From: Bdellovibrio sp. ArHS
GTDB lineage: Bacteria; Bdellovibrionota; Bdellovibrionia; Bdellovibrionales; Bdellovibrionaceae
NCBI RefSeq assembly: GCF_000786105.1
Contig: NZ_JTEV01000019.1
Span: forward strand, 1 to 64,000
DNA: 64,000 nt
Direction of reading: 5' to 3'
The translations under genes were made by a program, and so were the position numbers. This document shows positions 1 to 64,000 of the stretch, piece after piece. The notes below the pieces were generated by a model, which saw only the letters and a program-made list of their open reading frames with translations, did no database searches and was not told the origin of the DNA. The stretch's first letter is position 1. Every line of letters begins with the position of its first letter.

Positions 1-1
1 A

Positions 2-604
2 TGGGGAAAAATGGTGAAAAATACACTTCCTGATTTCCAGCCCTACGGGTTTGCGGGCGGTTTTTATGACCGATATACAGGGCTCGTTCGTTTTGGAGCA
101 CGCGATTATGATCCGGAGGTGGGTCGGTGGACTAGCAAGGACCCAATCTTGTTTGCTGGTGGGGATACTAATTTGTATGGGTATGTTGCCAACGATCCGG
201 TGAACTGGGTGGACCCCGATGGCTTGAGGAAGAACTTTGTTTTTCAGGGTGGAAACTTGTCCTTTTATGGGGATGCTGGTGAGCTACTTTTTGAGGGTCC
301 TGCTGTTTCAGGCCCATGGGGGAATGGAGCCCTGCCGAAAGGCTCGTATTCCGTCGGGGGTATGAGGGATGGTCGATCCGGATCATTTGCCTGCGATGGA
401 AGCAATGGGTATTCTTTAGACTTAGAAAGTAGAAGCCCCATCAATCGCAATCTCTTGAGAATCCATCCTGACGGCGGAACACCCGGAACAAAGGGATGTG
501 TAGGTGTGAGCTGTCAAAATGGAGCGGCGGATGCATTGGGTGAAATTCTTCGAGGAATTTATAATCAGCCCATGACGCCATGGATTGATCTGGATGTGAG
601 GTAG
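2..604 (+). CDS. Rhs-repeat protein, C-terminal part, with L,D-transpeptidase-like toxin tip (5' partial)
   Basis: The frame is open to the left edge, so only the C-terminus of a larger Rhs protein is visible. Numbered from the ATG at 11, residues 10-71 match the conserved end of the Rhs core (FARDYDP-type and [18 protein letters not shown]-type motifs). After this boundary comes a variable tip of about 125 residues. It contains R150-I-H152-P-D-G-G and G-T-K-G-C163-V-G-V, the His/Cys arrangement of YkuD and DUF2778-like L,D-transpeptidase folds used by some antibacterial effectors. I infer a periplasmic toxin acting on peptidoglycan. The next gene, 2 bp downstream, encodes a predicted periplasmic protein and is a good immunity candidate. 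The Rhs assignment is firm; the tip assignment is by motif only. Confidence 0.85.
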
Positions 605-606
605 AT

Positions 607-1161
607 ATGAAGCATTTGTTCAGAACAACGGTCATTATTTTATTCGCCCTCTCTTCTTACGGTGAGGTCTCTCAATTTTCCCGATTTCAATCAGAGGTTA
701 CTCCCAAGCTTTCCATGATCCCCGATAAAGACGAGAAAGCCATTTTAGAGAATTACCTGACATATCTTGGGAGTGGTGAAGCAAAAATCTTGGAAAAGGT
801 AATTTCTGATTTGAAGAAAAAAGCGACGAAAAGCGGGAAGCCAGTTTCTCCTCGGTGGATTAGTTTTTTTGAAGGAAACAGCGAATTTTGCCTTCATAAA
901 AACCCAAATGTTTGCGAGTACAGTGTTGGCAGTGCTTCAAGCGAAAAACTAAAGCCAAGAATAGACAAGGGTGACAAGCTTGCGATGGAACTTATCCTTG
1001 TTTATTCGGCGGCAGTTGCGACGGATGGAGCAGATGCCGAGGGCCTTGAAGAATATCAAGGTGTGCTGAAAAAAAAATATCCTGAGCAAATTAAAAATAT
1101 AGAATCGAAGCATAAGTCGTTTTTCAAAAAACTGCCGATCAACTGGCTTGAAGGTGCCTAG
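607..1161 (+). CDS. Putative periplasmic immunity protein for the Rhs tip toxin
   Basis: The gene encodes 184 residues beginning with a signal peptide-like segment (MKHLFRTTVIILFALSSYGE). It starts 2 bp after the Rhs stop codon, and its ribosome binding site (GAGG) lies inside the end of the Rhs gene, so the two are translationally linked. The mature part is charged and mostly helical, and I recognise no family. Position and predicted export fit an immunity protein that neutralises a toxin acting in the periplasm; the function is inferred from context only. An unrelated secreted protein is the alternative. Confidence 0.6.
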   Translation: MKHLFRTTVIILFALSSYGEVSQFSRFQSEVTPKLSMIPDKDEKAILENYLTYLGSGEAKILEKVISDLKKKATKSGKPVSPRWISFFEGNSEFCLHKNPNVCEYSVGSASSEKLKPRIDKGDKLAMELILVYSAAVATDGADAEGLEEYQGVLKKKYPEQIKNIESKHKSFFKKLPINWLEGA

Positions 1162-1357
1162 TTCTTGTTGAAGGCGTGCCAAAATTACAGTTCCTCCACA
1201 GAACCCGTGCCATGAGCGTGCCAAAAAATTCGATAAAATTGGCAACGCAGGCACGATGTACAGAGTGGCGATGCCGCAATCCGTTGACACGCTAAAACAG
1301 GGGTTGGCACGGCCTGAAAATGCGACTTGATACGAATTTTTTCGAGGTTAGATTTTG

Positions 1358-1990
1358 ATGGATGACTGGTTCCTAAAGTTTGATGAAGTAATTCTTGGTT
1401 GGTTTCTGGGCGTCTTGAGCACACCACTGGTGATGTACTTCACGGCGATTGTTGAGCGAAGAAGATTTGAAAATGTTTTGAAAGAAGAGCTTCGAGAAGT
1501 TCGATTCCGGCTGGCCGCTTCAATATATTCACTCAGAAACCATCTTGGACAGATGGATAGACCCGCTCTTGAATGGATCGCTGTTGAATTGAACGCATAC
1601 CCCGCAGAACCCGTCCGAGATCGACTGCTTGCAGGAATACATCAAATGCTTCAACTTAACGATGCACAATTGACAGCACTGGCCGCTCGACCAAGAAATC
1701 CACTTGGAACAAAAGCAGTTCCCAAAGTTGCAATTCCGTACCTTTCGGCCAAGGTTGAGTCAATTGGTCTCCTATGTTCAAGCAGACAGAAGGAGCTCGT
1801 CAATCTGCTTCACTATGTTGAAGTCATCAATATTAAGGTCGAGGAATTGGCGGACTGGAACAGGATGACGTTTGAAGTCACGAATGATGAAAATCATGCT
1901 CTGATCTCTGGAAATGCCGACGTATCAATCCAGGCGATCATAACGGCAGCAGAACGAGCTTCTGCCTGCATCAAGAATTATCTGTCCTGA
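1358..1990 (+). CDS. Hypothetical protein with one N-terminal membrane segment
   Basis: This 210-residue protein starts at the ATG at 1358; a TTG three bases earlier is possible. One hydrophobic segment at about residues 9-27 (VILGWFLGVLSTPLVMYF) is followed by a charged helical cytoplasmic or periplasmic part beginning ERRRFENVLKEELREV. I recognise no family. It lies between the Rhs toxin module and a broken recombinase, so it probably belongs to the accessory segment. The 194 bp before it hold no gene, but contain a GCGTGCCAAAA-type string twice. Confidence 0.55.
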   Translation: MDDWFLKFDEVILGWFLGVLSTPLVMYFTAIVERRRFENVLKEELREVRFRLAASIYSLRNHLGQMDRPALEWIAVELNAYPAEPVRDRLLAGIHQMLQLNDAQLTALAARPRNPLGTKAVPKVAIPYLSAKVESIGLLCSSRQKELVNLLHYVEVINIKVEELADWNRMTFEVTNDENHALISGNADVSIQAIITAAERASACIKNYLS

Positions 1991-2007
1991 AAATTTTGAG
2001 CCGCAAA

Positions 2008-2277
2008 TCAAAAATCATAAGGTGTCGTCTTCTCTGTTTTCTTATCCGCGATTCCGCCATACATGAAAACCGTCATGTCGATGCTTCGGTGTCCAAGTAA
2101 AGCCTGAAGCTGAGAGAGCGTTCCTTCCTTGCGACGAAAGTGGTAAGCGAACGTGTGGCGGAAGGCGCAACTGTCAAAACTCCGCCTCGCTGCGATCTTG
2201 GACCTGAGACGCGCAAACTTTCGATAATATGAGACAACGGACCATGCATCGCCTTCTTTTGCAAAAATCCCGGCTAG
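2008..2277 (-). pseudogene. Tyrosine recombinase/integrase, C-terminal remnant
   Basis: Reading the minus strand from 2277 to a TGA ending at 2008 gives about 89 codons with no start codon, bounded upstream by an in-frame stop (2278-2280). The end carries the tyrosine recombinase C-terminal signature: FRHTFAYHF (box II Arg-His), LLGHRSIDMT (His box) and the presumed nucleophile in TVFMYGGI. The N-terminal catalytic and arm-binding domains are missing. The histidine usually found three residues before the box II Arg appears as Cys. It is probably the relic of the element that brought in the Rhs module. The AT-rich 150 bp to its right hold no gene and probably contain the promoter of the next operon. 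Confidence 0.7.
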
Positions 2278-2430
2278 TCAATATATTCGTCAAGTCCAGA
2301 AGATACCCACTTGTGCCATGCATAATTTTTTATTTGTTTATATAAACTAGATTTACTTTGCAAGCGGTAATCATTTTAAATACTATTTCTGAAAACATTC
2401 TGAAAGAGCATCAGTTTCAGGGAGGAAAAG

Positions 2431-4710
2431 ATGTTTAGACTGATATTCACAGGCATACTCCTGTGGGCAAGTTGTGCATTTTCGACTGCGAAAGACTCCA
2501 AAAATTTAAGTAGTTTGGAGTTCACTCGATTAATTAAAAAATTAAACATTAGTAGTCAGTATTCAATCGGCAGCATTCGTCTTTCACCTTCACAACCCAA
2601 GCAGGGCGACAAAGTTACAGTATTTATTGAGCTATCTACCGAGTTTGAGGGAAATAAAACTGTTCGATCTGTTGTTGCACTTAAAGTTAATGGCGCAGAT
2701 GTGAAGGTTAGCAGCCGTAGCGAGCGGCTTTGGATTTCTTCACCGATTACATTTCATTCCACGGGGCCACAAAGTATCGAAATCCAAGCATTCGTTGAAG
2801 ATGCGAATGTGAGTAATCAGTTGCATCAAGCGTTAATGGTATTAAATCGTGAAATAGATCAGCTGAGTAATGAGATTCTAAGAGAGTTGGACCCAATCCG
2901 TAGAGCCCAACTTGAAGCAACGTTGGATCAAAAGAATACCCAAAAAATAGACTTTGAAAATACTTTGAATTCCCTAAAAAGGGCGGTCGCTACCAAGACT
3001 GAGGTTGTCTCTGTGACCCCCGCCTCAGGAACGATATATCCTACCATAAATAGTCTAGAGCCTAACTATGGTTCGATATCTGGTGGGTATCAGGTTAAGG
3101 CAGTGGGTGAAAATCTTTCGAATGTTCAGTCATTAAAGATTGGTGGCGTGACATTAAACTCTTCTCAACTCTCTATTTCAAACAGTGATATCACATTTAA
3201 TGTACCGCCCATGTCCGTAGGAATGCATGATATAGCGGTTACCCGGATGATCGATGGGCTTGAGGCTACGACTGAGCTAAAAAATGCATTTTTTGCGTTA
3301 GACGGAAATATATCTGGTCCCAGCAACAGCCATCCAGTCGCTTTTGCCGGCTTCCCGCAGCATACTCAGTCAGGGGTTTCCACTTCATTAGATGGCTCTA
3401 GATCATATGATGACGGTGGACAGTCCCTGACTTATTCTTGGTCAGTTGTCTCAAAACCCGAAGGTGCGACAGTGCTCGACGGAATCTTAAGTGATCCCAC
3501 TGTTATTAATCCGTCTTTTCTGGCCCACACTGCTGGCAGCTATGTTCTTGCTCTTGTTGTTTCCAATGGCGCCTTAGAGAGCGTTCCATCATTGACTGTA
3601 ATTACCGTAGGGGAATTAGAAGCCGTTACTGTGATACCTCAAAGTATCGCGGGAACAGCTGTGGATGGATCATTTTATGTTGGTATGTTCCGGGTTTGTA
3701 ACAATTTGAATTCCGAGGCCTCATACCAAATTATGGGTAGTGGATATTCGTTATTAATGGGAGCTAAGGCGGGCACTTTAATTGCCAGATCCTGTCTCAA
3801 CTTTCAATTTTCAGTAATCTATTCTGGGAATGGCGAATTGAAAATTGATATTCCGGTAATTCTAAAAGGCGTATCAAATTCTAGAAAGATCATCCAGGTG
3901 TCAATCACTCCTGCTTCGCCATCAAGCCTTTCTTTTTTCGGAAAATTCAACTCGCTACAGTGGTCTGGCGAGCAGAATATTGATGAGATTGCCGCAGTCT
4001 CTCCAGTTGGACTCTATGGTACTCATGACTCGGTAAGCACAACGGTGTTTGAAATAAGAAACCGATCTAATACGAGCTATACAATCACGAATCCTCCATT
4101 GATAACTCATATGGGAGGAGCAACGGGAATTTTTTCAGCATCTTTACCCCCGGGCGGGCTGAGTATCTGCGCCGGTTGCGTCAGTCAAATTTCAATTAAT
4201 GTTATGCCCGGCAACTTCAATGGCGCTGATACTGCCCAAGGTATATTTGAGTGGGATGCGATTCCTGGCGAAGCACCAAAAGTCTTCATTGTTAAAGCAG
4301 CGAAACTTCCGGCTCCAGCCAGCATTATTTATGAACTAAATTTCGGAGATGTTGAGGCGAATCGCTATGTCCCCACCCTTCATCCAAACATTCTAAACGA
4401 CTTTTTTCAGAACCTTCCAGCCTACAGCTTATTTAAGGTAACTGGGATAGCTGAAGGGTTAAGCGGAAAATTCGACTGGTTTCATTTGCCCTTCGCTCCG
4501 TTAATGCTGGGGTCGACTGACTATATTCAACCTACTATGAGTATTTCTGTAGATCTGAATCCGACGTCTACACTTGGTATAATTCAAGATGAAGTTTCGA
4601 TAGATATCGAGGGTTACACCACACCGCTTAAATATATTCTGAAAGCCAACATTATACCTCAGACATTACTACATAGAAAGCAAACCTCATCATCCGGGAG
4701 CGCTAAGTGA
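2431..4710 (+). CDS. Secreted multidomain protein with IPT/TIG and PKD-like domains
   Basis: The protein has 759 residues with a signal peptide (about 1-20) and a strong ribosome binding site (GGGAGG). Residues 40-125 form a predicted Ig-like beta domain. It is followed by a helical hairpin (about 127-186) that runs into another strand (TEVVSVTP). An IPT/TIG domain follows at about 204-290 (SLEPNYGSISGGYQVKAVGENL), then a PKD-like domain at about 301-393 (SLDGSRSYDDGG, LTYSWSVVSKPEG). The C-terminal half is beta-rich and unassigned. The Ig-plus-hairpin module recurs twice in the next gene, with which this one overlaps by GTGA. A surface or exported adhesive role is likely (inference). Confidence 0.8.
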   Translation: MFRLIFTGILLWASCAFSTAKDSKNLSSLEFTRLIKKLNISSQYSIGSIRLSPSQPKQGDKVTVFIELSTEFEGNKTVRSVVALKVNGADVKVSSRSERLWISSPITFHSTGPQSIEIQAFVEDANVSNQLHQALMVLNREIDQLSNEILRELDPIRRAQLEATLDQKNTQKIDFENTLNSLKRAVATKTEVVSVTPASGTIYPTINSLEPNYGSISGGYQVKAVGENLSNVQSLKIGGVTLNSSQLSISNSDITFNVPPMSVGMHDIAVTRMIDGLEATTELKNAFFALDGNISGPSNSHPVAFAGFPQHTQSGVSTSLDGSRSYDDGGQSLTYSWSVVSKPEGATVLDGILSDPTVINPSFLAHTAGSYVLALVVSNGALESVPSLTVITVGELEAVTVIPQSIAGTAVDGSFYVGMFRVCNNLNSEASYQIMGSGYSLLMGAKAGTLIARSCLNFQFSVIYSGNGELKIDIPVILKGVSNSRKIIQVSITPASPSSLSFFGKFNSLQWSGEQNIDEIAAVSPVGLYGTHDSVSTTVFEIRNRSNTSYTITNPPLITHMGGATGIFSASLPPGGLSICAGCVSQISINVMPGNFNGADTAQGIFEWDAIPGEAPKVFIVKAAKLPAPASIIYELNFGDVEANRYVPTLHPNILNDFFQNLPAYSLFKVTGIAEGLSGKFDWFHLPFAPLMLGSTDYIQPTMSISVDLNPTSTLGIIQDEVSIDIEGYTTPLKYILKANIIPQTLLHRKQTSSSGSAK

Positions 4711-7172
4711 AATCATTTTTTGTAATTACTTTTTTATTCTTTTCAAAGGTGTTTGCAGCGACACCGCAATTCATAGAGTTGCGCACCAATAAAGCTAGCT
4801 ATACTGTCGGAGAGAAAGTTGTCTTAATGGCTTCCGTGAAAACAAGCCCCACCGATCCAGACTCCGAAGTATTCGTGACGGGAACTTGGGGAGCTGCGCC
4901 AATTAAGCTGGTCAAGTTTTCTGATTTCGAGTCGGCGGCGGTAACACCTCCACTCGTGTCGCCTGGTCAGATGGTATTTCATGTCGACGCATATTTGCAA
5001 AACAAGCAGTTAGCTAAAAACATTTTGACTAGTGTTGCGAGTCTAGAACAGGAATCAATCAAGTTAAATAATTTGCTGTCGAAGGAAACTATTCCCGCGA
5101 AGAAAGCTAACCTTCAGCAGGCGATCGACAACAACAGTCAATTAAGGCAGGATTTACTTTCTCAGCTAAGTTCACACAGAACGCTGGTTGAATCGAAGGA
5201 CGTTACAGTTACCGTTGCCGCTGCATTACTCGAAAAGAAACTTGTTTCTGGATTGTCTTTAATTCCTGACCATTTGAACTACACATACTCGCTCGGTCAA
5301 AACGCGAATATCGCGGCAAGCGTGGATGCTGCAGCTCTTGGATACGACATTAAAGAAATTGATTTATTCCTTACTGCAAAGATAAACGCAAATCCATTAA
5401 TTGCAACACCGACGAACCCATCGTCTTTTAATATTTCAATTTCTTCTGCGAATCTTTCTTTAGGGAGCCATGAAGTAACAGCGAGTTTGACTGTTCGAAA
5501 TAAACGAGATGGTAAGTCGTTGAATGATGCCATCTCCGCGGGTTTTTTGTACAAATCTGAAATGATTCAAGAAAGGAACAAGGCGACTGATCCTAACTTA
5601 ATAGCCTATTATCAAAGCGAAATAGATGATTTGGATTTAATAATTGCGGCCTTTTCAGATGTTCTGGATAATCTAAAAATATTTATTGGGGACACTTTAA
5701 TCACGATCAAAGTTGAAGCGCCTAGTATTATTCTAAGTAAAGATTATATCGAAATTTATGAAGGAAGCAGAAGTTTCTATAATGTTTCATTGGTTGCGCA
5801 GCCCAGTTCTAGTGTTACCGTAGTAGCGGCTTCCCCTACTGCTGATGTCACGCTGTCGAATACCGACGGCCCACCTTGGGCGAATACAGCCACATTAACT
5901 TTCACAACTTCTAATTGGAATATTCCACAAAAGGTTAGTATTCGCACTCTTGAAGATTTCCTGGCCGACGGCGACGCAGTTCACTCGATAACACATACTG
6001 TTTCTGGAGGGGGAATCGCATCAGGTCAATACATGCCTGTTAGAGTAAGCCTCAAAGATAATGGAGCTACGCCTTTGGTTTGGGATAGCATATCAATGAA
6101 CAATCAGTCTGCGTGTGCGACCCGAGGCGGTGCCCTATATTGCTGGGGAAACAATTTAAACGGTCAGTTAGGCGTTGGCGACAAAGACGATAGAAATGTT
6201 CCAACTCCAGTGAAAGGTATGACGACTAACGTACAGTCAGTTAGCGTAGGTCAAAATTCAACATGTGCAGTTAAACAATCAGAACTCTACTGTTGGGGTA
6301 GTAACTATCAAGGACAGATCGGTCAAGGAATGGCGGGTGGAGAGTATCCAATTCCAACTAAGGTAAATTTGAACAATGTATTAAGTGTTGCCGTAGGGGA
6401 CTCAACTGCTTGCGCGATAACGAACAACACGTTCTTAAACCCACCTGAAAAAATGCTTTTCTGCTGGGGCTGGAACGCTGGGGGACAGTTGGGGCTGGGT
6501 GACAAGGCCGCCAGGAGTGCCCCTGCGCTAGTATCTGTAAGCAAGCCGAAACAGGTTTCGGTGGGGTATTTGCACACGTGCGCAGTCACAGAAACAGGTT
6601 CTCCGTACTGTTGGGGCAACAATTCCTTATACAAATTAGGCAATGGCCTTACCACGGAAAGTCTAACGCCGGTTTTGGCGAATCAATTCACAAATGGTTC
6701 GGTTTCTAAGATAGTGGCGGGGCATGAGAATACATGTGTGTTGGAAAATGGCGCTGTTCGATGCGTTGGTGCCAACACTTATGGTCAATTAGGGGACCCC
6801 AATTATATCGGTGGATCCTCTGCTTCACCAATTACGGCAGTTGGCTTATCGTCCTTGGTTACTGATGTTGAGCTTGCAAAAAGCTCTATCGCGGCCATTA
6901 AGGGTGGACTAGTATACTATTGGGGCTTTGTAGCAGTGCCGGCTGCAGGAATTCCTTCAAGCTTGAAAACTCCGACGATTATGTCGGGAGTAGAGAACGT
7001 CACCAGCATCGACTCAGAACAAAATGGTCAATGTGCTATTGGAGAGGGTAAGGCATTCTGCTGGGGCTTCGGCACAAAGGGAATGTTGGGTAATGGTCAG
7101 AACCAAAACTCAGATTCACCAGTCGAAGTTAACAGACCTAATTCTCTGCTCAGAAATACTACCAAATTCTAA
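4707..7172 (+). CDS. Secreted RCC1-repeat protein with Ig-plus-helical-hairpin modules
   Basis: It has 821 residues and starts at a GTG overlapping the previous stop (GTGA), so the two are coupled. The signal peptide covers about residues 1-18. Two Ig-like domains each end in a helical hairpin (about 103-165 and 265-328) leading into a strand (DVTVTV, TLITIKV). A Calx-beta-like domain lies at about 340-450. Roughly seven RCC1-type propeller blades follow from about 457 to 815, each with a C-x-h-CWG-N-GQLG signature (YCWGNNLNGQLGVGD, YCWGSNYQGQIGQG). The blades carry many paired cysteines, consistent with an extracytoplasmic location. It may bind a ligand at the cell surface (inference). Confidence 0.85.
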   Translation: MKSFFVITFLFFSKVFAATPQFIELRTNKASYTVGEKVVLMASVKTSPTDPDSEVFVTGTWGAAPIKLVKFSDFESAAVTPPLVSPGQMVFHVDAYLQNKQLAKNILTSVASLEQESIKLNNLLSKETIPAKKANLQQAIDNNSQLRQDLLSQLSSHRTLVESKDVTVTVAAALLEKKLVSGLSLIPDHLNYTYSLGQNANIAASVDAAALGYDIKEIDLFLTAKINANPLIATPTNPSSFNISISSANLSLGSHEVTASLTVRNKRDGKSLNDAISAGFLYKSEMIQERNKATDPNLIAYYQSEIDDLDLIIAAFSDVLDNLKIFIGDTLITIKVEAPSIILSKDYIEIYEGSRSFYNVSLVAQPSSSVTVVAASPTADVTLSNTDGPPWANTATLTFTTSNWNIPQKVSIRTLEDFLADGDAVHSITHTVSGGGIASGQYMPVRVSLKDNGATPLVWDSISMNNQSACATRGGALYCWGNNLNGQLGVGDKDDRNVPTPVKGMTTNVQSVSVGQNSTCAVKQSELYCWGSNYQGQIGQGMAGGEYPIPTKVNLNNVLSVAVGDSTACAITNNTFLNPPEKMLFCWGWNAGGQLGLGDKAARSAPALVSVSKPKQVSVGYLHTCAVTETGSPYCWGNNSLYKLGNGLTTESLTPVLANQFTNGSVSKIVAGHENTCVLENGAVRCVGANTYGQLGDPNYIGGSSASPITAVGLSSLVTDVELAKSSIAAIKGGLVYYWGFVAVPAAGIPSSLKTPTIMSGVENVTSIDSEQNGQCAIGEGKAFCWGFGTKGMLGNGQNQNSDSPVEVNRPNSLLRNTTKF

Positions 7173-7174
7173 AA

Positions 7175-7205
7175 TAAAAAGGGGCTTCATCAGCCCCTTT
7201 TTTAA
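7175..7205. terminator. Bidirectional Rho-independent terminator
   Basis: GGGGCT-TCATC-AGCCCC (7181-7197) is flanked by an A-run on the left and a T-run on the right, so it can serve the RCC1 gene (plus) and the acyl-CoA carboxylase operon (minus), which converge here. Confidence 0.85.
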
Positions 7206-7210
7206 TAGCC

Positions 7211-7738
7211 CTACGGCTCTTCAAATTTAATCAAGACAGCCCCGGATTCCACCGAGTCACCTTGTTTGACTTTGATCTCTTTGATCTTCACATCGCGAGT
7301 GGCGCGCATTTCGTTTTCCATTTTCATCGCTTCCATAATAAGAAGCGGTTTATTGGCTTTTACGATGTCGCCTTCTTTTGCAAAGATTTCGATGATCTTG
7401 CCTGGCATGCCGGACTTCAGCTCTTGATCAGCGCCGAAATTGCCGCCTTTTTTCAAAGATTCATGCAAGAGCATTTCATCATTGAATACTTTGATTGTGC
7501 GAAACGAGTTGCGAGTAAATACAGTGTATTCAGTGTCTTGCCCGATTACGTCAATCAAGTAAGACTTCCCTTCAAAAAGGAAGCTGATGTATTGCTCGGC
7601 CTCTTTAAAGTCACGTTTAGAAATGTCGTAGTGAGTCCAGCTTTTGCCCTCTTCCTGTAAAGAAACCTTCCAGGTCGTGCGCTGCTCAGTCACGTCGACT
7701 TTATATTTTTTGCCTTTTAGTTCTGCTTCGAAATACAT
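7211..7738 (-). CDS. Biotin carrier subunit of acyl-CoA carboxylase
   Basis: This 175-residue protein ends in a biotinyl domain with the classic EAMKMENE site; the Lys between the Mets is the biotinylated residue. The preceding GMPGKIIEI and later G-D-x-V signature complete the lipoyl/biotinyl fold (about 105-173). The N-terminal 100 residues resemble the linker region found in the C-terminus of propionyl-CoA carboxylase alpha subunits. It is the last gene of the three-gene unit and lies 1 bp after the biotin carboxylase, which suggests a two-chain split of an alpha subunit. Confidence 0.88.
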   Translation of the reverse strand: MYFEAELKGKKYKVDVTEQRTTWKVSLQEEGKSWTHYDISKRDFKEAEQYISFLFEGKSYLIDVIGQDTEYTVFTRNSFRTIKVFNDEMLLHESLKKGGNFGADQELKSGMPGKIIEIFAKEGDIVKANKPLLIMEAMKMENEMRATRDVKIKEIKVKQGDSVESGAVLIKFEEP

Positions 7739-7739
7739 G

Positions 7740-9242
7740 TTACGTCCTTAATTGAAGTTTACGACCGACGCGCTTCCAGTTCGAAGTCAGATTAAGCTGA
7801 CGAACGTCCTTGGATTTACGGTCATTGTAAGCGGTGATAGCCGCCGCGATCAAAAACACAGGGTCTTCAACTTCCTTAAAGAGCTGTGGTTCGATCACTT
7901 CAAAGTTCTTTTCAATAAACTGGGTCGTGTAAGATCCATCGCGGAATTTTGGATGATCCAAGATTGTTTTGTGAAGAACGATGTTGGTTTTAATTCCCGT
8001 TAGAACGAACTCAGACAACGCCCGTTGCATTCTATCAATGGCTTCGTCGCGCTTATCACCCCAAGTGATCACTTTCGCAATCATCGGATCATAGTAGATA
8101 GGCACTTCGTAGCCAGGGTACGCATAAGAGTCCACACGCATGAACGGACCTTGGGGATGGCGACAGGCGCGAATCACACCAGGGTGTGGTTTATAGGTAA
8201 TGGGATCCTCAGCGCAGATACGAGCTTCGATGGCGTGACCTTTTTGTTTAATGTCTTCTTGCTTGAAAGAAAGGGGCTTTCCAGCCGCCACATTGATTTG
8301 TTCTTTCACCAAATCAAAACCCGTCACGATTTCGGTGATGGGATGTTCCACCTGAAGACGTGTATTCATCTCCATGAAGTAGAATTCTTTGGTTGTGTTA
8401 TCGAAGATAAACTCAATCGTCCCGGCACCCACGTAGTTGATTTGTTTGGCAGCGCGAACAGCGGCCTCACCCATGCGCAGACGTACATCATTGGGCACAG
8501 ATGGCGACGGACATTCCTCAATGATCTTTTGGTGACGACGCTGAACCGAGCACTCACGTTCAAACAAGTGAACATGGTTTCCGTGTTTGTCGCCGAACAC
8601 TTGAATTTCAATGTGTTTGGGGTCGTTGATGAACTTTTCGATATAAACAGTCGGGTCAGCAAAGTAGTTCTGACCTTCAGAGCGGCAGGCACGGAAGGCA
8701 CTTTCCAGCTCGTCCATCTTGCGAACAACACGCATCCCTTTACCACCACCACCGGCCGAAGCTTTGATGATGACTGGCAAGCCGATCTTTTCGGCAATGG
8801 CCTGAGCTTGTTCAACAGTTTCAACCCCGCCATCGCTGCCGGGAACGGTCGGAACACCAGCTTTTTTCATCAAGGCTTTTGCAGAAAGTTTATCACCCAT
8901 GGATTCAATATTTGAAACCGTGGGGCCGATAAATGTGATGCCGGCCTCTTCCAAAGCTTTCGCAAAGACCGTGTTTTCAGAAAGAAAACCGTAGCCGGGG
9001 TGAATTGCATCCACGCCAGCTTGCTTCGCCACTTCGATGATTTTTTTGTAGTTCAAATAGCTTTCTTTCGAAGGAGAAGGCCCAATATGATAAGCCTCGT
9101 CCGCCAAGAAAACGTGAAGACTGTCGCGATCCGCATCAGAGAATACCGCGACAGAGCCGATACCCAACTCGCGGCAGGCGCGAGTGATACGGATGGCGAT
9201 TTCTCCACGGTTCGCAATCAGGATTTTTTTAAATAATGCCAT
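7740..9242 (-). CDS. accC: Biotin carboxylase subunit of acyl-CoA carboxylase
   Basis: The 500-residue ATP-grasp enzyme carboxylates biotin using ATP and bicarbonate. It begins with the biotin carboxylase N-terminal fold (KILIANRGEIAIRI). The glycine-rich ATP lid is ASAGGGGKGMR. Downstream are the Glu/Asn catalytic motif FYFMEMNTRLQVEHPITE and the biotin carboxylase C-domain. The length is slightly above the approximately 450 residues of AccC, as in propionyl/methylcrotonyl-CoA carboxylases with a separate carrier. Its partners are the carboxyltransferase upstream and the biotin carrier downstream. Whether it serves fatty-acid synthesis or acyl-CoA catabolism cannot be told from sequence alone. 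Confidence 0.92.
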   Translation of the reverse strand: MALFKKILIANRGEIAIRITRACRELGIGSVAVFSDADRDSLHVFLADEAYHIGPSPSKESYLNYKKIIEVAKQAGVDAIHPGYGFLSENTVFAKALEEAGITFIGPTVSNIESMGDKLSAKALMKKAGVPTVPGSDGGVETVEQAQAIAEKIGLPVIIKASAGGGGKGMRVVRKMDELESAFRACRSEGQNYFADPTVYIEKFINDPKHIEIQVFGDKHGNHVHLFERECSVQRRHQKIIEECPSPSVPNDVRLRMGEAAVRAAKQINYVGAGTIEFIFDNTTKEFYFMEMNTRLQVEHPITEIVTGFDLVKEQINVAAGKPLSFKQEDIKQKGHAIEARICAEDPITYKPHPGVIRACRHPQGPFMRVDSYAYPGYEVPIYYDPMIAKVITWGDKRDEAIDRMQRALSEFVLTGIKTNIVLHKTILDHPKFRDGSYTTQFIEKNFEVIEPQLFKEVEDPVFLIAAAITAYNDRKSKDVRQLNLTSNWKRVGRKLQLRT

Positions 9243-9265
9243 AGTAAAGCTTCCTCACCCTCTGA

Positions 9266-10834
9266 TTAAAGAGGAATATTTCCGTGCTTCTTAGCCGGCA
9301 TGATGTCGCGTTTATGTTTCAACATCTCTAGTGAATCAATGATGCGCTTACGAGTCATAGCAGGCTCGATCACTTCATCTGTGTATCCAAGCTCGGCAGA
9401 AACGTATGGATTGCTGAACTTCGCCTCATACTCTGCTGTTAAGCGAGCCTTTTCCGCGACCGGATCTTTTGCCTTCGAGATTTCTTCACGACTGATGATG
9501 CTTACAGCACCTTCCGCACCCATCACCGCAATTTCGGCGGACGGGTAAGCAAGGTTCACATCAGAACGAAGAAGTTTTGAGCCCATCACGATGTAAGCAC
9601 CGCCGTAAGCTTTACGGGTGATGATGGTGATCTTCGGCACAGTTGCTTCCGCGTAAGCATAAAGAAGTTTTGCGCCGTGAGTGATGATCCCATTCCATTC
9701 CTGGTCTTTACCTGGCAAGAAGCCGGGAACGTCGACAAAGGAAACGATAGGAATGTTGAAAGCGTCACAGAAGCGAATAAAGCGAGCCGCTTTACGAGAC
9801 GCTTCAATGTTCAGGCAGCCGGCAAGTACATTTGGCTGATTTGCCACGATGCCGACAGGGCGACCGTTGAATCGAGCAAAGCCCACGATCACATTTTGTG
9901 CGAAGTGCTTGTGAACTTCCAGGAAGTAACCTTCATCCACGCACTCTGTGAGAACACTTAACATGTCATAAGGTTTTTTTGGATTTTCTGGAATCAAGGT
10001 GTTCAATGATTCAGTCACGCGGTCTGGACGATCATTGGTCGGAAGAACCGGAGCATCATCCAAGTTGTTTGAAGGCAGGAAGTTCATCAATTCGCGGATC
10101 AACAACAAGCAGTGCTTATCATCTTCAGCCGCAAAGTGCGCCACACCAGATTTCGCCGAATGAGTCGTTGCTCCACCCAGGTCCTCTTTGGTCACTTCTT
10201 CGTGAGTCACCGTTTTGATAACATCGGGACCAGTGACAAACATATAACTGGTGTTTTTCACCATGAACACAAAGTCTGTGATCGACGGGGAGTAAACCGC
10301 TCCACCAGCGCAGGGGCCCATGATCGCCGTGATTTGTGGGATCAAGCCAGAAGCCATCGTGTTGCGAGTGAAGATGTCTGCGTAACCACCCAAGGATTCG
10401 ATACCCTCTTGGATACGAGCGCCACCGGAGTCATTGATAGAAATGAAAGGAGCGCCGTTCTTCATCGCCAAATCCATCACTTTGCAGATTTTATTGGCTT
10501 GAGTGCGTGACATAGATCCACCGATGACGGTGAAATCTTGAGAAGAGACATAAACTAATTTTCCGTTGATACGACCGTAACCCGTGATAACACCGTCGCC
10601 TGGAACAACAGTTTTATCCATGCCGAAGTTGGTACAACGGTGAGTGACAAAGCGATCCATTTCAACAAAGCTGCCTGGGTCGACAAGAACATCGATTCTT
10701 TCGCGGGCAGTAAGACGTCCACCTTGTTTGTGTTTCGCAATACGTGCAGCGCCCCCACCGGCCATTGCAGCTTCATTACGTTTTTCAAGATCGTTAAGAC
10801 GAGCTTGAATGCCAGATGAAATTTCTGTGCTCAT
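9266..10834 (-). CDS. Acyl-CoA carboxylase carboxyltransferase subunit (propionyl-CoA type)
   Basis: This is a crotonase-fold carboxyltransferase that moves the carboxyl group from biotin to an acyl-CoA. I chose the ATG at 10834 (MSTEIS...), 522 residues, because AGGAAT sits just upstream; the longer frame has no such site. Visible motifs include the N-lobe oxyanion region [20 protein letters not shown], and the C-lobe [12 protein letters not shown]. The approximately 520-residue fused N- and C-lobe form matches PccB/MmdA rather than AccA+AccD. It heads the carboxylase operon, so propionyl-CoA carboxylation to methylmalonyl-CoA is the likeliest role (inference). Confidence 0.9.
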
Positions 10835-10972
10835 ATGATTCCTTTTTATGAAGGGATGACCCCTTAAAAAACAAGGGACCAATTTATCATGGGGATGTTA
10901 GGAATCACCTTAAAATTAGAGACGCAGAGCGCACTATTTATGCCCTGCGTGATTTGACCTATGTTGTTGAAT

Positions 10973-12202
10973 TTATGGGACTAACTGCTTCAGAACTTCG
11001 AAGGCCTTTTGCACGTTAACGCGTCCTTGAGTTTTTACTTTAAATTCATGCCCCGGAACCACGTCGACAGACTGCAAAATGGCGTCTTTTATTTGGGCCG
11101 CGGAAGCCGTGGGGCGAGCACTCCACAACAAGGCCGCAGCGCCAGAAACCATAGGAGCCGCCATACTAGTTCCATCCATATAGGCGGTCGAGTTGCCGGG
11201 AACAGTACTTAAAATTCTTTCTCCCGGCGCGGCCACATGCACAAGGTTGAATCCGCTGTTAGACCAAGAAGTCATAAAGTCAGAAACCGAGGAAGCAGCC
11301 ACAGTGATTTGATTTCCTAAGCCGAAAGAAGCTGGGAACTCAGGGTAAACATCGACATCGCGGCCATCATTACCTGCTGCGACGATCACCAGAATTCCTT
11401 TTCCCTGCAATTCTACAAAAGCATTCCGCAGAGAAGCCACGCACGGTGCGCCTCCCCAGCTGGCATTGATGATCTTGGCTCCGCGAGAAGCTGAGTACTG
11501 CAATGCCAGAACAGCATCCCCTAAAGAACCACCGCCATCATTGGCAATAAATTGTGCGGGAATCAGTTGCGCTCGTGGGGCCACGCCTTGGACGGAACCA
11601 TAGCGTTCGTCTGCAGCAATAATACCGGCCACATGAGTGCCATGCGAGCTGGGAGTAGGATTGCTATTGGGAATCGAGACAAAAGAAGCACCATAGTAGT
11701 CATCGACAATACCATTGCCATCATCGTCTTTGCCGTTGTTGGGAATTTCTCCGGTATTCACAGCAATGCGCGGTTTGATTTGCGGATGAGTTGTATCCAC
11801 AAAGGCATCGACAACGGCAATCTTAACATCTTGTCCTTGAATCCCTTGCGACCACAATGCGGGCGCACCAATTTTGGTTTGCCCCCAACTATCCGTGTAG
11901 GCATTGGCTTGAATTTCAGCAGTTCTGCTGGTTTGAATTTGACGATCGAACTCCACATAGCGGATCTTTTCTAGCTGTGGTTCGATAAAATTTTTCGTAA
12001 ATTCGTCAGCGTTTGCCGCCTGCTCCACCGTAAATTTTCCATCTTCCCATTGGACGATGAATTTATTCTGGATTGCTTGGCCCGTGCATGCGCTCGAGTC
12101 CATCGCTCCATTTTCCGGAAATACGGTGCTAGGCGATTTGTTGCCACAAGATGCTAATACAAAGATGCAGGCAACCGCCGAGAGAATTTTTTGAACATCC
12201 AT
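10973..12202 (-). CDS. Subtilisin-like (S8) serine protease lipoprotein
   Basis: The ATG at 12202 is preferred over the GTG at 12208 because GGGAG is then properly spaced. A lipoprotein signal ends in LASC (Cys about residue 19). The catalytic triad is recognisable: Asp in KIAVVDAFVD, His in SSHGTHVAGI, Ser in DGTSMAAPMVSG, with the oxyanion Asn in AAGNDG. The segment before the catalytic domain (about 30-85) could be a short propeptide. A calcium-loop-like D-D-D-G-N-G-I-V-D-D stretch is also present. It is anchored in the outer or inner membrane facing the periplasm or outside and probably degrades protein, possibly prey protein (inference). Confidence 0.9.
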   Translation of the reverse strand: MDVQKILSAVACIFVLASCGNKSPSTVFPENGAMDSSACTGQAIQNKFIVQWEDGKFTVEQAANADEFTKNFIEPQLEKIRYVEFDRQIQTSRTAEIQANAYTDSWGQTKIGAPALWSQGIQGQDVKIAVVDAFVDTTHPQIKPRIAVNTGEIPNNGKDDDGNGIVDDYYGASFVSIPNSNPTPSSHGTHVAGIIAADERYGSVQGVAPRAQLIPAQFIANDGGGSLGDAVLALQYSASRGAKIINASWGGAPCVASLRNAFVELQGKGILVIVAAGNDGRDVDVYPEFPASFGLGNQITVAASSVSDFMTSWSNSGFNLVHVAAPGERILSTVPGNSTAYMDGTSMAAPMVSGAAALLWSARPTASAAQIKDAILQSVDVVPGHEFKVKTQGRVNVQKAFEVLKQLVP

Positions 12203-12366
12203 GTTCACTCCCTGTGCGGGCCATCCTGGTCCCTAATAGTGGGACGCGTTCGGTTGACCCAATCGGTTAGCTCTTCGGTCATTATATGTCTTAATTTGAG
12301 GCTAGAATGGCTTAAACTGGACCTGGACCTACGGATCTGAAGGTAAGCCTAGTGTAGGAAAATTAC

Positions 12367-12404
12367 AGGCTTCACCGTCATTAAGAAATGACGTTAAGAA
12401 GCCT
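12367..12404 (-). terminator. Probable terminator hairpin after the nucleoside phosphorylase gene
   Basis: AGGCTTC pairs with GAAGCCT around an inner CGTCATT/AATGACG stem, giving a long two-part hairpin just past the stop at 12432. The minus-strand T-run (TGTAATTTTCC) is weak, so it could instead stabilise the mRNA 3' end. Confidence 0.5.
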
Positions 12405-12431
12405 CATATTTAATGGGAGTTTAGACCTGAT

Positions 12432-13247
12432 TTAGATCTGCCCGATAAATTCTTTTAGGAAAGATAAAAACTGAATTTCCACGCGTTGAGCCGTTTCAGT
12501 CACTTCATCGTGCGAAAGTTTTTGCGAAGAAATTCCTGCCGCCAAGTTCGTGATGCAGCTTAAAGCCGCCACGCGAAGACCCAAATGGTTTGCCGCAATG
12601 GTTTCAGGAACAGTGCTCATGCCGACAGCTTTGCCGCCAATAAGTTTTAAATAACGAACTTCAGACGGAGTTTCATAGGTCGGTCCGCTGACGCCGCAAT
12701 ACACGCCTTTGTGAAAGCGAGTCCCTTGTTTTAACAGAACTTGCTCCATGATAGAGATCAAGCGTTTATCATAAGCTTCTGTCATGTCAGGAAAGCGCGG
12801 GCCAAGTTCTTTGATGTTCGGACCCATGAGTGGGTTTGTTCCCATCAAATTAATGTGATCTTCGATAATCATGAAGTCACCGGCCTGCATGTTTTCGCCG
12901 AAGCCACCCGCAGAGTTTGTCAGGATCAAAGCTTCGATTCCCAGGAGGGCCAAGGTACGAGTGGGGAAGACAACACTTTCCATGCTGTGTCCCTCGTAAT
13001 AGTGATTGCGGCCCTGAAGAATAACGATTTGCTGTCCGCTGACCTTCCCGAAAATTAAATTTCCAGAATGACCTTCTACTGTTGGCGGAGAGAAATGAGG
13101 AATGTCTTTGTAAGGAATCGTGATTTCGACTTCCACATCTTTCACGAAAGCTCCAAGGCCGGAACCTAAAACAACACCGATCTTCGGTTTAGCCGAAGTT
13201 TTAGTACGTATATAGGCAATGGTTTCTTGAAGTTTAGTTAAGACCAA
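12432..13247 (-). CDS. Purine nucleoside phosphorylase (trimeric type)
   Basis: It cleaves purine (deoxy)nucleosides with phosphate to free base and (deoxy)ribose-1-phosphate. The 271 residues carry the trimeric PNP signature: G-S29-G-L-G, EGH60-SGN, R80-N-H82-Y-Y-E-G-H, TNSAGG, SGPTYETP with the base-binding Glu192, GMSTVPE, and Asn234 in CITNLAAG. The Glu/Asn pair predicts preference for 6-oxopurines (guanosine, inosine). It starts at TTG with GGAGGAG upstream. It is the third gene of deoC-deoA-PNP, whose products complete the recycling or catabolism of nucleosides. Confidence 0.9.
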   Translation of the reverse strand: MVLTKLQETIAYIRTKTSAKPKIGVVLGSGLGAFVKDVEVEITIPYKDIPHFSPPTVEGHSGNLIFGKVSGQQIVILQGRNHYYEGHSMESVVFPTRTLALLGIEALILTNSAGGFGENMQAGDFMIIEDHINLMGTNPLMGPNIKELGPRFPDMTEAYDKRLISIMEQVLLKQGTRFHKGVYCGVSGPTYETPSEVRYLKLIGGKAVGMSTVPETIAANHLGLRVAALSCITNLAAGISSQKLSHDEVTETAQRVEIQFLSFLKEFIGQI

Positions 13248-13273
13248 AATTTACTCCTCCGCGTCCTTGAGTA

Positions 13274-14593
13274 TTAACTCAAAGTCTTCAGTATCAAACT
13301 AGGCTTTGTAATTTTTGGCAAGGAAATATTGATGGCGGATTTGAGCAAGGGAACCGCTGATTGCAGTAGATCTTTGTCATCGCCATGCAACGTGAAGACG
13401 GCATCATCCATCTTTACTTCATCGCCTACTTTTACGTGGAACTCTATCCCGGCTGTAGGTGCAATGATGTCTGTTGTTTGTGCGCGACCGGCTTTGATGA
13501 TAATGCCGGCAATACCAATGCTCTCAGTGTGAAAGCCGTGCACATAGCCAGCCTTTTCTGCCGTGATGACAATGGTGAATTTGGGTTTGGGCAGAGCTTT
13601 CAAGTTTCCACCATGAATTACGCAGAGCTCTTCAAACTTGGCCATTGCCTTTCCTGAAGTCAGGATGTCGGTGGCAATTTTGTAAGATTCTTCAACCGTG
13701 CGACCCACGCCAGCAAGGAGAAGCATGTGCGCGGAAAGCTGAAGACTTAGTTCTCGGGTATCTTCGTAAAGATCATAGCCCCCAGGCCCCACGAATTTTT
13801 CGTTCTTCATGATCGCGACGCACTCTTCGACTTCCAAAGAGTTTCCTGCAAAGCGACCCAAAGGCTGATCCATGTTGGTTAGAAGTGAGGTCACTTTTTT
13901 GCCATAGCCTTTGGCAATCGCCATCAGATTCAAAGCGAGTTCTTCCGCCAAAGCGGGTGTTTTCATGAAGGCACCAGATCCGTACTTCACATCCAGGACA
14001 AGGCCGTCAATGCCTTCTGCTAATTTTTTCGACATGATCGAAGCACAAATAAGCGGCAGGCTTTCGACTGTCGCAGTGACGTCGCGAAGAGCATAGATTT
14101 TTTTATCCGCAGGACAAATTTCTTTCGTCTGTCCGATAAAGCAGATTGCGTGCTTGCGAACAAGTTCGACAAATTCAGGCAAGGATTTTTGGGTATTGAA
14201 GCCGGGAATGGATTCTAGTTTATCCAAAGTTCCGCCTGTGTGCCCAAGGCCTCTGCCTGAAATCATTGGTACGGGAACTCCGGCGGCAGCGACAATGGGA
14301 CCCAAGATCAAGCTGGTTTTATCGCCCACGCCACCGGTAGAGTGTTTATCGACCTTGAAACCAGGGACAGAGGAAAAATCAACAACCTCTCCAGAGTGAA
14401 GCATCGCTTTTGTCAGGGACAGAGTTTCTTCTGTCGTCATTCCTTTGAAGAAAGTCGCCATTAAAAGAGCCGACATCTGATAATCAGGAATCTGACCTCG
14501 CGCATAGCCAAGAATGAATTCATTGATTTCTTCAAAGCTCAGTTCGCGGCCGTTGCGTTTAGCTTTAATAATTTCTGCGGGAAGGAAAGCCAT
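13274..14593 (-). CDS. deoA: Thymidine/pyrimidine-nucleoside phosphorylase
   Basis: The enzyme phosphorolyses thymidine (or several pyrimidine nucleosides) to base and deoxyribose-1-phosphate. The 439-residue protein contains the family signature K83-H-S-T-G-G-V-G-D-K with the phosphate-binding loop, SGRGLGHTGGTLDKLESIPG, and the LVLDVKYGSGAFMKT segment. The C-terminal alpha/beta domain (GYVHGFHTESIG, GFxxVKVGDEV-like) is intact. It overlaps the deoC stop by one base (TAATG), so translation is coupled. I cannot separate thymidine-specific from broad-specificity enzymes by eye. Confidence 0.9.
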   Translation of the reverse strand: MAFLPAEIIKAKRNGRELSFEEINEFILGYARGQIPDYQMSALLMATFFKGMTTEETLSLTKAMLHSGEVVDFSSVPGFKVDKHSTGGVGDKTSLILGPIVAAAGVPVPMISGRGLGHTGGTLDKLESIPGFNTQKSLPEFVELVRKHAICFIGQTKEICPADKKIYALRDVTATVESLPLICASIMSKKLAEGIDGLVLDVKYGSGAFMKTPALAEELALNLMAIAKGYGKKVTSLLTNMDQPLGRFAGNSLEVEECVAIMKNEKFVGPGGYDLYEDTRELSLQLSAHMLLLAGVGRTVEESYKIATDILTSGKAMAKFEELCVIHGGNLKALPKPKFTIVITAEKAGYVHGFHTESIGIAGIIIKAGRAQTTDIIAPTAGIEFHVKVGDEVKMDDAVFTLHGDDKDLLQSAVPLLKSAINISLPKITKPSLILKTLS

Positions 14594-15255
14594 TAGTAAC
14601 CTCCCTGAACAGTGCCGCCCTGAACAATGGTCACGCCAGAGCTTGTTCCCAAGCGAGTCGCACCGGCGTCGATCATGGCTTGGGCTTGCGCCAAGTCTTT
14701 GATTCCTCCGGAAGCTTTGACTTCCAGAGCATTGCCGACAACAGACTTCATCAACTTCACATCGTCTACAGTGGCGCCGCCGCCACCAAAGCCTGTGGAT
14801 GTTTTTACGAAGTGAGCACCGGCCTCCATCGCCGCTTTACAAGCTAACACTTTGTCGTCGTGGTTAAGAAGCGAGGTTTCAATAATAACTTTAACCGTGC
14901 GACCTTGAGCAGCTTTGACAACGGCTTTGATATCGTCCCGAACATAATCCAAGCGACGGTCTTTCAGCGCACCGACCTGAATGACCATGTCAATTTCACC
15001 AGCTCCGTTCTTAATTGCGGTAGAGGTCTCGAAAGCTTTGGATTCTGTATCCATAGCTCCCAAAGGGAAGCCCACCACGCAGCATACTTTTACTGAAGAA
15101 TCCTTAAGAAGTTCTGCGCATGTTGAAACATAGGACGTATTTACGCAGACGCTGAAGAAGCCATGTTCTTTCGCCTCCGCACAAAGCTTTTCAATTTGCG
15201 CCATCTGCGCTTCGGGTTTCAAAAGAGTATGGTCAATATAACGACTTAGTTGCAC
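14593..15255 (-). CDS. deoC: Deoxyribose-phosphate aldolase
   Basis: It splits 2-deoxyribose-5-phosphate into glyceraldehyde-3-phosphate and acetaldehyde, feeding DNA sugar into central metabolism. The family motifs are [22 protein letters not shown], the Schiff-base lysine in [15 protein letters not shown], and VKASGG. I prefer the GTG at 15255 ([12 protein letters not shown], 220 residues), since GAGG lies at the right distance; the TTG at 15267 is the alternative. It heads the operon. Together with the two phosphorylases it would let the cell use nucleosides from degraded DNA. Confidence 0.92.
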
Positions 15256-15315
15256 CGGGCACCTCAAGAGTGTTTAAATAAGAAAAGTTATCTTAGTTCG
15301 TTGCGGGAGGCAATC

Positions 15316-15690
15316 ATGACACGACAGAAGTGGACCTCAGTTTTAGTGACAATGATGATTTTGGTCACGTCATCCGCCTCTTTTGCGCAAGCAGACAGAA
15401 CGGTAAAAAGAAATATCGCCACCGTTTTATTTTCCAGTCTGGGCGGGGCGATCCTGGGTTTGAGCACGCTGTCCTTTTATGGCGAGCCTGAAGAGCATAC
15501 CGACAACATTACAACCGGTGCGCTTATCGGTTTTGCGGCAGGATTGGGTTATGTCATTTATGACTCTTCGCGCCCAGCAGCGAAGGCTTACGATTACTCC
15601 AATGTGTTTGATCAAGAACTGAAAAGCAGAAGAGCCCTGGCTTATACAGCCAAGGCTCCCGCTTTAGTTCAATTTTCGTATGACTTCTAA
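15316..15690 (+). CDS. Small exported protein with a glycine-rich membrane-like segment
   Basis: The 124-residue protein starts at the ATG at 15316, preceded by GGGAGG, and has a clear signal peptide ending near ASFAQA. The mature part has one hydrophobic Gly-rich segment (TVLFSSLGGAILGLSTLSF) and a second one (GALIGFAAGLGYVIYD), a pattern seen in small glycine-zipper envelope proteins. No family is recognised. It is transcribed divergently from deoC and convergently with pilT, with no bases between its stop and that of pilT. Confidence 0.65.
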   Translation: MTRQKWTSVLVTMMILVTSSASFAQADRTVKRNIATVLFSSLGGAILGLSTLSFYGEPEEHTDNITTGALIGFAAGLGYVIYDSSRPAAKAYDYSNVFDQELKSRRALAYTAKAPALVQFSYDF

Positions 15691-16788
15691 TTAACCCACT
15701 TTGGTGCGCGGGGAGGCTGTGCCTGCCATCGTGCCCTGAATGGTGGTGTCGCCACCGCCGGCTTGTCCCAGGAAAGTTTTTGCGTCGGCCGCAGACACTT
15801 TCCCTTTGCGAACCAAATCTTCGATATATTTTTCGAAAAGCACCATACCCTGACTTGAGCCTGTTTGCATGGCGGAAGGAATCTGGTGGACCTTACCTTC
15901 ACGAATCAAGTTCGAAATGGCCTTGGTATTGCGCATGATTTCGTAAGCTGCCACGCGACCTTGTCCATCGGCGCGCGAGAAAAGCGTTTGCGCGACAACT
16001 CCGCGCAAACTTTCCGCAAGCATTGTGCGAATTTGTTGTTGTTGACCCGCGGGGAAAACGTCAATGATACGATCGACAGTTTTCGCGGCACTATTCGTGT
16101 GCAGAGTTCCAAACACAATGTGACCCGTTTCTGCGGCAGTCAAAGCCAAAGAGATGGTCTCTAAGTCACGCAACTCACCGACAAGCAGGATGTCCGGATC
16201 TTCACGCAGGGCCGCCTTAAGGGCATTCGCGAAGCTCTTGGTATGGCTTCCGACTTCACGTTGATTCACCAAAGACTTCAGATTTGGATGTACGAACTCG
16301 ATCGGGTCTTCGACGGTGATAATATGCGCTTCGCGAGTTGCGTTGATCTGGTGGATCATTGCTGCCAGTGTCGTCGATTTACCGGAACCGGTAGGTCCTG
16401 TAACCAAAATCAATCCGCGGTCACAGTCGATCATATCCATAACGGCAGGAGGCAAACCCAATTCTTGCGCAGTTTTAATTTTTTCGGGAATGATACGCAT
16501 AACAGCGCCAAGACCTTTTCTTTGCATAAAGATATTGCAACGAAAACGCCCGATGCCAGAAAGAGTGTAGGCGAAATCCAGCTCCCATTTTTCAACAAAG
16601 GCCTTCTTTTGCTTTTCAGAAAGGATCTCAAAAAGCAATCCCTGCACGTCTTGATTCGTCAATTCACGATAGTTCAACGGAATCATGTTTCCATGGAGAC
16701 GCAAATAGGGAGGCGCGCCGCTTGTGATATGCAAGTCGGAGGCTCCTTGTTCCACCATGAGTTTGAACAGCTCATCAATTGTTGCCAT
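15691..16788 (-). CDS. pilT: Type IV pilus retraction ATPase PilT
   Basis: This cytoplasmic hexameric ATPase depolymerises type IV pili and drives twitching motility; predatory bacteria also use pili for prey entry (family knowledge). The ATG at 16788 follows GGAG, giving 365 residues. The N-terminal PAS-like domain has SDLHITSGAPPYLRLHG. Walker A is GPTGSGKSTT, the Asp box is ITVEDPIEFVH, Walker B is ILLVGELRDLET, and the His box is GHIVFGTLHTNSA. The PilT-specific AIxNLIRE motif appears as AISNLIREGK. The short C-terminal tail is Gly/Thr-rich. Confidence 0.95.
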   Translation of the reverse strand: MATIDELFKLMVEQGASDLHITSGAPPYLRLHGNMIPLNYRELTNQDVQGLLFEILSEKQKKAFVEKWELDFAYTLSGIGRFRCNIFMQRKGLGAVMRIIPEKIKTAQELGLPPAVMDMIDCDRGLILVTGPTGSGKSTTLAAMIHQINATREAHIITVEDPIEFVHPNLKSLVNQREVGSHTKSFANALKAALREDPDILLVGELRDLETISLALTAAETGHIVFGTLHTNSAAKTVDRIIDVFPAGQQQQIRTMLAESLRGVVAQTLFSRADGQGRVAAYEIMRNTKAISNLIREGKVHQIPSAMQTGSSQGMVLFEKYIEDLVRKGKVSAADAKTFLGQAGGGDTTIQGTMAGTASPRTKVG

Positions 16789-16906
16789 CGTAATCTCCGT
16801 TAAAGGCTCTATTTCCATGATCTTTTCGGTCAGATGTGTTTCAATGTTAAATATTATTTGCTCTCAGTCTTGTTTCTGGACTAATGAACTAGGGTAGGAG
16901 GTTGTA

Positions 16907-18427
16907 GTGTCAGCTGAAATTCTCATCAATGTGAGACCTCAAGAAACTCGTGTGGCCTATGTCGATGGCGGCATTCTTTCTGATTTGAAAATTGAACGTA
17001 AAACTTCGCCGACCTTGGTCGGGTCCATTCATCGTGGCACTGTCCTGCGCGTTCTTCCCGGTATGCAGGCGGCTTTTGTGGATATCGGTCTGGAAAAAGC
17101 CGCTTTCCTGTATGTCGGTGATATTCGCGAAGACGTGGACGACAACTTCCTTTCGGATGTGGATCGCGAGGAACCCTTAGAAATGGAGGGTGATGACGAC
17201 AAGCTCCCCACTCATCAAAACAAAACTCCGATTCAGGATTTGCTGAAAGAGGGTCAATCGATTCTTGTGCAAGTTGCGAAAGATCCTTTGGGCACAAAAG
17301 GGGCGCGTTTGACAACGCATCTGTCTTTGCCCGGTCGTTTCGTGGTGTTTTTACCGACGGTTCGTCACCTGGGAATTTCCCGCAGAATTGAAGATGAAAC
17401 AGAGCGTGAGCGTCTGCGCAAGCTGGTGCAAAAAATCAATCCTTCCGGGGGTGTGATTGTGCGTACCGCCGGTGAAGGTGCCTCTGAAGAGATGTTGAAG
17501 GCTGACATCGAGTACCTGGATCGTTTAAGTAAAGACATCTTCAAAAACTACGAAAAGAAAAAGACTCCGGGCATGGTTCACACAGAACTTGACGTCGAAC
17601 TGCGCGCCCTTCGCGATCTGATGTCCGAAGATGTGGCAAGCGTGTGGGTTGATAGTATCGAGATTCACAAAAAAGTTGTGAAGTTTGTTTCGCAATTCAT
17701 GCCGAAGTACAAACAAAACATCGTGCTTTATGAAGAGCAGAAACCCCTTTTTGATCTTTACGACATTGATATTGAAATTTCCCGCTCCATGGAAAGAAAG
17801 ATTTGGCTGAAGTCCGGTGGATATATCGTCATCGATGAAGCCGAGGCCTTGGTGGTCATTGACGTGAACACCGGGAAATTCGTGGGTAAGAAAGATCTTG
17901 AAGATACGATTCTGAAAACCAATCTAGAGGCCGTTCGTGAAATTGCGCACCAACTGCGGATTCGCAACTGTGGCGGAATTATCATTATCGACTTCATTGA
18001 TATGGAAAAAGAATCCCATCGAGAAAAAGTTTTGGAAGCGTTGGCCGAAGAATTGGGCCGTGATCGCGCCCGCACCAACATTGTTTCCATGTCTCAGTTG
18101 GGCCTTGTCGAAATGACGCGTAAACGTATTCGTCCCAGCCTTATTAAAACCCTGTGTGAACCTTGTTCATACTGTGATGGCAAAGGCTATATCAAACGCA
18201 AATCTACCGTAGCCAATGAAATTTTCAGAGAGCTCGAACGTGACGCCGACATGTTGATCAATAAAAAGACCAACGTGGTTGTTCACTGCCACAGTGGGGT
18301 GGTTGACTGGATCTACGAAGTTGAGGGTGAAAGTCTAGAGAGTATTGAAAAGAAATTAGGACGCTCTGTAGCCTTTAAAATCGAACCTAACTACCACTTA
18401 GAGCAGTACGAGATTTTCTTTGTTTAG
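16907..18427 (+). CDS. rng: Ribonuclease G
   Basis: This RNase E/G family endoribonuclease matures 16S rRNA and decays mRNA. The 506 residues start at GTG, preceded by TAGGAGG. An N-terminal S1 domain (SIHRGTVLRVLPGMQAAFVD) is followed by the RNase H-like and catalytic part, with the Mg-binding Asp residues in ALVVIDVNTGKF and IIIIDFIDME. The Zn-link CxxC is in CEPCSYCDGKGY. There is no long C-terminal scaffold, so it is G-type rather than E-type. Its last 41 bp overlap the 3' end of the opposing regulator gene. Confidence 0.94.
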   Translation: MSAEILINVRPQETRVAYVDGGILSDLKIERKTSPTLVGSIHRGTVLRVLPGMQAAFVDIGLEKAAFLYVGDIREDVDDNFLSDVDREEPLEMEGDDDKLPTHQNKTPIQDLLKEGQSILVQVAKDPLGTKGARLTTHLSLPGRFVVFLPTVRHLGISRRIEDETERERLRKLVQKINPSGGVIVRTAGEGASEEMLKADIEYLDRLSKDIFKNYEKKKTPGMVHTELDVELRALRDLMSEDVASVWVDSIEIHKKVVKFVSQFMPKYKQNIVLYEEQKPLFDLYDIDIEISRSMERKIWLKSGGYIVIDEAEALVVIDVNTGKFVGKKDLEDTILKTNLEAVREIAHQLRIRNCGGIIIIDFIDMEKESHREKVLEALAEELGRDRARTNIVSMSQLGLVEMTRKRIRPSLIKTLCEPCSYCDGKGYIKRKSTVANEIFRELERDADMLINKKTNVVVHCHSGVVDWIYEVEGESLESIEKKLGRSVAFKIEPNYHLEQYEIFFV

Positions 18428-18698
18428 AGGATTTTAGATTCTCTTCTTCGAATTTTTGACGAAGAGACTCTGCCGTTTGTTCCAGGTGTTCTTCCAGGAT
18501 CATTTGAAAAAGTTCGTCTGCATTTATTCTATAAAGCTTGGCGAGGCTCTTTAATGTGGTCACTGGCGGAAGAGACAGACCGCGTTCCCAGTTTGAGATA
18601 AACTGAGGAGTGTTGTAGCCGAGGTGAGTAGAAACATCTCCTTGAGAGAGATTTCTTGCCTCGCGAGATTTTTTTAAAAACTCTCCTACTTTCTTCAT
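18387..18698 (-). CDS. XRE-family transcriptional regulator
   Basis: From the ATG at 18698 (GAGGAG upstream) this gives 103 residues: MKKVGEFLKKSREARNLSQG and a typical HTH_3 fold with VSTHLGYNTPQFISNWERGL as the recognition region. After the HTH it has a short helical tail (EQTAESLRQKFEEENLKS) that may form a dimer. The target is unknown. It overlaps the end of rng on the opposite strand, so transcription of the two genes could interfere. Confidence 0.82.
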   Translation of the reverse strand: MKKVGEFLKKSREARNLSQGDVSTHLGYNTPQFISNWERGLSLPPVTTLKSLAKLYRINADELFQMILEEHLEQTAESLRQKFEEENLKSSKQRKSRTALSGS

Positions 18699-19067
18699 CG
18701 AGCACTCCTCATCTGTTTTAATAAAACTATGAGGTCTTTTCAGTAATTGCATCACGCGCAGCAGTACCTGTTCGGGGCTGTTGAAGGCCCGCCTTTTCGC
18801 GCTGCTGGCGATTTCGAGAATGACAGGCCACTTTTAGTGGTGCGGATTAAAGAAAGATGGATCACGTTTAACGAAACCTTTTAGAAAAAGGAAGAGACGC
18901 TGAATCAGCCGGAGTGAAGCTTACGTGTGTTGATAACAAAGCCCAAGCAGAGGTGTTTTGTCTTGCTTAAGCAAAAATAACTTTGTTGTACTTGATTGAA
19001 AAAGCCGTTCTTAAGGCGCACGAAGTAGGTGCGGAAATCTGTGCGAGATTAATTTATTGGACCGAAC
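18699..19067. other. Gene-poor stretch with a structured segment
   Basis: No convincing coding region is seen. CGCAGCAG (18757-18764) can pair with CTGCTG-G-CG (18802-18810) around a loop that itself contains GGGC...GCCC (18775-18790), which suggests a folded RNA or DNA element. A second hairpin, CCTTTT-AGA-AAAAGG, lies near 18880-18894. The promoter of the XRE gene (minus) should lie at the left end. Confidence 0.35.
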
Positions 19068-19348
19068 ATGAACGCTCATATCGCCTCTTCGCCAAGGTTG
19101 CTGGCGATTTTCCGAAAAGTAAAAAAGTCTTCCCAATAGTAATGACAAGGCTGATTTGTTCTTTGAAGCTTTGCACAGAGAAAAGATGAGCTGCGCGTTA
19201 TTGCCGCCAGAACGCACACCGTGGGCATGGAGAGGCCTATAAAGATCACATGGAACTGATAAAAGCTTTGGTGAATAGTCCTAAAGCGCCCCTAAGCGAC
19301 GCGATTAAGCGTGAACTTTGGCGGCCCAAAATAAACCTAAGATATTGA
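19068..19348 (+). pseudogene. Decayed small gene with frameshifts
   Basis: Three reading frames each carry a protein-like piece, in order: MNAHIASSPRLLAIFRKVKK, then NDKADLFFEALHREK, then (after further shifts) DELRVIAARTHTVG and HGEAYKDHMELIKALVNSPK continuing to a TGA at 19346-19348. The pieces are contiguous on the DNA and amphipathic, and would make one protein of about 90 residues if joined. I do not recognise the family. Sequencing error is less likely than decay because at least two shifts and a stop are needed. Confidence 0.4.
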
Positions 19349-19376
19349 AAATAATGGGTTTTCTATTAACACTAGA

Positions 19377-19418
19377 CCCCTCTAAAAAACTGTAACAAAG
19401 ATTTGCATTTGTGAGGGG
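19377..19418. other. Inverted repeat upstream of rplU
   Basis: CCCCTC (19377-19382) and GAGGGG (19413-19418) flank an AT-rich 30-base spacer. It lies upstream of a TTGACA (19475-19480) that may be the -35 box of the rplU promoter, although no good -10 follows at 17 bp. The role is unknown. Confidence 0.3.
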
Positions 19419-19538
19419 CCAAAGCTATCCTCTTTTTCTCCCTTTTAAAGCTGAAAAAAATAGCATGTATTAGGTTGACAAAACCTAGTGCGAGGTGGCA
19501 TTTACCATTGGCTTAATTCGGGTAGCTGGAGGTATTTC

Positions 19539-20096
19539 ATGTACGCGATTATTCGTACAGGCGGTAAGCAATATAAAGTTCAAGCTGGTGACGTTCTTCA
19601 AGTAGATAAGCTTGAGCAAGCACTTGGCGCAGAGTTTGAAATCAACGAAGTTTTGATGGTTGGTGGTGAGTCCACTGCTGTTGGTCAACCTCTTGTAAAA
19701 GGCGCGAAAGTAACTGTTGTAGTTACAAAACAAGCTAAAACAAGAAAACAAATCGTCTTCAAAAAGAAGCGTCGTCAAGGTTACAGAAAGTTCGCAACTC
19801 ATAAGCAAGAGTTCACAGAGCTTTTTGTTAAGGCGATCTCTTTTGACGGTAAAACTGCGAAATCAGATGAATCTGCAAAAGTAGTAGACGTGGCAGCAGT
19901 TCGTGCAGAAAAAGCACAAGCTCGCGTAGCAGCTCGTAAAGAGCGTGCAGCGAACAAAGGAACTGCAGAAGTTGTTAAAAAAGCGGCAAAAAAAGTAGCG
20001 AAAAAGAAAGTTGCAAAAAAAGCAGTTAAAAAGACTGTAAAAAAAGCAACAGGCGCTAAGAAAAAAGCAGCTAAGAAAACTTCTAAGAAAGCATAA
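19539..20096 (+). CDS. rplU: Ribosomal protein L21 with a histone-H1-like C-terminal tail
   Basis: The ATG at 19539 follows GGAGG. Residues 1-103 are a normal L21 (MYAIIRTGGKQYKVQAGDVL; KKKRRQGYRKFATHKQEF), a 23S rRNA-binding protein of the large subunit. A further 80 or so residues follow, ending in a KKAAKK/VAKK/AVKK-type lysine-alanine repeat (about 146-185), like the tails of H1-type nucleoproteins. Typical L21 is about 103 residues. The tail may bind rRNA, DNA or polyphosphate (inference). It is followed by rpmA in the usual order. Confidence 0.96.
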   Translation: MYAIIRTGGKQYKVQAGDVLQVDKLEQALGAEFEINEVLMVGGESTAVGQPLVKGAKVTVVVTKQAKTRKQIVFKKKRRQGYRKFATHKQEFTELFVKAISFDGKTAKSDESAKVVDVAAVRAEKAQARVAARKERAANKGTAEVVKKAAKKVAKKKVAKKAVKKTVKKATGAKKKAAKKTSKKA

Positions 20097-20122
20097 TTTT
20101 TAATTCTTAAGAGAGGTTAGTC

Positions 20123-20383
20123 ATGGCAAGTAAAAAAGCCGGTGGTAGTACAAAGAACGGTCGTGATTCACAGAGTAAACGCTTAGGTGTAAAACGCTTC
20201 GGTGGTGAAAAAGTTCTTCCGGGAACAATCATTGTTCGTCAACGTGGAACGAAATTCCACTTGGGTAACAATGTTAAAATGGGTCGTGACTACACGATCT
20301 ATTCTGTTGTCGAAGGTCTTGTTAAGTTTGAACGTTTCTCTAAAGAGCGTTTCAAAGTTAGTGTTTATCCAAAAGCTGTTTAA
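20123..20383 (+). CDS. rpmA: Ribosomal protein L27
   Basis: The 86-residue L27 sits near the peptidyl-transferase centre. The start is [20 protein letters not shown], and the body shows LGVKRFGGE and [18 protein letters not shown]. The N-terminus begins directly with the conserved A-x-KK-GG-ST form and lacks the cleavable extension found in Firmicutes. It lies 26 bp after rplU and ends at a strong terminator. Confidence 0.97.
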
Positions 20384-20430
20384 TCGATTCGATTAAACAG
20401 TTTCGATAAGCACCAAGAATTTTTCCATGC

Positions 20431-20465
20431 AAAAGGAGCCAACTCACGGGCTCCTTTTCGTTTTT
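20431..20465 (+). terminator. Rho-independent terminator after rplU-rpmA
   Basis: AAAAGGAGCC pairs with GGCTCCTTTT around a short loop, followed by CGTTTTT. It separates rpmA from obgE, so obgE needs its own promoter or read-through. Confidence 0.85.
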
Positions 20466-20585
20466 GGACTGAGCTCTTAATAATTCTCTGAAAACCGTCG
20501 CAAATCCCCTATAAGGCTTTCAAGATCTTACTCAGCATTCCCCTTCTCAATGAATCTGTGATACAGGCTGTTACGTTGGTGCTAT

Positions 20586-21617
20586 ATGAAGTTTATCGAT
20601 GAAGTTAAAATCACTGTTGCGTCAGGACGAGGCGGCCCTGGCTGTGTAAGTTATCGCCGTGAATCCATGCTACCTAGGGGCGGTCCCGATGGTGGAAATG
20701 GTGGAAAAGGTGGGGATGTTATCATCCGCACCTCCAAACATATTAATTCTTTGGTCGATTTTCGTCAGAACAAAAGATACGCGGCTCAAAGCGGTCAAAT
20801 GGGTATGGGCCGACAAAAATCGGGTCATAATGGTGAAGATTTAGTGATGATCGTTCCTGAAGGAACTGTGATCCGAACACTGGACGGCGAAATTATCGTC
20901 GATATGACGGGCATTTCTGAATACGTTCTGCTGAAAGGCGGACGTGGCGGAATGGGCAACGAATTCTTCAAAACGAGCGTCAATCAAGCTCCGGACTATG
21001 CACAACCTGGTGAAGAAGGTGAAGAGCTGGAAGTTAAGCTTGAGTTGAAGCTCATCGCTGACGTGGGAATCATCGGTTTTCCAAACGCAGGAAAGTCGAC
21101 TTTGATTTCACGCATTTCTGCGGCTCGCCCTAAAATTGCGGATTATCCTTTCACGACTTTGACACCCAATCTTGGCGTGGTGAAAGTCGGTGACTACACA
21201 TCTTTCGTCGTTGCGGATATTCCGGGATTAGTAAAAGGGGCCCACGAAGGCGTGGGATTGGGCATCCAGTTCCTAAAACACATTGAACGAACACGGCTTT
21301 TCATTCACTTGATTGATGCTTCGGGAATGTCAGGTCGCGATCCGGTAGAAGACTATTTGGATATTAATAACGAGCTTAAGATGTACGACATCAACAACGA
21401 AGACAAAGAAGGGTTTTTCCCTCTTGCCACACGTCCTCAGTTTGTTGTGCTCAATAAGATCGACACTTTAAGCGAAATTCAACTGATGAAACTTAAAAAT
21501 AAGTTCAAAGATATTTCAGGCCAAGAGCCTTATGCTATCTCGGCAGTGACGGGCAAAAATATCAAAGAATTTATGACTGAACTTGCTCGTCAGATTATGC
21601 AAGAGGAAGAAGAATAA
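20586..21617 (+). CDS. obgE: Obg family GTPase
   Basis: This is an essential GTPase linked to 50S assembly and stress control. The 343 residues comprise the glycine-rich Obg domain (about 1-158; PGCVSYRRE, GGPDGGNGGKGGD) and a G domain with G1 GFPNAGKST, G3 ADIPGLVKGA, G4 NKID and G5 SAVTGKN. There is no OCT domain, which puts it in the short group. The acidic end EEEE runs into the start of nadD (TAATG). Its place between rpmA and nadD is common in bacteria. Confidence 0.96.
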   Translation: MKFIDEVKITVASGRGGPGCVSYRRESMLPRGGPDGGNGGKGGDVIIRTSKHINSLVDFRQNKRYAAQSGQMGMGRQKSGHNGEDLVMIVPEGTVIRTLDGEIIVDMTGISEYVLLKGGRGGMGNEFFKTSVNQAPDYAQPGEEGEELEVKLELKLIADVGIIGFPNAGKSTLISRISAARPKIADYPFTTLTPNLGVVKVGDYTSFVVADIPGLVKGAHEGVGLGIQFLKHIERTRLFIHLIDASGMSGRDPVEDYLDINNELKMYDINNEDKEGFFPLATRPQFVVLNKIDTLSEIQLMKLKNKFKDISGQEPYAISAVTGKNIKEFMTELARQIMQEEEE

Positions 21618-22648
21618 TGAAAATAGGTATTTTTGGAGGAAGTTTTAATCCTCCGCACATGGGCCACATCAACGCCATTCAAACAGTGGCAAAAAAAGTT
21701 GGACTTCAAAAAGTTCACATCGTTCCTGCTGCGCAAAACCCTTTGAAGACGCCCGTGGAAGGCCCGACAGCCGAACAGCGCTTAGATCTGACGCGTCTGG
21801 CATTCGAACAATATGGCGAGACCTACTTCGTTGACGATCAGGAAATCAAACGTGGTGGCATGAGCTACACGATTGATACGGTGATGAATCTTCGTAAAAC
21901 CTATGATGCCAATGATCTTTATCTGGTTGTAGGTGCAGACAAATTCGAAGAGCTTTCCCAGTGGAAAGACTATCAAAAGCTTCTTTCTGAAGTGAATTTG
22001 GTTGTGACCACTCGACCTGGTTACGAAACTCCAGAGTCGTTGGATGAAATGCCGGGCTATTTAAAGCCGATGGTTTCTGACTTTGACTTTAACTTCATCG
22101 AGTTGAATACAGGAAGAAATATCCAGTTCATCACTTTGCGTGATATCGAAATTTCTGCAAGCGAACTGCGTAAGTGGCTGCGCACTGGAAAGCCAGTTGA
22201 AAAATATCTACCGCTCGCGGTGGAATCCTACATCAAGGATCACAAGCTTTATAGAAACTTAGGCGATCGCATCGGCGATTTTAAAAAGTTCTCTGAGTTC
22301 TGTGCAAACGTACTATTTGCTAAAAAAGGCATCAATGTTCGCGGTTTTGATCTGACGGGCATTGCGGCTCCTAGCGAATACACTTTGATTGCTTCCGGTA
22401 CCTCAACTCGTCACGCGGCCGCGATGGCAGAAAACATCGTGATGGCGGTGAAAGAGGAATACAACGTCCATCCACAAAGCGTGGAGGGTATTGATGAAGG
22501 TCGCTGGGTTCTTGTGGATTACGGTTCGTTGATTGTTCACATCTTCTACGATTTCGTACGTCAGGAATACAGCCTAGAAAATCTTTGGAGAGAAGGCAAA
22601 GACCTTGGCTTTAAAGATCCCTACGTGGGTAAGCCTGAGGCTCAGTAA
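21617..22648 (+). CDS. nadD: NadD-RsfS fusion: nicotinate-nucleotide adenylyltransferase joined to ribosome silencing factor
   Basis: Residues 1 to about 208 are NadD, which makes deamido-NAD from nicotinate mononucleotide and ATP: GIFGGSFNPPHMGHI gives the HxGH nucleotidyl-transfer motif, and ISASELRKWLRTG is the ISST-like motif. Residues from about 216 to 340 match RsfS (YbeB/Iojap), which binds L14 and blocks subunit joining in starvation: GIAAPSEYTLIASGTSTRHA and WVLVDYGSLIVHIF. In most bacteria these are separate neighbouring genes; here they share one open frame with no internal stop. It overlaps obgE by 1 bp. Confidence 0.95.
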   Translation: MKIGIFGGSFNPPHMGHINAIQTVAKKVGLQKVHIVPAAQNPLKTPVEGPTAEQRLDLTRLAFEQYGETYFVDDQEIKRGGMSYTIDTVMNLRKTYDANDLYLVVGADKFEELSQWKDYQKLLSEVNLVVTTRPGYETPESLDEMPGYLKPMVSDFDFNFIELNTGRNIQFITLRDIEISASELRKWLRTGKPVEKYLPLAVESYIKDHKLYRNLGDRIGDFKKFSEFCANVLFAKKGINVRGFDLTGIAAPSEYTLIASGTSTRHAAAMAENIVMAVKEEYNVHPQSVEGIDEGRWVLVDYGSLIVHIFYDFVRQEYSLENLWREGKDLGFKDPYVGKPEAQ

Positions 22649-22651
22649 TTT

Positions 22652-23122
22652 ATGAAATTCATTTTGTACAATCTCGCTACGGCCAAAGAAGCCTGGGCTG
22701 ATGAGGTCAGCGAGTTGTACAAAAAGAAGATCTCTTTTTTCATTCCCTTTGAAATTCAAAGTTTGAAAGCCAAGAAGTCTGCGCGTGAAGACGCGGACTT
22801 TAAGCGCAACGAAGAATCCCAACTTATCCTTAAAAATATTAATAGCGATGACTTTGTCGTGTTGTTTGATGAGCGCGGCTCGGCGCTTGATTCGATACAA
22901 TTTTCCAAGAAAATCGAAAACATTCTGGGGAGTTCGAAAAAACGCGCCATCTTCATTATTGGCGGTGCTTTTGGTGTGAACGAAGAAGTTCGCAAAAGGG
23001 CGGACTTGAAGGTGGCCCTATCCCCGATGGTGATGAATCATCTGATGGCGCAGGCGATGAGTTTAGAACAAATCTACCGCGCCTTCACGATTATTAAAAA
23101 AATCCCTTATCACAATATTTAG
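22652..23122 (+). CDS. rlmH: 23S rRNA pseudouridine1915 N3-methyltransferase RlmH
   Basis: This SPOUT-class methyltransferase acts on helix 69 of assembled 70S ribosomes. The 156 residues end in the conserved YHNI-type tail, with the SAM-binding knot in FIIGGAFG and LSPMVMNHLMAQAM and an AxxxxQIYRAFTI-like helix. It sits 3 bp after the NadD-RsfS fusion, the standard order for rsfS-rlmH. Its 3' end overlaps the opposing gene by 4 bp. Confidence 0.94.
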   Translation: MKFILYNLATAKEAWADEVSELYKKKISFFIPFEIQSLKAKKSAREDADFKRNEESQLILKNINSDDFVVLFDERGSALDSIQFSKKIENILGSSKKRAIFIIGGAFGVNEEVRKRADLKVALSPMVMNHLMAQAMSLEQIYRAFTIIKKIPYHNI

Positions 23123-23931
23123 TGAGCACTTAACCAGGGTGGAAACTCCCCCAGCTCTTTATAGGGATCACGGCCCAAATTTTCAACTCGCTCCCATTCG
23201 TATTCAAGAAATGATGTCTGTTCGCTCAAAGCCTCTTGCGGTGAAGTGAGTTGAGGTTTTGAACAATCTGAGGACGGATCGAAGGCGTCTTTATGGCAAA
23301 CAGAATATTGCACAAGTGTTCTGCCGCCGCCGACCTTGTCATTCCACTCAATCAGCTTCAATGGGCGCGTGGGCTCAATTGCAGGATCAAAAATGTAGAC
23401 ATCGCTACCGACACGATAAGTAACCGCAACGTGATACCACCACTGTACGTTGCCAGTCGGAGAATTTTTTGTCATCGCCTGAAGATTTCCGAATACGAAG
23501 ATCTTTTTAGGTGCTGGAAAATTGTGTTGAATCAATTCAAGCTTAGCCATTTCCGCACGCGCATAACAACCATCATCAGGATACATCCATGTCAGGCGGC
23601 GGGCGAAACCAGAGTCTGTTTCAATGAAGCGAGTGTCGCGAACGTATTTGAATTCGCGTAGAAGGTCTGCATACGATCCGACGTCGGGAATCTCTGAGAT
23701 ATCTAGCTTATTTAAAGGCTTCTTGGATCTTTCGACGGGAGAACCGAAAGACATTTCCTCGACTTGGTCATCCAGAGGGGAAGGAAATGGAGATGGAATG
23801 CGGAACTTCCAAGCAAAGAAGTGTCTGTCTCGGGCCTGTTGATAGGATTCGCCGGAATGACGAATTGAAGATAGGCCTGCAAAAGCTTCAAACGAAACAG
23901 TGAGTGTAAGAACGAGAGCTATGAATTTCAT
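23119..23931 (-). CDS. Secreted protein-glutaminase-like Cys-His-Asp enzyme
   Basis: The 270-residue protein has a signal peptide (MKFIALVLTLTVSFEAFAG). The central part shows a papain-like arrangement: PDDGC122-YARA, WWYH167-VAVTY and IFD182-PAIEP, the Cys, His and Asp order and spacing of bacterial protein-glutaminases that deamidate protein glutamine side chains. The region before Cys122 may be a propeptide. It acts outside the cytoplasm. Deamidase is my best call; a cysteine protease of the same fold is possible. Confidence 0.7.
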   Translation of the reverse strand: MKFIALVLTLTVSFEAFAGLSSIRHSGESYQQARDRHFFAWKFRIPSPFPSPLDDQVEEMSFGSPVERSKKPLNKLDISEIPDVGSYADLLREFKYVRDTRFIETDSGFARRLTWMYPDDGCYARAEMAKLELIQHNFPAPKKIFVFGNLQAMTKNSPTGNVQWWYHVAVTYRVGSDVYIFDPAIEPTRPLKLIEWNDKVGGGRTLVQYSVCHKDAFDPSSDCSKPQLTSPQEALSEQTSFLEYEWERVENLGRDPYKELGEFPPWLSAH

Positions 23932-24002
23932 GGTTTCCCCTCTGCTCTTTTTCTAGGCCTGCCCCGAAAGACTGTCAAAGATTTTGCAGTGGAAGCACTG
24001 TG

Positions 24003-24671
24003 ATGACTTCCACATTTAATTTTTTTAAGAATCACCTCTCTTGTTGTCTGAATTGCGGATCCTTCTTGGTTATCAAGGGAAGGTTTTGTCGCTACTGTGC
24101 TCAGAATCTTCCCCGGTGGGAGCTGGCACAGCCTGTTCAGGTTCCTCCGTTTCAGGTTATCGCCCACTATGAATGGGATCCGGGTCGCAGCGATATTCTT
24201 TCGAGCCTAATCGTATCCTTAAAGGGACCTGGGAATCAGGATGTCTGGAATTTCTATGCTCGGGAGTTCATCAGTAAGCATCTTGGAAGCTTTCCTAAGA
24301 ATAAACGTCTGCGGGTCGTCCCGGCGCCGCCCAAAAGGCCCGATCTTAAAGATCATTCCTTTGCGTGGGCACAAGGTCTGGCGGAGGCCCTAGGGGCGGA
24401 GCTTTATCCCTGTTTAAGGAAGGACTCGAGGCACCATCAGCGCGGCTCCGATAGGGCGGAACGCGCCTTAATCGAGATGAGTCTGATTGAAAATTCTTCA
24501 AGGCCTGTGGATTTTTCACCTGAGATTCATTGGATATTTGCCGATGATATCTTAACTACAGGCGCTACAGCGAGGGCGGCTCATATAGCCTTGGGATGCC
24601 CCGCCAATTTCACAGTTTGCGTGCTGGCCTATAGGAGGCTCTCTTGCGGAGCGTCCAGACATCTGTTATAA
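24003..24671 (+). CDS. ComF-family phosphoribosyltransferase-like protein
   Basis: From the ATG at 24003 (GTG at 24000 possible) it has 222 residues. An N-terminal zinc-ribbon-like part has CLNC and CRYC, followed by a type I phosphoribosyltransferase domain with the PRPP motif IFADDILTTGATA near the end and VVPAPP in the middle. ComF proteins support DNA uptake in competence, although many family members have no tested role. It is followed 7 bp later by lolA. Confidence 0.86.
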   Translation: MTSTFNFFKNHLSCCLNCGSFLVIKGRFCRYCAQNLPRWELAQPVQVPPFQVIAHYEWDPGRSDILSSLIVSLKGPGNQDVWNFYAREFISKHLGSFPKNKRLRVVPAPPKRPDLKDHSFAWAQGLAEALGAELYPCLRKDSRHHQRGSDRAERALIEMSLIENSSRPVDFSPEIHWIFADDILTTGATARAAHIALGCPANFTVCVLAYRRLSCGASRHLL

Positions 24672-24678
24672 ATCGCGA

Positions 24679-25326
24679 ATGCTTAAAAGAATCAGTATCT
24701 TGTTTTTCCTAACTACATTTTCCTGGGGCGTATTTGCGGCGACAGGAAATGGAACCCTTCAAAAAGTTTCTAAAAAATATCGTAATGCCAAGCTTGTGGA
24801 AATGAGCGTGGAAAAGTCTGTTAAATCGGACCTTCTGGGCAAAGAGACAAAACATGAGGGTAAAATCTTTGTGGCTAACGGAAAGTTCCGTTGGGAAAAC
24901 ACGAAGCCTGAACAAACTCTTTTGGTTTTTGATGGTTCGACAATTTGGAGTGAACAGACTCCGCCGAAAGAATTTGGTGGCCCCGTTCAAGTCGCAAAAG
25001 GGAAAGTGGACAAAAAAACTCGTTCCCATATTTTGATTTCCTCTTTGTTGGGGGCGGATCTGGAAAAGAACTTCAAGATTCAAAAAGAAGAAAAAGTCGG
25101 AGATCTGGTGAGATTGGATGTGACCCCACTGTACGACGACCTGACGGTCAAGTCGATGCAGGTTCTGATCAACCCTAAAGACAGCACTTTGGACGAAATC
25201 TCTTACAAAGATGATATTGGCAACCTCACCACATTGAAGTTTTCAAATATCGAGTTTAAGAAAAAAGAAAAGAAAAGTTTATTTAAATACCAACCTCCTA
25301 AAGGTGCACAGGTGACAGACCTATGA
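24679..25326 (+). CDS. lolA: Outer-membrane lipoprotein carrier protein LolA
   Basis: The periplasmic chaperone carries lipoproteins from LolCDE to the outer membrane. It has 215 residues with a signal peptide (MLKRISILFFLTTFSWGVFA). The fold markers are GKIFVANGKFRWEN, the strand LLVFDGSTIWSEQTPPKEFG and the late segment DEISYKDDIGNLTTLKFSNI. It overlaps rimO by ATGA, so the two are co-translated. The many lipoproteins in this window would be its cargo. Confidence 0.9.
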   Translation: MLKRISILFFLTTFSWGVFAATGNGTLQKVSKKYRNAKLVEMSVEKSVKSDLLGKETKHEGKIFVANGKFRWENTKPEQTLLVFDGSTIWSEQTPPKEFGGPVQVAKGKVDKKTRSHILISSLLGADLEKNFKIQKEEKVGDLVRLDVTPLYDDLTVKSMQVLINPKDSTLDEISYKDDIGNLTTLKFSNIEFKKKEKKSLFKYQPPKGAQVTDL

Positions 25327-26696
25327 AACAAGAGACAACTCAAAACAAAAAAGTTCACTTTATCTCATTAGGTTGTCCTAAGAATCTTGTCGACAGCGAA
25401 ATTATGGCCGGGACCTTGATGAAAGATGGATATCAAGTCGTGGGCGAAGCTGAAGAGGCAGACACAGTCATCGTGAATACCTGTGGTTTCATTGAGGACT
25501 CGAAGAAGGAATCTATCCAAAGAATTTTGGACATGAGTGACCTTAAACAAGAAGGAAAAATTAAAAAAGTCGTCGTCGCTGGCTGTTTAACTCAACGCTA
25601 TAAAGACGAACTTGTCGATGGTTTGCCCGAGGCAGATCTGTTTGTGGGTTCTGGAGAATTCCAGAATATTTCGAAAATTCTGAAAAATTCCGACGCTGGT
25701 GATACGAAGAAAACATTCTTTAATCTTCCAACATATCTCCAGGAAGAAGCGACTCCGCGTGTGAACTCTCAGCCGGGTCACCGCGCTTATTTGAAAATTT
25801 CTGAAGGTTGCATGAAGCGCTGTGCTTTCTGTGCGATTCCGCTTATTCGCGGAAATCTTCAGTCCCGATCTATCGACGCCATAGTTGCGGAAGCAAGACT
25901 TCTTGTCGCTGGTGGAGTGAAAGAACTTATTATCATCAGCCATGACTTCACAGACTACGGCTGGGACATCCGCAAAAAAGATCCAACTCGCAAAGAAAGT
26001 CCTGTAGAGCTGCTAAAAGCCTTGGAGCAGGTTGAAGGACTACAATGGATTCGACTTATGTACCTCTATCCGGATGGAATCACGCCGGAAATGGTACAGG
26101 TTATTAAAAACAGCAAAAAAATCGTTAAGTATTTTGATATGCCTTTGCAGCACATCAACGATGCTGTTCTTAAGAGCATGAATCGCAAGATGACTCGCGG
26201 TGAAATTGAAACGGCATTGATGAATATTCGTGAGCATATTCCGGATGCGGTGATTCGTACGCAATTCATCGTCGGCTTCCCAGGCGAAACTCAAGAGCAG
26301 TTTGAAGAGCTTCTGCAATTCGTGGCTGAACAACAATTCGACCGCGTAGGTTGCTTCAAGTATTCACCTGAAGAGAACACTCCGGGCGGACGCATGGAAA
26401 ATCAAGTCGATGAGGAAACAAAACAGTATCGTCACGACGCCTTGATGGAAATTCAGCAAAACATTTCGCGAGAAAAGCACGCAGACTTCGTGGGCAAAAC
26501 TATCGACGTGATTGTGGAAGGCTTTAGCGAAGAGACTGACTTGTTATTGCAAGGTCGTTTCTGGGGCCAGGCCCCGGATATCGACGGGGTCGTGCTTATC
26601 AACGAAGGGGAAGCACAAGTCGGTGACATGGTTAAAGTTCACATCACCGACAGCATGGAATATGACCTTCTGGGCGGTATTGTTACTGAAAATTAG
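25323..26696 (+). CDS. rimO: Ribosomal protein S12 methylthiotransferase RimO
   Basis: This radical-SAM enzyme adds a methylthio group to an aspartate of S12. The 457 residues begin with a methylthiotransferase domain with three cluster cysteines (SLGCPKNLVDSE, NTCGF, AGCLTQRY). A radical-SAM core with GCMKRCAFCAIP (CxxxCxxC) follows, then a C-terminal TRAM domain. The phrase SLGCPKNLVDSE separates RimO from MiaB. Its 3' end overlaps the opposing TPR gene by 4 bp. Confidence 0.95.
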   Translation: MKQETTQNKKVHFISLGCPKNLVDSEIMAGTLMKDGYQVVGEAEEADTVIVNTCGFIEDSKKESIQRILDMSDLKQEGKIKKVVVAGCLTQRYKDELVDGLPEADLFVGSGEFQNISKILKNSDAGDTKKTFFNLPTYLQEEATPRVNSQPGHRAYLKISEGCMKRCAFCAIPLIRGNLQSRSIDAIVAEARLLVAGGVKELIIISHDFTDYGWDIRKKDPTRKESPVELLKALEQVEGLQWIRLMYLYPDGITPEMVQVIKNSKKIVKYFDMPLQHINDAVLKSMNRKMTRGEIETALMNIREHIPDAVIRTQFIVGFPGETQEQFEELLQFVAEQQFDRVGCFKYSPEENTPGGRMENQVDEETKQYRHDALMEIQQNISREKHADFVGKTIDVIVEGFSEETDLLLQGRFWGQAPDIDGVVLINEGEAQVGDMVKVHITDSMEYDLLGGIVTEN

Positions 26697-27886
26697 AATG
26701 TGCAGGTTTCGGAAGCGTCTTCATACTTTCCGATCCACTGAGCGTTCTTTTGATTTCTTAAAATTGTCGTGGCTTTTCTAAAGGCCACGGCATTTTTTTT
26801 ATCAAATTTGCAGGCATTTTTAAAAGCAATAAGAGCAAGTTCAAATTTGCGAATCTCGAAAGAAGAAGTCGCCAGGCCCAGCCAAGAACGGGCGGCTTTG
26901 GGGTCTGCCTCTGTGCCTGCCTTATAGAGATTCATGGCTTCGACATAGTTTTTTTGATCTTCTAAAAGTTTACCGTATTGATATTGAGCAAGCTCTGAAG
27001 ATGGAAAGTCTTTAGAGGCTTTCTTCAAAGTATTTAAAGCCGCTTGATCTTCCCCCAAGGCCTTTTGGCTCACGCCCAGATAGACATAGCCATCTGCGGT
27101 TTTAGGGTCTTTACGAATGGCTTCGTTACAGGCCTGAACGGCCGGCTCATAAGTCCCATCCATCGTGTTAATTTCGCAAAGCTTGCGTAAGTACTGGGGG
27201 CGCGCACCGATATTTTGGACCATGTCCTGATACAGAATGCGCAGCTCATAAAGATTGGGGGGCTCTCGCTTCCCGTAAATTTCGATCAGCCCGTCATAGG
27301 CAGGTTCATACTGAGGATTGAGCTCGACCGCCTTCTTGTAGCTTTCCATAGCGTCTTTGGTTTTGCGATTCATCACATAGGCATTGCCCATCAAGGAATA
27401 GGCCTCGAAGTCCTTTTCATCTTTTCCAATAAGAACATTCAATGCCCGCAACATCTCGCTGGGCTCTTTTCGTTTTTCGTGAGCCTTGGCCAAAAGAACC
27501 AGTCCTTTGCGATCAATCTTGTCGACGTGCTTCCACAGCAACAACGTCGTTTTTTCATACTCTTCTTTTTTGTAAAGTTCTTCAGCCAGCTGCACGATCA
27601 GAGCGCCATTCTTGGGGCCCTTGCGAATTTCCTTTTTGAGGCGTTCGATTTTTTGCTCAGAGGTTTCATTTGTAGGGGCTTCCGCTACAGGGGCGGGGGC
27701 CGACGGTGGATTTGCAGGCGGGGCTTTCGCATCTTTGCTGTTGTTATCAAGTTCCTTTTCGAACTGCGAAAATTCATCCTTTCCCTGACTCGTCGCCTGG
27801 GCCAAAGCCTGGGGAATGTATAAATATGAGACAAAAGCCAAGAAGAGAATAAATAAGGAGCGATTGAAATTCTGTCCAGTCATCAT
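26693..27886 (-). CDS. Exported TPR-repeat protein
   Basis: The 397 residues have an N-terminal signal (RSLFILFLAFVSYLYIPQALAQ), a Pro/Ala-rich linker (about 55-75), then about eight TPR-like helical repeats (ALLIVQLAEELYKKEEYEKT, AYSLMGNAYVMNRKTKDAME, ARSWLGLATSSFEIRKFELA). TPR arrays mediate protein-protein contacts. It acts in the periplasm or envelope. It is divergent from the prepilin-like gene, with only 19 bp between the starts, so their promoters must overlap. Confidence 0.8.
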   Translation of the reverse strand: MMTGQNFNRSLFILFLAFVSYLYIPQALAQATSQGKDEFSQFEKELDNNSKDAKAPPANPPSAPAPVAEAPTNETSEQKIERLKKEIRKGPKNGALIVQLAEELYKKEEYEKTTLLLWKHVDKIDRKGLVLLAKAHEKRKEPSEMLRALNVLIGKDEKDFEAYSLMGNAYVMNRKTKDAMESYKKAVELNPQYEPAYDGLIEIYGKREPPNLYELRILYQDMVQNIGARPQYLRKLCEINTMDGTYEPAVQACNEAIRKDPKTADGYVYLGVSQKALGEDQAALNTLKKASKDFPSSELAQYQYGKLLEDQKNYVEAMNLYKAGTEADPKAARSWLGLATSSFEIRKFELALIAFKNACKFDKKNAVAFRKATTILRNQKNAQWIGKYEDASETCTF

Positions 27887-27905
27887 ATGTTGTATTATGA
27901 CCTAA

Positions 27906-28784
27906 ATGCTCGTACGAGTGAAGAAATCTCAATTTACTTCTAGACTTGGGAATAACCAGGGTCAGGCCGTGATCGAATACGTTCTGATGTTGGTTATTAC
28001 GGTCTCTCTGATTTTGATGTTAGCAAATCAGATCTTTAAGCCGTTTGGGCAATTCGTAGATAATTACATGGGAAAATACGTCGCGTGCTTGTTGGAATAT
28101 GGGGAACTGCCTTCGTTGGGCAGCGACACACCTTCGGTCGTTGATGAGGACTCTGAATGTGACAAAAAGTTTCAGCCGGGGACTTTAAGCGGTGGTCGAC
28201 CACCCAATGGCAATGGTAGTGACGGTTCTTCGGGAAGCAACTCTGCAAATAAAAACTCGAGCTCTGGCAGCTCCTCTGACGGAAGCAGTGGCGGATCTGG
28301 CGGAACTTACGCAGGCTCGGCGTCCCGCCGTGGCGGCTCCTCTTATATGGGGCGGGGCCGTCGTCCTTCTTCAGGTGTAGAGACCGGGGGGAATAGTGCC
28401 CAGGCTGGCGGTAAAGTCGTTGAAATTGCCCTGGATAATGGTGGCAACGGCGGCTTTTTCAGATCCAGCAATGGGGGGCGGTATATCGCGCCTCAAAGGA
28501 AACGAATGTCCGTGGGTATTTCTGGGCTGACTGAAACAGAACGAAAGAAGCTGGAAAAGAAAGCCGACGGCACGGGCGGGCGTATAGTCACCGGCGAGTC
28601 CTTCAATCCTCCCCCGAAAAAAACATTGGTGAAAAAGCCCGAGGTGAAGACCGCCGTTCAAGAAGAAGCACCGATGACGATTGGAAATTTTATACGTTAT
28701 CTGTTCATTGCTGCGCTGGTTATTGCACTGGTCATCTTTATCGGTGGTCAAGCATTGCAAATGTCGAAAAGTGACTCCGGATAG
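27906..28784 (+). CDS. Class IVb prepilin-like protein with Ser/Gly linker and C-terminal membrane helix
   Basis: The N-terminus reads LGNNQG19 / Q20-AVIEYVLMLV, a prepilin peptidase site with Glu at +5 and Tyr at +6, as in Flp (class IVb) pilins, followed by a hydrophobic helix. Unlike Flp pilins (about 55 residues), it continues for 292 residues through a Ser/Gly/Asn-rich stretch (about 95-160) and ends in a second membrane helix (about 259-283). TadB/TadC-like proteins are encoded at 47939-49101. It is probably an unusual pilus or secretion component; the function is inferred. Confidence 0.7.
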   Translation: MLVRVKKSQFTSRLGNNQGQAVIEYVLMLVITVSLILMLANQIFKPFGQFVDNYMGKYVACLLEYGELPSLGSDTPSVVDEDSECDKKFQPGTLSGGRPPNGNGSDGSSGSNSANKNSSSGSSSDGSSGGSGGTYAGSASRRGGSSYMGRGRRPSSGVETGGNSAQAGGKVVEIALDNGGNGGFFRSSNGGRYIAPQRKRMSVGISGLTETERKKLEKKADGTGGRIVTGESFNPPPKKTLVKKPEVKTAVQEEAPMTIGNFIRYLFIAALVIALVIFIGGQALQMSKSDSG

Positions 28785-28910
28785 TGCGCGTCGCGTTTAG
28801 AAATTCTTCATACAAATTCTTAAGTTATCTGTCTTTGCGTTAATTGCTTGAAACACGCTCTTCTTTCATACATACAGCCATCATCGACATTCAGGGTGGG
28901 GGATCAGCGT

Positions 28911-29273
28911 TTGGAAAATGTGGTTGAAATCAATCGCAAGAAAACATTCACTTTGCAGGAAGCGCGACGCCTCTTGCCGTTGATCTACCGTATGACCGAA
29001 GAGGCCAGCCGCCAGGTCAGAACTCATCTAAACCGCATTGATGCCTTTTCTGACAAATCCCATCCTTCTGTGGAAAATATTGAAGCTGAAATCAACGTCA
29101 TTATTGACCGGTGGCAGGTGAAGGTTGAAAAGTTGGGAGCCGAACCTAAAGGACTTTGGATGGCCGACTTTGATAATGGCGATGGCTTCTATTGCTGGAA
29201 GTTCCCTGAGGTTGAGATTAATCACTGGCATGGCTACCAAGATGGGTTTTCTGGGCGTATAGTGATTGAATGA
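28911..29273 (+). CDS. DUF2203 family protein
   Basis: It is cytoplasmic and mostly helical. The DUF2203 markers are FTLQEARRLLPLI at the N-terminus and GLWMADFDNGDGFYCWKFPE plus INHWHG near the end. I prefer the TTG at 28911 (120 residues) because GGGGGA lies just upstream; the longer frame from TTG 28848 has no clear site. The function of the family is unknown. It overlaps nadE by ATGA, so it is coupled to NAD synthesis. Confidence 0.78.
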   Translation: MENVVEINRKKTFTLQEARRLLPLIYRMTEEASRQVRTHLNRIDAFSDKSHPSVENIEAEINVIIDRWQVKVEKLGAEPKGLWMADFDNGDGFYCWKFPEVEINHWHGYQDGFSGRIVIE

Positions 29274-30889
29274 GAATTGCTATTGCCCAAATTAATCCGA
29301 CCCTCGCTGACTTTCAGTACAATAAAGAAAAAATCTTAAATTTCATCTTCCAGGCGCAGCAACGCAAATGTGATCTTGTTGTTTTTCCTGAGTGCGCTCT
29401 TTTTGGTTACCATCCCTTTGATCTATTGGAACGATCCAAAGTCGTGGCAAAACAAGAAGAGGAGTTGAAGTCGCTGATCACAAAAATTCCTAAAGACATT
29501 GGCGTCATCTTTGGATTGATCACTAAAAATCCCAAAAAAATGGGACGCCCTTATTTCAACAGCGCTGTCTTCGTTGTTAAGGGGCAAAAACCTCGATACT
29601 TCCACAAACAACTTCTGCCTACGGGCGATGTCTTTGATGAAGCTCGTTTTATTGAGCCGGGCGACCTTTCAAAAAATTACTTTTCGTGGAAGGGAAAAAA
29701 ATTCTTTCTGACAATTTGCGAAGACATCTGGGGTTGGCCTGATAAGGCGGGCCGTTCGCCCTATGTCGTGAATCCTTTGAGTAAGGTCAAAAAGCAAAAG
29801 ATCGACATGGTGATTAACTTAAGTGCCTCACCCTATTTTGTCGGAAAAATGAAGCAGCGAGAATATGTCGTGGGAAGAACCGCTGACTATTTCAAAGCTC
29901 CCATGATGTATGTCAATCTGGTGGGAGCTCAAGATGAAATCATCTTTGATGGAGCCAGTTTCGTAGTTGATAAAAAAGGTAAAAAAATTCTTAGCTGCCA
30001 CTCTTTTGAGGAAGATATCAATGTCATTGATATCAACTCTCTGGAAGTTTGGAATAAAACTCCGAAGATCGATGTGATCGAAGAGCTTCGTCGGGCGCTT
30101 GTTCTGGGCATTCGCGACTTCTGCGCGAAGACGGGAATGAAGAAAGTTCATTTAGGTTTAAGCGGAGGCATTGACTCTGCCGTTGTCGCCGCTTTGGCCG
30201 TAGATGCTTTGGGACCTGCGAATGTCGCGACGCTAGGATTGCCGGGGCCTTTTAATGCCGAAAAAAGTCTGACCTTGGCTCGTGATTTGGCTAAAAATTT
30301 GGGTGTAGATTTTAAAGTTGTTGAAATCGGGCCCATGTATGAAGAAGTGGTGAAGGGCCTTGAAAAGGGAATTCAGTTAGACGGCTTCAGTCTGGTTCAT
30401 GAGAATTTACAAGCCCGTTTACGTGGACTCAGTCTGATGGCGTTTTCCAATAAAGAAAACAGCATGCTTCTGACTACGGGAAATAAAAGTGAATATGCCG
30501 CGGGGTATTCGACTTTATACGGTGATATGTGCGGAGGCTTGGCTCCATTGGGAGATCTCACAAAAGAGCAGGTCTATGCCTTGGCTCGTTATTACAATCA
30601 GCAAGGCGAGGTGATTCCTGAAGAAATTATCACCCGCGCCCCTTCCGCGGAGCTGCGTCCGAACCAGAAAGACCAGGACACGCTTCCTCCTTATGAGGAT
30701 CTGGATAAGTCTGTGGCTTACTTGGTTGAAAAATCCGGTGCGGCAAAAACGCCTACTGATAAATGGTTGTTGCCGGTTCTAATGCGAACTGAATTTAAGC
30801 GTTGGCAGGCGCCACCGATATTGAAGGTGTCTCCGCATTCATTTGGACGAGGACGTCGTTATCCGATCGCTCATAAAGCAAAAGAATAA
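29270..30889 (+). CDS. nadE: Glutamine-dependent NAD+ synthetase
   Basis: It makes NAD from deamido-NAD, ATP and glutamine, the step after NadD. The 539 residues comprise an N-terminal nitrilase-type glutaminase with Glu in FPECALFGY, Lys in FHKQLLPTGDVFDE and Cys in TICEDIWGW, and a C-terminal synthetase with the PP-loop LSGGIDSAVVA and TTGNKSEYAAGY. Both active sites are intact. It ends at a terminator. Confidence 0.96.
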   Translation: MRIAIAQINPTLADFQYNKEKILNFIFQAQQRKCDLVVFPECALFGYHPFDLLERSKVVAKQEEELKSLITKIPKDIGVIFGLITKNPKKMGRPYFNSAVFVVKGQKPRYFHKQLLPTGDVFDEARFIEPGDLSKNYFSWKGKKFFLTICEDIWGWPDKAGRSPYVVNPLSKVKKQKIDMVINLSASPYFVGKMKQREYVVGRTADYFKAPMMYVNLVGAQDEIIFDGASFVVDKKGKKILSCHSFEEDINVIDINSLEVWNKTPKIDVIEELRRALVLGIRDFCAKTGMKKVHLGLSGGIDSAVVAALAVDALGPANVATLGLPGPFNAEKSLTLARDLAKNLGVDFKVVEIGPMYEEVVKGLEKGIQLDGFSLVHENLQARLRGLSLMAFSNKENSMLLTTGNKSEYAAGYSTLYGDMCGGLAPLGDLTKEQVYALARYYNQQGEVIPEEIITRAPSAELRPNQKDQDTLPPYEDLDKSVAYLVEKSGAAKTPTDKWLLPVLMRTEFKRWQAPPILKVSPHSFGRGRRYPIAHKAKE

Positions 30890-30918
30890 AAAAAATCCCT
30901 GGTTCACAGGGCTTTTTT
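30890..30918 (+). terminator. Rho-independent terminator after nadE
   Basis: CCCTG-GTTCA-CAGGG (30897-30911) is preceded by an A-run and followed by TTTTTT. It probably also serves the minus-strand exonuclease gene through the A-run. Confidence 0.8.
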
Positions 30919-30937
30919 ATTCTGTCGTTTTTAAAAA

Positions 30938-31552
30938 TTAAACGCCGAAGAAGTCCATTTGCTTCGGTTGGCGTACGATTTGTGGGAAGCGCAGCTCCGG
31001 TTTACCTGTCAGGGCAACAAGATTTCCTACCTGAGGTGGTTGTCCGCCAATGGAAATTCTTTTTACCATTTGGAAAAACAAGTGCCCGCAATAGGATGCA
31101 TCTTCTTCCGCTCTGTGGAAGTCGGTCGTAGGAATTTTAAGATGTTGAACCAAAGTTCCTAGCTTATAGTTCGGAAGACCCGGAAATACTTTTCTAGCAA
31201 TTGGAAGAGTATCCAGAATCAAACCTTTCGGAGCAGTAGACTCATATTTTTTGATGTCAGCAGTTAAAAACTGAGCGTCGAAAGGGGCATTGTGAGCCAC
31301 CAAGATATCGTCGCCACAGAACTCAGCAAACATCGGCAATAGACTTTCTATGAAGGGCTTTCCTTTAACCATGTCATCAGAAATCCCATTCACCGCCGAG
31401 GCTCCTGGAGGAATCGGGCGCTGTGGATCTACAAGTGTTGCAAAAATGGCTTCTGGCTGGCCATCAATGAAGCGAACAGCTCCGATTTCAACGATTTGGT
31501 CAACGCCAGGAACAGTTCCGGTGGTCTCTAAGTCAAAAGCTATGAATCTCAT
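30938..31552 (-). CDS. DnaQ-like 3'-5' exonuclease (DEDD family)
   Basis: From the ATG at 31552 it begins MRFIAFDLETTGTVPG, with the first two acidic metal ligands. HNAPFDAQFL and FHRAEEDASYCG supply the remaining DEDDh residues. The 204-residue length and lack of other domains fit stand-alone exonucleases (DnaQ epsilon-like or RNase T-like). Whether it proofreads for DNA polymerase III is uncertain, since no polymerase gene is near. It is divergent from the ferredoxin gene. Confidence 0.86.
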   Translation of the reverse strand: MRFIAFDLETTGTVPGVDQIVEIGAVRFIDGQPEAIFATLVDPQRPIPPGASAVNGISDDMVKGKPFIESLLPMFAEFCGDDILVAHNAPFDAQFLTADIKKYESTAPKGLILDTLPIARKVFPGLPNYKLGTLVQHLKIPTTDFHRAEEDASYCGHLFFQMVKRISIGGQPPQVGNLVALTGKPELRFPQIVRQPKQMDFFGV

Positions 31553-31621
31553 GGATTTATTGATACAAAATGAGTAGAGCGGTTTCAACAAAAGAGTCAT
31601 TCTTTGAAGGAGTTCCTCGCC

Positions 31622-31936
31622 GTGAAAGGCACTAAGTCTGGAATATATATCACTTTTTTACCGGACCACCGGGATGTCCAGGTGAGTCATGGGGGAGAGA
31701 GCGTTCTGGAAGTGGCTCTGCGTGCGGGAGTTGAGATCAATCATACATGTGGTGGAAATGGCACCTGTGGAACCTGTTTAGTACATATTCGGAAGGGCCT
31801 TTCGCAACTAGGACCTCGAAATGAAATCGAAGCTGAGATGGCCCAGGATCGAAAATTTTTAGATGAAGAGCGCTTGGCCTGTCAAACCCAGCCGATCCAC
31901 GGTCTGGAAGTCGAAATCAGATCCGTTAAGGTGTAA
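31622..31936 (+). CDS. 2Fe-2S ferredoxin
   Basis: The GTG at 31622 is 9 bases after AGGAG, giving 104 residues. The cluster ligands are HTC-GGNGT-C-GT-C and, later, the Cys in RLACQTQP. The C-x5-C-x2-C spacing is the adrenodoxin/vertebrate type rather than the plant type. It transfers one electron at low potential. The redox partner is not in the neighbourhood. The 3' end overlaps the convergent PHP-like gene by 11 bp. Confidence 0.88.
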   Translation: MKGTKSGIYITFLPDHRDVQVSHGGESVLEVALRAGVEINHTCGGNGTCGTCLVHIRKGLSQLGPRNEIEAEMAQDRKFLDEERLACQTQPIHGLEVEIRSVKV

Positions 31937-33137
31937 CAAAGAACGGATTCGTATAGATCCAGGTGATCCATTTTTTTGCGTCTGGTAAGGGTAGCATCGG
32001 ACTGACTCGGACTTGCACGCGATAAACTCCGGGCGAAGTTATAGGGTATACAGTTTCGGGTTCGTTGATACGTGCTACGACCTCTCCATTTTTTACTATC
32101 ATGATTTCAAAAAAGTCTTTCGGCTTTGTCGGCAAGGTGACTTTTAAGGACATGTTTTTAGAAAGCTTCACTTCAGATCCCATAAGATGGGATTTGCTTT
32201 CACTTTCAATTGTCGCGACAAAGCCTTTCGGATCGCCGAGCATATCTAAGGCGATATAAAAGTTACCATTCTTTAGTGCATTGAAGATCTTTGTACGGTC
32301 ACCGTTGAAGCTGCCGGTAAGTTCAGATTTCATAAGGATATGATTACTCATGAACTCAAAAGAGCGTTTGTAGCTGGGAAAACGAATGAAATAGTTAGCC
32401 AAAGGGATGACTCGCGCCGAGGCCTCTGTGGCGCCAAAGACCACGATTCGTCGCTGCTGACTAAGCTTATCAAGTAGCGCGATTTCATCCGTAGGCTCTG
32501 TATACAGACGCAGGAACGAAAGGCGGGGATTGAAAGGGTAAATCAACAAGCTCCAAATAGTGGATATTTTCGATTCTTCCCAGGCGCGATTCACCAAGCT
32601 CTTCATGTTAAGAAGTTCAAAGCCATCAAGACCCGTTGGAATTTCCCCGTTCCATGAATAACCCGCCTTATAGGGGTGGGTCAGTATTGTCAGTGATTCT
32701 TTACTGGCGCCCGTTTTCTGAGACAACAGATCGGCAAGTTTTACTTGGGCCTCGCCGAGATTATTGCCGATACTTTCTTGGTTTAGTGAATAGTAGATAA
32801 GACGCGAATCAAGGTAGCTATATTTTCCTGCGGAAAAGACTAATAAATTTCCATGATAAGATTCAAAAGTCGTTGGCATGTTGAAGATGTTCAGATCCGT
32901 GAACATTAAGAAGTCGAGATTGGCCAATTTTGCTGAAGAGATGACAAAGCTTGCTGGTGCGGACCCACTGCTTAAATCAGTGTGAACATTCATCACACCT
33001 TTGTAGTCATTAAGATTTTTTGCGTGGTCGCGGGTGATTTGTTGAGGAACAACGGAAACCTCGTACTGATTTATATAAAATCCGTAAAGGAAGTAGGTCA
33101 CCAGCAAGAAAGAAAAGGCACCAAACAATTTGATCAT
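31926..33137 (-). CDS. Membrane-anchored PHP-like protein
   Basis: The 403 residues have an N-terminal membrane segment (LFGAFSFLLVTYFLYGFYI). Next comes a PHP-like start, GVMNVHTDLSSGSAPASFVI, where the typical HxHxxxSDG appears as N-x-HTDLSSGS. LANLDFLMFTDLNIF follows (typical ITDHN) and later ILTHPYKAG. Several metal-binding residues are changed, so catalysis is doubtful. The C-terminal 100 residues form a beta domain. It overlaps the GT39 gene upstream by ATGA, which suggests joint action on envelope sugars (inference). Confidence 0.6.
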   Translation of the reverse strand: MIKLFGAFSFLLVTYFLYGFYINQYEVSVVPQQITRDHAKNLNDYKGVMNVHTDLSSGSAPASFVISSAKLANLDFLMFTDLNIFNMPTTFESYHGNLLVFSAGKYSYLDSRLIYYSLNQESIGNNLGEAQVKLADLLSQKTGASKESLTILTHPYKAGYSWNGEIPTGLDGFELLNMKSLVNRAWEESKISTIWSLLIYPFNPRLSFLRLYTEPTDEIALLDKLSQQRRIVVFGATEASARVIPLANYFIRFPSYKRSFEFMSNHILMKSELTGSFNGDRTKIFNALKNGNFYIALDMLGDPKGFVATIESESKSHLMGSEVKLSKNMSLKVTLPTKPKDFFEIMIVKNGEVVARINEPETVYPITSPGVYRVQVRVSPMLPLPDAKKWITWIYTNPFFVTP

Positions 33138-34447
33138 TTTGTGAATTCCAACACGACAAAGTCAGGAGATATTTTCTTAATCTCTTTCATCTGCCATTGT
33201 TGTTCGGAAATCCATGAAGGTAAACCATTTCTCTCGCGCTTCACTAAATAAAAATGATTCGAAGAGGGGGTCGCCTCAGGAAGTGTGTCAAAGAAGTCAA
33301 AACGACTGATGTCCTTCAGCTTGAAAGTCGGAACCTTGCTGAAGTACCACAACGATGCAGCCATCTGATAAGAGCTTGCGTACAGCGGACTGTATTCATG
33401 CGCCACTGCACTGAGCGTTTGAAACTCGTACGGCTCATTAACTTTGTCGTTCAAGGTGCGCAGGGACGGGGTAAAAAGAGTTGCCAGAACGACGGTGATG
33501 ATTCCACCCCAGAAAATGACGTAGTACTTAAGCCAGCGTTGAATTTTTTCGTGGAACAAGGCCAAGCCGATGACGGCGGGATAAGCGATGATCGGCCAGT
33601 TGGCTTCAACCAGGGCTCGGAAGGAAGTAAAGAAAAAGAACAAAAGGGGACCCCAGCCGAAGTAATACAGCCAACGTAAACCTTGAGGAACTTTCGCGCG
33701 TAAAGCCGCCCAAAATACCAAAGGAAAAACAATAAGAATCTGTCCCAAAACGTAGGACAGGGTCCATTCCGGATTGTAACTGCTTTTTTCCAAACCATGC
33801 TTTAGCTGAAATTCAAAGGAAGCGAAGTTATTTTGAAAGTTCCAAAGAATGACAGGAGTGCAGAAAATTAAACCGGTGATTACCGTTAGAAGAACGCCCG
33901 AAAGACGCACGTCCCGCAATTTCTTTTCGGCAAAAAGGTAAACCAGCAGACAGGGCACAAAAAGCACGATGTGATATTTTGCGCAGAAACCCAAACCCAA
34001 GCTTGCGCCCAGGACGATGTAAAAGCTTAGCGACTTCGTATCCAAGGCTTTTAGAGCCAATAGAAGCGAAAGTGACCAGAAAAACATCACCGGTAAATCG
34101 GGCGTGACAATAAGAGATCCGAAACCCAACAGCGGAGAAAAAAGGGCGAGATAAACCCACACTTTGATTTTTTCGAAGGGGACGTGATCTTTAAGAATGC
34201 CGTACCACACGGCCAGCATCCCGTGACCCAAAATCACTGCAGGCCAGCGGACGGCATGCAAGAACGGTTCAAAGATGTGCCCTAAATAGAAAAGCCAGGC
34301 CACCATCGGAGGATGGTCAAAGTAGCTAAGTTGCAGTCTTTGCGACCACACCCAGTAATAGGCTTCATCGGCACTAAGAGGAATTAGTGCCGCAAGGATT
34401 AATTTAACAACAAGGCTGAGCGCCCAAAGACGACGGAATTCTTTCAA
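33134..34447 (-). CDS. GT39-type membrane glycosyltransferase
   Basis: This dolichyl/undecaprenyl-phosphate-mannose-type (ArnT/PMT-like) enzyme transfers a sugar from a lipid donor on the outer face of the inner membrane. The 437 residues have multiple membrane helices. The first loop contains SADEAYYWVWSQRLQLSYFDHPPM, with the catalytic acidic DE and the HPP motif typical of the family. It starts at TTG, 2 bp after rodZ. The context (rodZ, TPR lipoprotein) suggests a cell-surface target. Confidence 0.83.
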   Translation of the reverse strand: MKEFRRLWALSLVVKLILAALIPLSADEAYYWVWSQRLQLSYFDHPPMVAWLFYLGHIFEPFLHAVRWPAVILGHGMLAVWYGILKDHVPFEKIKVWVYLALFSPLLGFGSLIVTPDLPVMFFWSLSLLLALKALDTKSLSFYIVLGASLGLGFCAKYHIVLFVPCLLVYLFAEKKLRDVRLSGVLLTVITGLIFCTPVILWNFQNNFASFEFQLKHGLEKSSYNPEWTLSYVLGQILIVFPLVFWAALRAKVPQGLRWLYYFGWGPLLFFFFTSFRALVEANWPIIAYPAVIGLALFHEKIQRWLKYYVIFWGGIITVVLATLFTPSLRTLNDKVNEPYEFQTLSAVAHEYSPLYASSYQMAASLWYFSKVPTFKLKDISRFDFFDTLPEATPSSNHFYLVKRERNGLPSWISEQQWQMKEIKKISPDFVVLEFTK

Positions 34448-34449
34448 TT

Positions 34450-35577
34450 TTAGTAGCTCAACTTAATAGGCTTGCCGAGGTCGCCGGGGATACCGATTTC
34501 TCGACCGTTATGAATCAAGTTCACGGCGCCACCATTTGAGAAGCTGATGCGAAGACCGCTTTTGCTTTTAAAAGTGTGGACCTGTTCAGCAGACAAACGA
34601 ATTTTCTGTGGCTTCCCGTTGGGCGCAGAATATTCGATTTCAACTGTATCAAGAGCTTCCACGATAAGTTCGACAGGTTTATTGGTTTCCTTGGGCGTCG
34701 GAGAAGGCGACGGTGAAGGACTGGGCGTTGGCGTTGCCGAGGCGACAGGTGTCGCCGTTGCGGTCGGACTTGCCGCCGGAGTGGGACTTGGCTTCGCTGT
34801 CGGCGCCGGACTTGCCGTTGCTACCGGAGATGGTGTTGGCGTTGGTGTGGACACCAAGGGAGAAGACGTCGGAGAAGGCGACGGCATACTAGCCGGAGTG
34901 GTCGGCGCGGGCGTGGCCGTCAGATTAGTTAGTGGACTTGCTTCTCCGTTAGAGTCAACGTCCGTGAGTTGCGGTGTTTCGGAGATCACTGGAGTGGCGC
35001 CTTCCATTGTTTGCGCAACTTCGCTGCTCGGCACTTCAGCTTCTTTGGAGTATTTGTCGATCATTTTTTTGGTGAAAAGAATCAGACCAACTAAAACGAA
35101 ACCCACGACAACGATGGCAATGGTTTTGGTGGATTTATTTTCCTGAAGAGATTTTAAATCTGATTTTCCTGAGGAAGGCGGCGTGCTGCGACGGATGGGC
35201 GTGACCGTGGCTTCCAGCTCCTTTTCTTGTTTCTTTTCCGTTGTCACAGAAGGCGTGGTCGTAGCCTCTGGCGCTGTCGGGCGTTCGTCGGAAGTTTCAA
35301 CTTTGGGTGCGTCTGTTTGACGGATATAAGGTTGGGGCTTTGTTGAGCCCATTTCTTCATAGAATACTTCCAGGACCTTATCTGAATCCAGTTGAAGAAA
35401 GTTGGCATAACTCTGAACAAATCCGCGCAAAAATGTTTTTGCGGGCAATTGTTTTTCATCTCCTTCTTCGATGGCCTTCAAAACCTTGCTGTTGATTTTC
35501 AAAGAAAGACCAATTTCGTGAAGAGAGAGGCCTTTTTCCTCGCGGGCTTTCTTTAAAATTTCACCGGTTTTTTTCAT
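34450..35577 (-). CDS. rodZ: RodZ-like cytoskeletal protein
   Basis: RodZ links MreB to the elongation machinery. The 375 residues begin with an HTH_25 domain (MKKTGEILKKAREEKGLSLH; KTFLRGFVQSYANFLQLD). A membrane helix lies at about 150-168 (TIAIVVVGFVLVGLILF), and a periplasmic DUF4115-like end (about 300-375) carries RLSAEQVHTFKSKSGLRI and GREIGIPGDLGKP. The linker, about residues 190-300, is a long Pro/Thr/Ser repeat (PTPSPSP type). It overlaps the TPR lipoprotein gene by 1 bp (TAATG). Confidence 0.88.
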   Translation of the reverse strand: MKKTGEILKKAREEKGLSLHEIGLSLKINSKVLKAIEEGDEKQLPAKTFLRGFVQSYANFLQLDSDKVLEVFYEEMGSTKPQPYIRQTDAPKVETSDERPTAPEATTTPSVTTEKKQEKELEATVTPIRRSTPPSSGKSDLKSLQENKSTKTIAIVVVGFVLVGLILFTKKMIDKYSKEAEVPSSEVAQTMEGATPVISETPQLTDVDSNGEASPLTNLTATPAPTTPASMPSPSPTSSPLVSTPTPTPSPVATASPAPTAKPSPTPAASPTATATPVASATPTPSPSPSPSPTPKETNKPVELIVEALDTVEIEYSAPNGKPQKIRLSAEQVHTFKSKSGLRISFSNGGAVNLIHNGREIGIPGDLGKPIKLSY

Positions 35578-36323
35578 TAGTGTCCCTTTCGAATCAAGCT
35601 GAGCATGCCCTTTGCTTTTTCACGGTACTTTCCTGAAGGATAGTACTTGATAAGCTCTTCAAAGCGCGCCACCGATTTGGATTTATCTCCCAAGCGGTAA
35701 TAGGCTAAGGCACTGTAGTAGTGGGGTTCGTCGTAAAGAATTTTTTGACAAAAACCGATGGCGCGATCCAAAGATTCCGCGGCACGAGCGTAGTCTTCAG
35801 TTTCAAAGAAGGTACGACCAAAGTAGGTGTTGCCGATGCAATCATCCGGATTTGTGTTAAGAACCTTCGTAAAAGCGGTGCGGGCACCCACGAAATCTTT
35901 TTGATTGAACTTAGCCAGACCCAGATTCACATAAGCTTTCTCTGGAGTCGGATACGTTAGATCTGCCAACACGACCTGCAGTTCTTTTTCGGCCTGCGTG
36001 AATTTTCCCTCTTCAATGAGAACGCGGGCAAGGTTATTACGGGCTTCTGTGTACCTAGGTTCTAGATCCAGAGCGTTTTGCAGATGCTTTTTGGCCAGAT
36101 CGTACCGCTCGCGGAAAAAGTAGACCAACCCCAGGTTGTTTTGTGTGGCCGGATTTTTTGCATCAAGTTCTTCGGCCTTCAGAAGGTCGCGAAGCGCGTA
36201 AGGGTAGTTGCCGCTTTCCATTTGAGCAGCACCCATTCGTAGATACAAATCAGCTTTTTGCTTATCCTGACTGGCACATCCAAGTGCGGATAAAAGAGTC
36301 AGTGCGAGAATCCATTTACGCAT
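35577..36323 (-). CDS. PilF/PilW-like TPR lipoprotein
   Basis: The 248 residues have a lipoprotein signal ending ALGC (MRKWILALTLLSALGCASQD) followed by about five TPRs (NYPYALRDLLKAEELDAKNP, NNLGLVYFFRERYDLAKKHL, YSALAYYRLGDKSKSVARFE). Pilotins of this kind (PilF, Tgl) help the PilQ secretin assemble in the outer membrane. With pilT nearby, a pilus role is plausible. A general TPR lipoprotein is the alternative. It sits in the ndk-methyltransferase-TPR-rodZ-GT39 run. Confidence 0.78.
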   Translation of the reverse strand: MRKWILALTLLSALGCASQDKQKADLYLRMGAAQMESGNYPYALRDLLKAEELDAKNPATQNNLGLVYFFRERYDLAKKHLQNALDLEPRYTEARNNLARVLIEEGKFTQAEKELQVVLADLTYPTPEKAYVNLGLAKFNQKDFVGARTAFTKVLNTNPDDCIGNTYFGRTFFETEDYARAAESLDRAIGFCQKILYDEPHYYSALAYYRLGDKSKSVARFEELIKYYPSGKYREKAKGMLSLIRKGH

Positions 36324-36346
36324 GCTAAAAAGGTATCATTTGAAGA

Positions 36347-37528
36347 CTAGGAGTCAACCCTGAGCTCTGCAATAGTCTCAACATGGTCAGTCTGAGGGAA
36401 CATCTCAAAGGTTTGAACCCTTGAGAGCGTCGCAGATTTGCCAAGCTTCTGCGCCCAAGCAAAGAACCAGTTAAGATCCCGTGCCAAAGAAACCGGGTGG
36501 CAACTGATGTAAATGATTTTTTTAGAAGCCGCCGAGGCCAAGGCTCTCATGATATATTCACTGGCTCCGGCGCGTGGCGGATCCAGTAAAACCAAGTCTT
36601 CGGTCCCGATTTGCGCCCTTCGCATAAAGTTTTCGACGTCAGAGAGGAAATACTTCATGCGTTTTTCTTTGGCTTTGCTCTTGGCGCGTTCCACCAGCTT
36701 TGGGTTCAGCTCAACACCAGTGATGCTTGCCATGGGGTACTTGTGAGCTAAGGGGAAAGTAAAGTTCCCGGCACCCGCATAAAGGTCAAAAACATGGGCG
36801 AAGTTTTCCTCGCCCGCCCAGTCCAGGGCCGTACGGACAAGGTCCTCATTTTGGAAGCGGTTCACTTGGGAAAACCCGATGCCGTCGTCGTCTTCAGTGA
36901 TAAGACCATAACGGACAGGACCTTCTTCGGAGATATACATCTCAAGGCGCAAGAGCTCTTTGGCGTTTTTTTGCTGAGCCCAGGATTTCACTTCCGAAAA
37001 CTTTTCCGTCAAAGCCTCTTCGGTAATAGGGCAATCGCTGATTTCCACAATGTCGTGGGAATTTCTCGCGAAAAAGCCAAAGCGACCGTGCTGAAACTTT
37101 GGTTGAATGCGATTTCGATATCTTAAAGACCGAGGACTTTTTTGTATGGGCAAATAATCAAACTTCAAAGTCGGATTGAATTTCTTGATAGTTTCAAGAA
37201 CCAACTTTTCTTTTTGCGCAAGCTGCTCTTCTTCGGTGATGTGTTGCCAATTGCAGCCGCCGCAAATGTTGGCAACGGGGCAGGGAGGTGTACGGCGAGA
37301 CGGACCGGGCTTAAGAACTTCCAGAATTTTTGCCTCTGTAAAGTTCTTTTTGACCAAGGTCACTTCGGCTAAAACCTCTTCATTAGGCGCTGCTTGAGGA
37401 ACGAAGACGACCATGCCCTCGTGTCGAGCGACTCCAGCACCGCCAATGGACAGCTTTTCAATATGCAGTTTGATCTTGGAACCAAGAAGGGGAGCTTGCG
37501 CTCCCCCCTTGTTTATTTTCGCAGACAT
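36347..37528 (-). CDS. 23S rRNA (uracil-5-)-methyltransferase, RlmD/RumA type
   Basis: This SAM-dependent m5U methyltransferase has 393 residues. The N-terminal TRAM-like domain has IEKLSIGGAGVARHEGMVVF. The 4Fe-4S ligand stretch is CPVANICGGCNWQHI. The catalytic domain has VFDLYAGAGNFTFPLA, LLDPPRAGASEYIMRA and the nucleophile and proton-base region ISCHPVSLARDLNW. RlmD and RlmC cannot be separated by eye. It is 22 bp after ndk on the same strand. Confidence 0.9.
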   Translation of the reverse strand: MSAKINKGGAQAPLLGSKIKLHIEKLSIGGAGVARHEGMVVFVPQAAPNEEVLAEVTLVKKNFTEAKILEVLKPGPSRRTPPCPVANICGGCNWQHITEEEQLAQKEKLVLETIKKFNPTLKFDYLPIQKSPRSLRYRNRIQPKFQHGRFGFFARNSHDIVEISDCPITEEALTEKFSEVKSWAQQKNAKELLRLEMYISEEGPVRYGLITEDDDGIGFSQVNRFQNEDLVRTALDWAGEENFAHVFDLYAGAGNFTFPLAHKYPMASITGVELNPKLVERAKSKAKEKRMKYFLSDVENFMRRAQIGTEDLVLLDPPRAGASEYIMRALASAASKKIIYISCHPVSLARDLNWFFAWAQKLGKSATLSRVQTFEMFPQTDHVETIAELRVDS

Positions 37529-37550
37529 TTAAAATCGCAATTCGTTTTAA

Positions 37551-37976
37551 TTATACGTTGCAGATTTCATGCTTTTCGAAGAACAAAGCAAGTTCGCGAG
37601 CTGCAGAAGCTGCAGAGTCAGAACCGTGAACAGCGTTTTCACCAACGTTGTCACCGAACTTAGCGCGAACTGTTCCAGCGTTAGCTTTCTTAGGATCTGT
37701 AGCGCCCATGATTTCGCGGTTTTTCAAAACAGCGTTTTCACCTTGCAAGCACATCAAGCAAACAGGGCCTGAAGTCATGAAAGAAACTAGTTCGCCAAAG
37801 AAAGGACGTTCTTTGTGTTCAGCATAGAATTCTTCAGCTTTAGCTTTAGAAAGGATTGTGATTTTTGCAGCAGCGATTTTCAAGCCGTTTGCTTCAAACA
37901 TGCTGATGATGTCGCCGATAGCGTTTTTCTTCATTGCGTTTGGCTTAATGATTGAGAATGTTTGCTCGATAGCCAT
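37551..37976 (-). CDS. ndk: Nucleoside diphosphate kinase
   Basis: It exchanges phosphate among NTPs and NDPs via a phosphohistidine. The start at 37976 (AAGGAGATACC upstream) gives 141 residues: [35 protein letters not shown], and the active His in [13 protein letters not shown]. All conserved residues are intact. It appears to head the run of minus genes to 31926. Confidence 0.96.
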
Positions 37977-38163
37977 GGTATCTCCTTGTAGTTTACAGAC
38001 CGTTTTTAAAATAGAACCTAGGAGTTTTAGCGAATTGGCTTCCGCATGTCCACTATCCAAGTAGCCTTTATTTTTATAAAATAATGCCTTGAGTCACGTT
38101 TTCTTCGTATACAGGTCAATATGCTGAGCTGTGTGCATGAAAAACTTGAATTCATTTATACAA

Positions 38164-38916
38164 TTAGAAGTGAATGACAACGCTAACGCCAACTCGAATG
38201 AGTTCATCTCCACGGCAGTATCGATTGGATTCACAAACATCCGGTGGGATGAAAAGATCCAAAGAGACACGTGGAGAGGTGACGTTCTGAATTGCGCCGT
38301 TGACGGCGTCCATGATGTTTGCGGCGTTTGCCGCTACCGATTTATACTGAGATTGAGTCAGCTCAGTGGCGCCGCGATTATAAACCAGTCGTCGATCTAA
38401 GGAGCTAGCCACCTGAGTATCTTTCATCCCTCGGGGGCCGACCCCTTTCATTAAGAAAGACATCTGAACAAAGCTTTCTCGGCGCTCTTCCATGGCCCCA
38501 AAGGTGCTCTCGCGGAAAACAGTGATAGAAAGACGGTCTCGGCGTGCAGAGATTCGGAAATATGTTTCTGTATCGCGCGACCGCGGCAGAGAAACGATCA
38601 AAGACGTTCTGTCTTCCCGAGCGACTTTGGGATAAGAGCCGCCTTCTTTTGTGATTTCGGCAAGGTATTCGAACTCGTCGATAGGAACCGTAATGACAGC
38701 AACGGCAAAGGGGTGACGTCCGTCCTGAGCGCAAAGACTTGATATTTTAAGACCGGACATGCCTTGGATTCTAAGAGCCGTCTGTTCGCAGGCTTTATGG
38801 TCGCGGGTGTCGACGGCCAACAGAAAACCGCGAGTGAACGACTCTTCCGTGTTTGCGAATGAGTTGAACGTCCAAAAGACAATAGCACTAATAGCTAAAA
38901 TGCATGCTCTTTTCAT
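38164..38916 (-). CDS. Exported hypothetical protein
   Basis: The ATG at 38916 gives 250 residues with a signal peptide (ILAISAIVFWTFNSFA). The mature part is mixed alpha/beta and contains paired cysteines (Cys at KACEQT and SSLCAQDG; PDVCESNRYC near the end), fitting an oxidising periplasmic location. I recognise no family. The preceding 240 bp contain only the sucD terminator on the far side of its promoter region. Confidence 0.6.
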   Translation of the reverse strand: MKRACILAISAIVFWTFNSFANTEESFTRGFLLAVDTRDHKACEQTALRIQGMSGLKISSLCAQDGRHPFAVAVITVPIDEFEYLAEITKEGGSYPKVAREDRTSLIVSLPRSRDTETYFRISARRDRLSITVFRESTFGAMEERRESFVQMSFLMKGVGPRGMKDTQVASSLDRRLVYNRGATELTQSQYKSVAANAANIMDAVNGAIQNVTSPRVSLDLFIPPDVCESNRYCRGDELIRVGVSVVIHF

Positions 38917-39094
38917 ATTCCGTTTGTAGCATAGGGCCGTCATTCGGTGGGCCCCAAAACACTTTCGGAAAAAAATTCTTAAGCTGTCTATGTTTTTGAC
39001 ACTTTTGTTGTCGATAAGTCCGCGATAACAAACGGGCGAGTACGCCTTGCGCGATTGCACACTGTGCGAGCGATTCTTGAATCGTTGATTTGCT

Positions 39095-39124
39095 AAAAAA
39101 AAAGCCCACGGTGCTACCGTGGGC
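39095..39124 (-). terminator. Rho-independent terminator after mdh-sucC-sucD
   Basis: GCCCACGGT-AGC-ACCGTGGGC with a nine-base T-run on the minus strand, just past the sucD stop at 39150. Confidence 0.9.
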
Positions 39125-39149
39125 TCGGAAATTTGAGCTCTTAGAAGAA

Positions 39150-40019
39150 TTACTTCAACATAGATTTCAAAGTGATTCCCATCTCTGCCGGAGAGCGAGA
39201 GATCTTACAGCCAGCAGACATCAAAGCTTCGAACTTCGCTTCTGCGGTGCCTTTGCCACCACTGATGATCGCACCGGCGTGACCCATACGTTTACCTTTA
39301 GGAGCTGCCGCACCTGCGATGAACGCTGTCACTGGCTTTTTGAATTCACGTTTGATGTACTCAGCCGCTTCTTCTTCGGCGGATCCACCGATTTCACCGA
39401 TCATGATCACGGCGTCAGTGTCTTTGTCTTTGTTGTACATTTCTAGAACGTCGATGAAGTTTGTTCCGTTCACTGGGTCACCACCGATACCTACGCAAGT
39501 AGATTGGCCAAGGCCCAATGCCGTCAATTGACCGACAGCTTCGTAAGTCAATGTGCCAGAGCGAGAAAGAACGCCGATACGACCTGGTTTGTGAATGTGA
39601 CCAGGCATGATACCGATTTTACATTCACCTGGAGTGATCACGCCCGGGCAGTTTGGACCCACTAGGCGAGTCTTCTTGCCTTGCATGAATTTTTTAACCT
39701 TCACCATGTCTAAAACCGGAATGCCTTCAGTGATACAAATCACTAGATCCAACTCAGCGTCGACAGCTTCCATGATGGAGTCTGCTGCAAATGGAGGTGG
39801 AACGAAGATAACAGAGGCATTACAGCCGGTTTTTTCTTTGGCATCAGCCACTGTGTTGAACACAGGAAGACCGATGTGAGTTGTGCCACCTTTACCCGGA
39901 GTCACACCACCAACCATTTTAGTTCCGTAGGCAACGGCTTGCTCAGAGTGGAAAGTGCCTTGAGCTCCAGTGAAACCTTGGCAGATAACTTTTGTGTCTT
40001 TGTTAATAAGAATTGCCAT
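39150..40019 (-). CDS. sucD: Succinyl-CoA synthetase alpha subunit
   Basis: It forms succinate and (G/A)TP from succinyl-CoA in the TCA cycle. The 289 residues bind CoA in the N-terminal Rossmann fold ([20 protein letters not shown]). [17 protein letters not shown] and the phosphorylated His in [12 protein letters not shown] are intact. It is 5 bp after sucC and is the last gene of the unit. Confidence 0.96.
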
Positions 40020-40024
40020 GTCGA

Positions 40025-41188
40025 TTATCCTTTTACCGCAGCAACGATCTTTTTAGCTGCATCTGTGAGGTCGTCAGCAGGAGTGATATTCAATCCGCTT
40101 TCTCTCAACATTTTTTTACCAAGTTCTACGTTTGTACCTTCAAGACGGCACACAAGAGGAACTTTCAAACCCAACTCTTTAGAAGCCGCGATCACACCTT
40201 CCGCAATGATGTCGCATTTCATGATACCACCGAAGATATTGACCAAGATTCCCTTTACGTTCGGATCTTTAAGAATGATTTTGAAAGCCGCAGTCACTTT
40301 TTCTTTGTTGGCACCGCCGCCGACATCCAAGAAGTTCGCTGGAGAAGCGCCGTGAAGCTTGATGATATCCAGAGTGGCCATCGCCAGGCCCGCACCGTTC
40401 ACAAGGCAGCCGATGTTGCCATCAAGCTTGATGAACGCTAGGTCGTATTTGGATGCTTCGATTTCAGAAGGTTCTTCTTCATTCAAGTCACGAAGTTCTA
40501 CGATGTCTTGATGTCTGAAAAGGGCGTTGGAATCGAAGTTCATCTTTGCGTCCAAACAAAGAACTTCGCCTTCTTTAGTCACAACAAGAGGATTGATTTC
40601 CGCAATCGAGCAATCTGTCGTCACGAAAGCGTTATAAAGGCCTTGGAAGAATTTAACTGCTTTATTCACGATTTCCGGAGCCATGCCGATTTTGAAAGCC
40701 AATTGGCGAGCTTGGAAAGGCATCAAGCCCACAGTCGGATCGATATCAACTTTGATGATCGCTTCCGGATGTTTTTCCGCAACTTCCTCGATGTCCATGC
40801 CGCCTTCAGAAGAAGCCATCATGGCGGCTCTTCCTGTTGCACGGTCGATCAAACACGCCACATAGTATTCTTTGGCAATGTTGCAACCCTGTTCGATGAA
40901 AACTTTTTGAACAACTTTACCTTCAGGACCCGTTTGGTGAGTCACCAAAGTCATGCCGATCATTTTTTTAGTTAGATCTTCAACTTCTTGCAAAGTCTTA
41001 GCGATCTTAACGCCGCCGCCTTTACCGCGGCCGCCAGCGTGAATCTGAGCTTTGACAACCCAAAGATTTCCACCGATTTCTTTTGCAGCAGCTACTGCCT
41101 CTTCAGGTGAGTGTGCGACTTTACCCTTTAAAGTCGCTACGCCAAATTTTCTGAGAATCTCTTTGGCCTGATACTCATGAATATTCAT
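40025..41188 (-). CDS. sucC: Succinyl-CoA synthetase beta subunit
   Basis: This ATP-grasp nucleotide-binding partner of SucD has 387 residues starting [17 protein letters not shown]. Motifs are [18 protein letters not shown] (ATP lid), [12 protein letters not shown] and [17 protein letters not shown]. The full family length is present. It follows mdh with a hairpin between them that may reduce, but probably does not block, read-through. Confidence 0.96.
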
Positions 41189-41211
41189 TTTATCTCCAAT
41201 TCTAATTCAGA

Positions 41212-41234
41212 AAAGGCCTCTTTAAGAGGCCTTT
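41212..41234 (-). terminator. Hairpin between mdh and sucC (partial terminator)
   Basis: AAAGGCCTC-TTTAA-GAGGCCTTT with only a TTTTC run on the minus strand. It could attenuate expression of sucCD relative to mdh. Confidence 0.55.
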
Positions 41235-41254
41235 AATCTTGCGCTAAAGCGCGA

Positions 41255-42199
41255 TTACTGTACGTTTTTAAGAGCAGACACAAGTGTGCGAACCGCGTCT
41301 ACTGATTTTTTGAATTCTTCTTGTTCCGCAGAGTTCATTTCGAACTTGTGAACTTTTTCGATACCTTTGCCACCGATGGTCGCAAGAACACCGACCATCA
41401 AGCCTTCATTCACGCCGAACTCACCAGTCAACTCGACTGCAACTGGAAGAACTCGTTTTTGGTCTTTAAGGATAGCTTCTGCCATTTCAACTGCACCACG
41501 AGAAGGAGCGTAGTAAGCAGAACCTGTTTTCAAGTGACCGCCGATTTCCGCGCCCGCTTGTTTAGTTCTTGCCACGATCGCTGCGATTTTATCAGCCGGA
41601 AGAAGCTCTGTAAGAGGAATACCAGAAACAGAAGCTTGGCGAACAAGAGGCATCATCGCATCACCGTGATTGCCGATAACGATACCAGTGACGTCTTTGA
41701 CAGAGACATTCAATTCTTCTGCGATGAAGGCACGGAAACGTGCTGAATCCAAGCAACCGCCCATGCCAAGGACGCGCTCACGAGGGAAGCCCAGGATTTG
41801 TTTTGCGTAAACGGCCATAACGTCCATAGGGTTACAAACCACGATCACAAAAGAATTTGGTGCGTACTTTTTCACGCCTTCACAAACATCTTTTACGATT
41901 TTCGCATTGATACCCACAAGCTCATCGCGGCTCATGCCCGGTTTGCGTGGCATACCGGCAGTGATGATAACAACATCAGAATCTGCGATATCTTCGTACT
42001 TGTTAGTGCCTTTGATTTTTGTATCAAACATTTCAATTGGACCGGCTTGCGCTAGATCCAAAGCTTTACCAATGGCTGCACCTTCATTGATGTCCAAGAT
42101 GACAACATCGCCAAGTTCTTTTTGAGCTGCCCAGTGAGCAGTAGTTGAACCAACGAAACCTGCGCCGATAACGGCAATTTTATTTCTTTTGTGAGCCAT
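41255..42199 (-). CDS. mdh: Malate dehydrogenase (LDH-like)
   Basis: It interconverts malate and oxaloacetate with NAD. The 314 residues show the nucleotide fold IAVIGAGFVGSTTAHW, the substrate-specificity Arg in AGMPRKPGMSRDEL, CLDSARFRAFIAEEL and the catalytic His in GNHGDAMMP. The Arg at the loop supports malate rather than lactate. It heads mdh-sucC-sucD, three TCA genes together. Confidence 0.95.
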   Translation of the reverse strand: MAHKRNKIAVIGAGFVGSTTAHWAAQKELGDVVILDINEGAAIGKALDLAQAGPIEMFDTKIKGTNKYEDIADSDVVIITAGMPRKPGMSRDELVGINAKIVKDVCEGVKKYAPNSFVIVVCNPMDVMAVYAKQILGFPRERVLGMGGCLDSARFRAFIAEELNVSVKDVTGIVIGNHGDAMMPLVRQASVSGIPLTELLPADKIAAIVARTKQAGAEIGGHLKTGSAYYAPSRGAVEMAEAILKDQKRVLPVAVELTGEFGVNEGLMVGVLATIGGKGIEKVHKFEMNSAEQEEFKKSVDAVRTLVSALKNVQ

Positions 42200-42336
42200 G
42201 TAAATCTCCTTAAGGCTTCAAAACGAATGGAAAAAATTTAAACTTGCGTTCGATGACACATTCAATATCAAATCGTATTTAGAGACAACACTTACCGCTG
42301 GGCGCAGAGGGCGTCAGCACAAGAACTGGACGAAGC

Positions 42337-43092
42337 ATGAGTATGATCCGCCTGCAAGATATCAAGGTCGCCTTCGACAACCACGTGGTGTTAGGCAATG
42401 TGAGTCTTGATATTATGGCCGGTGAATGTTTCGTTATTGTCGGCCCTAGTGGGCAAGGAAAAACCACCCTTCTGAAAACCATGTCAGGGCTGATAACCCC
42501 TCAAAATGGCAAAGTTTTTATTGAACAAAACGACTGGGCAACGCTTGGCAGCAAACAGCGCCTTCCGGTGCTTAAAAGAATGGGAATTTTATTTCAAAAG
42601 AACGCGCTGTTTGATTCCCTTACCTGTGTCGAAAACATCTGTTTTCCTTTGCGGGAAACGACGAAGCTGACCGATTGGGAAATTACAAAAAAAGCAGAAT
42701 ACTTTTTGGACGCCGTGGGAATTCCCCATGCACGCGATTTGTACCCTGACGAAATCAGTGGCGGGATGCAAAAACGCCTCGGAATTGCTAGAGCGCTCGC
42801 TCTAGATCCCGAAATTATTTTTTATGACGATCCCACCGCCGGTCTAGATCCAATCACGTCAAAAAAGATCATTGAACTTATTCTTAAATTAAAAATGGAA
42901 AAAAAATCGACGGTCGTCGCAATCACAAATGACATGAATCGAGCTTATCAAATGGCAGATCGAATCGGTGTCGTGGTTGATCAGCAGTTGATTATCACCG
43001 GAACTCCTGAACAAACACAGAACCATCCGGACCCGCGCGTTCATCAATTTGTCCGAGGCTTACTTGAAGGGCCACTGACGGCGATGAACTGA
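42337..43092 (+). CDS. MlaF-like ABC ATPase 1, with altered catalytic residues
   Basis: This 251-residue ATPase belongs to an Mce/Mla-type lipid transporter. Walker A is intact (GPSGQGKT, 36-43) and the signature is intact (SGGMQ, 141-145). However, the catalytic Glu after Walker B is Asp (FYD164-D165-PTAGLDP) and the H-loop His is Asn (AITN198-D). The second ATPase (43606) has these residues but an altered signature. I infer that the two form a heterodimer in which the site built from this Walker A/B is degenerate. It lies upstream of DUF2784 and the rest of the cluster. Confidence 0.88.
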   Translation: MSMIRLQDIKVAFDNHVVLGNVSLDIMAGECFVIVGPSGQGKTTLLKTMSGLITPQNGKVFIEQNDWATLGSKQRLPVLKRMGILFQKNALFDSLTCVENICFPLRETTKLTDWEITKKAEYFLDAVGIPHARDLYPDEISGGMQKRLGIARALALDPEIIFYDDPTAGLDPITSKKIIELILKLKMEKKSTVVAITNDMNRAYQMADRIGVVVDQQLIITGTPEQTQNHPDPRVHQFVRGLLEGPLTAMN

Positions 43093-43167
43093 GTTTTCTG
43101 TTCAGTAAGAAACTGTTTTTCATTCACTGGATCTTTTGGATCATTCGTAAGTGAGTATTCTGAGCTC

Positions 43168-43563
43168 ATGATCAACGAATACGGAGCTGACTTCGTTCTT
43201 TATTGCCACTTTCTTTATGTTTTTACCATTCTTATTCCAATTCCCCTGATAGTTATTGGTGGATGGTTGGATTGGAAATGGGTGCGAAATCTTTGGCTTC
43301 GTCGGATTCATCTGGCGATGATTGGAATTGTCGTCGTCGAGTCAGTATTTGGGATCGCATGTCCGTTGACGGTCTGGGAAGAACATCTGCGAGGGGTGGT
43401 CGACGAGCCGACGCACTACGAGTCGGGCTTTGTGGCGCAGTGGATTTCGAAGATTCTATTTCAAGACTTCGAGCCCTGGGTTTTCATAACTATATACCTA
43501 TTGGGTGCGGCGGTGATTACCGGACTTTATTTAAAAGTCCCGCCTCAGAAGCCCCACTACTAA
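43168..43563 (+). CDS. DUF2784 small membrane protein
   Basis: It has 131 residues with about four membrane helices: FVLYCHFLYVFTILIPIPLI, the RRIHLAMIGIVVVESVFGIA segment with the family CPLTVWE motif, and a C-terminal helix YLLGAAVITGLYL. The function of the family is unknown. It sits within the lipid-transport cluster, between the two ATPase genes, so it may be a partner, but no evidence beyond position is visible. Confidence 0.82.
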   Translation: MINEYGADFVLYCHFLYVFTILIPIPLIVIGGWLDWKWVRNLWLRRIHLAMIGIVVVESVFGIACPLTVWEEHLRGVVDEPTHYESGFVAQWISKILFQDFEPWVFITIYLLGAAVITGLYLKVPPQKPHY

Positions 43564-43605
43564 ATGCTGGTTGACCCGCGAAGTTGCGGCCCACTACCAT
43601 GAGAT

Positions 43606-44337
43606 GTGATCGAATTTAAAAACCTCGTAAAGAGATTTGGAACCAGGACTGTGCTTAACGGATTAAGTCTCAAAATCCGCGAGGGAGAGATCATTTTTAT
43701 TTTGGGGACATCGGGGACAGGTAAGTCCGTCCTACTTAAGAATCTGGTCGGTCTTTTAACGCCTGATGAAGGTGAAATCTGGATTGATGACGAAGAAGTA
43801 TCTAAATTTACGGAAGAACAATATCTTCCCGTCCGCAAAAAATGCGGCATGGTCTTTCAGCATCCCGCTTTGTTCGATTCTCTAACTGTTTTTGAAAACG
43901 TCGCTTTCGGACTTCGTCGTCATTACAATCTTGATGAGGCGACAATCAAAGAAAAGGTGACGAAAGCTTTGCGACTGGTCAACCTGCAAGGTATCGAGCA
44001 GAAAACTCCGGCACAGATTTCCTACGGAATGCAAAAGCGGGTCAGTTTAGCGCGAACCGTGGCCCTAGAACCTAGAGTTCTACTTTTTGATGAGCCCACG
44101 ACCGGCCTTGATCCCGTGACAACCACAGCGGTGAATCAACTTATTTTGGATCTTTCACGAACTTTGAAAACCACTTCTTTGGTGGTCAGCCACGATATGA
44201 ATTGTGCTTTAACCATTGCTGACCGCATTGTTGTTTTGGACAAGGGAAGTATTGTTGCCCAGGGAACTCCGGAAGAATTGAAAAAATCTGACCATCCACT
44301 AGTAAAAGACTTTCTATCTGAGGTTCTGAGCGCATGA
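43606..44337 (+). CDS. MlaF-like ABC ATPase 2, with altered signature motif
   Basis: This 243-residue ATPase starts at GTG. Walker A is GTSGTGKS (34-41), Walker B is normal with the catalytic Glu (LFD162-E163-PTTGLDP), and the H-loop is normal (SH196-D). The ABC signature reads SYGMQ (139-143) instead of SGGMQ. ATPase 1 has the complementary pattern. Two sites are predicted, one consensus (this Walker A/B with the other's SGGMQ) and one degenerate. It overlaps the first permease by ATGA. Confidence 0.9.
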   Translation: MIEFKNLVKRFGTRTVLNGLSLKIREGEIIFILGTSGTGKSVLLKNLVGLLTPDEGEIWIDDEEVSKFTEEQYLPVRKKCGMVFQHPALFDSLTVFENVAFGLRRHYNLDEATIKEKVTKALRLVNLQGIEQKTPAQISYGMQKRVSLARTVALEPRVLLFDEPTTGLDPVTTTAVNQLILDLSRTLKTTSLVVSHDMNCALTIADRIVVLDKGSIVAQGTPEELKKSDHPLVKDFLSEVLSA

Positions 44338-45113
44338 CTCTTCTGATTTCTATTCTGGATGAAGTCGGGGGAGCCCTTCTTTTTCTTAAAAAAATCCTGG
44401 AATCTTTAGTTCGCAAACAAATTAAAACGCACGAAGTTTTCGAGCAAATCTGGAAAGTCACGGCAGACAGCTTTTTTACCACCGCGATGGCGGGTTTTTT
44501 TGTCGGCGCCATAATGACGGTTCAGTTTGCCTTGCAAATGAAAGAGTTTGGCGCCCTGGGGTATCTTGGTGGACTTGCGACCAGCGGAACCTTTCGTGAA
44601 GTGGGTCCCTTATTAATTGCTTTCATGTTAAGTGGAAAAGTCGGTGCCTTTACATCGGCGGAACTTGGCACCATGCGTGTGACTGAACAAATCGATGCTG
44701 TTCGATGCTTAGGTGCTGATCCCATCCAGGAAATCATCGCGCCTCGTTTTCTGGGAATTATTATCTCTAGCTTCTTTCTTTTAGGTGGCGGCCTGATCAT
44801 GTCCGTGTTTGGCGGAATGTTGATGGGCTATGCATTCGCCGGCGTCAATTTTGAAGAATATCTTCGTCATGTCCCGATGATTGTTAGTCCAGTTTCTATT
44901 TTAAGCGGCGTCATCAAGTGTGGGGCGTTTGCTCTTGTTTTGGCGACAATCTGCACCTTCAAGGGATTTACCACAACAGGAGGGGCGAAGGGCGTTGGCC
45001 GTGCCGTGGTTGCGACTTCTGTTAGCACGATGATCTGTATTGTCGTCGTCGACTGGATGACAAGCTTTCTAGGAGAGGTCATTTTACAAATGATTCGGGG
45101 GTATCGTTCATGA
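44334..45113 (+). CDS. MlaE-like permease 1
   Basis: The inner-membrane permease of the Mce/Mla transporter has 259 residues with five or six helices. The MlaE signature includes FREVGPLLIAFMLSGKVGAFTSAELGTMRVTEQIDA followed by LGADPIQEIIAPRFLG; the phrase GTMRVTEQIDA contains the conserved EQ coupling region. It overlaps ATPase 2 and permease 2 by ATGA on each side, so all three are translated as one unit. Confidence 0.9.
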   Translation: MTLLISILDEVGGALLFLKKILESLVRKQIKTHEVFEQIWKVTADSFFTTAMAGFFVGAIMTVQFALQMKEFGALGYLGGLATSGTFREVGPLLIAFMLSGKVGAFTSAELGTMRVTEQIDAVRCLGADPIQEIIAPRFLGIIISSFFLLGGGLIMSVFGGMLMGYAFAGVNFEEYLRHVPMIVSPVSILSGVIKCGAFALVLATICTFKGFTTTGGAKGVGRAVVATSVSTMICIVVVDWMTSFLGEVILQMIRGYRS

Positions 45114-45829
45114 TCGCGTTGATCGCTGAAACCATGACCGGAATCTTCAGTCCGCCTTTTCGCCGGAAAGAGTTCTTTCAACAGCTTTATTTCGTGGCCA
45201 ATAAAAGTCTTCTTATTATTCTGTTCTGCGTTTCATTTGCCGCCATTGTCACGATCCTAGAATCCTCTTTTCACATGAAATTGGTGATTCAAAATGATTC
45301 GATGGTGCCCGGATTTGCCGCGCTTCTGATTTTACGAGAATTAGGGGCAATCCTGACAGCTCTTCTTCTGACATCAAGAGTAGGAGCGGGATATGCTTCC
45401 GAAGTTGGCACGATGCAAATCACAGAACAGGTCGATGCCTTTAAAATGTTGGGTATTGATCCGGTAAACTATCTGGTGGTGCCGCGCTTTTTAGCCTGTG
45501 TTCTCGGCTGTATGATGTTGACGATTATTGCGAACATGACCTGCATTTTTTCGGCAATGCTCGTCAGTCAAAATTACTTGGGATACACGCCCTCGATGTT
45601 TTTGACTTCGATGGATCGATTTGTCCAGTTTCAAGATATGGTTTTCGCGGCAATCAAAGGGGCCTGTTTCGGTGGCGTGATCCCTATCGTGGCGTGCTAT
45701 TTCGGCTTTCGCTGTCAACAAGGCGCAGAGGGTGTCGGCAGAGCGACGACGAATACAGTGGTCGTGGCTTCTATTGCAATTATTGTGATTGATTTTATTT
45801 TATCCTATACTTTTAGTTATCTTTATTAG
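45110..45829 (+). CDS. MlaE-like permease 2
   Basis: The second permease has 239 residues. The family region appears as LRELGAILTALLLTSRVGAG and GTMQITEQVDAFKMLG, with PVNYLVVPRFLACVLG after it. It differs enough from permease 1 that the two are probably an old heteromeric pair, not a recent copy. It overlaps permease 1 by ATGA and is followed by the MCE gene 8 bp later. Confidence 0.9.
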   Translation: MIALIAETMTGIFSPPFRRKEFFQQLYFVANKSLLIILFCVSFAAIVTILESSFHMKLVIQNDSMVPGFAALLILRELGAILTALLLTSRVGAGYASEVGTMQITEQVDAFKMLGIDPVNYLVVPRFLACVLGCMMLTIIANMTCIFSAMLVSQNYLGYTPSMFLTSMDRFVQFQDMVFAAIKGACFGGVIPIVACYFGFRCQQGAEGVGRATTNTVVVASIAIIVIDFILSYTFSYLY

Positions 45830-45837
45830 GAGAACGT

Positions 45838-46614
45838 ATGAAGGTTGAAACCAAGGTAGGTTTGCTGGCTCTTGTCTCTGTGGCGCTCATCGTAGTGTTC
45901 GCCTACTTTATGGGTTTTATTTCTCCTTTCACGAATGCGAAAGAACTCAATGTGATGTTTAACTATGCCGGCGGTATCGAAGAAGGATCTCCTGTCCGGG
46001 TTATGGGTATCAAAGTGGGCAAGGTAAAAGCGATTCACTTCGATCCAGCTTATAAAATGGCCAGCGGTGAAGAAGTTAAGCTGCGTTTGACCATCACCAT
46101 TGATAAAAAGGCCTGGACCAGCGTCCGTAAAGATTCCAAATTTTTCATCAATCTTGCTGGGGTTATTGGGGAAAAGTTTCTGGAAATTTCCCCGGGAAGC
46201 GCGGAAGCGGGTGAATTTTCTTCGGGAGACTATGTTCGAGGGGAAGATCCTCCAAGAATTGATCAGTTGATCTCACAAAGCTACGGATTGGCAGGAAAGC
46301 TGATTGATTTGGTGGAAAAAAACGAAGGCTCCGTCAGCAATATGATTCAACAACTGGACAGATTGACGACAAACTTCAACAAAACACTGGTTCTTTTGGA
46401 CAAAACCACCAAGAATCAGGATGTAGCAAGATTGCTTGATAACGCGGTCAAAATCAGCGATGACATGGCATATTTTACTCACAATATGAGATCTAAGAAA
46501 GCGGAAGAAACTTATGACTTAGTTCATAAGCTCCTTTTTAGATTGGAACCATTAGATGGTCCCGCGATAAAAAAGTTTCTTCAGGAAGAAGGCGTAAGAG
46601 CCCGGATTTTCTAG
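45838..46614 (+). CDS. MCE/MlaD-domain protein
   Basis: The 258 residues have an N-terminal membrane helix (VGLLALVSVALIVVFAYFMG) and one MCE domain (about 34-120: ELNVMFNYAGGIEEGSPVRV, GIKVGKVKAI). A helical C-terminal part (about 140-258) could form a tunnel as in other MCE hexamers. Such proteins move lipids between membranes. It is the only MCE protein in the cluster and has no lipobox. Confidence 0.9.
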   Translation: MKVETKVGLLALVSVALIVVFAYFMGFISPFTNAKELNVMFNYAGGIEEGSPVRVMGIKVGKVKAIHFDPAYKMASGEEVKLRLTITIDKKAWTSVRKDSKFFINLAGVIGEKFLEISPGSAEAGEFSSGDYVRGEDPPRIDQLISQSYGLAGKLIDLVEKNEGSVSNMIQQLDRLTTNFNKTLVLLDKTTKNQDVARLLDNAVKISDDMAYFTHNMRSKKAEETYDLVHKLLFRLEPLDGPAIKKFLQEEGVRARIF

Positions 46615-46635
46615 ATCTCCCAATAAGGAGGTCCT

Positions 46636-47460
46636 ATGTTAAAAGTTTCAGCGTGTTCCTTGGGAGCACTCCTTTTCTTGAGTCTTGGTCAGGCCCATGC
46701 GGCTCCTTTGAACCTTGGCTCTGATGCGGCGACAATCAAAACCAAATCGCGCTCTATCGAAGCCGAATACGCCCGCGACATCCGCCGCCAAAATCAGGCG
46801 GAATCCCTTGAAGAAAATCCCCAGCAAGGTGCATTGGTTATCGAGGCTGGCACGACCAAGCAAGAGACGCTTGCGGCACCCGCGGCTGTTTCAAAACCAC
46901 AAAGATCTACATCAAGCGATGCGATTCACTCTATTCCTGGAGCCACAAACACTTATTACAGTGGCTCAAATGGATACTCTTACGACACAACACTGAAGAT
47001 GCGCGCTGAAAGAAAAGTGGGAGCGGGAGTCGCTGTCGGGGGATCCTTGGGCCTTGCGGGCTTCAATATGGAATTAAATTTCGAAGATGCCGATGGTGTT
47101 CTTGCAGGTTTTGGCACTGGACCGGGCTACAACACTGTTCAAGTGGCATGGAAGCACGCTTTCGATGGCGATTTCTTGGCTCCATATACAACGGTGGGAT
47201 ACTCCCGTTGGTACAATTCGCGTGGCAGATCCAGCGATTACGAAAATTCTGATATCCTGGACCGGGTTTTGACTGAAAACGAAAAGAAAACCGGCCGTTT
47301 TGGCACAGATTTTGTCAATGCGTCAGCAGGTCTTCAATATAATCAACTCAATGGCGAATTCGCGGGCTTGTCCTTCTTCGGCGAGTTGACGGCGATGTGG
47401 GAAGTAAAACGTTCGATGATTCTTCCCAGCGGATCTGTTGGTGCGATCTACTATTTCTAA
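46636..47460 (+). CDS. Putative outer-membrane beta-barrel protein of the MCE cluster
   Basis: The 274 residues have a signal peptide ending QAHAA, a disordered, charged N-terminal part (to about 110), and a C-terminal half of alternating strands rich in aromatic ends (YDTTLKMRAERKVGAG, FLAPYTTVGYSRWYNS). It ends in YYF, a typical outer-membrane barrel terminus. It follows the MCE gene by 21 bp, so it could be the outer-membrane part of this transporter (inference). Confidence 0.6.
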   Translation: MLKVSACSLGALLFLSLGQAHAAPLNLGSDAATIKTKSRSIEAEYARDIRRQNQAESLEENPQQGALVIEAGTTKQETLAAPAAVSKPQRSTSSDAIHSIPGATNTYYSGSNGYSYDTTLKMRAERKVGAGVAVGGSLGLAGFNMELNFEDADGVLAGFGTGPGYNTVQVAWKHAFDGDFLAPYTTVGYSRWYNSRGRSSDYENSDILDRVLTENEKKTGRFGTDFVNASAGLQYNQLNGEFAGLSFFGELTAMWEVKRSMILPSGSVGAIYYF

Positions 47461-47619
47461 ATGACTTGCGAAAATCAACGAAGCGATTGGGCCTTGCGCA
47501 CACCTAGCTGAGGCCCGACAAAGTCTTAGGCAGTTTTGTCCTGCCGCTATTCATCTGAATTAAGAAAATACAAAACAGCTAGTGATGGGAAAATGGCTCT
47601 GGCAGCGGGTTTCAGGGCA

Positions 47620-47650
47620 TAAAAAAACCCCAGAGTTGCCTCTGGGGTTT
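47620..47650 (-). terminator. Rho-independent terminator after the KKA-repeat gene
   Basis: CCCCAGAG-TTGC-CTCTGGGG (47628-47647) with an eight-base T-run on the minus strand, about 30 bp past the stop. Confidence 0.85.
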
Positions 47651-47680
47651 TCGTTAAGAACTAAACTAGTTCCGTAAGAA

Positions 47681-47791
47681 TTACTTCTTAGAAGCTTTTT
47701 TAGTAGCTTTCTTTGTAGTTTTCTTAGCGGCTTTTTTAGTAGTTTTCTTAGCTGCTTTCTTAGTAGCTTTTTTTGCTGCTTTCTTTGCCAT
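47681..47791 (-). CDS. Small histone-H1-like KKA-repeat protein (36 residues)
   Basis: The frame reads M-A then nine KK pairs separated by AA, AT, TT or AS, ending KASKK. A very strong ribosome binding site (GGAGGAG) lies upstream and a clear terminator downstream, so it looks like a real, highly expressed gene. The composition matches the tails of H1-like bacterial nucleoproteins (such as Hc1/Hc2-type). DNA or RNA compaction is likely (inference). It shares 15 identical bases with the rplU tail (GCAGCTAAGAAAACT). Confidence 0.8.
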   Translation of the reverse strand: MAKKAAKKATKKAAKKTTKKAAKKTTKKATKKASKK

Positions 47792-47938
47792 GTGCTCCTC
47801 CTAGGATGCAAACGTTGTTGTTGTTTCTAACATAAAAACTTTTCTTAACTTAAGTCTTCAACAATTAGACCAGCCTCGTCAACAAAAAATTTACCTTGCA
47901 TATTTTTTGCGATCTTCAAAAGCCGGTGGAGGTGCCCC

Positions 47939-48676
47939 TTGCTTATCTTTTTTATGATTTCGATGATCGGACATGTGCTCGTTCATCGAATTCTCTCATC
48001 AATGGCGCGTGATTTCGCTTTCTCTCAACAACTTTTTCGATCTCTTGCGATTTCGAACCTTGTTGTAATCAGTTTCATCACCGCGATCATGCCATCGGCA
48101 CCTTCACTGTGGCTTTTCATCGGCATTCTTTTGATAACTTTAAAGTTATTTCCGCCAATTTTGCGTTTTTTTCTTCAGAAAGGAATGCGAAGCGCATTGA
48201 TTCCCCTGTTGGATGGCGTGATTTTGGGTCTTCAGACAGGAAAATCTTTCCGCTCATCGTTGTATGCCGCCATCGAAAATCAATCAGGTTGGAGGCGCCA
48301 CCAACTGATGGAACTCTATCAGTCATTGGCGATGTCGGAAAATGTCATCGCCATGAAATCCGCTCTGCTACAGGATTTCCGGGACGACCTTCAGGAAATT
48401 GATCGTTCACAAAGTCGTTGTATCGAACAAGTGAAGGCACTTCGTCGCGATTTAAAAATGCATGAAGATTTTCGACGTAGGTCTGGACAAGTCACTCAGC
48501 AAATTAAAATGCAGGCGATAATTGTCACCGCTCTTTATGTCGCACTTTTTTTATTTGTGATCATGCAATTCGGATTCAAAGAGCACAAAAATCTTATTTT
48601 GACGTCCTTTCTTATCTTTTTTGGGGGGCTTGTTTGGATATTTGTGGCTGGAAGGAGGATGAAATGGAAGGTTTAG
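47939..48676 (+). CDS. TadB-like pilus/secretion membrane protein
   Basis: The 245 residues start at TTG, preceded by GGAGG six bases away. N-terminal helices are followed by a T2SSF-like cytoplasmic part (ALIPLLDGVILGLQTGKSFR; QIKMQAIIVTALYVALFLFV) and C-terminal helices. It resembles the TadB half of Flp pilus assembly platforms. It overlaps the next, TadC-like gene by 13 bp. The ATPase, secretin and other tad genes are not nearby. Confidence 0.65.
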   Translation: MLIFFMISMIGHVLVHRILSSMARDFAFSQQLFRSLAISNLVVISFITAIMPSAPSLWLFIGILLITLKLFPPILRFFLQKGMRSALIPLLDGVILGLQTGKSFRSSLYAAIENQSGWRRHQLMELYQSLAMSENVIAMKSALLQDFRDDLQEIDRSQSRCIEQVKALRRDLKMHEDFRRRSGQVTQQIKMQAIIVTALYVALFLFVIMQFGFKEHKNLILTSFLIFFGGLVWIFVAGRRMKWKV

Positions 48677-49101
48677 CGCCACCGTTGGAATTATTAACCT
48701 GTGTTAAACGTGCCGTCGAAAAGGGTCAGTCCGTCAAACAGGGGGTTTTGTATTATATTAAAAAGAATGAAGGAGAGTTCCCGGCAGTTGTGACGCAGTG
48801 GCTGGCTCTTTTGCAGCAGGGTTACGATCCCAAGGACTGCGTGCAGGGACTTTCTTCGCTGCATCGACGTACTCTTTTGCAAATTTTGGAGCGGGGACTT
48901 CGTGGTGAGGCCATTCACGGTGTCCTTGTGCGCTTGGAGGAAGAGCTGATTGAGGCCTGCCAAGACGAAATCACAAATAAAATTGCGCGATTACCATTTG
49001 TAATGCTGGTGCCCCTCCTGATTTTTCAATTCCCCGCCTTTTTGATGCTCCTTTTTGGACCGCTTCTGCAAAATTTTTTTCACTCTTTAGGAGCTGGGTG
49101 A
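48664..49101 (+). CDS. TadC-like T2SSF-domain protein
   Basis: The ATG at 48664 lies 5 bases after AAGGAGG, giving 145 residues. The first 110 residues are soluble (SVKQGVLYYIKKNEGEFPAV, LLQILERGLRGEAIHGVL), resembling one T2SSF repeat. Two hydrophobic segments follow (LPFVMLVPLLIFQFPAFLML). It is shorter than TadC (about 300) and, with the preceding gene, may make the platform. The function is inferred from pairing. Confidence 0.6.
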   Translation: MEGLAPPLELLTCVKRAVEKGQSVKQGVLYYIKKNEGEFPAVVTQWLALLQQGYDPKDCVQGLSSLHRRTLLQILERGLRGEAIHGVLVRLEEELIEACQDEITNKIARLPFVMLVPLLIFQFPAFLMLLFGPLLQNFFHSLGAG

Positions 49102-49128
49102 TAGAGTGGCCCTGTTGGAGGAAGGCCC

Positions 49129-49338
49129 ATGGCACAATCAGACAAAAAGCAGGCGGCTTTGGAAAAATTGGTGGATGAGTTGATGAAGGATCAACCCAGT
49201 CGTCAATTGGTCAAGCAACTGACGACTGAGCTTGGCATGGACTATTCCGTAGATCCTTTGACTCAAATGAATACAGTTTTGCAGTCGATGAATTCAGTCC
49301 TGCTTCGTCCCAACAGAAGAAGAGACTTAGAAAGATAG
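49129..49338 (+). CDS. Small hypothetical protein
   Basis: The 69 residues are preceded by GGAGGAAGG. The charged, helical protein (ALEKLVDELMKDQPSRQLVK) lacks a signal or membrane segment. No family is recognised. It sits between the Tad-like pair and the transsulfuration genes, with 27 bp before it and 7 bp after. Confidence 0.6.
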   Translation: MAQSDKKQAALEKLVDELMKDQPSRQLVKQLTTELGMDYSVDPLTQMNTVLQSMNSVLLRPNRRRDLER

Positions 49339-49345
49339 TAAAATC

Positions 49346-50395
49346 ATGTCACATATCTATAATTCGATTCTGGACGCTATTGGCGACACGCCAATGGTAG
49401 CCCTTCATAACGTCACTAAAGGTTCCAAGCACAAGTTTTTCGCCAAAGTGGAATACTTTAACCCGGGTGGAAGTATTAAGGACCGCGTGGCTGTGGCCAT
49501 GATCGAAGAAGCTGAAAAGCGCGGCGATTTGAAACCCGGCGGAACTATTGTTGAAGCGACTTCGGGGAACACCGGTGTCGGCTTGGCTCTAGCGGCGGCA
49601 GTCAAAGGATATAAGAGCATCTTTGTGATGCCCGAAAAAATGAGCGAAGAAAAACGTGCATTGTTGCGTGCCTACGGTGCTCAAGTGGTTATCACTCCGA
49701 TGGTGGGCCCCGAAGATCCTCTTAGTCACTATTCCGTAGCCAAGAAGATTGCCGAACAGATCCCGGGTGGCTTTCTGGTTAATCAATTTTTTAATCCGGA
49801 CAATCCGAATCGCCATTATCAAACGACGGGTCCAGAAATCTGGAACCAAATGGATGGAAAAATCGACATGTTGGTGGGGGGCGCTGGAACAGGCGGGACT
49901 CTTTCTGGCTGCGCGAAGTACCTGAAAGAACAAAAATCTAATGTGAAGGTTATTTGTGCGGACCCGATCGGAAGCATCCTTTACGACCTCTTTTATCACA
50001 AAAAAATTGTTGATCCTCCTGGTTCTTATAAAGTTGAGGGCATCGGTGAAGACATGCTTCCCGGAAATGTGCATTTAGATATTTATGATGGCTTTGTTCG
50101 CGTTGGTGATCCAGAGGCTTTCGCCATGACCCGCCGACTGGTATCTGAAGAAGGACTGCTGGTTGGTCCTTCCAGCGCAACGGCACTGGTGGGCGCCATG
50201 AAGGCTTCTGAAAAGTTAGAAAAGCCTTCTAACATCGTAGTCATCTTCGCTGATAGCGGTCGCCAATATCTTAGCAAGGCTTTCAACGACAAGTGGATGA
50301 TTGAAAACGGCCTCTTGAAAGAAGAAGACGTTAAAAACTCGTTCAATCGCGTGATTTCTGCTGAAGAGGCATTAAAAAATCTTCCCTCAAAATAG
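49346..50395 (+). CDS. Cystathionine beta-synthase / cysteine synthase family PLP enzyme
   Basis: This fold-type II PLP enzyme has 349 residues: AIGDTPMVALHNV, the PLP lysine in NPGGSIKDRVAVAM, TSGNTGVGLALAA and GGAGTGGTLSGCAKYL. The length without a C-terminal CBS pair fits cystathionine beta-synthases that work with a gamma-lyase. The downstream gene encodes a gamma-type enzyme, so serine plus homocysteine to cystathionine is the likely reaction. O-acetylserine sulfhydrylase is the alternative. Confidence 0.88.
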   Translation: MSHIYNSILDAIGDTPMVALHNVTKGSKHKFFAKVEYFNPGGSIKDRVAVAMIEEAEKRGDLKPGGTIVEATSGNTGVGLALAAAVKGYKSIFVMPEKMSEEKRALLRAYGAQVVITPMVGPEDPLSHYSVAKKIAEQIPGGFLVNQFFNPDNPNRHYQTTGPEIWNQMDGKIDMLVGGAGTGGTLSGCAKYLKEQKSNVKVICADPIGSILYDLFYHKKIVDPPGSYKVEGIGEDMLPGNVHLDIYDGFVRVGDPEAFAMTRRLVSEEGLLVGPSSATALVGAMKASEKLEKPSNIVVIFADSGRQYLSKAFNDKWMIENGLLKEEDVKNSFNRVISAEEALKNLPSK

Positions 50396-50402
50396 GTGTG
50401 AT

Positions 50403-51566
50403 ATGAAAAAGACGACAGAGAATTTAGGTTTTGCAACAAGAGCTATTCACGCGGGTCAATCTCCGGATCCGACGACGGGCGCGATTATGACGCCGGTGTA
50501 TTTAACCTCGACCTATGTACAAGAGTCTCCAGGAGTTCATAAGGGCTGGGAATACTCTCGCACTCACAATCCCACGCGTCGCGCTTATGAAAACTGCATG
50601 GCAAATCTTGAAAGTGGCAAGTTTGGTTTTGCCTTTGCTTCGGGTTGTGCTGCGACGACAACAATACTGCATATCATTAAAAGCGGTGATCATGTTATTG
50701 CGATGGATGACATGTACGGCGGTACTTTCCGTCTTTTCGACAAAGTACTAAAGCACGACGGAATTGATTTTTCCTATACGGATCTTACCAAGGTGGAAAA
50801 CTTCGAAAAGGCGATAAAGCCAAATACGAAGATGGTGTGGTTAGAGACGCCGACCAATCCCACTTTGAAACTTGTCGATATCAAAGGCATCTGCGCAATA
50901 GCAAAGGCCAAAGGAATTATCGTGGCTGTGGACAACACGTTCATGAGCCCTTATTTCCAGCGTCCTCTAGAGTTGGGGGCAGACATTGTTGTTCACTCGG
51001 CAACGAAGTATATCGGCGGTCACAGTGATGTGGTCGGTGGAATCGCCGTCACTTCGCGAGAGGACTTGGCCGAGAAGCTGGCGTTTTTAAGTAACGGAAT
51101 GGGCGCTATCCAAGGACCTTTTGATTCATTCATGTGCTTAAGAAGTTTGAAAACTTTGCCATTGCGTATGAAAGCCCATCAGGAAAATGCGATGGCCATT
51201 GCCAAGTTTTTGGAAAATCATCCCAAAGTGGACAAAGTCATCTATCCGGGTCTTGAGAGCCATCCTCAACATGCTTTGGCGAAAGAACAGATGCATGGTT
51301 TCGGCGGAATGATCACGTTCTACATTAAGGGAGGTATGGATTCTGCCCGCAAATTCCTGGAAAATGTGAATGTTTTCTCGTTGGCAGAGAGCTTGGGGGG
51401 CGTTGAAAGTCTTATCGAGCACCCCGCAATTATGACGCACGCCTCCGTTCCGGCGGAAAATCGCAAGGCTTTGGGGATCGATGATTCCTTGATTCGCCTC
51501 TCAGTAGGGGTGGAGGACTTGAACGATCTACTAAACGACTTAAAAAACGCCTTCGATAAAGCCTAA
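50403..51566 (+). CDS. Cystathionine gamma-lyase / gamma-synthase
   Basis: This fold-type I PLP enzyme has 387 residues: TRAIHAGQSPDPTTGAIMTP, SRTHNPTRRAYENCMANLE, FASGCAATTTIL, and the PLP lysine in VVHSATKYIGGHSDVVGG. The C-terminal VESLIEHPAIMTHASVP and LIRLSVGVEDLNDL are conserved. Gamma-lyase (cystathionine to cysteine) and gamma-synthase cannot be told apart by eye. Pairing with the beta-synthase favours reverse transsulfuration. Confidence 0.9.
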   Translation: MKKTTENLGFATRAIHAGQSPDPTTGAIMTPVYLTSTYVQESPGVHKGWEYSRTHNPTRRAYENCMANLESGKFGFAFASGCAATTTILHIIKSGDHVIAMDDMYGGTFRLFDKVLKHDGIDFSYTDLTKVENFEKAIKPNTKMVWLETPTNPTLKLVDIKGICAIAKAKGIIVAVDNTFMSPYFQRPLELGADIVVHSATKYIGGHSDVVGGIAVTSREDLAEKLAFLSNGMGAIQGPFDSFMCLRSLKTLPLRMKAHQENAMAIAKFLENHPKVDKVIYPGLESHPQHALAKEQMHGFGGMITFYIKGGMDSARKFLENVNVFSLAESLGGVESLIEHPAIMTHASVPAENRKALGIDDSLIRLSVGVEDLNDLLNDLKNAFDKA

Positions 51567-51569
51567 TTG

Positions 51570-51598
51570 TTGACATCAAAGAGGCCAAAAGATACACA
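51570..51598 (+). promoter_or_regulatory. Predicted sigma-70-type promoter of tRNA-Phe
   Basis: TTGACA (51570-51575) and TACACA (51593-51598) are separated by 17 bp, placing a start near 51605, about 15 bases before the tRNA. The promoter overlaps the hairpin that ends the upstream gene. Confidence 0.6.
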
Positions 51599-51612
51599 TT
51601 TGGTCTCTTTTG
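51578..51612 (+). terminator. Hairpin after the transsulfuration operon
   Basis: AAAGAGGCCAAA (51578-51589) pairs with TTTGGTCTCTTT (51599-51610) with one G-T pair, followed by TGATTT. It lies between the stop of the gamma enzyme and tRNA-Phe. Confidence 0.6.
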
Positions 51613-51620
51613 ATTTCCGT

Positions 51621-51696
<76 letters not shown>

Positions 51697-51715
51697 TTTT
51701 TTGTTTTGAATTTAA

Positions 51716-51743
51716 ATCCTGCTTCTAAAGCGGGATTTTTTTT
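51716..51743 (+). terminator. Rho-independent terminator after tRNA-Phe
   Basis: ATCCTGCTT-CTA-AAGCGGGAT (one G-T pair) followed by a T-run, about 20 bp past the tRNA. Confidence 0.85.
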
Positions 51744-51785
51744 GTCTAAAATTTGCGGGCTATCTTCAGCCCCAGCATTAAATTC

Positions 51786-52880
51786 TTAGATTTTGAGACT
51801 TAGTTCTTTGGAAACCTTGTTTTCTTGATCAAGTATCTTTAGGTGCAAAGTTCGGTGCTTCCAGTCCCACTCGAGCAGGCCAAAGTTTTCAGAATTTACA
51901 GCGTCGCCGATGTAGTGACGATCTTTTTCCGCGCTCATCACCGATTCATTAAAAGGACCGACGGTTAAATCATAAAGAGGTCCGTAATTATCCATGTCGA
52001 CTTTTCCAAGAGCCCCAAAGTTACGATTTCCACTGACGATGATGACTTTTTTCGCGCCGGCATTGCGAATGGTATCGAAAAGTTTTTGACGGTCATGGGG
52101 GTAAAGGCCCCAGCGTTCGCCGTCGTCAGAATTGGCGGCGACTTGCAAGGATGAGACGATGACTTTGAAGTCCGAATCTTTTTTTAGCTCTGAAGCCAAC
52201 CAGTTCCATTGCGAGGTACCCAAAAGACTTGCTGATTTCGACCAGTTCTTTTTGAACTTCCCGTCAACGCCGCTTTCGGTCCAGGGTGTCGCATAGAAAC
52301 GCGTGTCCAACACAATAATTTGCACCCGTTTACCTGGAGGTCCCAAAAGCAAAGAATGTTCAACGCCTTTAGCCGACTTTGCTTGCAACTTGGGAATGTA
52401 GTTCCAGTACTTTACAAAGGCATCACGATTTTCATTTTTGCCTTGGAATGAAGAGTCGCCGTGGCGAAGGCCAAAATCTAATTCATCCCAAGTGGCCATG
52501 AATGGAGTGTTCTGGCGAATTTTTCTATAGTCTTCATTTTCATCCAGCTTTTTATACTGAGCTAAAAGGGGCTTTTCGAAAGCTTTGGTCGAATGAACCG
52601 TGTTTCCCGCTGCGATCACCAGATCTGGCTTGTGTGAAGCGACGGTGCTCCAGAAGTGTTGGGGCTGAGTTTGATCGATGCCAGAGACAAAGGCGATTCT
52701 TTGCACGCTTTTTAAAGAGGCTGGATTCTGAACGATGTCAGTCTGATAATTGGCTTCGGCTTGCATTCTTAAAAGCTTCAGACTCATGGACTCCGGCGCC
52801 TGACTTTTTTCCGCGCACGAAATATTTAAAAGAAGCAACGTACTTAAAAGGGACGTAGCGAAAAGAGAATGAATCTGCAT
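51786..52880 (-). CDS. PhoD-like lipoprotein with metal ligands replaced (predicted pseudoenzyme)
   Basis: The ATG at 52880 is best spaced after GGAAGG, giving 364 residues. A lipoprotein signal (LLLNISC) is followed by the overall PhoD-type phosphodiesterase fold: VLDTRFYATPW, LLGTSQWNWLASEL and VIVSSLQVAAN are typical. The metal-binding motifs are changed: the usual GD-x-x-Y is AAGNTVHS, the usual TWDDHD is ATWDELDFG, and the usual SGDRH is VSGNRNFG. So metal-dependent hydrolysis is unlikely and a binding role is more probable (inference). It may still act on surface phosphates in some other way. Confidence 0.82.
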   Translation of the reverse strand: MQIHSLFATSLLSTLLLLNISCAEKSQAPESMSLKLLRMQAEANYQTDIVQNPASLKSVQRIAFVSGIDQTQPQHFWSTVASHKPDLVIAAGNTVHSTKAFEKPLLAQYKKLDENEDYRKIRQNTPFMATWDELDFGLRHGDSSFQGKNENRDAFVKYWNYIPKLQAKSAKGVEHSLLLGPPGKRVQIIVLDTRFYATPWTESGVDGKFKKNWSKSASLLGTSQWNWLASELKKDSDFKVIVSSLQVAANSDDGERWGLYPHDRQKLFDTIRNAGAKKVIIVSGNRNFGALGKVDMDNYGPLYDLTVGPFNESVMSAEKDRHYIGDAVNSENFGLLEWDWKHRTLHLKILDQENKVSKELSLKI

Positions 52881-52969
52881 AATCATACCTTCCAGAAGAT
52901 ACCTGATTCGCGTGTATGACTAAATTGTATGGAATGCGAAGGGCCTGTCACTCTTAAACGACAAAAAGG

Positions 52970-53605
52970 CTAGGTCAGATAAATGAGTACGCACAGATAT
53001 TGAAATGCGGTCCCCGCCATCACACACAGATGCCACAAGCCGTGGCCATGTTTGATTTTTGTATCGTTGAAGAAGAAATAGACTCCGATGGCGTAAGAAA
53101 TAAAGCCTGCCATAATCATGGCAAAACCCAAAGGCGGAATCGCATCCATCAGTTGCTTAAGGGCGGGTAGAACAGTGACGCTCATGATGCCATACAATGC
53201 GAGAGACAAACTGCGGTTTTTTGGAGAGGCAACAAGCTCCCACATAATTCCAAGAACCGCCAGAGTCCAAACTACGCCAAGAACCATCCATCCCGTGTTT
53301 CCACGCAAAGCCAAAATAGCATAAGGCGTATAGTTACCTGCGATCTTCAAATAAATGCCGATATAATCAAGCTTGCGGTAGAAGTCTTTCTTCTGCCCTT
53401 GCGTGCCATGATAGATGGTGGAGATACAATAAAGACCCACAGTCGTGAATGCATAAACAGAAAAAGAAAATAAACGCCAAGTATCCTGTTTAGAGGCGGC
53501 AAGGCCGATCAGAAGTACGGACCCCACAAGCGCCAGGAATGCTCCCAATGCATGTGAAAAGGTATTAAAACGTTCCCCGTACTCAATCTTCTGCAAAACC
53601 TTCAT
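52970..53605 (-). CDS. Hemolysin III (PAQR) family membrane protein
   Basis: The 211 residues have seven helices. The family markers are FNTFSHALGAFLALVGSVLL, YCISTIYHGTQGQKKDFYRK and the C-terminal H-GH-x-x-WHLCVMAG-like motif (KHGHGLWHLCVMAG). Family members relate to PAQR receptors and probably have a zinc-dependent hydrolase fold. The cytolytic role is known only for a few; the actual function here is unknown. Confidence 0.9.
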   Translation of the reverse strand: MKVLQKIEYGERFNTFSHALGAFLALVGSVLLIGLAASKQDTWRLFSFSVYAFTTVGLYCISTIYHGTQGQKKDFYRKLDYIGIYLKIAGNYTPYAILALRGNTGWMVLGVVWTLAVLGIMWELVASPKNRSLSLALYGIMSVTVLPALKQLMDAIPPLGFAMIMAGFISYAIGVYFFFNDTKIKHGHGLWHLCVMAGTAFQYLCVLIYLT

Positions 53606-53731
53606 GGCTCAATAGTAGCATTCTTCGCAATGAGGACCAATGAAAACATATTTTTTTGTTTCCAGCTTTTCACTTTGTGTTCACTTAAAACATTGGTCTG
53701 GGAAAAGTTTATCGATGAAAAAAGCAAAGCC

Positions 53732-54313
53732 TTAGGGGCGAGAAATATAAAGATTGTCCTGTAAATAGAAACGCAAAGGCCAGTGAGCGGCCTCACCAGC
53801 GTAGTCAACGCCAATGCGGGGCCGCGAAACAATTTGTTTCGGTTTAATAATGTGATCATCTTCACTCACAAAAAGTGCGGAAGTATTTTTCCAAAGTTTT
53901 AAGCCGTCATCGTCTTTGTTGATGCTGTAATATTTGCAAAGCTTTCCAGGGCCATTGGTTTTAATGTCTTTCTTTTTGACGTGAGGCTCGGCATTCAATG
54001 GCTGCACCCCTCGAATCAGAACAGCTTCAGGATGCTTTTCTGTGCGAGTGACGAAGTTTAAACAGTAGTACATTCCATAAATCATATAGACGTAACTATG
54101 TCCCCCGTTCAAATACATCGACTTAGTGCGAGGTGTGCGTCGATCTCCAAAGGTATGGCAAGCCGGATCTTCAATACCTAAATAAGCCTCCACCTCGACG
54201 ATGCGAGCCTGGTGCTCTTCGTGGCCTTTTCGAATATGTAAGATTTTTCCAAGAAGCGACTTCGCGACGCTGGTGGTGTCTTCAAAGTAGAAATCTTGTG
54301 GCAGAATTTTCAT
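53732..54313 (-). CDS. 3-methyladenine DNA glycosylase (AAG/MPG type)
   Basis: This DNA repair glycosylase removes alkylated and deaminated purines. The 193 residues contain VAKSLLGKIL, the catalytic region RIVEVEAYLGIEDPACHTF, TPRTKSMYLNGGHSYVYMIYGMYYCLNFVT with the intercalating and recognition residues, and AVLIRGVQP. The length fits bacterial homologues of human AAG. It overlaps pgeF by ATGA. Confidence 0.93.
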   Translation of the reverse strand: MKILPQDFYFEDTTSVAKSLLGKILHIRKGHEEHQARIVEVEAYLGIEDPACHTFGDRRTPRTKSMYLNGGHSYVYMIYGMYYCLNFVTRTEKHPEAVLIRGVQPLNAEPHVKKKDIKTNGPGKLCKYYSINKDDDGLKLWKNTSALFVSEDDHIIKPKQIVSRPRIGVDYAGEAAHWPLRFYLQDNLYISRP

Positions 54314-55008
54314 GAGGTTCGACAGATGAAGCTGATTTGTCGTCCTGATTTTTCTTTGTCCCGACGGTAAGAGTGGAATCTGGAATCAGTGACGGTATTA
54401 ATATGCAGAAGGAAAACCTGATCGGGCAGGATGCCCGCTTGTTGCAACTGAGTGCGCACGACCTGATTAAGATCCACCAAAGATTTATTTTCGGGAAGGG
54501 CCTCAAAATATTGGGCACGGTCTGCGGGACTTAAGGGTCCGAGGCTAGAAAGAATCTGGTCTCTGACATCTGTGCCGACTTCAAAACTGGGTTTCTGAAT
54601 GTGGGGTCCGATAACGACATGCAAGTTTTCTGGTTTTGCACCTTCGGCAACAAGCTTTTCAATTGTTTTGGGGATAATTTTGGAAGCCACACCTCGCCAG
54701 CCTGCATGAATGCCAGCGATCAGATCTGTCGTCGCATCATAAATAAGCGCGGGCACGCAGTCCGCCGTGATTACACATAAAGCTAGATTCTTTTCTTTGG
54801 TGTAGTGGGCATCAGCGATAATTTGGTAATCAAGATGACCGTCACGGCTTTCCACCACTGCATCGCTATGAATTTGTTTTACGCGCACAAATGTGTAGTC
54901 GGGATAAAAAGATTTCAGTTGTGGCAACTGGGCATTCACTCCACCTAGAAAGATTGTGAAATGCGGAAGGCGCACTTCATATCCTAACTCGGTTTGCTCC
55001 AGATTCAT
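54310..55008 (-). CDS. pgeF: Peptidoglycan editing factor / polyphenol oxidase family protein (PgeF/YfiH)
   Basis: This multicopper-oxidase-like 'laccase' domain protein removes wrongly placed L-Ser or Gly from muropeptide stems in E. coli (family knowledge). From the ATG at 55008, which overlaps the rluD stop (ATGA), it has 232 residues. Conserved motifs are VKQIHSDAVV, the Cys/His site ADCVPALIYD and GIHAGWRGVASKII, and VVIGPHIQKPSFEVG. It is coupled to rluD upstream and the glycosylase downstream. Confidence 0.9.
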   Translation of the reverse strand: MNLEQTELGYEVRLPHFTIFLGGVNAQLPQLKSFYPDYTFVRVKQIHSDAVVESRDGHLDYQIIADAHYTKEKNLALCVITADCVPALIYDATTDLIAGIHAGWRGVASKIIPKTIEKLVAEGAKPENLHVVIGPHIQKPSFEVGTDVRDQILSSLGPLSPADRAQYFEALPENKSLVDLNQVVRTQLQQAGILPDQVFLLHINTVTDSRFHSYRRDKEKSGRQISFICRTS

Positions 55009-56000
55009 CTTAGACCCCATTTTTTTAACAACTGTAAAATATCTTCTGGCCAGTCCTTTTGAAAGAACATTCTTTCTTGCGTTCTGGGGTGAGTAAAACC
55101 CAACTCCGCAGCATGAAGCAGAAAGCGATTCAGTCCGCGAATGGATTCCTGAGTTTCCCGGGCTTCGATGTTCTTTGTCTTTTTGTCCGCGCCATAAAGA
55201 ACATCCCCGGCTATAGGCAGACCGGTTTCCGAAAGATGCACGCGAATCTGATGAGTTCTTCCGGTCTCAAGCTTTAGTTTTAGATAACTAAGTCCGCTTT
55301 TACGATTTAAAACTTCGTAATGAGTGACTGCCCATTTTCCAATCTCTGGAGGGTTTTCTTTATCCGCATAGGGTCGCTTGTCTTCATCGAGAACAGAGGC
55401 ATAACGTTTGCGGTCCGTTGGATGACGGGCCAAGAAGCTTTTTATCGTTCCTGAAGACAAGGCTTTTGCTGTGCCGACACAAACTGCATAATAGATCCGA
55501 TGAGTGCTGCGCTCTTTGAATTGAGCCGTGAGTGACTCATGAGCCTTGTCATTCTTTGCGGTTACGATGATGCCGCTGGTCTCTTTATCCAGGCGATGCA
55601 CGATGCCCGGCCGCTCTTCGCCAAACTTCATTGAAAGATCTTCGGTGTGGGCAATCAAAGCATTTACCAAAGTGTCGTGCGCATGGCCCGCAGCCGGGTG
55701 TACGACCAAGCCTGCCGGTTTGTTGATTACGATAAGATCTTCGTCCTCAAAAAGAATATCCAGTTTAAAGTCATAAGGTTGAAGTTCCGAGGGGACGGCT
55801 TCAGGCAAAGTGATTTCGATCTGATCATTTTCCTTTACCGTAGCCGAAGCTTTAGCGGTCTTTCCATTGAGCAGAATGGCCGACGAATCAATAAGGTGAG
55901 AGGCGCGGGATCGAGTTCCGATTTCTTCAATAAGAGCTAAAGCCTTATCCAGGCGCAGCCCGTGCATCTCGGATGTCGCTGTGACATTAATTTTTTGCAA
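55005..56000 (-). CDS. rluD: Pseudouridine synthase, RluD family
   Basis: It converts uridines of 23S rRNA helix 69 (RluD) or tRNA (RluC/A-like) to pseudouridine. The 331 residues start at TTG; an ATG 11 codons later is possible. The N-terminal S4 domain (LRLDKALALIEEIGTRSRAS) is followed by the catalytic Asp in GIVHRLDKETSGIIVTAKND, and GRTHQIRVH with LHAAELGFTHP. The RluD assignment rests on the S4 plus catalytic-domain layout. Confidence 0.88.
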   Translation of the reverse strand: MQKINVTATSEMHGLRLDKALALIEEIGTRSRASHLIDSSAILLNGKTAKASATVKENDQIEITLPEAVPSELQPYDFKLDILFEDEDLIVINKPAGLVVHPAAGHAHDTLVNALIAHTEDLSMKFGEERPGIVHRLDKETSGIIVTAKNDKAHESLTAQFKERSTHRIYYAVCVGTAKALSSGTIKSFLARHPTDRKRYASVLDEDKRPYADKENPPEIGKWAVTHYEVLNRKSGLSYLKLKLETGRTHQIRVHLSETGLPIAGDVLYGADKKTKNIEARETQESIRGLNRFLLHAAELGFTHPRTQERMFFQKDWPEDILQLLKKWGLR

Positions 56001-56006
56001 AATGAT

Positions 56007-56633
56007 TTACTTTCCAAGACCGTTCTTGAAATTCTTCATGTAAGAGTCGGCAACTTTTTTGTCGTCCAAACCCAGTGCTTTAGCAATTTGCACCACATAT
56101 CCGCGCACAAAAACCACAGCCGGAAGATTGGAAGCATCCATATTCTCAACAGCGGTAACGTAGTAAGAGTTGATTTTAGTGATCTCACTCATACGTTGTA
56201 CGGAAATTTGTTTGTATTCACGAATCTTTTGAAGGAAAGCCCCATCCCAGTTGTCGCGGGCAGCGATTTCTTTTTCAAAAGCTTCGTCTTTTTTGAAAGA
56301 AGGGGCGGGCTTCTCAACTTTTTGTTCTGGGAAGACCTGCTTGCTAGCTTCAACAATAGAGGCATAGGTCAGATCGTTGAGAGAAGCGCGACCGCTTAAC
56401 AGTCTTTGATCATAAATATTTCTAAGAATCTTGTTCCCAAGAACCTGATAAGCCTCTTCGATTAAAACCAATAGCTCGCGAGCTTCTTGTTCTGAAAAGA
56501 TGGTATAAATGGCGGGATTTTCGCCCGAGTAAGTCGTGCGCGCGCGGTCATAGGCAGCGCTGACCTCGTGTTGAGGTGCATTTGCTGTCAGTTCAAGAAT
56601 CTCGTAGTAGTTATACCGTGACGTCGCTTGCAT
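56007..56633 (-). CDS. J-like and HTH_25 domain protein
   Basis: The 208 residues have an N-terminal J-domain-like helical bundle (about 5-75: YNYYEILELTANAPQHEVSA ... NKILRNIYDQRLL) that lacks the HPD motif needed to stimulate DnaK. A linker is followed by an HTH_25 (RodZ-type) domain at about 138-195 (ISVQRMSEITKINSYYVTAV, FVRGYVVQIAKALGLD). No membrane helix is seen, unlike RodZ. The next-upstream gene is a ParA-like ATPase, suggesting a shared role in cell polarity or positioning (inference). Confidence 0.75.
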   Translation of the reverse strand: MQATSRYNYYEILELTANAPQHEVSAAYDRARTTYSGENPAIYTIFSEQEARELLVLIEEAYQVLGNKILRNIYDQRLLSGRASLNDLTYASIVEASKQVFPEQKVEKPAPSFKKDEAFEKEIAARDNWDGAFLQKIREYKQISVQRMSEITKINSYYVTAVENMDASNLPAVVFVRGYVVQIAKALGLDDKKVADSYMKNFKNGLGK

Positions 56634-56641
56634 CGTAGCTA

Positions 56642-57613
56642 TTATACTACGGCGCGAAGCTCCTCGGGATCAATAAGTTGTTTGCAAGTCGCTAAAAATT
56701 GTCCTGCTAAAGGAGTGAAAGGCTGAGCCTCCAAGACATGTTCTCGAGAGCGGATTGACTGCCACACAGCGTTGTCGAAGTCGATCGCACCAGCAAAATC
56801 AATACCTAAGTCGTAGTACTTTTTGCAGACACTCTTAATTGAATGACCCAAATCCGCATTGGATTGGCTGCGAGCTGAGTTCACAATCAAACGCACGGGC
56901 GTCGCAGACAGAGCTTCAAAGAAGTCATAGTGAAATCCCGTTTGTTCCTTCAAATAAGATCTGAAAGAAAAAGGTTTTTCCAAAGTTCTTTGCCGATGAT
57001 TTCTCAGAGTAGAAATCATGTTGCCGTAAGCATCGGGCGTAGAGCTTTCGCGTAGAGAATGGCAGACGAAAGCTTCGATAAAGCGATATGTTTTTTCGAT
57101 GCTCGTGGGCTCGGGAGTTGTGATCAGGAACTTCTCGTCAGCAGCTTTAAATAGCTCTAAGTGCGCTTCTAAAGCGCCAGCACCCAGGTCCACGATGACA
57201 TAGTCGGCGCGAAGCTTTTTTAGTTCTGGCAAAAGATTCTGAATTTGAGCGTAAGAAAAATCTGTCGGCGTCCATGAATCCCAAAATCCCTGAACATAAG
57301 AAAGATGTGGAAACGGGGTTGGAATAACCAGCTCTTGCAAAGTTTTAACGCCTTCAAAGAAATGACGGATATTCATGTGGGAAGGGGGTAAGCCAAGAGA
57401 AGTGTGAATATTTGCACCGCTAAGATCCAAATCGACGATCACAACGGAGTGACCCAATTTTGAAAGGGTGATGCCTAAACTTGAGGAAACAAACGTTTTG
57501 CCGACTCCACCTTTTCCAGAGGCGACGACCCACAGCTTTGTTTCAGTGTGCTCATTTGAAGTTTTTTTGAACTCCAAAGATTCTAAATAGGCCTTATGAA
57601 GATCTCGTTCCAT
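56642..57613 (-). CDS. MinD/ParA-family ATPase
   Basis: The 323 residues have the deviant Walker A KGGVGKT in WVVASGKGGVGKTFVSSSLG, the A' box VIVDLDLSGANIHTSLGLP, and YVIVDLGAGALEAHLELF. Such ATPases position flagella, pili or chromosomes. A membrane-targeting amphipathic C-terminus like that of MinD is not obvious; FlhG-like is closer. It is 8 bp before the J-like/HTH_25 gene on the same strand and 10 bp after tsaB. Confidence 0.85.
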   Translation of the reverse strand: MERDLHKAYLESLEFKKTSNEHTETKLWVVASGKGGVGKTFVSSSLGITLSKLGHSVVIVDLDLSGANIHTSLGLPPSHMNIRHFFEGVKTLQELVIPTPFPHLSYVQGFWDSWTPTDFSYAQIQNLLPELKKLRADYVIVDLGAGALEAHLELFKAADEKFLITTPEPTSIEKTYRFIEAFVCHSLRESSTPDAYGNMISTLRNHRQRTLEKPFSFRSYLKEQTGFHYDFFEALSATPVRLIVNSARSQSNADLGHSIKSVCKKYYDLGIDFAGAIDFDNAVWQSIRSREHVLEAQPFTPLAGQFLATCKQLIDPEELRAVV

Positions 57614-57623
57614 GGTGTTTCCT

Positions 57624-58328
57624 CTACTTCAGCGGCGAGATTAAAATTCCTTTTTTTGTCTCTTCGGCTTCAGAGGCGCGAATATAAAGAGGTACGAAAG
57701 ATTTCCAGTCTAAAGTGCGGCCCGCTAAAGCGCGTTGTTCCGCCATAATTCCCAAAGTCGATGCCAAAGCATGATCGGGAAGTTGGGGATCGCGAAGGCA
57801 TTTTTTCATCAGCTCTTCAGGAAAGTACTCACTATAAGCTTCCCACCCATCACCGACGACCAGGCACTCCCTGTCGACGTGATTTTTTAGGTCGCGTACG
57901 GGGACGGCGTCAGGACCTTTGATGTAGGTGGGTTCTGCTCCACGAACATCGAATAGCCCCATGTAAACCATGTTTTTGTAAGCGTTGATGATAGCAAGGA
58001 CAGGCTTGCTTTTGTCCTGCACCTGGGCGGCCAGAAGCATCAGCGTATCGATGGTCACGAGCGGCTTGTTGAAGCTATAAGAAAAAGTTTTCCCGGCATT
58101 GGCGGCAACGCGAATACCAGTGAAACTTCCCGGCCCTTGGCCTACGGCGAAGACATCAATGTCCTCAAGTGTAATTTGGGCTTTTCGTAAACAGTGCTCG
58201 ATGAAGGGGCTGATGTTTTCGCTATGAGTCTTCTGACGTAAAGAGGATTCCTCAGCCACCACTTGTCCATCAATGACAACAGCAACTCCGCCAAGCAGAG
58301 TGCTGGTTTCCATAGCTAAAATCTTCAT
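57624..58328 (-). CDS. tsaB: tRNA threonylcarbamoyladenosine biosynthesis protein TsaB
   Basis: This ASKHA-fold partner of TsaD is needed for t6A37 of tRNA. The 234 residues contain MKILAMETSTLLGGVAVVID, HSENISPFIEHCL and FAVGQGPGSFTGIRVAANAG. It lacks the metal-binding HxxxH of TsaD, as expected for TsaB. It overlaps rseP by ATGA and ends 10 bp before the ParA-like gene. Confidence 0.92.
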   Translation of the reverse strand: MKILAMETSTLLGGVAVVIDGQVVAEESSLRQKTHSENISPFIEHCLRKAQITLEDIDVFAVGQGPGSFTGIRVAANAGKTFSYSFNKPLVTIDTLMLLAAQVQDKSKPVLAIINAYKNMVYMGLFDVRGAEPTYIKGPDAVPVRDLKNHVDRECLVVGDGWEAYSEYFPEELMKKCLRDPQLPDHALASTLGIMAEQRALAGRTLDWKSFVPLYIRASEAEETKKGILISPLK

Positions 58329-59998
58329 AACCCAAGAATGCGTGTGAAGTCGTTAAACAAGGCGAAGATCATAAGACTCATCAATAAAGCCAGACCTACT
58401 TGTTGTGCCAGCTCCATTTTTCTCATGCTTAATGGTGCACCCTTCACAACCTCGATGGCATAGAACACCAAGTGTCCGCCATCTAGCACCGGGATTGGTA
58501 GCAGGTTTAAGATAAAAAGGTTCACGGAAATGATCGCCATCATTTGCAAGAATTGAGTCAGGCCGATTTTGAAAGTTTCGCTGGCCGCCTGACCGATCGA
58601 GATGACGCCGCCGATATTTTTCGGAGAAATCTTCGCCTGGAATAGACGCACAAAGCTCATCACCGTCATGACTGACACGTCCCAAGTTTTTTCCACACCG
58701 CGAGCGAAAGCTTGGCCAATGTTTTCAGATCGAACGATCATCAACTCTGGAGCGGCAATATTAGCAATAGGCGCAATGCCGATCGTGTAGCGTTTTTCTT
58801 CTGTTCCGGTTGGAAGCATCTGGGTGGTCATCTTCGGCGTGATATTCAGATTCAACTTCTGACCATCGCGTAGAACCGTTAAAGCCACAGGATTTTTTCC
58901 ATCAAAGGACTTGATGTTATTAATGACATCTTCCCATTTTTTAAGTGCGACATTGTTAATGGAAATCAAGCGATCCATCGCATGCAGTCCGGCAGCCTTT
59001 GCCGGAGAGTTATCCATGACTTTGCTGAGGTAAAGTTCAGAGCTTTCAAATCCTAAGCTAGCCATAGAGTACGTCTTGATTGAAGCCGTTGGTGCTAAAG
59101 TGATTGTCAAAGGTTTGGCTTCTTTGTCACCTTCGCGCAAACCCATAATTTCTATTGTTAAGGGTTCTTTGGCATTCTGTTTTGCTAAAGTGTCTTCCAG
59201 CTGTCTCCAGTAGGAAACTTTTTGTCCGTTGATAGACATGATGGAATCGCCAGTTTGCACGCCCAACGCCGCCAGCGGAGATCCTTCTAGTACGCCAATC
59301 GTGGTGCCCGCAGAATACGGAGTCAAACCATCCACATTCGCGACATAGTCGTAAGAGCTAAGAACGTTAGGGTTTGGCTCCGCTTTCGCGTCGGTTGCGA
59401 TCTTCGCCGTTTCGCCAGTGCCTTCGCGTTGTACGACGACATCAATATGAAGATTGTGATTTTCTTTAAGGCTTAAAGAACGTTGTAAGTCTTCCCATGT
59501 GTTGACGGGAGTTTCGTTGATAGAAACAACTTTATCGCCAGAGCGGAAACCAGCCGCATACGCAGGCGTATTTTGAGCGACATCACCAACAACCGGAGTT
59601 TTTGCGTCTTCGCCGATAAGGGCTACGGCAAAAAATACCAAAACTGCGAACAGGAAGTTCATTAAAGGACCGGCAATAACCACAGCAATTCTTTGCCATA
59701 CATTCTTATGGGTGAACGAATGCTTCTTATCTTCGTCAGAAATATGATCGCCCGGTTGTTCGCCGAACATTTTCACATAACCGCCCAAAGGAATAAGTGA
59801 CAGTGCGTAGGTAGTATCACCTTTTTTATATTTCAGAAGTTTTTTGCCAAAACCCAAACTGAAAACTTCAACACGTACTCCACACCAGCGAGCGACAAGG
59901 AAGTGTCCAAGCTCGTGCACGAAAATCAAAATTCCGAGCAAGATAACAAAAGGGATGATTGCTGATAAACCTGATTGAAGATAAGAAAAGATATTCAT
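58325..59998 (-). CDS. rseP: Site-2 intramembrane protease RseP with three PDZ domains
   Basis: This zinc metalloprotease cuts membrane anti-sigma factors and signal peptides. The 557 residues have HE29-LGH at 28-32, the second site motif LLPIPVLDGGHLV, and N-terminal and C-terminal membrane helices. Between them lie three PDZ domains (about 135-195, 230-300, 320-390), each with a hydrophobic carboxylate-binding loop (AYAAGFRSGDKVVSINE, PLAALGVQTGDSIMSING, AKAAGLHAMDRLISINN). E. coli RseP has two PDZ domains and about 450 residues. It follows cdsA in the standard order. Confidence 0.94.
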   Translation of the reverse strand: MNIFSYLQSGLSAIIPFVILLGILIFVHELGHFLVARWCGVRVEVFSLGFGKKLLKYKKGDTTYALSLIPLGGYVKMFGEQPGDHISDEDKKHSFTHKNVWQRIAVVIAGPLMNFLFAVLVFFAVALIGEDAKTPVVGDVAQNTPAYAAGFRSGDKVVSINETPVNTWEDLQRSLSLKENHNLHIDVVVQREGTGETAKIATDAKAEPNPNVLSSYDYVANVDGLTPYSAGTTIGVLEGSPLAALGVQTGDSIMSINGQKVSYWRQLEDTLAKQNAKEPLTIEIMGLREGDKEAKPLTITLAPTASIKTYSMASLGFESSELYLSKVMDNSPAKAAGLHAMDRLISINNVALKKWEDVINNIKSFDGKNPVALTVLRDGQKLNLNITPKMTTQMLPTGTEEKRYTIGIAPIANIAAPELMIVRSENIGQAFARGVEKTWDVSVMTVMSFVRLFQAKISPKNIGGVISIGQAASETFKIGLTQFLQMMAIISVNLFILNLLPIPVLDGGHLVFYAIEVVKGAPLSMRKMELAQQVGLALLMSLMIFALFNDFTRILGL

Positions 59999-60073
59999 TT
60001 GAATATTCTAGGGTTTTGGACCGGGACGAGCTAGAAAATAAAAATGTTAATGCCGGGGGGCTCGACCTTTCGA

Positions 60074-60907
60074 TTACGACAAAAGGTGAGATAGAATCAG
60101 AATTCCGGATAGGACAACAGGACTTGCGAATAGGACCCCATCAATACGATCTAATACACCGCCATGGCCCGGCATAATCTTGCCAGAATCCTTTACGTCG
60201 GCGACTCGTTTTAAGAGCGATTCGAAGAAATCTCCAAATTGGCCGACAAAACCGGATAGAGCGGAAAGTATCAAAAAGAGACTCAAGGACTGTTCTGAAA
60301 AGAGAAAATGCCAACAGACAAATCCCGCAAGCATGGAGCCGACGATGCCACCGATGGAGCCCTGCCAAGTTTTTTTCGGAGATACGGACGGCATCACTTT
60401 ATGCTTCCCAATCAAGACGCCAAAGATGTACGCCATGGTATCGCCCGCAAAAACCACAGCAAGCAAATAGACAAACCACGAAAGACCCTGAACCTGATCC
60501 AAGATGCGAAAGGCAAAGGCGGGTAATAATCCCATGTAAAACAGACCCAACGCGGCTTTCGAGTGAGCGTCAGTCATGTATTGCAAATTTCCATCTTTAT
60601 GAGCGGATAACAAAACCGCAATGATCATCGCAATCAAAGAAATTGAAAAAACCAAGCCACCGGTGCTCAATGATGTGAGGGTGGCGCCAAAAGTCAGAAG
60701 CGTTAGTAGATAGAACAGAACTTTAATGAACAAAGATTTTTCTGTTTTGAAAAGCAGGCTGGTCAATTCCCAGGTGCCGACTGCAACGACGAAAGCGATC
60801 GCGATCTTCAAACCCTGGATATTGAGCGCAATATAAAGCGCGATGATTAGAGCGAGGGCTACTGCAGCCGAAACAGCTCTAGTTAGAAAGCTTTTCCACG
60901 TTGTCAT
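60074..60907 (-). CDS. cdsA: Phosphatidate cytidylyltransferase
   Basis: It makes CDP-diacylglycerol, the precursor of membrane phospholipids. From the ATG at 60907 it has 277 residues with about eight membrane helices. The signature is in DVKDSGKIMPGHGGVLDRIDG, and FAGDTMAYIFGVLIGKHK and SPKKTWQGSIGGI are conserved. It overlaps uppS by 29 bp. Confidence 0.93.
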   Translation of the reverse strand: MTTWKSFLTRAVSAAVALALIIALYIALNIQGLKIAIAFVVAVGTWELTSLLFKTEKSLFIKVLFYLLTLLTFGATLTSLSTGGLVFSISLIAMIIAVLLSAHKDGNLQYMTDAHSKAALGLFYMGLLPAFAFRILDQVQGLSWFVYLLAVVFAGDTMAYIFGVLIGKHKVMPSVSPKKTWQGSIGGIVGSMLAGFVCWHFLFSEQSLSLFLILSALSGFVGQFGDFFESLLKRVADVKDSGKIMPGHGGVLDRIDGVLFASPVVLSGILILSHLLS

Positions 60908-61610
60908 TCGCTGTAACCTTGCCAAAGCGGCGTTGTCTCATCGAGAAAGCATTTAGGGCCTCCTCTAGATGAGACTCGGTGAAGTTGGGCCATAACACAT
61001 CAGTAAAATAGAACTCTGAATAGGCCGCTTGCCACAACAGGAAATTTGACAGTCTTTGTTCGCCACTTGTGCGAATGATCAAATCTGGATCCGGCGTCGG
61101 ATAAGTGCTGAGCGCAGAGTTGATAACAGATTCGTCAATTTCTTCAGGGTTTAATTCACCGGCCGCCACACGAGCAGCAATGTCGCGAACGGCTTCTGTG
61201 ATCTCTTGGCGAGAACCATAGCTCAAAGCAAAGACCAGATTCAAGCCTGTGCACTGAGCTGTAGCTTCGATGGATTTGTCGATCGCCTCTGCGACATCCG
61301 CAGGAATGCGGGACATATCCCCGATCACCGAAAAACGAATATTTTCTTTAACAAGATTTTCTGTTTCGCGCTTTAAATAGCGACGAAGAATTTGCATTAA
61401 CAAACTGACTTCGGCCTGAGGGCGAAACCAGTTTTCAGTACTGAAAGCATAAAGGGTCAGATTCTTGATTCCGCGTCGCGAACAATCAGTAATGATCTTC
61501 TTCGCGACACGAGTTCCCTTGATATGACCGAACGTGCGAGGACGACGCTTGAGCTGAGCCCAACGACCGTTACCATCCATAATAATAGCTATATGCTTCG
61601 GAAGAGTCAT
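60879..61610 (-). CDS. uppS: Undecaprenyl diphosphate synthase
   Basis: This cis-prenyltransferase makes the C55 carrier for cell-wall synthesis. The ATG at 61610 is used; the TTG at 61619 is the alternative. The motifs are HIAIIMDGNGRWAQLK with the catalytic Asp, GIKNLTLYAFSTENWFRP, FALSYGSRQEI and DLIIRTSGEQRLSNFLLWQAAYSEFYF. It belongs to the tsf-pyrH-frr-uppS-cdsA-rseP order found widely in bacteria. Confidence 0.95.
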   Translation of the reverse strand: MTLPKHIAIIMDGNGRWAQLKRRPRTFGHIKGTRVAKKIITDCSRRGIKNLTLYAFSTENWFRPQAEVSLLMQILRRYLKRETENLVKENIRFSVIGDMSRIPADVAEAIDKSIEATAQCTGLNLVFALSYGSRQEITEAVRDIAARVAAGELNPEEIDESVINSALSTYPTPDPDLIIRTSGEQRLSNFLLWQAAYSEFYFTDVLWPNFTESHLEEALNAFSMRQRRFGKVTANDNVEKLSN

Positions 61611-61633
61611 CGCAACCAATTTTAAAAAGCTAA

Positions 61634-62194
61634 TTAGATAGTCAAAATAGACTTTTCTTTTTCATCAGCCACTTGGTCTACTTTTTTGATGAAATCGTCA
61701 GTCACTTTTTGAATATCAGCTTCAGCTTTTTTGCCTTCGTCTTCACTGATCGCTTTATCTTTTTGAAGTTTTTTAACTTCGTCATTGGCATCACGACGAG
61801 CCATGCGAACAGCGACGCGTGCTTCTTCAGCAATTTTTTTAACTTGTTTTGCCAAGTCTTTACGGCGCTCTTCAGTAAGATCAGGAACTTTAAGGCGGAT
61901 CACTTTACCATCGTTCATGGGCGCCATGCCCAACTCAGATTTAATGATGGCTTGTTCAATATCTTTAAGAATAGAAACTTCCCAAGGAGCGATAAGGAAA
62001 GATTTTGCATCTGGTGTTGAAATAGATGCCACCTGAGAAAGAGGAGATGGAGTGCCGTAGTAGTTCACGCGGATATTATCAAGCATAGATACTTGAGCGC
62101 GACCGGTGCGGATCTTTTTAAGCTCTTCGCCCAAAGCCGCCAAAGTCTTTTCCATTTTTGCTTGAGCATTCTTTTTTACATCTGCGACTGACAT
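61634..62194 (-). CDS. frr: Ribosome recycling factor
   Basis: It splits post-termination ribosomes together with EF-G. The 186 residues contain LKKIRTGRAQVSMLDNIRVN, the hinge and domain II part PSPLSQVASISTPDAKSFL, and the C-terminal three-helix bundle ARRDANDEVKKLQKDKAISE. It is 24 bp before uppS and 29 bp after pyrH. Confidence 0.96.
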   Translation of the reverse strand: MSVADVKKNAQAKMEKTLAALGEELKKIRTGRAQVSMLDNIRVNYYGTPSPLSQVASISTPDAKSFLIAPWEVSILKDIEQAIIKSELGMAPMNDGKVIRLKVPDLTEERRKDLAKQVKKIAEEARVAVRMARRDANDEVKKLQKDKAISEDEGKKAEADIQKVTDDFIKKVDQVADEKEKSILTI

Positions 62195-62223
62195 AGTTGT
62201 CTCCTTTTTGCTCTATCGTTTGG

Positions 62224-63865
<1,642 letters not shown>

Positions 63866-63950
63866 TAGGAGTCTCCTTACAATAGATTTTTAAACGAATC
63901 GATCAAACACGAAGAGCCGCGAAAGCCCGTTTATGGATGCGGCACTTATG

Positions 63951-63975
63951 AAAAAGGTGGCTAGGCCACCTTTTT
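63951..63975 (-). terminator. Hairpin between rpsB (outside window) and tsf
   Basis: AAAAAGGTGGC pairs with GCCACCTTTTT with a three-base loop and T-runs on both strands. On the minus strand it would lie after rpsB and before tsf, allowing partial read-through. Confidence 0.75.
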
Positions 63976-64000
63976 CATTTCAATTACAGGGGAATTATTC

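Follow-up and report, generated by a model that had tools for sequence, protein, structure and literature searches.

In the phospholipid transporter MlaFEDB of E. coli and A. baumannii, the ATPase MlaF and the permease MlaE are both homodimers, assembled with MlaB and with a C-terminal handshake of 25 residues (PMC7367683). The Met of the LSGGM signature is typical of the ATPases of Mla/TGD-like MCE systems (PMC7367683). In mycobacterial Mce1, the MlaE-family permeases YrbE1A and YrbE1B form a heterodimer that leads into the MCE ring, and the ATPase MceG is a homodimer with a C-terminal extension of 120 residues (PMC9882608). In ABC transporters, each ATP site is composed of the Walker motifs and the H-loop of one nucleotide-binding domain (NBD) and the signature of the other (PMC7756269; PMC5626490). 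CFTR and TAP carry substitutions of the catalytic Glu and the H-loop in one NBD and of the signature in the other (PMC7756269), and the degenerate site of CFTR combines altered Walker and H-loop residues of NBD1 with an NBD2 signature that contains His1348 (PMC5626490).

Here we have analysed a window of 64,000 nucleotides of Bdellovibrio sp. ArHS (contig NZ_JTEV01000019.1, positions 1 to 64,000), in which the operon of a transporter of this group lies on the forward strand. It comprises the MlaF-like NBD ATPase 1 (ATP1; 42337..43092; ABC_tran, 2.3e-32 in Pfam), flanked in the window by mdh and sucCD, a DUF2784 membrane protein (43168..43563; PF10861, 1.3e-19), a further MlaF-like NBD, ATPase 2 (ATP2; 43606..44337, with a GTG start; ABC_tran, 1.2e-36), the MlaE-family permeases A (44334..45113; PF02405, 6.1e-57) and B (45110..45829; PF02405, 1.6e-62), both above the family cut-off, and an MCE protein with an MlaD domain (45838..46614; PF02470, 2.1e-19). 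Positions and families agree with the original prediction, which had placed these genes at 42337-46614. The operon extends past this end, however, into a gene absent from that prediction (46636..47460) that encodes an 8-stranded outer-membrane beta-barrel protein; many orthologous operons have it in this place behind MCE too. The barrel protein has a signal sequence and a C-terminal Phe, its AlphaFold2 model is confident (pLDDT mostly above 90 in the barrel), and its closest solved folds in Foldseek are OprF/OmpA barrels (2.6e-5 and 5.3e-5). The MCE protein consists of an N-terminal transmembrane helix, the MCE domain and a C-terminal stretch of about 115 residues; its AlphaFold2 model is of low confidence (mean pLDDT 62.6, tail below 50) and too poor past residue 140 for the reach of the protein to be read from it. 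The MlaE permeases, the MCE domain and the MlaF-like ATPases together identify the operon as that of an MCE/Mla-type ABC transporter of the MlaE fold, with lipids as the presumed substrate. The DUF2784 gene is found between the two ATPase genes only in the window and in L049, L050, L051 and L060/L138, that is, in about five Bdellovibrio species; we therefore consider it a species-level insertion outside the conserved system, and it was dropped as a transporter component.

Although MlaF-, MlaE- and MlaD-family subunits are common to MlaFEDB and to this transporter, the Bdellovibrio operon encodes two ATPases (39% identical in pairwise comparison) and two permeases (29% identical) in place of a single MlaF and a single MlaE, and these distinct pairs are conserved across the phylum. 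ATP1 ends approximately where the MlaF extension starts, and ATP2 ends earlier. Gene calls and Pfam gave no STAS-domain MlaB in the operon, in agreement with the original prediction; this absence is unremarkable, however, since MlaB is sparse among diderms (PMC10665443). The search of the genome gave one clear STAS protein, which is encoded on contig C26 and scores below the STAS_2 cut-off. The MlaEFD system of Veillonella parvula likewise works without MlaB and has an outer-membrane barrel in its pathway (PMC10665443), but in that species a long MlaD carries the outer-membrane domain as a fusion and there is one MlaF, whereas here the barrel is encoded by a separate gene and the ATPases are paired. 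With Mce1 the operon shares two MlaE-family permeases, predicted here to form a heterodimer serving an MCE ring; the ring of Mce1 is, however, a heterohexamer (Mce1A-F) and its ATPase an MceG homodimer, while here one MCE gene is accompanied by two ATPases.

MlaF is the best PDB sequence match of ATP1 as well as of ATP2. The motifs of ATP1 are a Walker A starting at residue 36, SGGM at 141-144 (SGGMQ), D164-D165-P-T and T197-N198-D-M; those of ATP2 are a Walker A starting at residue 34, S139-Y140-G-M (SYGMQ), D162-E163-P-T and S195-H196-D-M. In the alignment with solved MlaF, Asp165 occupies the position of the catalytic Glu, Asn198 that of the H-loop His and Tyr140 that of the first Gly of LSGGM, which confirms exactly the residues that the original prediction had named for ATP1 (Asp165, Asn198, SGGMQ) and ATP2 (Glu163, His196, SYGMQ). 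The signature Met is retained in ATP1 and in most ATP2, and E163, H196 and S139-Y140-G141 of ATP2 are invariant in alignment A1.

The best reading of these residues is that the ATP1/ATP2 pair forms one consensus and one degenerate site. Site 1, composed of Asp165 and Asn198 of ATP1 and Ser-Tyr-Gly of ATP2, should bind ATP with little or no hydrolysis; site 2, composed of Glu163 and His196 of ATP2 and Ser-Gly-Gly of ATP1, should be the hydrolytic site. CFTR, TAP1/2, TM287/288 and BmrCD likewise combine a consensus with a degenerate site, the Walker B Glu and the H-loop being altered in one of their NBDs and the signature in the other. A heterodimer is the most sensible arrangement because neither homodimer would have a consensus site: two ATP1 chains would form two sites without the Glu and the His, and two ATP2 chains would form two sites with an altered signature. 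It is thus probable, as judged from sequence, that the operon encodes an MlaFE-like transporter whose ATP1 and ATP2 form an obligate heterodimer with one consensus and one degenerate site.

The conservation of this pattern was followed through the phylum. About 29 Bdellovibrionota loci with the operon were recovered by a scan that took one genome per species. Searching 369 genomes across the phylum with a cut-off of 4e-98 gave ATP2 in 136 of them, and residues were counted in 90 non-redundant ATP1/ATP2 pairs from Bdellovibrionota. The gene order ATP1-ATP2-PermA-PermB-MCE, often with the barrel gene following, is maintained in many families. Glu and His are kept by ATP2 in 90/90 pairs, and in all 90 its signature carries an aromatic residue instead of the first Gly (Tyr in 78, Phe in 12); an additional ATP2, in G345, has the signature Ser-His-Gly. 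ATP1 has SGG in 90/90 pairs and has lost the H-loop His in 88 of them (77 Asn, 10 Ser, 1 Thr) and the catalytic Glu in 77 (76 Asp, 1 Ser). Every ATP1 lacks Glu, His or both, the two that keep His having replaced Glu by Asp (L089) or by Ser (L079). Across the phylum, changes of Walker B and the H-loop are confined to ATP1 and the signature change is confined to ATP2, so that the proposal that the changes gather in one composite site and leave the other consensus is borne out by the same partition in 90/90 pairs. This complementary pattern is far beyond chance, and a degenerate partition with a fully consensus other site is what characterizes asymmetric ABC transporters at the sequence level.

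The thirteen ATP1 that retain Glu, mostly in family f26 and its neighbours, do so together with an Asn, Ser or Thr in the H-loop. Asp165, which the original prediction had named, is therefore widespread and at the same time the least constant element of the pattern, and it need not have been the founding change. Site 1 may for its part be slow and not dead, since Asn or Gln is tolerated in the H-loop and a Walker B Asp can support slow hydrolysis. Transport by ABCC1 is kept when the H-loop of its site 2 carries Asn or Gln (PMC7756269). This tolerance, along with the retention of Glu165 in 13/90 ATP1, would also be in line with a heterodimer in which both sites hydrolyse and the H-loop Asn, the Walker B Asp and the aromatic signature tune the rates. 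We consider this unlikely, however, given that it is invariably the same composite site that is altered, in as many as three residues involved in catalysis or contact, and that the first signature Gly is replaced by an aromatic residue in every pair but never in the single MlaF relatives that were read.

The two ATPases also co-occur. Among the 136 ATP2-bearing genomes, 125 have ATP1 above the cut-off. Four of the other eleven (G273, G276, G278, G342) have a diverged ATP1 adjoining ATP2, and in six (G189, G205, G345, G357, G258, G358) a contig end interrupts the locus, and part of ATP1 can still be seen in the first four, so that these six were not counted as cases of ATP2 without ATP1; the eleventh, G343, a congener of G342, was left out of the locus inspection. 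Conversely, where ATP1 occurs without ATP2 above the cut-off (G150, G330, G194, G203), ATP2 is cut by a contig end or a run of N, or is partly read. A loss of ATP1 was ruled out in G170 and G196, where it lies apart from the rest of the operon and still next to mdh, as in the window, and in G187, where it is found on a different contig. Orthologues in which the ATPase genes stand alone, which would have spoken against the proposed pair, were thus not encountered across the 136 ATP2 genomes, assembly gaps and the uninspected locus of G343 aside.

The displaced ATP1 of these three genomes could be taken to mean that an ATP2 homodimer is the working motor and that ATP1 serves another transporter or a regulatory function, its place in the gene order being incidental, and the ATP1-like orphan NBDs of some genomes point the same way. 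Such a motor would, however, carry the altered signature in both of its sites; moreover, ATP1 adjoins ATP2 in nearly all loci and is kept even after it has moved, and two different permeases match two different NBDs. We regard this explanation as very improbable. In L110, ATP2 and permease A form one open frame of 580 aa, a natural fusion seen once. Permease A would accordingly be the docking partner of ATP2, leaving permease B for ATP1. Together with co-occurrence and synteny, the fusion lends support to a physical pairing of the two NBDs.

In a tree built under a mixture model with the trait columns removed, the ATP2 sequences group in a lineage of their own (support 99), and the ATP1 sequences in a second one that also includes ATP1-like orphan NBDs. 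ATP1 and ATP2 are hence, on this phylogeny, separate ancient lineages, and their split predates the sampled families. An ATP1-type chain can exist apart from ATP2, as the orphan NBDs in genomes without ATP2 (G131, G257, G027) illustrate; their occurrence where ATP2 is absent gives no support to the idea that they are a second ATP2 partner. In several families the branches of ATP1 are longer than those of ATP2, as might be expected of a decaying paralogue on its way to a functionless pseudo-ATPase. This is hardly credible, however, considering that Walker A, the Q-loop, the SGGM signature and the D-loop of ATP1 are largely intact in the 90 pairs, across deep divergences, and that ATP1 is not lost where ATP2 persists.

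It had further been proposed that an alignment of orthologues would show whether the diagnostic residues co-vary. The partition and the co-occurrence held in this comparison. The Tyr/Phe of ATP2 and the Asn/Ser of ATP1 show a strong raw association (Fisher 7e-6, kinship not separated), but each of these traits changes only 5-6 times on the pair tree, and the association comes down to 3-5 independent changes; because these are so few, co-variation is inseparable from ancestry, and we do not claim the association as inter-subunit co-variation.

A single MlaF beside a single MlaE keeps Glu, His and SGG in 15/15 cases read; five of these belong to Bdellovibrionota, one is from Nitrospina, and other phyla supply most of the remaining nine. 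The same holds for the MlaF of E. coli and A. baumannii. An ATP2-like match at 1e-85 was absent from the answer for 398 genomes of one other phylum, an empty answer that carries little weight; in a second phylum the best 6 of 43 matches were canonical single MlaF, and the remaining phyla were sampled through a few single genomes. All related Mce motors that we examined or found in the searched literature are self-pairing, unlike ATP1/ATP2. The literature searched, with subscription papers and preprints mostly outside its scope, contained no asymmetric ATPase pair of an Mce/Mla transporter, Bdellovibrio included, and the text of a Bdellovibrio Tn-seq paper does not mention Mce/Mla (PMC6561027). 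Provisionally, we therefore consider the pair a new variant of these transporters.

For the assembly of the heterodimer, the state of site 1, the transport cycle and the lipid substrate, we infer the following scheme. The motor would consist of an ATP1/ATP2 heterodimer seated on a permease A/B heterodimer and serving one MCE ring. By likeness to CFTR, site 1 should retain its ATP for long, with hydrolysis taking place in site 2; ATP bound in site 1 would act as a hinge, and site 2 would open, hydrolyse and drive lipids between the permeases and the MCE ring. CFTR, TAP1/2, TM287/288 and BmrCD have the type IV exporter fold, in contrast to the MlaE fold here, and the asymmetry of the Bdellovibrionota Mce transporter is therefore presumably of independent origin. 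Much more tentatively, and with more doubt than conviction, we suggest that a permanently ATP-loaded degenerate site takes over from the MlaB and the C-terminal handshake of other Mla systems in holding the motor together, and lends directionality to a trans-envelope lipid conduit terminating in the small outer-membrane barrel dedicated to it, in a CFTR/TAP-like asymmetry that evolved independently.

Exporters, CFTR and TAP among them, are the best-known carriers of degenerate ATP sites, whose purpose is debated; in the Mce/Mla field it is the direction of transport that is disputed. A separate origin in an MCE transporter, with the same positions affected (Glu replaced by Asp or Ser, His by Asn or Ser, and the first Gly of the signature by Tyr, Phe or His), would constitute a natural replicate in a different fold. 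The natural intermediates, in which the H-loop and the signature are changed and Glu is kept, could reveal the sequence of steps by which a site falls out of use, and the Mce/Mla field would gain a transporter whose two ATP sites can be switched off one at a time.

The gene for ATP1, the first of the two MlaF-like ATPases of the lipid-transporter operon, is divergent in the window from mdh, past which lie sucC and sucD (mdh, sucC and sucD together, 39150-42199). In the genomes G170 and G196, ATP1 is split from the operon yet still adjoins mdh. The corresponding stretches with ATP1 and mdh were found at positions 5984-8980 of locus L152 and 6402-8688 of locus L159.

Orphan MlaF-type nucleotide-binding domains (NBDs) that resemble ATP1 were observed at loci L143-L151, L153-L158, L161 and L162, and such an NBD is present also in genomes that lack ATP2, the second ATPase. 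They carry Asp at the catalytic position, but the H-loop position is often His, and neither an MlaE nor an MCE gene was detected in the stretch retrieved around each locus. At L143, the orphan adjoins a P-type ATPase gene.

Between the two ATPase genes of the window, a DUF2784 membrane-protein gene (43168-43563) is inserted, an arrangement seen in only about five species, all of them Bdellovibrio; other species carry different insertions there, of up to about 4 kb. In genome G242, ATP2 and permease A form a natural in-frame fusion with a linker (L110, 5609-7348).

On its contigs 5 and 40, the genome of the window holds two additional loci with MlaE and MCE genes (L130 and L131); the contig 5 locus has a single canonical MlaF with Glu, His and SGG. 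An operon of typical Bdellovibrionota type was also found on a contig labelled Streptomyces griseus (L012, CALQIT020000001.1), a label that looks wrong.

In many orthologous operons, a gene for a small 8-stranded outer-membrane barrel lies 3' of the MCE gene (46636-47460 in the window), and its product is a candidate for the outer-membrane end of the lipid path.
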